This document shows positions 1 through 36,959 of a stretch of DNA of 36,959 nt, one piece after another. The notes under the pieces are model-generated. The model saw nothing but the letters and a program-made list of their open reading frames with translations. It did not search any database and had not been told where the DNA came from. The stretch is from NCBI GenBank assembly GCA_003218535.1, contig QHNV01000044.1, positions 1-36,959 of the forward strand. The letters are read 5' to 3'. Every line of letters starts with the position of its first letter. Positions within the stretch are counted from its first letter, which is position 1. The stretch comes from Verrucomicrobiota bacterium. Lineage in GTDB: Bacteria; Verrucomicrobiota; Verrucomicrobiia; Chthoniobacterales; UBA10450. Position numbers and translations under genes: made by a program.

Positions 1-1
1 A

Positions 2-2095
2 AACGTTTTGGTCAAGGCAGGCGAGGAAAATGCAGGCGTGGTGGATATCGGTGATGGCTGGGCAATCGCGTTCAAGATGGAGAGCCACAATCATCCGAGC
101 GCGATTGAGCCATTCCAAGGCGCAGCTACCGGGGTCGGCGGAATCATTCGCGACATTTTTACCATGGGCGCGCGCCCCGAGTTTTGTCTGAACTCGCTGC
201 GCTTCGGACCAATTACTCCCGCAAATTCGAAATCTGAAATCCGAAATCCGAGATTGGCGTCCAACCGTCGATTATTCACCGGTGTTGTCTCCGGCATCGC
301 GCATTACGGCAACTGCATCGGCATCCCAACAATCGGCGGCGAAATTTATTTTGATGAAAGTTTCGAGGGTAATCCGCTGGTAAATGTATTTTGCCTCGGC
401 GTATTACGTCACGAGCAACTCGCGCGCGGTAGTGCAAGAGGTGTAGGGAATCCCGTTTTTTACGTCGGCGCCGAAACGGGTCGCGACGGTCTTGCCGGCG
501 CGGCGTTCGCGTCGCGCGAATTGACCGAACAATCACGCGAAGATCGTCCGGCCGTCCAGGTGGGCGATCCGTTCAAGGAAAAACTGTTGCTCGAAGCATG
601 TCTCGAACTCATCGCGCACAATGCCATCGCTGGCATTCAAGACATGGGCGCAGCCGGCCTGACCTGTTCAACGTGCGAAACAGCGAGTCGCGCCGGAAAC
701 GGAATTGAGATTGATCTGGCGAAAGTGCCCAAGCGCGAGCCCGGCATGACGCCGTATGAAATTCTGTTGAGCGAATCGCAGGAGCGAATGCTCATCATCG
801 CGAAGCGGGGAAAGGAAAATCTGGTGCGCGAAATCTTCGAGAAATGGGATGTGCCGTGCGTCCAAATCGGCCGGGTGACTGCTGACGGCATGATGCGCGT
901 CCGCGATAATGGCACGACCGCAGCGGAAATTCCCGCCAAATTGCTTGCGGAACAAGCGCCCCTATATTCCCGCAAGACAAAGCCCCCTGTAGCCGCGTCC
1001 CTATGGGACGCGTCGTCGCTCGCAAAGCGACGACTACAGATGATTGATAATCACGAAGCGCTTCGCCACCTGCTGCGTGATCCGACGATTGCGTCAAAGA
1101 ACTGGGTCTATCGCCAGTACGATCACACTGTGCGCGCCGGCACGCTTGTTAAACCGGGATCGGACGCCGCCGTGTTTTTCGTTCGCTACGCAAATAAGAT
1201 CCTAGCTGCGACGACGGATTGTAACTCACTGTACTGCGCGCTCGATCCCCGCGAGGGTGGCAAAATCGCTGTTGCCGAAGCTGCGCGCAATCTCACCTGC
1301 TCCGGCGCCATGCCGCTGGCCGTCACGGATTGCCTGAACTTCGGAAACCCCTACAAACCGGAAAATTTCTGGCAACTGCGCGAAGCCGTTGAAGGGGTTG
1401 CTGAGGCCTGCCACGCCTTTGGCACCCCGGTCACTGGCGGAAATGTTTCTTTGTATAATGAAAACCCAGCCGGCGTTGTCGATCCAACGCCGACTATCGG
1501 GATGGTGGGCTTAATCGACGACGAAAAACACATCACCACGCAGTGGTTCAAAGAAGCTGGTGACTTAATCATTCTCGTCGGCGAAATCGGAAACGAACTT
1601 GGTGGTTCGCGATTCGTTAAAGTTTGTCACGGAAGGAAAATCGGCCCCCCGCCACACGTCGATCTTCCGCGTGAAATCAAAGTTCAAAACGGTGTGCGCG
1701 ATTTGATCCGCGAAGGTCTCGTCAAAAGCGCACACGATTGTTCCGAGGGTGGCCTCGCCGTGGCTCTGGCCGAATGTTGTTTTGATCCAGACAGACTGTT
1801 AGGCGCAGAGATCATTCTGAATGCAGGCGATACACATGCCACCACAATGCTTTTTAACGAATCGCAGTCGCGGATCATAATTTCCGTCGCCACCGAGAAT
1901 GCCGAGAAAACCATATCCATGTTGCGTGAGCGTGGCGTTCCTTTTCACCAGCTGGGCGAAGTCGGCGGCGACGAGCTTCATATTCGGATAAACCAGGAAA
2001 CTTTTCGCTGGCAGATTGCCGATCTTTACGACGATTGGTGGAATGCGATTCGTCGCGCCGTCGAAGAAGAAACGGAAAGAATTCCAAGCTTGTGA
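2..2095 (+). CDS. purL: Phosphoribosylformylglycinamidine synthase subunit PurL, 5'-truncated by window edge
   Basis: Frame is open from base 2 (NVLVKAGEENAGVVDIGDGWAIAFKMESHNHPSAIEPFQGAATGVGGIIRDIFTMGARP), which is characteristic PurL; C-terminal AIRS-type domain present; stop TGA at 2093-2095. Confidence 0.97.
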   Translation, partial: NVLVKAGEENAGVVDIGDGWAIAFKMESHNHPSAIEPFQGAATGVGGIIRDIFTMGARPEFCLNSLRFGPITPANSKSEIRNPRLASNRRLFTGVVSGIAHYGNCIGIPTIGGEIYFDESFEGNPLVNVFCLGVLRHEQLARGSARGVGNPVFYVGAETGRDGLAGAAFASRELTEQSREDRPAVQVGDPFKEKLLLEACLELIAHNAIAGIQDMGAAGLTCSTCETASRAGNGIEIDLAKVPKREPGMTPYEILLSESQERMLIIAKRGKENLVREIFEKWDVPCVQIGRVTADGMMRVRDNGTTAAEIPAKLLAEQAPLYSRKTKPPVAASLWDASSLAKRRLQMIDNHEALRHLLRDPTIASKNWVYRQYDHTVRAGTLVKPGSDAAVFFVRYANKILAATTDCNSLYCALDPREGGKIAVAEAARNLTCSGAMPLAVTDCLNFGNPYKPENFWQLREAVEGVAEACHAFGTPVTGGNVSLYNENPAGVVDPTPTIGMVGLIDDEKHITTQWFKEAGDLIILVGEIGNELGGSRFVKVCHGRKIGPPPHVDLPREIKVQNGVRDLIREGLVKSAHDCSEGGLAVALAECCFDPDRLLGAEIILNAGDTHATTMLFNESQSRIIISVATENAEKTISMLRERGVPFHQLGEVGGDELHIRINQETFRWQIADLYDDWWNAIRRAVEEETERIPSL
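221..255. repeat. Imperfect heptamer tandem tract inside purL
   Basis: GCAAATT CGAAATC TGAAATC CGAAATC CGAGATT. Confidence 0.7.
987..1039. repeat. Palindromic two-hairpin element inside the purL reading frame
   Basis: CTGTAG-C-[CGCGTCCC TAT GGGACGCG]-[TCGTCGCT CGCAA AGCGACGA]-CTACAG; all three stems perfect. Confidence 0.85.
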
Positions 2096-2154
2096 AGATC
2101 ACCCCAGAACACGAGATTGAATCGCAGCACAATCTGATGGATTATCTATTGTGA
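2092..2154 (+). CDS. Possible 20-aa coupling/leader mini-ORF (MKITPEHEIESQHNLMDYLL) between purL and purF
   Basis: GTG start overlaps the purL stop (GTGA) and its TGA overlaps the purF GTG start (GTGA); no other support. Confidence 0.25.
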   Translation: MKITPEHEIESQHNLMDYLL

Positions 2155-3653
2155 CTTTTCCCCCAGACAAGTTCGACATCGAGCAGGCGCCCGATTCCGC
2201 TGCCATTCCGCAGCATGAGTGTGGCCTTTTCGGTGTATTTGGCCACCCGAACGCGGCAGTGCTGACTTACTACGGACTGTTTGCGCTTCAGCATCGCGGC
2301 CAGGAGAGCGCCGGGATTGTGACGAGCAACGGACCGGGCACGACGTTTCTCTTTCACAAAGACATGGGCCTTGTGTCGCAGGTGTTCGGGCAGGAAGAAC
2401 TGGCGAAACTCAAGGGCACACGCGCTATTGGGCATGCGCGCTACTCCACGACGGGGACGAGCACGATTAAAAATGCGCAACCCTTTGTGGTGGACTGCGT
2501 GCGCGGCCAAATGGCCATCGCGCACAATGGGAATTTGATTAACGCCGACCTTTTGCGCGACGAACTGGAGCGCAAAGGCTCGATTTTCCAAACGACCGCC
2601 GATAGCGAGATCATATTGCATTTGCTCGCGCAACCTTCCGAGAATGGCGCTAATGTGCTGGCCGCCTTGCGTCGGATTCAGGGCGCGTTTTCGCTGTTGA
2701 TCATGAGTGAACGCGAGCTTATCGCGGTGCGCGACCCGTTTGGCTGGCGGCCGCTCGCGCTGGGCAGACTCGACGGTGCCTACATCGTTGCGTCCGAGAC
2801 CTGCGCTTTCGATCTCATTCACGCGGAGTTCATTCGTGAAATTGAACCGGGCGAAGTGCTGATCATCGATGAAACCGGACTGCGCTCGGAACGGCCATTT
2901 CCGGAGGAGCGCCCCGCGTTTTGCATGTTCGAATACGTCTATTTTTCGCGCCCAGACAGTATGCTCGGCGGCGTGAACGTCGGCAAAGTGCGTATGGAAA
3001 TGGGACGCGAACTCGCGCGCAAGTTTCCGGTTGAGGCCGACATTGTCGTGCCGGTTCCTGACTCTGGAAATTACGCTGCGCTTGGTTTCGCTCAAGAATT
3101 GAACATTCCGTACGGGCACGCGTTTGTGCGCAATCACTACATCGGCCGCACATTCTTGCAGCCGAGCCAGCTGATCCGAGATTTCGATGTGCGAGTGAAG
3201 TTAAACTTAATCAAGGAAATGGTTGCGGGAAAACGCGTCGTGGTTGTGGACGACTCTATTGTGCGCGGCACCACAGCACGGGCGCGGGTGGTCAACTTGC
3301 GCGAGGCCGGCGCGAGGGAGGTCCACATGCGGGTGAGTTGTCCGCCGCATCGGTTTGCCTGTCATTACGGCATCGATTTTCCGGATCCGGAAAAACTGAT
3401 CGCGAATCAGATGTCGATGGAAGAAATCTGCAAATACCTTGGCGTGGACAGTCTTGGTTATCTCGATGTTGAGGGAATGGTGCGCGCGACCGGCAAACCG
3501 CTGAATACTTTCTGTCTCGCCTGTTTCAACGGCGATTATCCTCTACCCGTCGATCCCGCGTTGGACAAGTTCATCATGGAAAAACGCGAACAACGCGCGA
3601 GGGCTCTCGCCGAGCAGGAAGCGCACCCGACGTTGTTTGCAGATTTGAAGTAA
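2151..3653 (+). CDS. purF: Amidophosphoribosyltransferase PurF
   Basis: CGLFGVFGHPNAAVLTYYGLFALQHRGQESAGI N-terminal Ntn glutaminase; VVVVDDSIVRGTT PRPP-binding loop. Confidence 0.97.
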   Translation: MTFPPDKFDIEQAPDSAAIPQHECGLFGVFGHPNAAVLTYYGLFALQHRGQESAGIVTSNGPGTTFLFHKDMGLVSQVFGQEELAKLKGTRAIGHARYSTTGTSTIKNAQPFVVDCVRGQMAIAHNGNLINADLLRDELERKGSIFQTTADSEIILHLLAQPSENGANVLAALRRIQGAFSLLIMSERELIAVRDPFGWRPLALGRLDGAYIVASETCAFDLIHAEFIREIEPGEVLIIDETGLRSERPFPEERPAFCMFEYVYFSRPDSMLGGVNVGKVRMEMGRELARKFPVEADIVVPVPDSGNYAALGFAQELNIPYGHAFVRNHYIGRTFLQPSQLIRDFDVRVKLNLIKEMVAGKRVVVVDDSIVRGTTARARVVNLREAGAREVHMRVSCPPHRFACHYGIDFPDPEKLIANQMSMEEICKYLGVDSLGYLDVEGMVRATGKPLNTFCLACFNGDYPLPVDPALDKFIMEKREQRARALAEQEAHPTLFADLK

Positions 3654-3671
3654 CGAGCTTCGCGCATTTTT

Positions 3672-3723
3672 TGTAGGGGAAGGCGTTGCCTTCCCGTGGG
3701 AAGCTGACAGCTTCCTCCCACAG
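3672..3723. repeat. TGTAG-bordered double-hairpin element in the purF-purM spacer
   Basis: TGTAG-[GGGAAGGC GTT GCCTTCCC]-[GTGGGAAGCTG A CAGCTTCCTCCCAC]-AG; two adjacent inverted repeats. Confidence 0.7.
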
Positions 3724-3725
3724 AA

Positions 3726-4748
3726 ATGGCAAAGAAGCAAAAGGCGTACGCGCGGGCGGGCGTTGATGTCGATCTTGGCAACAAACTCAAACGCCAAATT
3801 CAGTCGCTCCTAAAGCAAACTCACGGCCCGCAAGTACTCGGGAAAATCGGCGGCTTTGGCGGATTGTTTCGAGCGAAGTTCCCCGGACTGCGCGAGCCGA
3901 TTTTGGTCGCCAGCATCGATGGCGTCGGGACGAAATTAAAAATCGCTTTTGCGGTGAACAAGCACGACACCGTGGGGGCGGATCTGGTAAACCATTGCGC
4001 CAACGACATCGCCGTCTTTGGCGCGCGGCCGCTGTTTTTTCTCGATTACATCGGCTGCGAAAAACTTCAACCGCGCGTGTTTGATCAATTGATCGGCGGA
4101 ATGTCACGCGCATGTCGATTGGCCGATTGCGCGTTGATTGGAGGCGAAACCGCACAAATGCCGGGAATGTATCGCAAAGGCGAATACGATCTTGCCGGTT
4201 GCATCGTCGGCGTGGTCGATCGAACCAAGGTCATTGACGGCAGCAATATCAAACCGGGCGATGTGGTCCTTGGCCTCGCCTCAAATGGTCTTCACACGAA
4301 TGGTTATTCGCTTGCGCGCAAAATTTTGTTTGAGAAAATGGGTTTGAAACCGAGTTCGCCTCTTCCCGGATCGGCAATCATCGTCGGCAAAGAATTGCTG
4401 CGGGTGCACCAAAATTATCAGCCGCTCCTTGCAAAGATCCCGACCGGGACCATCAAAGGTCTCGCTCACATCACGGGTGGTGGTTTGATCGACAATCTCC
4501 CACGAGCTCTGCCCGAGAATTGCCACGCGGTGATTGAAACCAAAAGTTGGCGCGTCCCGCGCATCTTCCAAATCTTACAGCAAAGCGGAAGTATTGATCC
4601 TCACGAGATGTACCAGGTTTTCAACATGGGGATTGGAATGGTCGCAATCGTCGGGCAGCCAGATGCACGGCGCACAATGTCGATCTTGCACGCGCGAGAA
4701 ATTGGCCGAATCGAACGCGGATCCGGGAAAACCGTTTTAGAATTGTAG
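3726..4748 (+). CDS. purM: Phosphoribosylformylglycinamidine cyclo-ligase PurM
   Basis: AYARAGVDVDLGNKLKRQI; VASIDGVGTKLKIA; ALIGGETAQMPGMY; HITGGGLIDNLPR motifs. Confidence 0.97.
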   Translation: MAKKQKAYARAGVDVDLGNKLKRQIQSLLKQTHGPQVLGKIGGFGGLFRAKFPGLREPILVASIDGVGTKLKIAFAVNKHDTVGADLVNHCANDIAVFGARPLFFLDYIGCEKLQPRVFDQLIGGMSRACRLADCALIGGETAQMPGMYRKGEYDLAGCIVGVVDRTKVIDGSNIKPGDVVLGLASNGLHTNGYSLARKILFEKMGLKPSSPLPGSAIIVGKELLRVHQNYQPLLAKIPTGTIKGLAHITGGGLIDNLPRALPENCHAVIETKSWRVPRIFQILQQSGSIDPHEMYQVFNMGIGMVAIVGQPDARRTMSILHAREIGRIERGSGKTVLEL

Positions 4749-4767
4749 GGCGTCTGTGTCAGACGCC
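4744..4767. repeat. TGTAG + single perfect hairpin at the purM 3' end
   Basis: TGTAG-GGCGTCTG TGT CAGACGCC; the TAG is the purM stop codon. Confidence 0.65.
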
Positions 4768-4775
4768 ATTGGGAT

Positions 4776-7358
4776 TCACGGCAATTTGGGCGACGCGGGA
4801 TCGGTCGCATTCACTGGAATCTGAACTTGTGGTGCTGCTGTTGGCGCAGCGATTTTGCCTTTGCCTAGGATCCGCTGCAGGCCTGCACGTAGTGCTGCAA
4901 GATCGACAACCTCTACGACCCGTGATTTCAAGGCGCGCGCGCGTGTTGCAAGAAAAACCAGGAAAAGCCCATAGGGGACGATAAACCACAGATCGGCATG
5001 GGAAACATTGACCTGCCGGTACACCAATAGGGCCAAAGCAATGAGATTGAAAATCACGGTCGTAGTTACCAACCGGTCATGAAGTCGGACGCGTGTTAAG
5101 CATTTTCCGCCACCATGGTATTCGGTCACAGTGTGAAGTGTCACGCTCCACCAGAAATTTCCGTAAATTTGAATGTCCCACTCATTCCACCCAGTGTCGG
5201 TGGAATAGCGCCAGCCCTCCTCCTCGAGCAATTGAAACACGGAGCCAAGCAAATAATGACGGTCCCTGCCCTCTTCGCTCCAAAAAATGCGGCGACTCAG
5301 AGTGCTGAAAAAACGGTCTCTATTGGGCAAATGTTCGTGCGCTTGAATGACACTCCGCGGTGTCCGTTTGAAATGCAGCCAGGTGAAATAACGTGACCAC
5401 CCTCGCACGAGCGGCTGCATGAAAGCGAGCAACATCACCAGTAGCCGCGCATGCACGATATCGAATTTCGGCTCGATCGGCGCTCGCACCATGTAGGAAA
5501 GCGCAACGCAGAAGGTACCGCCGAGCATTAGGTACGGAACAATGCGCAGCGCAGGCAGAAAAATTCCCAGACCGAAGAGGAAAATCGTCAGCGCGAACCA
5601 CTCGACGCTGCTGAGGTAAGCAGCGACTTCCGATTGCGGTCGAGGGTAGACGGATTGGAAAAATCCTTCGCCGAAAATTCCATGGTAGATCACTGGCCGA
5701 TTTATGAACCAACTGAAGCGGGGCGTCCCATAAATTTGGCCGCGCCATTTCGCAGTGCCGGTTGGACCGAAAAAGATCAAGTGCTTGAAACGCAGCAACG
5801 ACTCGGCTTCGCCATAGCCATCCTGCTGTTTTAAAAAAGCCCGCAGCGTAAAACGCCGATGATGCCAGACGATTGCAGTCGGACTAAAAGCGATAACGCA
5901 TCCCGCCTGCTGAAGTCGCCAACAAAAATCAACATCGTCTCCAGCTTTTCGATATTCAGGATCGAAGCCACCAATATTTTCAAAGGCCCATCGATAAAAC
6001 GCCATGTTACAGCCTGGGATGTGCTCAGCGATTGTATCGGTGAGCAGAACGTGGCTGGGACCGCCAGGTGCGGCTGCGACACAGGCTTGGATCCAATTTT
6101 GCCCAGGCGGTGTAATGTTTGGTCCGCCGACTCCCGCATAGTCGCCGCTGATCAGCGTGCCAATCAAATAGTAGAGCCAATCGACGTCCGCCATGCAGTC
6201 CGAGTCGGTATAGGCGAGCACTTCGCCTTTTGCCGCAGCTGCGCCTGTGTTGCGCGCGTAGCTCAAGCCATGATTGCCTTGATGGATGTAGCGAACCTGC
6301 GGAAACTGCGCAGCGATGTAAGCGGTGTCGTCGGTTGATCCGTCATCAACCAGAATCACTTCATAATCCGGGTAATTCAGTTTCCCTAACGAATTCAGAC
6401 AGGCTGCGAGCGTCCTGCCGCCATTGTACGAACAAACAATTATCGAGACAAACGGCGCACGCGGCAAGGCGCGATGTGGCAGGGCGGAGTTTTCCGCACC
6501 AAGTTTTTCCCGCAGCGCGTAAAAGGCTTTCTTTGGTTCCCGCTCACGGGTAACGATTCCAAATGCCCAATCCGTAATTTCCTGTCCGCCGGTAAACCAT
6601 TCATCCGTCCACGTAAAGAAAACAGTTCCGGCAAGGCCGCACTTTACAACGCTGTCGACATGCCAACTCAACATCTCAGCTTGCTCATCTTGCGAATGCC
6701 GGATGGTATCCATGCCGAACTCACCCAAGATAAGCGGTCGCTCGCCGGTCAAATTTTGCAGACGCAACAGATAGCGCTCGAAATCACGTTGATCGTGCAG
6801 GTAAACGTTGAAACAGCAAAAATCGACGTTCTGCGGTAGGAGATATTCTGTTGGCGGATACGTCGCATAGGAAAAGAGAACGTCAGGATCGATCCGCCGC
6901 CCCATTTGAACCAGTTCCTCTATGAATTCCACCACACGACGAGCGCCGAGCCAGCGCACCATTGTGCTCGAAATTTCGTTGCCAACGAGATAACCGAGGA
7001 CCACCGGATGCCCGGCATGCGCTCCCACCGCGGTCTTAACGGCTTCGACAATATCTTTACGTGTCGACCGTTCCCGCAGAAACTCGATATGCTTCGCCCA
7101 AGGGAGCGTCACCAACACGCGCATCCCGGCAACAGCGCAACGATCGAGAAACCAGCGCGGCGGCACATGATAAATCCGGACAACGTTTAGTCCGGCCTGG
7201 CGCATGAGCGCAAGGTCGATATCCACTTGCTTCGGCCGTCCGAGGTAATTTCCTTCGGCGTCCGGTCGGAAAGGCCCGTAGGTAACTCCTTTGATAAAGA
7301 ACTTTCTATCTCCTTCAAAAAAGAATTTCGCTATCGGGCGAACTCGCGAGTTTTCCAT
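4776..7358 (-). CDS. Fusion protein: glycoside hydrolase (GH2/GH5-like TIM barrel) + family 2 glycosyltransferase + membrane C-terminus
   Basis: N-terminal EGDRKFFIKGVTYGPF, VLGYLVGNEIS and LILGEFGMD (candidate catalytic Glu residues); central VSIIVCSYNGGRTLAACLNSL, DDGSTDD, YTDSDCMAD, GGFDPEYRKAGDDVDFCWRL; hydrophobic helices after that. Confidence 0.88.
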   Translation of the reverse strand: MENSRVRPIAKFFFEGDRKFFIKGVTYGPFRPDAEGNYLGRPKQVDIDLALMRQAGLNVVRIYHVPPRWFLDRCAVAGMRVLVTLPWAKHIEFLRERSTRKDIVEAVKTAVGAHAGHPVVLGYLVGNEISSTMVRWLGARRVVEFIEELVQMGRRIDPDVLFSYATYPPTEYLLPQNVDFCCFNVYLHDQRDFERYLLRLQNLTGERPLILGEFGMDTIRHSQDEQAEMLSWHVDSVVKCGLAGTVFFTWTDEWFTGGQEITDWAFGIVTREREPKKAFYALREKLGAENSALPHRALPRAPFVSIIVCSYNGGRTLAACLNSLGKLNYPDYEVILVDDGSTDDTAYIAAQFPQVRYIHQGNHGLSYARNTGAAAAKGEVLAYTDSDCMADVDWLYYLIGTLISGDYAGVGGPNITPPGQNWIQACVAAAPGGPSHVLLTDTIAEHIPGCNMAFYRWAFENIGGFDPEYRKAGDDVDFCWRLQQAGCVIAFSPTAIVWHHRRFTLRAFLKQQDGYGEAESLLRFKHLIFFGPTGTAKWRGQIYGTPRFSWFINRPVIYHGIFGEGFFQSVYPRPQSEVAAYLSSVEWFALTIFLFGLGIFLPALRIVPYLMLGGTFCVALSYMVRAPIEPKFDIVHARLLVMLLAFMQPLVRGWSRYFTWLHFKRTPRSVIQAHEHLPNRDRFFSTLSRRIFWSEEGRDRHYLLGSVFQLLEEEGWRYSTDTGWNEWDIQIYGNFWWSVTLHTVTEYHGGGKCLTRVRLHDRLVTTTVIFNLIALALLVYRQVNVSHADLWFIVPYGLFLVFLATRARALKSRVVEVVDLAALRAGLQRILGKGKIAAPTAAPQVQIPVNATDPASPKLP

Positions 7359-7426
7359 CTTTATTATGTCGAGCGGAGTCGCCTGCTAAGCCGTAGCTTT
7401 ATGCGAAGGTGTGGAGACATCTCTCA

Positions 7427-8716
7427 CTAAGTCGTAGTCATTGTCTCCATTACTTCACAAATGATCACACCTGTGCGCTCGATATCCTTCGGCGTATGCT
7501 GTGTGGAAATAAGTCCGGTCTCGAACTGCGATGGCGCGAAATAAATGCCGCGTTTCAGACAAGCATGAAAAAAGGTGGTAAACATTTTCAAGTTGCTGCG
7601 CTGCGCGGTGGCAAGATCAACAATAGGGCTGCCTGCGAAGAACAGGCAAAACATAGAGCCAATCCGATGAAATGTGAGGTCAACCTTTGCCTTCGCGATC
7701 GCGGCGCGCACGATCTCTTCGAATTGTTCACCGAGTTCTTCGAGCACCTTCCATCCATCGATCCGTTCCAGCTCCCGCAATTGCGCTAGGCCAGCTGCCA
7801 TTGCCAGCGGATTTCCGGACAATGTGCCGGCCTGATAGACGGGACCATCTGGAGAAAGCTTGTCCATGATTTCCGCACGTCCGCCAAAGGCACCGACGGG
7901 AAGACCTCCACCGATCACCTTGCCTAATGCTGTTAAATCAGGTTTAACCCGATAGATCTGTTGCGCGCCGCCGCGCGCGACGCGAAACCCAGTGATCACT
8001 TCGTCGAAGATCAACAATGCGCCGTATTTGGTGCATTCGTCGCGCAAGATGAACAAAAAATCTTTCTGCGGAAAATAGAGGCCTGCGTTCGCTGGTATCG
8101 GCTCAAGAATCACCGCCGCTATTTCGTTTTTGTTTTCGCGAAACGCTTTTCTCACAAGATCGACATCGTTGAAGGGCAACGAAACGGTAAGATCAACGAA
8201 GGCCTGTGGCACCCCGGCACTGTCAGGGCGTCCATGTGTGAGCGCACCGCTGCCCGCTTTTACAAGCAAAGCATCGACGTGTCCGTGATAACATCCGTCG
8301 AACTTGATGATCTTGTCGCGTCGCGTGAACCCGCGCGCGAGCCGAATGCATGACATGGTGGCCTCGGTGCCGCTGTTGACCATACGCACTTTTTCAATCG
8401 ATGGCATCCAATTGCAGATTAATTCCGCCATTTCCACTTCGGGCGGATTCGGTATTCCAAAACTTAATCCGCGCGTGGCAGCTTCGCGCACCGCATCCAC
8501 GACGACTTTTGGCGCATGACCTAGGATTGCCGGGCCCCAACTGCCGACGTAATCGATGTATTCATTTCCATCGACATCCCAAATCTTCGCGTCCTCTGCT
8601 CGCGCTACGAAGAACGGTTTGCTGCCAACGTTGCGAAATGCGCGCACTGGCGAGTTGACACCGCCCGGAACGCGCTGTTGGGCAGTGGCAAACAGTTGGG
8701 AGGACCGAGAATTCAC
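7427..8716 (-). CDS. hemL: Glutamate-1-semialdehyde 2,1-aminomutase
   Basis: RVPGGVNSPVRAF; SGTEATMSCIRLARGFTRRDKIIKFDGCYHGH; GKVIGGGLPVGAFGGRAEIMD; GTG start. Confidence 0.96.
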   Translation of the reverse strand: MNSRSSQLFATAQQRVPGGVNSPVRAFRNVGSKPFFVARAEDAKIWDVDGNEYIDYVGSWGPAILGHAPKVVVDAVREAATRGLSFGIPNPPEVEMAELICNWMPSIEKVRMVNSGTEATMSCIRLARGFTRRDKIIKFDGCYHGHVDALLVKAGSGALTHGRPDSAGVPQAFVDLTVSLPFNDVDLVRKAFRENKNEIAAVILEPIPANAGLYFPQKDFLFILRDECTKYGALLIFDEVITGFRVARGGAQQIYRVKPDLTALGKVIGGGLPVGAFGGRAEIMDKLSPDGPVYQAGTLSGNPLAMAAGLAQLRELERIDGWKVLEELGEQFEEIVRAAIAKAKVDLTFHRIGSMFCLFFAGSPIVDLATAQRSNLKMFTTFFHACLKRGIYFAPSQFETGLISTQHTPKDIERTGVIICEVMETMTTT

Positions 8717-8731
8717 ATGCCGAAGATAAGC

Positions 8732-8755
8732 GTTAAATCGTTAAATCGCTAAATT
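8732..8755. repeat. Three near-identical octamers upstream of hemL
   Basis: GTTAAATC GTTAAATC GCTAAATT. Confidence 0.6.
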
Positions 8756-8872
8756 GTTCCCCCTACGTTAAGACCGCAGCGTGAACCGGTAAACGTTTGC
8801 GCCCGATCACGAGTCAGGCCGATGGATTGACACTGCCGCTGCAAACCGGGATAGTTTGCATCCTTCAAATAA

Positions 8873-8944
8873 GGCGGGGTAGCCAAGTGGTAAGGTCGCG
8901 GTCTGCAAAACCGCTATTCGCGGGTTCGATTCCCGCCCCCGCCT
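8873..8944 (+). tRNA. tRNA-Cys(GCA)
   Basis: Acceptor GGCGGGG/CCCCGCC, anticodon stem GCGGT/ACCGC with loop CTGCAAA (GCA at 8905-8907), T arm GCGGG-TTCGATT-CCCGC, discriminator T; CCA not encoded. Confidence 0.95.
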
Positions 8945-9127
8945 CTTTCATAGGTAAAACCTTAAGAACCGCCTTCAAAAAAGGCCTGGTGGAAGCAGAG
9001 CTAACAACAACTCCACCGGATATCCGTCAATGTTCGCCCGCATCTTCGCTTGTCCAATCGTCTCCCTTAAAGCAATGTGCGATCAGTGTAGCCGAGGCCC
9101 GCTTCCTCGATCGAGCTCCCAAGAAAA

Positions 9128-11074
9128 ATGAAACAAACAATCAGTCAGCCTCGAGCGAGTGCGGCTCGTATCCCGGCCATCAATCGATTCATTGGCGGTC
9201 TCTTAAAATTCCCGATAGCGATCCTTACTGTCTCCATTGCGATCAATACGCTCGCTGCTCCGCCCGCAGCCCTTCTGGATGATACAAATGCCGCCGTTCG
9301 AGCGGTTATGGCTGTCCAAGGAGAGGTGACTCCCGATCTGATGCGACAGCCGGAGATTCTTGGGACTGCGGTCGGCGTCGATGCTGCGAGCACTCCTGTG
9401 TTAGCGATTTATGTTGACCGAGATTCGTCGAACGCGGCTGAAGTGCTTCGCAATCTCCCGAAACAATTTCGCGGCGTGAGCGTGCAGACTCATCTGACGG
9501 ATAAATTTCGTGCGATGAGTGTAAGCCACACAGCGAAACAGAACCCTCCGATTCAGCTCGGCACGTCGGGCGGCTGGGCGTATGATCTTGCGAACGGCTT
9601 TTGCTGCGGCGGTACTCTCGGCTCGCTGGTGAAAATTGGCAGCACACGTTACATTTTGAGTAATTATCACGTTTTGGAGTCGGACATCGTATCTGGCGGG
9701 AATAACACGACCGCACAGACCGGAGACCCTATTATTCAGCCCGGTTTGATTGATGTGAGCTGCAACAAAAATCTCGCGCAAACTGTCGGAACTCTGGTCA
9801 AGAAAAGCTCCCTGCCCGGAAGCAATGTGGATTGCGCTATCGCGAAAGTCGTTTCAGGGATGGTGCGCGCGGACGGCGCGATCCTTGAGACCGGCACCAT
9901 CTCGAATACAACCGTCGGCGCCTTCATCAATCAGGCCGTTAAGAAGAGCGGGCGGACGACTGGGTTGACGCATAGCTCAGTCTCGGGCTTAAACGCGACG
10001 ATCAGCGTTGCGTATGATAACGAATGCGCAGGCGGCGCAACGTTCACGAAGACATTTACCGGTCAAATAATGATAGCAAACGGCGGAAAGAACTTTTTGG
10101 ACAGCGGTGACTCGGGATCGCTAATGGTTGAAGACGTTTCGACAAAGCCCCACGCGGTTGGATTGCTCTTTGCCGGCAGCAGCACGGATGCGATTGCGAA
10201 TCCGATTGGCCAAGTCCTCACGTTCCTGGGCGCCACGATGGTAAGTGGCGGACCTAGTTGGTCCGATTTCGACGGAGACGGCAAGGCCGACATCTCGGTC
10301 TTTCGCAACGGATCTTGGTACGTGCTCAAAAGTTCGAATAACATGTTAGTCACCAGAACGTTCGGTGTCGGCACCGATAGGATCGCACCGGCCGATTATG
10401 ATGGGGATGGCAAAACCGATTTCGCCGTTTACCGCAATGGTTTTTGGTACATCTCCCAGAGTTCCAATGGCCAACTTCGGACCGCGCAATTAGGAGGAAG
10501 CGGTGATTTGCCTATTCCAGGAGATTTCGACGGTGATGGCAAGGCAGACATCGCCGTTTTTCACCCCTCAAATGGCACTTGGTACTACATCAAGAGCAGC
10601 AACGGACAGAAAGTAGCCGCGCAATTCGGCGCAAATGGGGACGTGCCGCTGCTGGGCGATTTTGACGGCGACGGCAAATCGGACTTGGCTGTCTTTCGCC
10701 CCGCAACTGCCTACTGGTTTTACCGCCGGAGCCGCGACGGCCAACTCCGTGGCATACACTTCGGAATCAGCTCCGATGTCCCGGTTCCAGGCGATTACGA
10801 TGGCGACAGCGTGTCGGACATCGCAATCTTTCGACCCAACACAGGCGTCTGGTATCGATTAAATAGTTCCGATGGCGCACTCGTATCGGGGCAGTGGGGT
10901 ACCAAGGGAGATAAACCCGTTCCGGCCGATTATGATGGGGATGGAAAGACGGATCTAGCAATCTATCGTGGTGCAACCTGGTACGTCCGGCGTAGCGTGG
11001 ATAATTCGGTTTTGATCAAAAACTTTGGATTGGAAACCGATGTTCATGTGCCCGCTGCATACTTGCGACAGTAA
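9128..11074 (+). CDS. Secreted chymotrypsin-like serine protease-domain protein with C-terminal FG-GAP/VCBS repeats
   Basis: Signal-like N-terminus; candidate triad contexts SNYHVL, VDCAIAKV, DSGDSGSLMV; repeated DFDGDGKADIAVFxxxxGxWY units. Confidence 0.85.
   Translation: MKQTISQPRASAARIPAINRFIGGLLKFPIAILTVSIAINTLAAPPAALLDDTNAAVRAVMAVQGEVTPDLMRQPEILGTAVGVDAASTPVLAIYVDRDSSNAAEVLRNLPKQFRGVSVQTHLTDKFRAMSVSHTAKQNPPIQLGTSGGWAYDLANGFCCGGTLGSLVKIGSTRYILSNYHVLESDIVSGGNNTTAQTGDPIIQPGLIDVSCNKNLAQTVGTLVKKSSLPGSNVDCAIAKVVSGMVRADGAILETGTISNTTVGAFINQAVKKSGRTTGLTHSSVSGLNATISVAYDNECAGGATFTKTFTGQIMIANGGKNFLDSGDSGSLMVEDVSTKPHAVGLLFAGSSTDAIANPIGQVLTFLGATMVSGGPSWSDFDGDGKADISVFRNGSWYVLKSSNNMLVTRTFGVGTDRIAPADYDGDGKTDFAVYRNGFWYISQSSNGQLRTAQLGGSGDLPIPGDFDGDGKADIAVFHPSNGTWYYIKSSNGQKVAAQFGANGDVPLLGDFDGDGKSDLAVFRPATAYWFYRRSRDGQLRGIHFGISSDVPVPGDYDGDSVSDIAIFRPNTGVWYRLNSSDGALVSGQWGTKGDKPVPADYDGDGKTDLAIYRGATWYVRRSVDNSVLIKNFGLETDVHVPAAYLRQ
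10262..11065 (+). repeat. FG-GAP/VCBS-type coding repeats with DxDGDG Ca-binding-like motifs
   Basis: DFDGDGKAD, DYDGDGKTD, DFDGDGKAD, DFDGDGKSD, DYDGDSVSD, DYDGDGKTD spaced about 45-50 aa apart. Confidence 0.85.
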
Positions 11075-11108
11075 GTGAAACGTGGAATTAACAGTCGGTT
11101 TTGCTAGG

Positions 11109-11211
11109 GGCACTGGCAAGCGGCTGGTGCGTCCAGCCACACACTCGTGTCGAGAGTGGCAATTAAGTGCGCGCACGCGTTCGCGCACTCAAAGCGGTGA
11201 CATGTCACCGC
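11109..11211. repeat. Run of four consecutive inverted repeats in an intergenic region
   Basis: GGCTGG-TGCGT-CCAGCC (11122-11138); CACTC-GTGTCGA-GAGTG (11142-11158); GTGCGCG-CACGCGTT-CGCGCAC (11167-11188); GCGGTGACATGTCACCGC (11194-11211). Confidence 0.75.
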
Positions 11212-11344
11212 ACGCCAACGACCAGAGGCGATACCGAAACCGTCTCATATGGTTTTAGATTTTTGATTGCCAATTCGTCCCGTCCGTTGCATTTTTCGCC
11301 CGGTCGCAGATCAAACTGGAGTCGAGACGAGGCAGGTCTTGTGG

Positions 11345-11364
11345 CACAGGCAGCTTAGCCTGTG
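11345..11364. repeat. Perfect hairpin CACAGGC-AGCTTA-GCCTGTG
   Basis: 7-bp perfect inverted repeat preceded by TTGTGG. Confidence 0.6.
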
Positions 11365-11386
11365 TTCACGCCGCAATACATCGCCG

Positions 11387-11569
11387 TTACTTCGGCACTA
11401 GTGCGGGCCCGGTTTCGGCGGTCTGTTGATTCATTTCATCTCCTATTGTGATGATGTCGCCACGGAAAGGCGGCGTCGCCTTGGTTGGGAACTGGGGCCG
11501 CAAAACACCGTACACATCCGCTGATGCGAGCATCACGGAAATGAAAACAAACACTGCTGCGCATTTCAT
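11387..11569 (-). CDS. Possible small secreted peptide (60 aa)
   Basis: Internal ATG gives MKCAAVFVFISVMLASADVYGVLRPQFPTK..., a signal-peptide-like N-terminus; no homology known. Confidence 0.4.
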   Translation of the reverse strand: MKCAAVFVFISVMLASADVYGVLRPQFPTKATPPFRGDIITIGDEMNQQTAETGPALVPK

Positions 11570-11876
11570 GTTGGTCGCGTGTACATGAATGCACGTGGCA
11601 TGGCAAGCGAAATTTTCGTGCTGATTTTCTACTTGTTGTGGCTCGCCCATGTGCAGCCTACTACATATGACAAAAAAAGGCGAAAGCCCGGCTGATTACT
11701 GATTCTAACGCAAAATCGGAAGCTGTGATCGCACACCGTTTTTCGGAATAACAGTTTTATTGCAGAGGCTGCGCTATTGCTTCTATATCGCACTCTCACA
11801 AGCAGGCGCTGTAAGCCAGCGGTCAGTACAAATTTCGCGTTTTGCATTTTTGATTTTGCACTAATGTCCAAACGGG

Positions 11877-13121
11877 ATGCCACAGTTTGCTTACCGCGCG
11901 CGTAATGCGCAGGGCGATCTGGTTGAGGGAGTTTTGGATTGCCCGGATCGCGGGATTGCCATTCACCAGATTGAATCGCAACGATGCATTCCGATCCGCA
12001 TCGAATTAGTCGGGGCACTGCCTACACCAGTTGGACGAGATGGCGCGGCAGCGGCAGGGCCGACTCAAAATCTAAAAATTCCGCACGGACAGTTGCTCGT
12101 TTTTACAGAGCAACTCGCTCATTTGCTGCAGGCTGGAATGACGCTGGACGAAGGATTGTCGATCTTAGAAAAGCGCTTGAAACAGCCGCGCGTCCAGCAA
12201 ATGACACATACGTTGCATCAAGCGCTAATCGATGGCCGGAGTTTTTCGCAGGCTTTGAGCGAGCTGCCGCGAATTTTTCCGCCGCTCTATGTAAATTTGG
12301 TTGCTGCCGGCGAAGCAAGCGGTGCGTTGCCACAGATTCTATTGCGACTAGTCAAACATCTGACGCAGGCGAAAGACTTGCGAGATCGGGTGCAGCAAGC
12401 GCTGATCTATCCGGCGTTTCTCACACTGGCGGGTCTCATCCTCGTTACAATTTTCATAACGTTCATGGTGCCACAGCTGACTGGGTTCATGGCGCAAACC
12501 GGCGGCGCGCTTCCATTACCGACCCGGATCCTGCTTCACGTTCACCATGCGATCACGAGTTATTGGTGGGTCGGCGTGGTTCTGGGCGTCGGCGCCATCG
12601 TTGGTTTCCGCGCGTTTGTGCGTACGAACGAGGGGCGAATCGCGTGGGACCGTTTCCGGTTGCTGATACCCGGCTATGGACGGGTAATCCGGCACCGTTA
12701 TTATGCGCAATTCTCGCGCACGCTGGGAACTTTGATGGAAAATGGGATTCCCCTGCTCCGCTCGCTGGATCTCGTAACTGAAATTGCTGGGAACAAATTT
12801 CTCGAATTAAAGTTGCGCGAAGTGCGCAGGGCGGTCATCGATGGCGCAACACTTTCCGTTGCTCTTCAGGCGCAAAAGCTCTTTCCAGATTTGTTGACCG
12901 ACATGATGTCGGTTGGAGAGCAGACTGGGCATTTCGCCGAGACCATGCAGGCAATCGCCGACGTTTATGAACGTGAACTGGACCGGAGCGTCGGTGTGAT
13001 CTCGCAACTGATCCCTCCGGTGATTATCGTAGTGATTGCAGTGCTGGTTGGTCTTGTCGTTTTCAGCATTCTCTCGGCGGTTTTCGAAATGACCCATAGC
13101 TTGCAATTTCGTCCACACTAA
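11877..13121 (+). CDS. gspF: Type II secretion/pilus inner-membrane platform protein GspF/PilC family
   Basis: MPQFAYRARNAQGDLVEG; LLVFTEQLAHLLQAGMTLDEGLSIL; FSRTLGTLMENGIPLLRSL; MSVGEQTGHFAETM. Confidence 0.94.
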   Translation: MPQFAYRARNAQGDLVEGVLDCPDRGIAIHQIESQRCIPIRIELVGALPTPVGRDGAAAAGPTQNLKIPHGQLLVFTEQLAHLLQAGMTLDEGLSILEKRLKQPRVQQMTHTLHQALIDGRSFSQALSELPRIFPPLYVNLVAAGEASGALPQILLRLVKHLTQAKDLRDRVQQALIYPAFLTLAGLILVTIFITFMVPQLTGFMAQTGGALPLPTRILLHVHHAITSYWWVGVVLGVGAIVGFRAFVRTNEGRIAWDRFRLLIPGYGRVIRHRYYAQFSRTLGTLMENGIPLLRSLDLVTEIAGNKFLELKLREVRRAVIDGATLSVALQAQKLFPDLLTDMMSVGEQTGHFAETMQAIADVYERELDRSVGVISQLIPPVIIVVIAVLVGLVVFSILSAVFEMTHSLQFRPH

Positions 13122-13167
13122 AATTTGCTTGCAATGCCAGCGGTGCTTCAATAGCCTCGCCGCCCAC

Positions 13168-14229
13168 ATGTTTCGTCGGGTCGCCTTCGCGTTATTCTTT
13201 AGCGCGATTTGTCGCGCTTCTGCGCAGGAGGCCCTGAGCGATGCTTTACTTTCGTCGGCCGACACATCGTCGCAGTCAGTTCCGGAGAGCGCCTGGATTG
13301 ATCTCCGTCAGAACGTGCCTGGAAATTCGAGAACGCAAAGCGCGCCGCCGTGGGTGGAAGCAGTGACCCTGTTGCGAGCGCAAGCAGCAGTCAACACGTC
13401 ACCGAAAAGCGTCTTTCGCATCCGCGTCACAAAGCCAAGCTCAGAGCACCAAGTTCTTCTTTTCCGCTTGTTCTTCGACGATAAGCCCAATCAACGCCCG
13501 GAATTAATTGCCTGGGATGAATCAGGCACCCACGTGCTGCGATCGGGCCTGCTGGGCTCGGGGGTTGGTTTGCCGAGTTCGGATTCCGTGATCATCCCCA
13601 TGAGTAGCGCCTCATCGATTGACATCGAAGTCCCTGGAGATGGAAAAACAGTGCGGACAGCATATCTCGACTGGATGACGAGCAGCGGGGTGGTTCATCC
13701 CGTAAATGCTGAGAACCGTGAGATGATTCCAGAACCCTTTTCCTCGATGCCGCAACTGCGTGCCCCGGCTGATGACGTTGAGCAATTCGGAACTGTGACG
13801 GCAACTCTTTCGGCAGAAACGATCCGAATCGGGCCGCAAATCCAGCAGGGCGCTGCGTTTCAATTTCCCATCGAAGCGCAACCGCTAGCTGCGCTGCTCA
13901 CATTCGAAATCGTGAGCCCGCGCATTGATGCACCGCCTGAGATCTATGTTAATGGCCACGACATCGGGCCGGCTTCGCTGACCCTGCCAGACCTGGCTGA
14001 CCCCGCTTACCGCGGTGAGGCCGAGCGGCTCGTCAGGCAAATGCATTTCCAATACACAGGCTGGCTGCGCGCGCAAAAGATCCTGCCGGTCACTAGTCTG
14101 AAAGTAGGAGCGAACGATTTGCTTGTAGTGAATGGGCCTAGCAGCGGTGCCTCCGCCGTCCGCGCCACGCAGATTCAATTAAAGTATCTGTGGGATAAGT
14201 CGGATTATCTTCTGCAGACCGGTCACTAG
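13168..14229 (+). CDS. Exported protein of unknown function in the gsp locus
   Basis: ATG at 13168 gives MFRRVAFALFFSAICRASAQ signal peptide; track start (TTG 13129) is less likely; lies between gspF and gspG. Confidence 0.75.
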   Translation: MFRRVAFALFFSAICRASAQEALSDALLSSADTSSQSVPESAWIDLRQNVPGNSRTQSAPPWVEAVTLLRAQAAVNTSPKSVFRIRVTKPSSEHQVLLFRLFFDDKPNQRPELIAWDESGTHVLRSGLLGSGVGLPSSDSVIIPMSSASSIDIEVPGDGKTVRTAYLDWMTSSGVVHPVNAENREMIPEPFSSMPQLRAPADDVEQFGTVTATLSAETIRIGPQIQQGAAFQFPIEAQPLAALLTFEIVSPRIDAPPEIYVNGHDIGPASLTLPDLADPAYRGEAERLVRQMHFQYTGWLRAQKILPVTSLKVGANDLLVVNGPSSGASAVRATQIQLKYLWDKSDYLLQTGH

Positions 14230-14252
14230 CAATTCCCCGAGTTTAAGGTAGC

Positions 14253-14277
14253 GTAGCCGCGAACCTGAAGAGGTTGC
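14253..14277. promoter_or_regulatory. GTAGCC-bordered hairpin just upstream of gspG
   Basis: GTAGCCGCGAACCTGAAGAGGTTGC; AACCT-GAAG-AGGTT stem extended by GC/GC with one bulge. Confidence 0.45.
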
Positions 14278-14289
14278 TCCTTACTGGAG

Positions 14290-14706
14290 ATGAAAATGAA
14301 AACGAAACAACAGGGTTTTACGCTGCTGGAGATCATGATCGTAGTGAGCATCATCGTCATCCTTTTAGGATTAGCGATCTCAAAAATTGGTAATCCGACT
14401 GGATTTGCGAAGCAGACGGCTGTTCGCGCTGACGTTCAAGCAATCGGGACACAGTTACAGCTTTACGAAAGCATGAATGGTTTTTATCCAACAACCGAGC
14501 AAGGATTGCAGGCGCTAGTGACCCAGCCGCAGAACGACCCGAGACCTGCCCGTTGGTATCAATTGTTCAAGCAAATCCCAAAAGATCCCTGGGGGAACGA
14601 TTACATTTACCGGTGTCCTGGCACCAAACATCCAGACAGTTACGACTTATTGTCCGCAGGACCCGATCGGAAATCTGACACAGCGGATGACGATTGGGGC
14701 GAATGA
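14290..14706 (+). CDS. gspG: Type II secretion major pseudopilin GspG
   Basis: QGFTLLEIMIVVSIIVILLGLA prepilin motif; FYPTTEQGLQALV; DPWGNDYIYRCPG; DLLSAGPDRKSDTADD. Confidence 0.96.
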   Translation: MKMKTKQQGFTLLEIMIVVSIIVILLGLAISKIGNPTGFAKQTAVRADVQAIGTQLQLYESMNGFYPTTEQGLQALVTQPQNDPRPARWYQLFKQIPKDPWGNDYIYRCPGTKHPDSYDLLSAGPDRKSDTADDDWGE

Positions 14707-14721
14707 CCGCCTCGGTCATTC
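14701..14721. terminator. Possible hairpin terminator between convergent gsp transcripts
   Basis: GAATGACC-GCCTC-GGTCATTC, 8-bp perfect stem overlapping the gspG stop; no strong T-tract. Confidence 0.45.
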
Positions 14722-14754
14722 GTTAACCTCAGAAGAGCAGGTCACGTCAGCGTT

Positions 14755-15402
14755 TTATTGTTGGGCACCCGGCGTCCTAAGAACTGGTTTGGGTTTTCTT
14801 AGCGGCAACCTTGGGTTTCTCTGGATCACACCGCGCGTGTGAGGAGGAGGTGTCTGCTGGTTTGAGACTGGAGGCACAAACGGAGTAGGCACTGGCAAGG
14901 CAGGCGCGGCGCCTGTGGGAGGCGCAGCAGTAATATCCGGTTCATTTGGCATCATATTCGGTTCGTTCGGCAGAGGGTTTGGCGCAGCCGGTGAGGATTG
15001 GGACATTAGCGCCTGATTAAAAGTGATGGACGCAAATTGTCCGTCCTTGCTAATGGTGACCTTGGTCTCACCGACCCGGTCCGACCATTCGATGCTGGCA
15101 ATGCTATAGCCATCTACCGGCTCTTTTGTAGTGAGATATTTTTTGAAATTATGATCCGAACTCGACGCGATGGTTACAAGGTCGCCTTCGGGTGAATGCG
15201 CCGCATTTGCCACGTACAGGTCTTTGGCAAAATCCGGTGTTGTCGCGGGCAACGCAACCGCCGTGGCAACTGCAAATGGCGACTTCTCCAGCATTGCCGA
15301 ATACCGGTCGAAGTTGAACCGTGGCGGAAGGACGTCGTCGGCATCACTCGAAAGCGCCCCCAGCAGGGCGAAGATAGACAGAATTGCGAGGAGATGTCTC
15401 AT
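14755..15402 (-). CDS. Exported Pro-rich protein of the T2SS locus, function unknown
   Basis: MRHLLAILSIFALLGALSSDA signal peptide; RYSAMLEKSPFAVAT; Pro-rich C-terminal half; downstream of the gspM-like gene on the same strand. Confidence 0.7.
   Translation of the reverse strand: MRHLLAILSIFALLGALSSDADDVLPPRFNFDRYSAMLEKSPFAVATAVALPATTPDFAKDLYVANAAHSPEGDLVTIASSSDHNFKKYLTTKEPVDGYSIASIEWSDRVGETKVTISKDGQFASITFNQALMSQSSPAAPNPLPNEPNMMPNEPDITAAPPTGAAPALPVPTPFVPPVSNQQTPPPHTRGVIQRNPRLPLRKPKPVLRTPGAQQ
14888..14915. repeat. GGCACTGGCAAG + palindrome CAGGCGC-G-GCGCCTG inside a coding region
   Basis: 12-mer GGCACTGGCAAG is identical to 11109-11120; followed by a 15-bp perfect palindrome. Confidence 0.6.
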
Positions 15403-15407
15403 AATAG

Positions 15408-15962
15408 CTATTTTGGTTGCTGTCCCGGCGCGAACCAGCGAGCGACCTTAAACTTGCCGCGCATCATCGTGGGATCACTGCTGTCGATCGCGAGATTAAC
15501 ATTCTCGAATACGACAAAAGCGTCGGGTCGCTGCAGATCGTACAGGAAATGGACGAGGGGCGGCCATTGGCTTTTAGTTTCAATCGAGGCAAACACAGTT
15601 TGGTGATAAGGAGTGGTTTCACCCGCGCCAATTGCAGGATTTTCAATCAAAACATTGTACTTGCCAGCCATTTGTTTCAACTGGTCGAGCAAGAGGGAGG
15701 CCTCGGCTGGGTTCTTAAGCGTTGGCTGATGTTCCCGAATCCATTGGGCGCGTTTCATCCAAAGATCACGTTCCTTAATATAGACAGCCTGCTCGGCCAG
15801 AACAGCCTTGCGTGTGACCAGCTCTCCCCGAGCGCGACCCAAAGCGCCGAAGAGCCAGCTCAAAATGAAAAGATTCAGCAGCACTAAGATCGTGCCCGCG
15901 ACGATCCATGAAAGTACGCGTTCGCGCGGATTCATTCGTCCGTACCAGTCGGGCATTATCAT
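15408..15962 (-). CDS. GspM/PilO-like T2SS assembly protein
   Basis: Single N-terminal TM (VLSWIVAGTILVLLNLFILSWLFGAL), coiled segment, small C-terminal domain; directly downstream of gspL-like gene. Confidence 0.7.
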   Translation of the reverse strand: MIMPDWYGRMNPRERVLSWIVAGTILVLLNLFILSWLFGALGRARGELVTRKAVLAEQAVYIKERDLWMKRAQWIREHQPTLKNPAEASLLLDQLKQMAGKYNVLIENPAIGAGETTPYHQTVFASIETKSQWPPLVHFLYDLQRPDAFVVFENVNLAIDSSDPTMMRGKFKVARWFAPGQQPK

Positions 15963-17200
15963 CTTGGTCTTCCCTCTATTCGGAACTGCGCATGATCGTT
16001 CGGCAAAATGCGGGGCGCAGACATGTCGAATTGAACTACGCCCAGTTCAGAGTTTTTCTTGATGCTCTCGATGAATTTGTAAGCGAGCGCTACGGTATTC
16101 GCCTCACCATCGACTGAAATTTGCCGTGCCGATTGATTGTACGCAGTGATACGCACATCTGCTGACGGTAGACTCTCGAAAAGATGCAGCAAGATTTCGA
16201 CTGGGTAATAGTGCGAATCAATGGCGGGCGCGAGCGCTTTCCAGTTGGCTTCTGTGGCGCGAACAAACTCGGTTTTCGGGGAATCAAGCGCAATCTGTCG
16301 CTCGATCCTTCCAATTCTCATGTGCATAAAGGCGAGATACGCCAGTAAAATGAAGAGCAGTCCGGCATAAGTGCTCCCGGCCCAGATGAGCCGTTTGCGC
16401 CATTCCAGTTGGCGAGCCAAATGCAACCGACGACGGCGCCAGCTTTCCGGGAGAAGGTTTAATTTGACTGGAGCGGGCGGCAGCTCGATGCCCACGATCT
16501 CAGCCGAGCTGGCCAGGATTCCCTGCACGGTGTCGCGCAGTCCGTAACATTTCTCGTCCAGCAATACGTTCGGGAAGGACGCGCTGATGCCTTGCAATTC
16601 GGCACTCAACCGTAACTGCGGCAATTCCATTTGTAACTGTTCGCCATTTGCGCTTTCCAATGTTCGAGCAAGGCTCAATTTTCCATTCTCAGTCACCGCA
16701 TAGACAAGGGTTTCACCCTCTGGATAAATCAGTAGGGCGTTTCCCTGTGGCGCGTAGGTGCTCGCCCGCTGCGACGCATAAACGGTCACCTGTCGCGGGA
16801 TGTAGCCACGCTTTAACAGCGGCTCCGCGATCTGGGCAAGCTGTTCGTTTCTGACTGCAACAGCCGAAACAACGCTACCAGTTTCGTTTTGCTCGATCAC
16901 TTCAAAATCGGTGGTCACTTCGTCGGGAGAAAATGGCAACGCCTTCTCAATCTGAATTCGAATCATTTCCGGAAACTCTGCGGGATCGGCCGTCGGCAAA
17001 CGAAACCGTTGAGCGAGCACAGCAGTAAGAGGCAGGCCGAGAATGAGATCGTCGGTAGGCATCAGCAGCGGCACTGCTTCTTCCAATGACTGCAGCTTGC
17101 GCACATTCCAGGAGCCATTTCGCTCTACTGAGCGGAGGAGATTCCAGCCGTGCGCGGTCGGAATAATAAAAACGGGGGTGCCCTGGGTCTCGATCGTCAA
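15959..17200 (-). CDS. GspL/PilM-PilN-like T2SS protein
   Basis: PilM-like N-terminal region (FPEMIRIQIEKALPFSPDEVTTDFEVIEQ), TM (LIWAGSTYAGLLFILLAYLAFM), PilN-like C-terminus (LPSADVRITAYNQSARQISVDGEA). Confidence 0.75.
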   Translation of the reverse strand: MTIETQGTPVFIIPTAHGWNLLRSVERNGSWNVRKLQSLEEAVPLLMPTDDLILGLPLTAVLAQRFRLPTADPAEFPEMIRIQIEKALPFSPDEVTTDFEVIEQNETGSVVSAVAVRNEQLAQIAEPLLKRGYIPRQVTVYASQRASTYAPQGNALLIYPEGETLVYAVTENGKLSLARTLESANGEQLQMELPQLRLSAELQGISASFPNVLLDEKCYGLRDTVQGILASSAEIVGIELPPAPVKLNLLPESWRRRRLHLARQLEWRKRLIWAGSTYAGLLFILLAYLAFMHMRIGRIERQIALDSPKTEFVRATEANWKALAPAIDSHYYPVEILLHLFESLPSADVRITAYNQSARQISVDGEANTVALAYKFIESIKKNSELGVVQFDMSAPRILPNDHAQFRIEGRPR

Positions 17201-18225
17201 ATCTCCTTCCAGCTAATCAATTGAGGAATATTGCCGGCCTTTCGCACCAACATCTGCACGGAGCGTCTTACATTCCCTGACTTGCCGACGCTTGTAATCC
17301 GGAAAACGGGATCCTTGAATATCACCAGGGCAGCGATCTGCTGAAATTGTTCCGCCGTAAAGCCGAGGGCAGTCTGCACGTCAGCCAGATTGTTGAACGG
17401 GAAATCATCGGCCGTTCCATCGATGCCATCGGGGCCTTGTCGCAGTTGTAGAAAGCGATCGACTAAATCATCGCGCACGCCCGGCAACGCGCGCAACACA
17501 TCACGTGATGCCCAGGCAAGATCGATCGGTCCGGTGCTGTTGATCGTGAAATCATCCTCCCAGCCCGGCCGCGAAGTGAATTTTTCCCACCCACGGATTT
17601 CCTTGAGCTCGTCCAGGGAGCCCAGCAACGCGTGCGGCGGGCGATAATCGTCCGTCTCCGCAGGGGCGTTCAATCGATGCAGCCCGGTATTCGGTTCCAC
17701 CCAGTCAAGAAGCGCATCGATCATCGCACCGCGTTCATTGAGGTCCACACCCTCGAGCTCGAGATACCTCCGCAAGATATCCAGACGCGCTGGATCTTCG
17801 CCGGCAGTCAGCCAGTTCAGGTTCAAACGGCCCCCTTCTCCTGCAATGCGGGCCTCGTAACCTTCGCTTCCCGTCTGCCGGTGCAAGTTTGGTGAGCTCG
17901 GACTTATGCCCGGATGCAATGCGATATCCGCGCCCGAACACGCCATCGCTTCTGCGCTTAAAACGCGGTTGGCATTGCTGGAAAGGCTCAGGCGTGACTG
18001 AATGTCGGACGCCCAGGAAATTACCATTGCGCTGAGCATAAACAACGCCCAGAGCGCCAGCATCAGCGCCGCGCCACTGCGCGATTTCGAATTTCGCCCA
18101 CCATACTGTAGTCGTGCGAAGGCGGAAATTTCGGATTTCTGACCTAGGAAGCGCTTATTCACAAAAATCGATACGTCGATACCTTTCAATACGGTGTTCG
18201 ACCTAGCGGAATGATCGCTTCCCAT
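17197..18225 (-). CDS. gspK: Type II secretion minor pseudopilin GspK
   Basis: ALMLALWALFMLSAMVISWASDIQSRLSLSSNANR; DLNERGAMIDALLDWVEPNTG; LLGSLDELKEIRGW; start uncertain because of an unusual long N-terminus. Confidence 0.88.
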   Translation of the reverse strand: MGSDHSARSNTVLKGIDVSIFVNKRFLGQKSEISAFARLQYGGRNSKSRSGAALMLALWALFMLSAMVISWASDIQSRLSLSSNANRVLSAEAMACSGADIALHPGISPSSPNLHRQTGSEGYEARIAGEGGRLNLNWLTAGEDPARLDILRRYLELEGVDLNERGAMIDALLDWVEPNTGLHRLNAPAETDDYRPPHALLGSLDELKEIRGWEKFTSRPGWEDDFTINSTGPIDLAWASRDVLRALPGVRDDLVDRFLQLRQGPDGIDGTADDFPFNNLADVQTALGFTAEQFQQIAALVIFKDPVFRITSVGKSGNVRRSVQMLVRKAGNIPQLISWKEI

Positions 18226-18899
18226 GGCACAGAGCTATCGGACCGACCGATCGTTAACTTCACAAGCCGAGGGAGACGGGCCGTGTCCGCCCACCGGTCC
18301 ACCCAGCTATTCAGTCTGGGTTCGAAATAACGAATTTGCAAGCTCCGCACATTTTTGATCAACGGCACCCAGGTTTCATACTCAGGCCCAATGCCGGCGT
18401 CGCCCGCAGGCTTGCGCAAAAGTCCAAGGTCAAGCTGGTCGCTCTTTTCGCTTTCCGGGCGCAATCGCAACAGAGCCATGAATTCGCCAAGTGCATACCG
18501 CGTAAGTAATCCCGAGCCGGCGCTGCATTTCCATCTGATCTCGTCGCGCTGACGATCGTTTAGCTTGAAAGGTTCTCCGGTGAGCGCGCCGCGGCCTTGC
18601 GGCAGACTCTGCCATTGCTCGATTAGTAAATCGCGCAGCTCGCTGTACGGCGCCTCGGCCGCGCTTACCTGAGATGAAGTGTACACGGCGATCAAATTCG
18701 ATTGCACAAAACGGTAAATCGCCAGCGACATCATGCCTAAAATCGCCATAGCGAGTATAATCTCCAAGAGTGTGAAACCGAGCGATTTTGGAATTTCGAA
18801 AATGCGCCTCTGGCCCAGCCTCGAATCTTGAATGCCAGACCTCCAATTATCTGGGGCGATAGACATAAAAGTTAAGCTTTTTCGATTGCCTACTGCCAC
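18186..18899 (-). CDS. gspJ: Type II secretion minor pseudopilin GspJ-like
   Basis: LGFTLLEIILAMAILGMMSLAIYRFV prepilin motif; position between gspI and gspK. Confidence 0.82.
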   Translation of the reverse strand: MAVGNRKSLTFMSIAPDNWRSGIQDSRLGQRRIFEIPKSLGFTLLEIILAMAILGMMSLAIYRFVQSNLIAVYTSSQVSAAEAPYSELRDLLIEQWQSLPQGRGALTGEPFKLNDRQRDEIRWKCSAGSGLLTRYALGEFMALLRLRPESEKSDQLDLGLLRKPAGDAGIGPEYETWVPLIKNVRSLQIRYFEPRLNSWVDRWADTARLPRLVKLTIGRSDSSVPWEAIIPLGRTPY

Positions 18900-19341
18900 G
18901 ACGTTCCCACTGGGCAGTCAAGGTCACCAAATCGATCCCGTCTAGCTGCGTATTATTCGGTTCGACCAAATTTGCCGGCGCGCTTTTCTGGATCAATGTT
19001 ACTACGCCGTGGCCGCTGTCGATCTTCAATTCCTTGGCCCGATCGGGGAAACCAGGTGCAGCCTGAACTTCCGCCATTCGGTTTGCTAATATTTGACGCA
19101 CGGCTTCTTCCTCTGAGTTCAGCGTGCTCGCGTTCAGGCAATTCTCGACCGACCGACCGAGCGCCAGCACACCGACGGCAAAAATCGCCACCCCTAGAAG
19201 AACCTCGTAAAGTGCAAAAGCGCGCCTTTCCCTCGTGTTGTACCGATACCCGATTCTTGGTGCTTGAGGCTCGATAACTGAATCCCGCATTGAGTATCCA
19301 GTATCCAATATCTTTCTGAAATCACCGCGCCGCATAATCAA
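18847..19341 (-). CDS. gspI: Type II secretion minor pseudopilin GspI-like
   Basis: RRAFALYEVLLGVAIFAVGVLALGRSVENCLNAS; LTAQWERRGSRQSKKLNFYVY. Confidence 0.8.
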   Translation of the reverse strand: MIMRRGDFRKILDTGYSMRDSVIEPQAPRIGYRYNTRERRAFALYEVLLGVAIFAVGVLALGRSVENCLNASTLNSEEEAVRQILANRMAEVQAAPGFPDRAKELKIDSGHGVVTLIQKSAPANLVEPNNTQLDGIDLVTLTAQWERRGSRQSKKLNFYVYRPR

Positions 19342-19795
19342 TAAGCTCCGGTTGCACTGCCAAGGGCAAGTAATTGGCCGTCCAAGACCCAGGCGGGCCT
19401 TGGAACTGGACCGTTGCTGGCTCGCATGCTCCCGATGGCCAGAAAATCCATTCCGCCGGATATTTTTTTGTCAACGCCGCTGGTAATAACAGTTTCAAGG
19501 CTTCACCGCGCCCAAACTGAAACTGCGCGGTTGGCTTGATTTCTTCGCCTTTCGCAAAAGTTTCTGGCTGCAGCACGACATTATCCTTGCGCCACACAAT
19601 GAGGTAAGAGCGTCTCTCGGTGACACTGCGTTCCTGGGCCTCGCGGACAAGATTGTTGAACCCGTCCAGAGAACTCTTCAGCCGCTTATTGGTGAACACG
19701 CCGCGAAGACTAGGCACCGCCAACAAAAGCAGTAACATCAGTATGGAGATCGCCAGCACGATCTCGATCAATGTAAAGCTCCGGAAACGTTGCAC
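19322..19795 (-). CDS. gspH: Type II secretion minor pseudopilin GspH-like
   Basis: RSFTLIEIVLAISILMLLLLLAVPSLRGVF; LDGFNNLVREAQERSVTERRSYLIVW. Confidence 0.82.
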   Translation of the reverse strand: MQRFRSFTLIEIVLAISILMLLLLLAVPSLRGVFTNKRLKSSLDGFNNLVREAQERSVTERRSYLIVWRKDNVVLQPETFAKGEEIKPTAQFQFGRGEALKLLLPAALTKKYPAEWIFWPSGACEPATVQFQGPPGSWTANYLPLAVQPELIDYAAR

Positions 19796-20042
19796 CGGCG
19801 AACTTACTCGCTACGCCACAAATCACAATAGACACTGGAGATTACCAATGACAGTCACCACTGAGAACTAAATGCCACAAGTTGTTGATCGAAACCGCTT
19901 TCCCGGGTAATAACGCGGGATCTCCTGAGGCAGAGCCCGCCCATCCGACCTTCGCTGTAATCTCACCGTCGCTCGAACTGCGGTCGAGGGCAGCCCTTTA
20001 CAGCATTGCGGGCACCACACCTGCCGTTACAATTGACGCCTT

Positions 20043-21356
20043 ATGCCTTACAAAAATGTTACGCCGCCATCAGGCCAGAAAATTTCCATCGACAAAGGAC
20101 AATTGCAGGTGCCGGACCAGCCAATCATTCCCTTCATCCGGGGAGACGGCACCGGACCGGACATTTGGGCTGCCAGTGTTCGTGTATTCGATGCAGCAGT
20201 AACGAAAGCGTTTGATGGAAAAAAGAAGATCGCCTGGTTTGAAGTTTTTGCCGGTCAAGCGGCGAAGGACAAATTCGATAATTGGTTGCCCGAAGACACC
20301 GTGGAAGCATTCCGCGAATTTTTGATTGGCATTAAAGGCCCGCTGACGACTCCCGTGGGCGGTGGCATTCGTTCGCTCAACGTCGCGCTGCGGCAACTTC
20401 TCGATCTTTTCGTCTGCTTGCGGCCAGTCCAGTACTTCGAAGGTGTCCCCTCGCCCCTCAAACATCCGGAGAGAGTGAATATGGTGATCTTCCGGGAAAA
20501 CACCGAAGACATTTATGCCGGAATTGAGTACGCAGCTGGTACGCCTGACGCGCAAAAGCTTCTCGATTTTTTGCAAAAAGAATTTCCCGAACAATTTGAT
20601 AAAATTCGATTCGGCACGCGACAAAGAGCGGCGGATTTCTGGAAAAAAGTCGGCGCGCCGGAAGGCGACGAAGTTTGCGTGGGACTCGGCATTAAGCCGG
20701 TTAGCCGCGCGGGCAGCGTCCGCTTGATCCATAGCGCGATCTCTTACGCGATCAAGAATCAGCGCAGAAGCGTGACGCTCGTGCATAAAGGCAACATCAT
20801 GAAATTCACTGAAGGCGCGTTTCGCGACTGGGGTTACGAAATCGCAAAGCAATACTTCGGCGCACAAGAAATCAATGGCGGTCCATGGTGCAAGATTCCG
20901 ATGGGTAAACCTGGCGCCGGCATCGTAATCAAGGATGCCATCGCAGATAACGCCTTACAGCAGGTACTCTTGCGGCCTGAAGATTTCGATCTGATCGCCA
21001 CGCTTAATCTCAATGGCGACTACCTCAGCGACGCGCTCGCTGCGCAGGTAGGTGGGATCGGAATCGCGCCTGGAGGAAACATTAACTACATCACAGGACA
21101 CGCCGTTTTCGAAGCAACACACGGAACAGCACCAAAGTATGCGGGCCTGGATAAGGTCAATCCCGGCTCGGTGATTCTTTCCGGTGAAATGATGTTCCGT
21201 TATATGGGCTGGGAGGAGTCTGCCGACTTGATTCTGAAAGGATTAAGCGGTGCGATCGCTAGCAAGCGCGTCACGTATGATTTCGCGCGGCTAATGGACG
21301 GCGCAACCGAAATCAAATGCAGCGAGTTTGGCGACAACGTCATCGAGCATACGTGA
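20043..21356 (+). CDS. icd: NADP-type isocitrate dehydrogenase
   Basis: [78 protein letters not shown]. Confidence 0.96.
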
Positions 21357-21452
21357 GCAAAATCACCGTCCTTCGCTGAGACTTGGACGTAGCAGGCAAA
21401 ATGCGAGTGACAAAGCTCGAGACAACGCGGTGACAAAGGTCATGCCCTAGGC

Positions 21453-22931
21453 TTACGGGCAGACGAGTACCTGGGGCGAATTGGTTAGCTCTTGTTTTGT
21501 GCCAGAAATTCGAAGATGGATCCGGTGCGAGCCGCGTTTTTCGAGCGGCGGTGGCGTCATGATGCGAAAGCCGTGCTCGCCCTTTCCGTAGCCCGCATCC
21601 GCGAGATCCTGCCGGAACTGATTAGCAGGGATTGTCATCAAATACTGATCGCCATCCCAAAGATCAACATTGACTTTCGTGTTCGGCTGGTACTTGTCCC
21701 AAACCCAGCCATAGATTTCATAGCAGTTGGCCCGCTCAACTTCGCCGACATGATGCGGCAGTGGCGCAGCGCCAATGCGTCCCGAAAAAATCAGCAATCC
21801 GAAGCAAACAAAGTGGAATGTTATAAAGACAGCTGTGGCGCGCCAGGCGAAAGTGTCGCGCCAACGCTGTCGCACTCTGTTCAAGTTAGAAAAAACATGG
21901 AACGCCGAGAGCAAGGTCGCTTGGTAGAGACCATAAATGATATAATGCGGCTCAGGCCCGTGCCATAAACCCATTAATCCAAACGCCAGAAAATATCCCA
22001 AGATGGCGCCGGTATGTTTACTCGCAAACCATTGGCCACGCGTGGCAGCAAGTAGAAACCGCATGTAAACGTGATCGCGAAACCAAAACGAAAGAGTGAT
22101 ATGCCAGCGGTTCCAAAAATCGCGGATATTTCTGGCGAGAAACGGCCGATCAAAGTTTTCCGGAGTATGAACGCCGAAGAGATAGCTAAGAGCGATGGCA
22201 AAAGCGCTGTATCCGGCAAAATCAAAAAACAAATAAAGGCTGTAAGCGTACATGTAACTGATGAGCGCTCCGAAATGCCCACTGCTCGCCGCACGATCGA
22301 GCCAGTATTGCTTGATTAGCGCCGCAAGTATGAATTTGTAGAAAAAGCCGCGAAAAATGCGATGCACGGCGTTGTCGAGATCAGCCAGGCATTCAGCGCG
22401 TGTTCGCGCCTTGCTCCAATCGCTAGCAAAACGACGATATCGGTCGATTGGGCCAGACGAAATAGTAGGAAAGAAAAACAGGAACAGGAAAAGATCGAGT
22501 GGGCCAGGTAAAACGATGACTTTATCCCGGAGGCAGAACACGATATCGAGTGCGCGGAACGTAATATAGGAAATGCCGAGAAACCCAAACTGGCTTCCTG
22601 GTGAGATGACGGGCAGAAATTTTGCCGCCACCAGTGGAAGTAGGCTCGCCCCGATAGTGGTAAAGAATAGCCAGCCTCCTCGTGCGCCTGCACTTGCAAA
22701 CACACGCACCGTCGCCCACTGCCAGACCGCAAACCCGATGACGATCCAGATTTCACGCACCGCGACATCGGGACGGATGTGTAAGAATCCGTTATACTGC
22801 AGGAGCAGCATAGCGACGGTCACGAAAAGAGCCCAGCGCCAGCCGGCGCGCCCAAACATGCCGAGGATCAGTGTCGGAACGACCGCGTAAAGCAGCAGCC
22901 CGAAATAAGTGAAATCGGCGTAGGGAATCAC
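21453..22931 (-). CDS. dltB: DltB-like MBOAT acyltransferase with extra C-terminal domain
   Basis: FFPTISSGPIDRYRRF; RNIRDFWNRWHITLSFWFRDHVYMRF; LMGLWHGPEPHYIIYGLY; immediately downstream of dltA. Confidence 0.92.
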   Translation of the reverse strand: MIPYADFTYFGLLLYAVVPTLILGMFGRAGWRWALFVTVAMLLLQYNGFLHIRPDVAVREIWIVIGFAVWQWATVRVFASAGARGGWLFFTTIGASLLPLVAAKFLPVISPGSQFGFLGISYITFRALDIVFCLRDKVIVLPGPLDLFLFLFFFPTISSGPIDRYRRFASDWSKARTRAECLADLDNAVHRIFRGFFYKFILAALIKQYWLDRAASSGHFGALISYMYAYSLYLFFDFAGYSAFAIALSYLFGVHTPENFDRPFLARNIRDFWNRWHITLSFWFRDHVYMRFLLAATRGQWFASKHTGAILGYFLAFGLMGLWHGPEPHYIIYGLYQATLLSAFHVFSNLNRVRQRWRDTFAWRATAVFITFHFVCFGLLIFSGRIGAAPLPHHVGEVERANCYEIYGWVWDKYQPNTKVNVDLWDGDQYLMTIPANQFRQDLADAGYGKGEHGFRIMTPPPLEKRGSHRIHLRISGTKQELTNSPQVLVCP

Positions 22932-24385
22932 AGCGAAGCGGCCAGCTTCGCTCGGTCGGCTTTGCCGTTCGCCGTCATCGGAAATGCGTCAAGGAAAACA
23001 AATTTGCGTGGCAGCATGTAGGCTGGAAGCCGCTCGCCGAGTTGTTTGCGCAGCGTGTCGGATAATTCGAAATCCGATTGCTCGCCGCGCGCGTTAAGGA
23101 CAACAAAGGCGGCCAGCGATTGGGCCGCGCCATTTTTGACTACCGGGATTACGACGGCATCCCGCACCTGGGTCAGTACCCGAAGATTTGCTTCGACGTC
23201 ACCGATCTCAATGCGATAGCCATAGAGCTTGATTTGCGCGTCAATACGCCCCTCAAAGAAAAGCAGACCGTCGCGGAACCGCCCCAGGTCGCCAGTACGA
23301 TAAGCGCGCTGACCGCGATGTTGGAAAAAAAAGGCTGCAGTGAGATCGGGGCGTCCAAGGTAACCGGGACTTACGTTCGGTCCTGCGATGATGATTTCGC
23401 CGCGCTCGTTCGCCGGCAGGGCTTCGCCCTTTTCGTTCGCGACGAAAACTTCTGTCCCGGGCATTGGGTGCCCTATCGGGAGGGGCGAATATTTTTCCAA
23501 AATTGCAACGTCGATGCGGACAGAGGTTGTGGCGACTGTCGTCTCGGTCGGGCCATAAGTGTTCCAAACTTCGGCGTTGGGAAAACGTTCCAGCACGCGC
23601 GCGGCAGTCTGCGGCGCCAATGTTTCACCGCAAAAGAGGAAACGCCGCACATAGGGAAGCATTGCCTCATTAAATCTCTCTTCGACGAGGCACATCTGCG
23701 CAAACGAGGGCGTGGAGACCCATGTAGTCGCATTGGAACTGGCCAGCGCGCGGTAAAGCATTTTCGGATTTGCCACAAGATCGCGACTGATATTGAAAAC
23801 GGTACCTCCCGTAACTAGGCTGCTGTACAGAGCCATCACCGAGACATCGAATGAGAAAGGAGGCTGATTTAAAAATATCTCACCCTGCTCCACGAACTTT
23901 TGCTCGGCCAGCATCCAGTCGATGAAATGTTCCAGGCAAGCGAGCGTAATGACAACCCCCTTGGGTTCGCCCGTGCTGCCGCTCGTGAAAAGAATATAAA
24001 ACGGATCGTCGCGCTGCACGTAACTGACGGCGGTCGGCTCGTCTACTGCGGGCATTTGTGCAATCTCTTGCGGTGTGAGGACCAAGGCTGCACGCGAAAT
24101 CGCCAGAACTTTGTCGATGCGCTGTTGGGGAAATGCCGTATCGATCGGCACGTAAGGCCGGCCCGATTTTACCGCGCCCAGGAACGCGATAAGCATTTCC
24201 TGTTCGCGATGCCCAAGTACCGCAATGGGGGCGCGATCATCGCCGAAACGCCCTGCGAAATGAGCAGCCAGCGCATCCGAGCGCCTGCGCAGCTCGCCGT
24301 AGGTTAGGGTTCTGTCGCCGTTAATATATGCGACGGCCTGAGGGGCTACTGCGCCCCAGTGATCGATTCGTTCGAACAGATTCAT
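22928..24385 (-). CDS. dltA: D-alanine--carrier protein ligase DltA
   Basis: FYILFTSGSTGEPKGVVI; VWNTYGPTETTVATTSV; GYRIEIGDVEANL; operon context. Confidence 0.93.
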   Translation of the reverse strand: MNLFERIDHWGAVAPQAVAYINGDRTLTYGELRRRSDALAAHFAGRFGDDRAPIAVLGHREQEMLIAFLGAVKSGRPYVPIDTAFPQQRIDKVLAISRAALVLTPQEIAQMPAVDEPTAVSYVQRDDPFYILFTSGSTGEPKGVVITLACLEHFIDWMLAEQKFVEQGEIFLNQPPFSFDVSVMALYSSLVTGGTVFNISRDLVANPKMLYRALASSNATTWVSTPSFAQMCLVEERFNEAMLPYVRRFLFCGETLAPQTAARVLERFPNAEVWNTYGPTETTVATTSVRIDVAILEKYSPLPIGHPMPGTEVFVANEKGEALPANERGEIIIAGPNVSPGYLGRPDLTAAFFFQHRGQRAYRTGDLGRFRDGLLFFEGRIDAQIKLYGYRIEIGDVEANLRVLTQVRDAVVIPVVKNGAAQSLAAFVVLNARGEQSDFELSDTLRKQLGERLPAYMLPRKFVFLDAFPMTANGKADRAKLAASL

Positions 24386-24523
24386 TCAGAAACCCTGATA
24401 AACAAAGGGCGGAGTGGAGAAGTCACCACGGCCATACATGACGATCAGACCCACGATAACGGCGAAGTAGTACAGAATAAGCAGTAATCGCCGCAACGTT
24501 GGATGTTTCTCGATCCAGCTCAC
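24386..24523 (-). CDS. dltX: DltX-like 45-aa membrane microprotein
   Basis: Manual translation: MSWIEKHPTLRRLLLILYYFAVIVGLIVMYGRGDFSTPPFVYQGF*; GTG start overlaps dltC stop (GTGA), TGA abuts dltA ATG; one TM; C-terminal FVYQGF resembles the DltX F-x-Y-x-x-F ending; below the ORF-track size cut-off. Confidence 0.9.
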   Translation of the reverse strand: MSWIEKHPTLRRLLLILYYFAVIVGLIVMYGRGDFSTPPFVYQGF

Positions 24524-24771
24524 GCGTGCAACCGGCGCTGGAGATCAGCGATGATTTCGCGTGGCGTTCTCCAGCTTTCCCGCTCGAATTCAGCCGGAGA
24601 AACCTTAATGTTGAATTCGTGCTCGATTGCTACCATCAGTTCAACCGTTCTCATCGAGTCGAGCACCTGACGATCGTACAGAGGCAGATCAAGATTGGCG
24701 TAAACCTCGTCAGTCTCGGCAACAGAGGCCAGAACCTGCAATACTTTGTCGGAAAAACTGGCAGTCATCAT
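24520..24771 (-). CDS. dltC: D-alanyl carrier protein DltC
   Basis: ACP-like fold with YDRQVLDSMRTVELMVAIEHEF (phosphopantetheine serine in LDSMRTVEL). Confidence 0.92.
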   Translation of the reverse strand: MMTASFSDKVLQVLASVAETDEVYANLDLPLYDRQVLDSMRTVELMVAIEHEFNIKVSPAEFERESWRTPREIIADLQRRLHA

Positions 24772-24822
24772 AAATAACAGGGTGCAGTATCACAACCGGC
24801 CGTTCGGCTAAAATATGCTTTG

Positions 24823-26049
24823 TCAGTTGGATGGGATACGCCCATGAAAGAAATCGTCAAGGGCACGATTGTAAAACATCCATCCTTTCGCGGCAAGGTG
24901 AGCGCTTGGTGCGCCCTCCGGTTGCGGACCTCGATGGTAAAGAAAAGCCGCATCCTCCTCATGCTCGGCAAAATCGGCCAATGTAACATTGTACTGTCGC
25001 GCGAGTGCGCGAAGTTTCTCGTAATAAACAACGCGGGCCAAACGAGAAACCCCCACCTCATCATAATATCGGCTGTCCAGCGGCATACTGAGTAGGAGTG
25101 GCTGGGCGTGAACCTCTGCTAGTGTACGTAATAGCAACTCTAAATCACCCCATTCGCGCGCTCCATTCACGTGCTCGCGAAACCACTCGTCACGAGGGCC
25201 AGCAACCATCTGCCCTTCTGAACGCGACGCCTTGTCCTTTTTGTTGTCATCCTTGTTTGCCTGTCCCAATTCACCGGCTTTTGCAATGAGTCTAGGCCAA
25301 TCTAGCATTCGGGGGCGGCGTGCCGGAACAGATTTGGTCTCACGCAAAATGTAGCTTAATGCCGCGAAATGATCCTGCAGATCCAGCACGGCATCCTGAA
25401 TTTTCCCAAGTGGCCAGACTATGCAGAAAGCGATTTGGTCAAGTCGTCCTCCAGAAGCGAGCCGTTTGAGTGCAAATTCAAGGAGCGGATCTTTTTCCAG
25501 CGTACTTGGAAACTGCACCATTCGGGCAGCGATTGTCCGCTTCAGCTCGAAATCGAGAACATCGCCGAAGGCGAGTTTGCTGGCCGCAAGCAGCGAAAAA
25601 TTTCCTTCGTACCAGTATGGGCTAGTGGCTGGAACCACAAACCAGATCGGTGAAAGCGAGATTGCGAGCTTCTTGCCATGGAGGTCCGAACCAAGCGCGC
25701 CGATTTTTTGCAACATGATCATTGACGTCGCGCCTGCCTTGCCTACAGGCGAAAGTTGAAAGCCGGTTGGCGCGGCGCGAAAAAAGTTTCCTCCCCTTTC
25801 CGGAATCTGGCCGAGCAGTTCCGAGCTACCGTAAAGCGGTAACACGTCTGACGCATGAGCCGCGGCACGTTGGAAGGCAAGACCTTGATTCTTTAGGGAA
25901 AATGCCTCGGGAGCAGTCGCAGAAATCGTACGTTGTTCGACATGGATGGCGATCGCTCGAGCAGCGAACAAAATGACTGCCACGACACCAACGGTGATGA
26001 GAGCTGGAAAAAAATGCGGCATCCCTGCCTTGGCGTCCATGTGTACCAT
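24823..26049 (-). CDS. dltD: DltD-like D-alanyl transfer protein
   Basis: N-terminal TM; LPLYGSSEL near the DltD catalytic Ser signature; HLAAKGWMFYNRALDDFF C-terminal; upstream of dltC. Confidence 0.86.
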   Translation of the reverse strand: MVHMDAKAGMPHFFPALITVGVVAVILFAARAIAIHVEQRTISATAPEAFSLKNQGLAFQRAAAHASDVLPLYGSSELLGQIPERGGNFFRAAPTGFQLSPVGKAGATSMIMLQKIGALGSDLHGKKLAISLSPIWFVVPATSPYWYEGNFSLLAASKLAFGDVLDFELKRTIAARMVQFPSTLEKDPLLEFALKRLASGGRLDQIAFCIVWPLGKIQDAVLDLQDHFAALSYILRETKSVPARRPRMLDWPRLIAKAGELGQANKDDNKKDKASRSEGQMVAGPRDEWFREHVNGAREWGDLELLLRTLAEVHAQPLLLSMPLDSRYYDEVGVSRLARVVYYEKLRALARQYNVTLADFAEHEEDAAFLYHRGPQPEGAPSAHLAAKGWMFYNRALDDFFHGRIPSN

Positions 26050-26162
26050 GCGGTGGGGATGTTACGGTGGCGACTCAAGGTTGCAAGGAAGGTAAGGTAT
26101 CCGTTTCATGCGGGATGCCGGCGGGCATCTCCTAACTTGGTCACGAGGCGTAAATTACTCAC

Positions 26163-26181
26163 TCCGGTGACGACGACCGGA
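26163..26181. promoter_or_regulatory. Hairpin TCCGGT-GACGACG-ACCGGA followed by TTTCTTGTT in a divergent intergenic region
   Basis: 6-bp perfect stem plus T-rich run; between dltD (-) and GT2 (+). Confidence 0.35.
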
Positions 26182-26370
26182 TTTCTTGTTCCTAGTCCTG
26201 ACATCCGGATCGTCAAATTGCACTGGCGCGCACCATCGGTCTTGATAACTTGCGCAGCCATTCTGAAGGGAAATGTCGAACCGTATACTCGAGCCCAGAC
26301 ACTCTTTTTCTGTAGACAGAGAAGAGCCTTTCGGGGCTAGAGAGGTCGGTAGCGGTTCCCAACCAAAAAG

Positions 26371-27069
26371 ATGAAGGTCTCAATTGTTATCCCTTGTTAC
26401 AATGAGAAGACTACAATCGAAAGGATTGTCGAAGTCGTTCGCGGTACGTCTGTTGAACACAGGGAAATCATTGTGGTTGATGATTGTTCTCAGGACGGCA
26501 CGCAAGCTGTATTGAGGGAGAAACTTTCTCGGATAGTCGACCAGATCATTTATCACCCCGTCAATCGTGGCAAAGGAGCGGCGTTGCGCAGTGGTTTTGC
26601 AGCCGCAACAGGTGACATCATTTTAGTACAAGACGCGGATCTCGAATACAGCCCCGAAGATTACCCAACTCTATTGGAACCCCTTATCTCAGGCAGAGCG
26701 GATGCTGTGTTTGGCTCACGGTTCATGGGCGGGCGCCCGCATCGTGTTTTGTTCTTCTGGCACATGGTTGGTAACAGATTTTTGACCCTGCTATCTAATA
26801 TGTTTACCAACCTTAACCTGACAGACGTAGAAACCGGCTACAAAGCATTCAGAGCTTCTATTATTAAATCAATTGAGATCGAGGAAGATCGTTTCGGTGT
26901 TGAACCTGAGATTGTCGCAAAACTTGCCCGCATAGGTTGCCGCATCTACGAGGTCGGCATTTCCTATAGCGGCCGCACTTATCGGGAAGGCAAAAAGATA
27001 AATTGGAAGGACGGCGTCAGAGCCATTTACGCGATATTGAAATACAATCTTAAACCACGTCAGATGTGA
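26371..27069 (+). CDS. Family 2 glycosyltransferase (polyprenyl/dolichyl-phosphate mannose synthase-like)
   Basis: VSIVIPCYNEKTTIERIVEVV; IIVVDDCSQDGT; NRGKGAALRSGFAAATGDIILVQDADLEYSPEDYP; GSRFMGG. Confidence 0.92.
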   Translation: MKVSIVIPCYNEKTTIERIVEVVRGTSVEHREIIVVDDCSQDGTQAVLREKLSRIVDQIIYHPVNRGKGAALRSGFAAATGDIILVQDADLEYSPEDYPTLLEPLISGRADAVFGSRFMGGRPHRVLFFWHMVGNRFLTLLSNMFTNLNLTDVETGYKAFRASIIKSIEIEEDRFGVEPEIVAKLARIGCRIYEVGISYSGRTYREGKKINWKDGVRAIYAILKYNLKPRQM

Positions 27070-27758
27070 GCGATCCACAACTAACTTACACTGGCTTGGA
27101 TGTTTTGGAGACCTTGGAGAACGCAACCAATTATAATGCGCTCTTGCTCGATCTCATTCTTCGAAGCGCAGACGGCCGGCGGCGGATGCTCGACTTTGGG
27201 GCTGGCTTGGGAACGTTTTCGAGACTACTTCGAAAGAAGGAGCTGGAGGTAGCCTGTGTTGAACCCGATGCATATCTCTCGGACATCTTGGCTCGTGATG
27301 GATTCCCGACGTTTAGAGATCTAAATCAAGTGCCGGACTCTTCCTTTGAGTTCGTTTTCGCGCTAAACGTGGTGGAGCATATCGAAGACGATTGGACCAC
27401 CGTTTACCAACTCGGCACAAAACTGAAGAAACAAGGCCGACTGTTGATTTATGTTCCGGCCTTTAAATGTCTGTGGACGAGCCTGGACGAAAAGGTGAGA
27501 CACTATCGGCGTTATCGCCGCGACAGTCTGCAGCAGCTGGTGCGCAAAGCAAGGCTCACCGTTCTAGAAAGCGGTTATGTAGATTCACTGGGGTTTTTCG
27601 CTGCTTTGATTTTCAAAATGCTTGGCAGAAACGCGAACCTAACTCCACATGCCGTTGCGTTTTACGATCGCTATGTCGTACCGCCAAGCAGATCGCTGAC
27701 TCCGTTGTTCCGGCGAACCTTTGGAAAGAATGTCTATGTCGTGGCAAGCAAGGATTGA
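27066..27758 (+). CDS. Class I SAM-dependent methyltransferase
   Basis: MLDFGAGLGTFSRLL motif I; FVFALNVVEHIEDD; overlaps upstream GT2 stop (GTGA). Confidence 0.9.
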   Translation: MSDPQLTYTGLDVLETLENATNYNALLLDLILRSADGRRRMLDFGAGLGTFSRLLRKKELEVACVEPDAYLSDILARDGFPTFRDLNQVPDSSFEFVFALNVVEHIEDDWTTVYQLGTKLKKQGRLLIYVPAFKCLWTSLDEKVRHYRRYRRDSLQQLVRKARLTVLESGYVDSLGFFAALIFKMLGRNANLTPHAVAFYDRYVVPPSRSLTPLFRRTFGKNVYVVASKD

Positions 27759-27773
27759 GCAAAGTTGTATTAA

Positions 27774-27956
27774 CTACCTGAACTGAGCGCCGCCGTTTTG
27801 CGCGAATGTTGCGTCGCGCGTAAAAGCAAGCCGGTAACAGGACCGACTGTCGCGTGCCTTCAATAGCGCGACGACACTCGCCTGCTCGCGAATCCATTCG
27901 GGTTCGGCGTCGATCAGTGCAGAGTCCGATCGTCTTTTCCAAGTTCGGTCTCTCAT
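27774..27956 (-). CDS. Possible small hypothetical protein (60 aa)
   Basis: ATG preceded by GAAAGGAGATC (SD-like) on the minus strand; occupies a gap with no other gene. Confidence 0.45.
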   Translation of the reverse strand: MRDRTWKRRSDSALIDAEPEWIREQASVVALLKARDSRSCYRLAFTRDATFAQNGGAQFR

Positions 27957-27994
27957 GATCTCCTTTCAATCGATCAAATTTCGGCTTAGCTGCG

Positions 27995-29575
27995 ATGATG
28001 GCTTCCGCTTCGCTATGGCAGCGTTTTCAGAAATATTTTTTGTACTACCGCGATCTCGATTTCTGCATCGATATCAGCCGGATGAAATTCCCGGACGATT
28101 TTTTTGTGAAAATGCAACCGCTGATTGAAAAAGCATTTTCGGCGATGCGCGATCTGGAGTCGGGAGGAATCGCCAATCCCGATGAAAAGCGCATGGTCGG
28201 TCATTACTGGCTCCGGAATCCAAGGCTTGCGCCTATTGCGGAGATTCGGTCGGAGATCGAAGAAACGATTCAGCGCATCAAAAATTTTGCGGTCGATGTT
28301 CACGCCGGAAAGATCACGCCTGAAAACGGAAAACGCTTTGAGCATATTTTGCTCATCGGCATTGGCGGTTCAGCGCTCGGGCCGCAATTCATAGCGGACG
28401 CGCTCGGTTCGCCGCGCGATCCGATGGACATCTACTTTTTTGATAATACCGATCCGGATGGTTTCGACCGTATTTTCGACAGGATTGAGAACTACCTTTC
28501 GCAAACGCTTGTCGTTGTTGTTTCCAAGTCTGGCGGGACAAAGGAGACACGTAATGGCATGCTCGAAGCGGAGGCAAAATTCACGGCGAAGAAACTTCAA
28601 TTTAGCACGCACGCCGTAGCTGTGACTGGAATCGGAAGCGAGCTGGATAAGTACGCCGAAAAAAATAACTGGCTCGCCCGGTTCCCAATGTACGATTGGA
28701 TCGGCGGGCGCACGTCAGTGATGAGCGCAGTCGGGCTTCTTCCAATGGCATTGGAAGGTTTTGACATCGAAAATTTTCTCACAGGCGCAGCGGCCATGGA
28801 TGAGCACACGCGCGCGCCACATGTGATGCAGAACGCCGCGATGCTTTTGGCGTTAATGTGGTATTACGCGGGTAACGGCAAAGGCGAAAAGGACATGGTG
28901 ATCCTTCCATACAAGGATCGCCTGGCGTTATTCAGCAAATATCTGCAACAACTGGTGATGGAGTCGCTGGGAAAGAAAGAAGATCTCGACAGCAAAGTCG
29001 TGCATCAGGGAATTGCGGTGTACGGCAACAAAGGTTCAACTGATCAGCACGCTTACGTCCAGCAGCTGCGCGACGGCGTGTTGAATTTTTTCGTGACTTT
29101 CATCGAGGTTAACAAGGATCGCCGGAATCCGGCGATTGAGATCGAAGATAGAATTACGAGCGGGGATTATCTTCACGGATTTTTGCGCGGAACGCGAACT
29201 GCCCTGTATGAAAGTGGCCGCGAATCAATCACTCTAAGCATTCCCAACGTCGCCGCGTTCAACGTCGGCGTGTTGATCGCACTTTATGAGCGCGCCGTCG
29301 GTTTCTACGCGTCGCTGGTCAATATCAATGCCTATGATCAGCCGGGTGTAGAGGCCGGAAAGAAAGCGGCGACCAAATTGTTGGAACTTCAAAAAGAAGT
29401 GCGCGCCAAGCTATCAACTGGAACCGGGAAGACCGCTGAAGAAATCGCGCGCTCCATCGATGCCGATCCGGAAGACGTTTTCCACTCGCTGCGGCATCTT
29501 GGAAGCAATGATCCGCACGTTCGGATTGCGGCGGGCGAACAACGAGTGGATGACAGATTTTCGCTGGAAGAATAG
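27995..29575 (+). CDS. pgi: Glucose-6-phosphate isomerase
   Basis: [63 protein letters not shown]. Confidence 0.95.
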
Positions 29576-29596
29576 CGGCTTAAGGTATGCGCAAAT

Positions 29597-30313
29597 ATGG
29601 CAGCCGCCACTTCTGAGAATCAGAGTGATTCACTCAGCGTTCCTTGGAACGATGCCGTTCGTTTTATCCGGCAACTCAGTCACGATTTGCGCAACCATTT
29701 AAACGCGATCGAGCTCCAATCGACTTACATCGGTGAGTTGACGGACAATGCAGAGGTTAAGGATGAAATCAAACGGTTGCGCGAAATGATTTCTGGCTTC
29801 ACCACGACTTTGCAAAAGCTGCCGCGAGGATTGGCTGATGTGAAAGCCAGTCTCATCCCGTATCGGGCGGCTGATTTTGTCGAGGATTTGCGCAAGAGAA
29901 TCGACCTCGAGTTCTCAGAAAAGAGTAATCAAATCAGCTGGGATATTCAGCCGGGCGGCGCGCTGTTGCATATCGATCCCGAACTTTTACAGCAGGCATT
30001 CATAGAGCTTTTTGAGAACGCTTTCCAGCACGAGCGCGGCGAAGGAGCACTTGTTTTGACTGCGAGGATCGATAAAAATCACTTTGTATTTGCGCTTCAT
30101 GAGCCAAAAGCGCGATTTGAAAGATCGACGGAACACTGGGGGCGCGAACCGCTCCGGAACATTAGCCATGATCATTATGGCCTTGGCCTGAATCGTGTTC
30201 GCGTTATCGTCAAAGCTAATGGTGGCGAAATGTATGCTAAGTACGATCCAAACGTCTCGGCGCTTGTCACAACGCTCACGATGCCGGCTCACCGGATGAA
30301 TGAGAGCGCTTGA
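29597..30313 (+). CDS. Soluble histidine kinase-like protein (HisKA-like + HATPase_c)
   Basis: FIRQLSHDLRNHLNAIELQ; FIELFENAFQHERGEGAL N-box; HYGLGLNRVRVIVKANGGEM; no TM or obvious sensor domain. Confidence 0.85.
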   Translation: MAAATSENQSDSLSVPWNDAVRFIRQLSHDLRNHLNAIELQSTYIGELTDNAEVKDEIKRLREMISGFTTTLQKLPRGLADVKASLIPYRAADFVEDLRKRIDLEFSEKSNQISWDIQPGGALLHIDPELLQQAFIELFENAFQHERGEGALVLTARIDKNHFVFALHEPKARFERSTEHWGREPLRNISHDHYGLGLNRVRVIVKANGGEMYAKYDPNVSALVTTLTMPAHRMNESA

Positions 30314-30390
30314 GATGCCGTTACGCTCGCGCGCCTTTTGGACAACTGGAACCAGTGGGCAATGCGTAGTAAGAACAGCGCCAACTTGAA

Positions 30391-31791
30391 ATGAAATCCG
30401 AGAATCATCGCATCCTGATCATTGATGACGAGCGTCCGATTCTCATGACCCTCGAAGCGCTTCTGCAACGACATGGTTACCGGGTCGATACTGCGCCCAA
30501 CGCTTCACAGGGATTGAAATTGCTCAAAAGCAAATCGCCGCCGCTCGTTTTACTCGATCTCCAGTTACCCGACGCGGACGGATTGGAGACGCTAGATCGA
30601 ATCAAAGCCGAGCTTCCGGGCATTCAGGTTATTATTTTGACGGCGCATGACTCTTTGAACAATGCGATCGAGTCGATTAAGCGCGGTGCCTATCATTTTA
30701 TCAGCAAGCCATACGCGCCCGAAGAATTACTTAGTTTAATCGAGAAGGCCTTGGAAAAACAGTTCCTCCTGCGCGAAGCAGCACAACTTCGCGAGAGGAC
30801 ACAACAACTCGAAAAACGTCTGGAGATGGCCCAGGCGCAGGCTCCGCCGATTTTTAAAAGCAAACCGATGCGACAAATCGAAGAATTGATCGACGCAATG
30901 GGTCCGTCGGACGCGAACGTGCTCATTCTCGGGGAAAGTGGTGTGGGCAAGGAGATCGTCGCCAACGTGATTCATGCCCGGAGTCGGCGTGCGGGAAAAC
31001 CAATGGTGAAACTAAATTGTGCTGCGTTTCCGCAAACGATGATTGAAGGCGAACTTTTTGGTTATGTGAAGGGTGCGTTTACTGGAGCGGTAAACGATTT
31101 TCCCGGCATGATCGCAGCGGCGGACGGTGGCACACTTTTCCTCGATGAAATATCGGATATGCCTGCGGACTTACAGACGCGTTTTTTGCGTGTGCTCCAG
31201 GAGCATGAATACAGGCACCTTGGCAGCACGGAGATTCTGAAAGCAGACTTTCGCGTAATTGCCTCCACCAATCGACCGATTGCCCAGGCGCTTTCGGAGA
31301 ACCGGTTGCGTTCCGATTTGTATTATCGGCTCAACACATTTCAACTGGAGGTACCTCCGCTCCGCGAGCGTAAGGAAGACATTCCGCCTCTGATCGCCCT
31401 ATTTCTCAGGCAGTTTTCTCAGCAACTCGGGAAGTCCGAACCGGACATCGCGCCAGAGGCATTCCAAAAACTGCTTGATTATGCGTGGCCTGGAAATGTC
31501 CGGGAGCTACAGAACGCGATCGAATACGCGGTGGTGCTGACGCGGCAGGACCTCATCGGCGTGAAAGAGTTGCCCGCCGAAATCCAATTGCCCGTCGTGC
31601 TGCAGCAAACGGGACGTAGTCCGGTAGCTGCCGGACGAACTGGTGTGCAAAGTCTCGACGACGTCGAGCGAAACACGATCCTTCAGGCGTTGGCCGAATG
31701 CCATGGCAACAAGAAGAAAGCGGCGGAACTCCTCGGCATCCAGCGCCCCACGCTCTACAATAAGATGAAGCGTTACGCCATCGAGATCTGA
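30391..31791 (+). CDS. Sigma54-dependent NtrC-family response regulator
   Basis: Receiver (ILIIDDERPILMTL; LVLLDLQLPDADGL), AAA+ (LGESGVGKE, GAFTGAVNDF, DGGTLFLDEI), Fis-type HTH (NKKKAAELLGIQRPTLYNKMKRY). Confidence 0.95.
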   Translation: MKSENHRILIIDDERPILMTLEALLQRHGYRVDTAPNASQGLKLLKSKSPPLVLLDLQLPDADGLETLDRIKAELPGIQVIILTAHDSLNNAIESIKRGAYHFISKPYAPEELLSLIEKALEKQFLLREAAQLRERTQQLEKRLEMAQAQAPPIFKSKPMRQIEELIDAMGPSDANVLILGESGVGKEIVANVIHARSRRAGKPMVKLNCAAFPQTMIEGELFGYVKGAFTGAVNDFPGMIAAADGGTLFLDEISDMPADLQTRFLRVLQEHEYRHLGSTEILKADFRVIASTNRPIAQALSENRLRSDLYYRLNTFQLEVPPLRERKEDIPPLIALFLRQFSQQLGKSEPDIAPEAFQKLLDYAWPGNVRELQNAIEYAVVLTRQDLIGVKELPAEIQLPVVLQQTGRSPVAAGRTGVQSLDDVERNTILQALAECHGNKKKAAELLGIQRPTLYNKMKRYAIEI

Positions 31792-31844
31792 TAGATAGTT
31801 TTTCGCTGCTGCTTCGAGTAGGTTTTTTGACTTTCGTCGTTAAG

Positions 31845-31885
31845 TTTTAGATTCCGATTGAGCGGCCAAAATCGAGAATCTAAAA
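31845..31885. promoter_or_regulatory. Long hairpin immediately upstream of the glnD start codon
   Basis: TTTTAGATTC-CGATT ... AATCG-A-GAATCTAAAA, about 15 bp with one bulge; ends 4 nt before ATG 31890. Confidence 0.6.
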
Positions 31886-31889
31886 TTTA

Positions 31890-34484
31890 ATGTCCCGGCA
31901 TCTTGAGCAAGTTCTGGCGCACGCGGCGAATCGGCTCGCTGCTACAGGGGGGACGCGCCCCACCGAGGTCCTGCCGCTTTACAAAACATTTCTTAAAGTC
32001 GAAGAACACCGATTGCGGTTGAAACACCAGGCCGGCGGGGGCGGCCGCGAGATTTGTGCGCGACGCTCGGAGCTTGTCGATGTTTTGCTCCAATATGTCT
32101 TTGGGGCGGCGGCTACCGCTACCCGCAAGGGAGCAGGCGCCGCGCCGCTCGCACTCATTGCTCTAGGCGGCTATGGCCGCGGGGAGCTCAATCCTTTTAG
32201 CGATATCGACGTCATGCTTTTGCACCGCGAGGGAACGAGAAAAATTTCGGAGGAATTCCGCCAGCAGTTCCGCTTCAAGTGTGTGGAAGGATATGAGCGA
32301 GAATACGTGGAAATGCGCATGCAAGACCAAGTCGCGCGGCACAAGAAATACGGGGAAAGCGTTTATTTGCAGGAGCCACACTTAAAGAGCGGCTGTGGCG
32401 GGCTTCGCGATTATCAAAATCTGCTCTGGATGACCTATTTCAAAGAGGGTGCATTGAGCACCAACCAGCTTGTAGGTAAAGATTGGCTGAGCGAGACCGA
32501 CCAAGGACGAATCGAGAGGGCCTACGATTTTCTTCTGCGTTTGCGCACCGATTTGCATTATGCGACCCGGCGCGCCACCGACGTTCTGCACCTCAACCTG
32601 CAGGAAGAAATCGCGACGCGGCTTAACTATTCTTCTCGTAATGGCCAGCTCCGCAGCGAAGCGCTCATGCGTGATTATTACGAGCACACCCGAAACATCT
32701 TTCGTGTCAGCGAACGAATCACTGCGCAATTTGTCAGCGGATATGCCACAAACAAGACACGTTCGCTTTTCAGTTTTCTTCCGTTGATCCGACAGGATAA
32801 GACCGCGATTGGCGATTCTTTTTTTATTCGCCAGAAACAACTGCACCCGATTCGACGAGACCTTTTTCGCAGGAACCCCGAGCAAATGATGCGGGCATTT
32901 CAACTAGCGCAGGAACATGATCTCGAATTGAGTCCGGAATTGGCAGATCTACTCAACCGGAGTCTCCATCATGTGACGCGCACGTATCAATATGCGCGAG
33001 GCCCCCGCGAGATTTTTAAAATGATCCTGTCGCAGAAAGGTGATGTGGGACGCATTCTGCGGATAATGCACCGGGTCGATTTCCTGGGCCGATACATTCC
33101 CGAGTTTGGCCAGCTCACTTGTCTGGTGCAGCATGAGTTTCTACATCGTTACACGGCCGACGAACATACGTTGGTCTGCATCGACAAACTCGACGCGTTG
33201 ACCCAGACCAATGACCCGAAGCTCACCCCCTATCGGGAAATCTTTAAGCGAATCGAAGATCCCTTTATCTTGTATCTGGCTCTGCTTTTGCACGACACCG
33301 GGAAAGCTATCGGCGCCCGACCGCATTCGGAGGCAAGCGCCCTTTTCGCCCAGCGCGTCGCCAGTCGTCTGCAATTGTCATCTCGACAGCGCAAGTCTCT
33401 TATCCTACTGGTCGATCATCACCTCACCCTCTCCCGGATCGCACAACAGCGAAATATCGATGATCCCGCTACCGTGGTGGAATTCGCCGACGTTGTAAGA
33501 GACCAAAAGAACTTAGATGCATTGATGCTGCTTACCTTGGCTGATGGCCAGGGCACAAGCGGAGACGCATGGTCCGATTGGAAGGAGTCATTGGTTTGGG
33601 AATTGTTCCACGAAACCTCCCGTTACCTAGGCGACCGCCAATCTTATTACGAACAAATCACGATCGAACGCGAGAGCCTCCGGTCCTCCGTGGCAAGAGA
33701 TCTTCCCCCAGATTACGCCGATGAGATAGATGCGCATTTTGAGCTAATGCCCGACAATTATTTCCGCGCCTGGGAAGTGTCCCAAATTGTTGAGCATCTA
33801 AAGCTGTTACGGTCATTCCTACGAAACGTTTCCAGCCAAGGAGCATCGCCTCTGGTGCCAGCGCTGGCATGGAAACTTCTTCCCGAACAGGGGCACAGTG
33901 TTGTCGATTTTTGCACATGGGAGCGCGAGCAGCTGCTGGCCAAAATTGCAGGCTCCTTTTCTGTGGTACCGATCAATATTTTGAGCGCAGATATTTTTCA
34001 TCGCGCAGACAACATCGTGCTCAACGTTTTCCGCGTGTGCGATACTAAGGCACGCACTGTCACCAATCCATGCGACTTTGAAATCGTCGAACGAACTTTG
34101 CGCTGTGCGCTGGAAGCCGAAAAATTCGATTTCCTACCCTTAATCGAGCGGGCCATGCAGCAAACCCGTCGGCACCTCGGGCCCGCGATCGAATTTCCGA
34201 CGCGCATCTCCATCGACAACAAAACGCATCCGACTTATACGCTGATCGAGATCCAGGCGACCGACCGGCTCGGCTTACTGTACGATATTTTGAGCTGTCT
34301 GGATCGCGAGAACGTTTTGATTACGCTTTCCCGCATCAACACACAAGACGGCGCAGCCATCGATACTTTCTATGTGATGGATCGTTCCACTTGCGCCAAG
34401 ATTACGGATCCACGCCGCATCACGGCTATCCAGCAACACCTGAAAGGGGCAATTCTGCGTGGCGACGTCGCCAAATCAAAGTAA
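31890..34484 (+). CDS. glnD: [Protein-PII] uridylyltransferase/uridylyl-removing enzyme GlnD
   Basis: IALGGYGRGELNPFSDIDVMLLH nucleotidyltransferase motif; LLLHDTGKAIGARPHSE HD motif; C-terminal ACT (TYTLIEIQATDRLGLLYDIL). Confidence 0.92.
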   Translation: MSRHLEQVLAHAANRLAATGGTRPTEVLPLYKTFLKVEEHRLRLKHQAGGGGREICARRSELVDVLLQYVFGAAATATRKGAGAAPLALIALGGYGRGELNPFSDIDVMLLHREGTRKISEEFRQQFRFKCVEGYEREYVEMRMQDQVARHKKYGESVYLQEPHLKSGCGGLRDYQNLLWMTYFKEGALSTNQLVGKDWLSETDQGRIERAYDFLLRLRTDLHYATRRATDVLHLNLQEEIATRLNYSSRNGQLRSEALMRDYYEHTRNIFRVSERITAQFVSGYATNKTRSLFSFLPLIRQDKTAIGDSFFIRQKQLHPIRRDLFRRNPEQMMRAFQLAQEHDLELSPELADLLNRSLHHVTRTYQYARGPREIFKMILSQKGDVGRILRIMHRVDFLGRYIPEFGQLTCLVQHEFLHRYTADEHTLVCIDKLDALTQTNDPKLTPYREIFKRIEDPFILYLALLLHDTGKAIGARPHSEASALFAQRVASRLQLSSRQRKSLILLVDHHLTLSRIAQQRNIDDPATVVEFADVVRDQKNLDALMLLTLADGQGTSGDAWSDWKESLVWELFHETSRYLGDRQSYYEQITIERESLRSSVARDLPPDYADEIDAHFELMPDNYFRAWEVSQIVEHLKLLRSFLRNVSSQGASPLVPALAWKLLPEQGHSVVDFCTWEREQLLAKIAGSFSVVPINILSADIFHRADNIVLNVFRVCDTKARTVTNPCDFEIVERTLRCALEAEKFDFLPLIERAMQQTRRHLGPAIEFPTRISIDNKTHPTYTLIEIQATDRLGLLYDILSCLDRENVLITLSRINTQDGAAIDTFYVMDRSTCAKITDPRRITAIQQHLKGAILRGDVAKSK

Positions 34485-34495
34485 GTAGGAAAGCC

Positions 34496-34520
34496 GCCTA
34501 CCAGCGCCTCGTTGGTGGGC
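34496..34520. terminator. Hairpin followed by short T tract between glnD and the nucleotidyltransferase gene
   Basis: GCCTACCA ... TGGTGGGC (one G-U wobble) then ACTGTATTTTT. Confidence 0.4.
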
Positions 34521-34530
34521 ACTGTATTTT

Positions 34531-35284
34531 TATGAACGCAATCATTCTCGCAGCAGGGTATGCTACGCGCCTTTACCCGCTTACGCTCAATCGAGCAAAG
34601 CCACTACTCAAAGTTGGAGGCAAGCCGATTGTTGAATGGACCGTGGATAATCTCGCGGCCATTCCAGACATCGGAATGATTTCCATCGTGACCAACGACA
34701 AGTTCGCCTCCGACTTCAAAGCCTGGGCTGCGTCTTATGAAAAGTGGCATTCCAAGTGCGAATTCAAAATTATTAACGACGGCTCCACGAGCGACGAAGA
34801 CAAGTTAGGCGCAATCGGAGACATCAATTTTGCTGTAACCAGAGAAAATCTGGCCGGAGACAATCTGCTAATTGTCGCCGGGGACAACCTGTTTACCGAA
34901 TCGCTCCGTGGCTTTGTCGAGTACGCCAAAAAAAATGAAGCGACGGTTGCGGTTTATGACGTCGGCGATACAGAGGCGATCAAGAAATATGGGAACATCG
35001 AGATTGACGCAGATGGAACAATCATCCGTTTCGAGGAGAAGCCTGAGAAACCAAGGAGTACGCTCGCGGCGATTGCTCTTTACTATTACTCAGCCGAAGT
35101 ACTTTCCCTTTTGACGACCTATCTCGCGGCTGGCAACAATCCGGATCAACCGGGCCGCTTTGTGCAATGGCTCTACACGCGAAAATCGGTGAAGACGTTC
35201 CAGCTCGACGGCCAGTGGCTCGATATCGGGAGCAACGAAACGCTCCAGAAAGCAGATCAGATTTTCTCTAGGATCAAAACGTAG
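34531..35284 (+). CDS. Sugar-phosphate nucleotidyltransferase (NTP_transferase family)
   Basis: MNAIILAAGYATRLYPLTLNRAKPLLKVGGKPIVEW; track start 34391 overlaps glnD and is unlikely. Confidence 0.92.
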
Positions 35285-35391
35285 CCGTGAATTCGTGATT
35301 CGCTCTGCCGCGCCGAAACTGCGTGGCCCGTCACACCGCCGCCTCGGGATCCACCGGGAACTTGGCGCGAAGGCTGGTTGACGAAGGCGGG

Positions 35392-35811
35392 TCATTTTAG
35401 TCGTCCTTCATCAAACTCGATTAAGTCGAAATAAGTCCGAATGTCTTTGCGGCCTTCGCCGCCGGCCTTTTTGAGAAAATGAAGGAATCGCGCCTTCTTT
35501 ACGGGGTTGTCGGGATGCCGGCAAATCATTGCCTGATTCCACAGCTCAATTGCTTCGGACGAATGTCCCGCGCCGTTTTCCTGCACCCACTTTAGAATCG
35601 CGGCATCGCTATCCAAGTTATTAGCGATCTCCTCAAAGGCATCGCCATCGAGTTTTAAAAACGCCAGCAAATGCTTATCGAAGCCAACGGTTTTATAGTT
35701 GTAGCCGTCGAGCAATCCTTTGCGATGCAGTCTGGCCTTGTCGATCAAACGGGGCAGATGCACATAGCCACCGAGTTTCTCATAGGGACTGCGCGGATGC
35801 AGTCTTCCCAT
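35392..35811 (-). CDS. DUF5069-like hypothetical protein
   Basis: MGRLHPRSPYEKLGGYVHLPRLIDKARLHRKGLL...; internal ATG at 35811 chosen because the longer ORF overlaps the upstream gene. Confidence 0.7.
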   Translation of the reverse strand: MGRLHPRSPYEKLGGYVHLPRLIDKARLHRKGLLDGYNYKTVGFDKHLLAFLKLDGDAFEEIANNLDSDAAILKWVQENGAGHSSEAIELWNQAMICRHPDNPVKKARFLHFLKKAGGEGRKDIRTYFDLIEFDEGRLK

Positions 35812-35821
35812 TGAGGCCAGA

Positions 35822-36670
35822 TTAAGTTGCCGGCGCTGGCTGCGGCGCAATGACAGTCACGTCGTCTTCCATTTTGCTGGCGCCTGTTGGTTTTTGGTCG
35901 GGCAATAATTCCCCTTGGGTAAGGCCAGCTTGGCCGATGATGAGTTGACCGGAAAACATGCCGCCCTTCTCAACGATGAACGCTTTGGCCGTAACGTTGC
36001 CTTCTAGGGAACCCTTTTTGCGAACGGTGACGATCGTCTCTACCACAATCTCGCCCGACATCTTTCCCTTAATTTCGATGCTGCCCGCCCGGACCCGCCG
36101 AAAACAGTGCACGTCGGCTTTACGGTCGACAACGATATGACCAGCCGAGATGCGACCGGGAATCCTCCCGGCATAATTTATAGTCGCGGTACCGAAGCAG
36201 TGGAGGTTCGCTCTCAATCTTCCTTCGATCAAAGCCTGCTTGCAGATTACACTGCTGCTGCCCAAGTCACCCCTGGCCGTGAGATGCACTTTACCGCAGG
36301 TCCGTATCGACCGACTAAACCCGCTGCTGATTTTGTAATCGCGAAGGTCGATATGAGCGCTGCAGCTCGGGCAAATAGTAGATGTCGCCGCACCGCTGAC
36401 CTGCTGTTTTCGTTTGCATTCAAAACACTCGACCTCCAAGCTGCGCTGCCGCTTCCAAAAATCGTCGAATTTTTGGAAAATGGACGGACTCGCCGACATG
36501 GGGGGCGATTCCTCTTTTGTCGGAAGCTTGGGCCCGCTCTTCGGCGCAAATGGTGAAAAATAGCGGCCACATTGGCGGCACATTGAGCTTTTAGCCGCCG
36601 CATATTCCATTTGCTTAAAGCCACAGTGCGGACATTCCACACTGAGCTTGACAGGCGAGGAATTGGCCAC
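35822..36670 (-). CDS. Bactofilin-like polymer-forming protein with two N-terminal zinc-ribbon-like motifs
   Basis: VECPHCGFKQ...SMCRQCGRYF and VECFECKRKQ...TICPSCSAHI followed by bactofilin repeats (GSIEIKGKMSGEIVVETIVTVRKKGSLEGNVTAKAFIVEKGGMFSGQLIIG). Confidence 0.85.
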   Translation of the reverse strand: MANSSPVKLSVECPHCGFKQMEYAAAKSSMCRQCGRYFSPFAPKSGPKLPTKEESPPMSASPSIFQKFDDFWKRQRSLEVECFECKRKQQVSGAATSTICPSCSAHIDLRDYKISSGFSRSIRTCGKVHLTARGDLGSSSVICKQALIEGRLRANLHCFGTATINYAGRIPGRISAGHIVVDRKADVHCFRRVRAGSIEIKGKMSGEIVVETIVTVRKKGSLEGNVTAKAFIVEKGGMFSGQLIIGQAGLTQGELLPDQKPTGASKMEDDVTVIAPQPAPAT

Positions 36671-36693
36671 TGGGTGCTAGGCGAAAGTCGTTT

Positions 36694-36957
36694 CTATCCG
36701 CGTGCTCCAAAAGCCGCCTTGACTGGCTCCTCGTGCCGCACCACTTCAGGGCGCGTTGATGCCGGTTTTGCCGCCGGAACTGGTCCGGTGGTCACTTCCG
36801 ATTTTCCGATGAAGGTTGCGCCGTCTTCAATGGTAAGCCGCGTCGCTTTCAGATCGCCTTGCAGCGTGGATTTCGCCTTCAGCTCGCAACGCTCAGCCAC
36901 AGTGATATTGCCCTGCACTTTTCCATAGACCGTGACCGCTTTGGCTTTGATTTCACC
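36694..36957 (-). CDS. Bactofilin family protein, 5'-truncated by window edge
   Basis: Open frame GEIKAKAVTVYGKVQGNITVAERCELKAKSTLQGDLKATRLTIEDGATFIGKSEV is typical bactofilin. Confidence 0.85.
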   Translation of the reverse strand, partial: GEIKAKAVTVYGKVQGNITVAERCELKAKSTLQGDLKATRLTIEDGATFIGKSEVTTGPVPAAKPASTRPEVVRHEEPVKAAFGARG

Positions 36958-36959
36958 CC

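Follow-up and report, generated by a model that had tools for sequence, protein, structure and literature searches.

In the Dlt pathway, D-alanine is passed from the carrier protein DltC onto a tyrosine of the microprotein DltX via DltB, and then onto a serine of DltD (PMC12148441). DltX ends in the C-terminal motif FXYXXF (PMC12148441). A leucine of its helix and a tyrosine near its C-terminus are completely conserved, and D-alanylation in B. thuringiensis needs dltX, which is essential for it (PMC5541007). The protein has been surveyed as almost exclusively Firmicute, with 805 of 809 species (PMC5541007). Other bacterial MBOAT pathways have been described as having no DltX-like microprotein and carrying the motif fused to the MBOAT itself (PMC12148441). 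We found no description of DltX in Verrucomicrobiota in the open-licence literature.

We analysed a 36,959-nucleotide stretch (the window; contig QHNV01000044.1) from a Verrucomicrobiota bacterium; the closest relatives that bear a name are Chthoniobacter flavus Ellin428 and MAGs assigned to Verrucomicrobia and Chthoniobacter. The minus strand carries dltD, dltC, dltX, dltA and dltB in this order, with the following features.

24823-26049, minus strand: dltD, SGNH-type D-alanyl transferase, 408 aa (PF04914 E = 2.9e-44; TIGR04092 150.1 bits, cut-off 150)
24520-24771, minus strand: dltC, D-alanyl carrier protein, 83 aa (TIGR01688 75.6, cut-off 52.35; NF003464 86.1 bits, cut-off 68)
24386-24523, minus strand: dltX, 45-aa microprotein (translation, coding constraint, orthologs, PF12459 E = 2.4e-5)
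24431-24502, minus strand: predicted transmembrane helix, DltX residues 8-31 (AlphaFold2 model, mean pLDDT 83.4)
24389-24406, minus strand: C-terminal hexapeptide FVYQGF, DltX residues 40-45 (F40, Y42 and Q43 invariant in 35 orthologs; the FXYXXF motif of DltX)
22928-24385, minus strand: dltA, D-alanine carrier-protein ligase, 485 aa (NF003417 564 bits, cut-off 476)
21453-22931, minus strand: dltB, MBOAT acyltransferase, 492 aa (TIGR04091 418.1 bits, cut-off 375)
21456-21758, minus strand: DltB C-terminal extension, from about residue 392 to 492, a predicted beta-sandwich (AlphaFold2 pLDDT 94.9, mostly beta)

The dltX frame (24386-24523, minus strand) translates to VSWIEKHPTLRRLLLILYYFAVIVGLIVMYGRGDFSTPPFVYQGF followed by the stop codon, with the GTG start read as M. 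Its GTG (24523-24521) overlaps the dltC TGA (24522-24520), its TGA (24388-24386) runs into the dltA ATG (24385) with no gap, and the overlap of dltA and dltB is of the same GTGA type as that of dltC and dltX. Coordinates and translation agree with the original prediction, which had described a 45-codon minus-strand ORF starting in the dltC stop and abutting the dltA start. The predicted placement between dltC and dltA also stands, but the contrast drawn with Firmicutes is weaker than claimed, as here and there alike dltX is the gene immediately before dltA. The X-A-B block is shared, and the difference in order is confined to dltC and dltD, which are downstream in Firmicutes and upstream here. 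A Lactobacillus crispatus plasmid (L094:1551-4712) has dltC-dltX-dltA-dltB, the order seen in the window. A Ligilactobacillus murinus plasmid (L092:3265-4673) has a lone dltB downstream of a bactofencin A family bacteriocin gene, with no dltX or other dlt gene annotated nearby.

The product of the 45-residue ORF is almost certainly the DltX known from Gram-positive bacteria. Searching it against PF12459 (formerly DUF3687), as had been proposed, gave a significant match over profile positions 4-43 of 43 (E = 2.4e-5), with a score of 24.2 bits that falls 0.8 bit below the curated Pfam cut-off of 25 bits. The same model matches all 35 relatives (best E 7.4e-10), and scores above the cut-off were obtained for Chthoniobacter flavus (31.5 bits), L039 (31.2), L036 (28.2) and L032 (25.3), the last being an ortholog 89% identical to the window DltX. 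Aligned by hhalign to four Firmicute DltX sequences, the DltX profile gave 96.9% and E = 1.5e-10 over 40 columns. An NCBIfam search returned no DltX match, and phmmer and profile searches of PDB sequences with DltX returned no relative. Together with the co-occurrence with DltB described below, the PF12459 match and the similarity to the Firmicute profile bear out the prediction of a DltX-like protein.

Like Firmicute DltX, the protein is a single-TM microprotein of the ~45-50 aa class with an F-x-Y-x-x-F end. In the AlphaFold2 model, residues 8-31 form one helix and a second, short one covers the hexapeptide, with a short linker between them; the single membrane helix and the FVYQGF ending had been read earlier from the sequence. 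In our alignment of 35 sequences (A1), Y19, G33, F40, Y42 and Q43 are invariant, and the hexapeptide directly precedes the stop in 35/35, with one sequence ending in Y rather than F; ortholog length is mostly 43-51 aa, two being longer. L26, the best candidate for the helix leucine and a putative counterpart of Leu23 of the B. thuringiensis protein, is only nearly invariant in A1. Tyr42, in turn, would be the acyl acceptor. This DltX differs from Firmicute DltX in its ending, F-[VI]-Y-Q-[GEA] here and [FY]-I-Y-N-[ED] there, in a conserved YGRGDFSTPP linker, and in a host that has LpxC.

dltX occurs at about 35 loci of the Chthoniobacterales and the Chloroflexota group, always with F-x-Y-x-x-[FY] at the stop codon and, in most related loci examined, upstream of dltA in the order D-C-X-A-B or C-D-X-A-B; the survey of related genomes suggested with the prediction thus found the TM helix and the F-x-Y-x-x-F ending conserved at the same place. 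Among 147 Chthoniobacterales genomes, DltB scores above the TIGR04091 cut-off in 34 and DltX is present in 34, and these are the same genomes in both cases. In the 113 that have no such DltB, DltX is absent as well, an independent negative, and 62 of them have lower-scoring MBOATs only. A1 was built from many of these co-occurrence sequences, with G108, G124, G015, G013, G104 and G145 left out of it. Linkage of the two proteins is clear, but members of a single clade do not count as independent observations, so the chance figure of 4e-34 overstates the statistical weight. The gene is also retained where dltB lies apart (loci L127, L128 and L129); in G108 it stays with dltD, dltC and dltA while dltB is elsewhere, and G015 and G124 keep it beside dltD and dltC. 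In the Chloroflexota group, a label taken from one MAG, dltX is found at five of six DltB loci, the sixth being cut by a contig end. Across a draw of 388 genomes of the phylum, PF12459 gave two matches, none above cut-off, and the A1 model gave the window and one weak match inside a 416-aa frame. Very few Chthoniobacterales are in this draw, and apart from the window none of them seems to have dltB; for this reason the order-wide test of 147 genomes was used instead. A DltB tree, given without support values, intermixes Firmicute, Chloroflexota-group and Verrucomicrobiota sequences, so we claim no direction of transfer.

From these data, we consider it very likely that the ORF is dltX and that Tyr42 acts as the acyl shuttle from DltB to DltD in a complete dltD-C-X-A-B operon. 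D-alanine would be loaded onto DltC by DltA, and the D-alanyl group would then cross the membrane via DltB to reach Tyr42 in the FVYQGF tail of DltX, outside the cytoplasm. From this tail it would go on to the serine of DltD, which would esterify an envelope polymer. The covalent role of the tyrosine, the complex with DltB and DltD and the direction of transfer are ones we infer from work on Firmicutes and on PatA. The window DltB matches the DltB structures 6bug and 8jem, and its C-terminal end is QVLVCP; none of the DltB proteins examined has a fused FxYxxF within its last 60 residues. Because DltB is without the fused motif while other MBOATs have one at their C-terminus, a separate shuttle is expected, and DltX agrees with this role in almost all respects that can be checked. 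PatA-type MBOATs (PMC12148441) have in common with this system the tyrosine motif, the presumed acyl-Tyr chemistry and an SGNH partner, but their motif is fused to the MBOAT and their donor is acetyl-CoA, whereas here a microprotein of its own bears the motif and a carrier protein serves as donor. F-[LI]-Y-x-x-F is likewise found at the C-terminus of five Pseudomonadota MBOATs other than DltB.

The alternative that survives best concerns DltD. Near residue 382, GAPSAHL replaces the D-x-x-H of Firmicutes, and the aspartate is lost in the window and in several genus mates; DltA, in addition, scores 549.2 bits against TIGR01734, slightly under the cut-off of 559.85. The operon could thus transfer another acyl group, or could have degenerated in this genus so that a DltD without the aspartate no longer completes classical D-alanylation. 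We regard this as unlikely, given that DltD keeps the GSSEL serine and the histidine, that DltA is above the NF003417 cut-off and that this genus shows strong purifying selection on dltX. Since the lost aspartate is near the catalytic histidine, the last D-alanylation step may still differ, or be weak, in the genus of the window. At two loci of family f9 (L055 and L073, in G038 and G029), DltD has GSCEL for GSSEL and the block V histidine is missing, and DltX is still there.

Less probable again, and in our view improbable, is a DltX homolog that serves as a structural or regulatory subunit bridging DltB and DltD, with D-alanine taking another route. The single TM helix and the invariant tyrosine and glycine outside the hexapeptide would suit such a role, and a regulatory role of DltX has been discussed (PMC11035591). 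However, the most conserved part of the protein is the C-terminal hexapeptide with its tyrosine, and PatA has been shown to form an acyl-Tyr at this motif (PMC12148441), both of which favour Tyr42 as the shuttle.

The reading of dltX as a coding gene was further examined by codon substitution. Over all pairs of eight close relatives, pN/pS is 0.26, indicative of strong purifying selection and opposite to the lack of coding constraint that would have refuted the original prediction; column-shuffled alignments gave a mean of 0.84 and a minimum of 0.41, with 0 of 1000 as low as 0.26. Out of 44 columns in these relatives, 20 vary at the first codon position, 11 at the second and 40 at the third. 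A chance ORF in a short gap, for which the short length and the absence from the ORF track speak and nothing else, is practically dismissed by conservation in about 35 loci, by complete co-occurrence with DltB and by purifying selection, the codon substitution test already refuting it. dltX is a real, conserved and overlooked gene, too small for the ORF list.

A microprotein also accompanies DltB-like proteins in Pseudomonadota. None of 349 genomes passes the DltB cut-off, and five have a short DltB-like protein, in 5/5 cases with an adjoining 40-aa TM microprotein ending in FEYQ[QK]F. These operons (L122-L126, and L132 on a Klebsiella electrica plasmid) share with the window DltD, an MBOAT, an AMP-binding ligase, a carrier protein and a TM microprotein, and differ in their order, D-X-B-A-C. 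On the K. electrica plasmid, the microprotein (L132:2872-2994) is flanked by DltD and the MBOAT and annotated as a hypothetical protein. It looks like a functional DltX. A Pfam search with it gave no match, and since hhalign aligned the hexapeptide only, it is not claimed as a homolog of the window DltX.

Regarding the acceptor, LpxC was found in the window's genome and in three other members of the order; an Anaerolineales-labelled genome with the same dlt system gave no LpxC match. The LpxC-bearing carriers are probably LPS diderms and, because the window's genome has LpxC, its D-alanine acceptor is probably something other than classical lipoteichoic acid. The DltB tail of ~100 aa, which is common to many Chthoniobacterales DltB proteins and has invariant G, W, R, L and H residues, would be expected at the outer face of the inner membrane. 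No Pfam family covers it in 22 relatives. A Foldseek search with it gave weak Ig/FN3-like matches and nothing stronger, and we therefore claim no function for it. More tentatively, and with somewhat less than even confidence, we propose that the split shuttle is a general dlt design across phyla, LPS-bearing cells included, and that the Chthoniobacterales acceptor is not lipoteichoic acid, with the DltB tail possibly binding it. The design would take the form of a recognisable DltX in Verrucomicrobiota and the Chloroflexota group, and in Enterobacterales of a 40-aa shuttle, which no Pfam model detects.

DltX is thus a known family that is new in Verrucomicrobiota, as far as the open-licence literature shows, and its gene is one that annotation can miss. 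The finding raises the testable question of which polymer receives D-alanine in a diderm that has no classical teichoic acid. More broadly, a constant DltX partner of DltB in the probably LPS-bearing Verrucomicrobiota, together with the DltX-like microprotein of Enterobacterales, would make the split shuttle a trait of the Dlt system, with its carrier protein, and not a Gram-positive trait.
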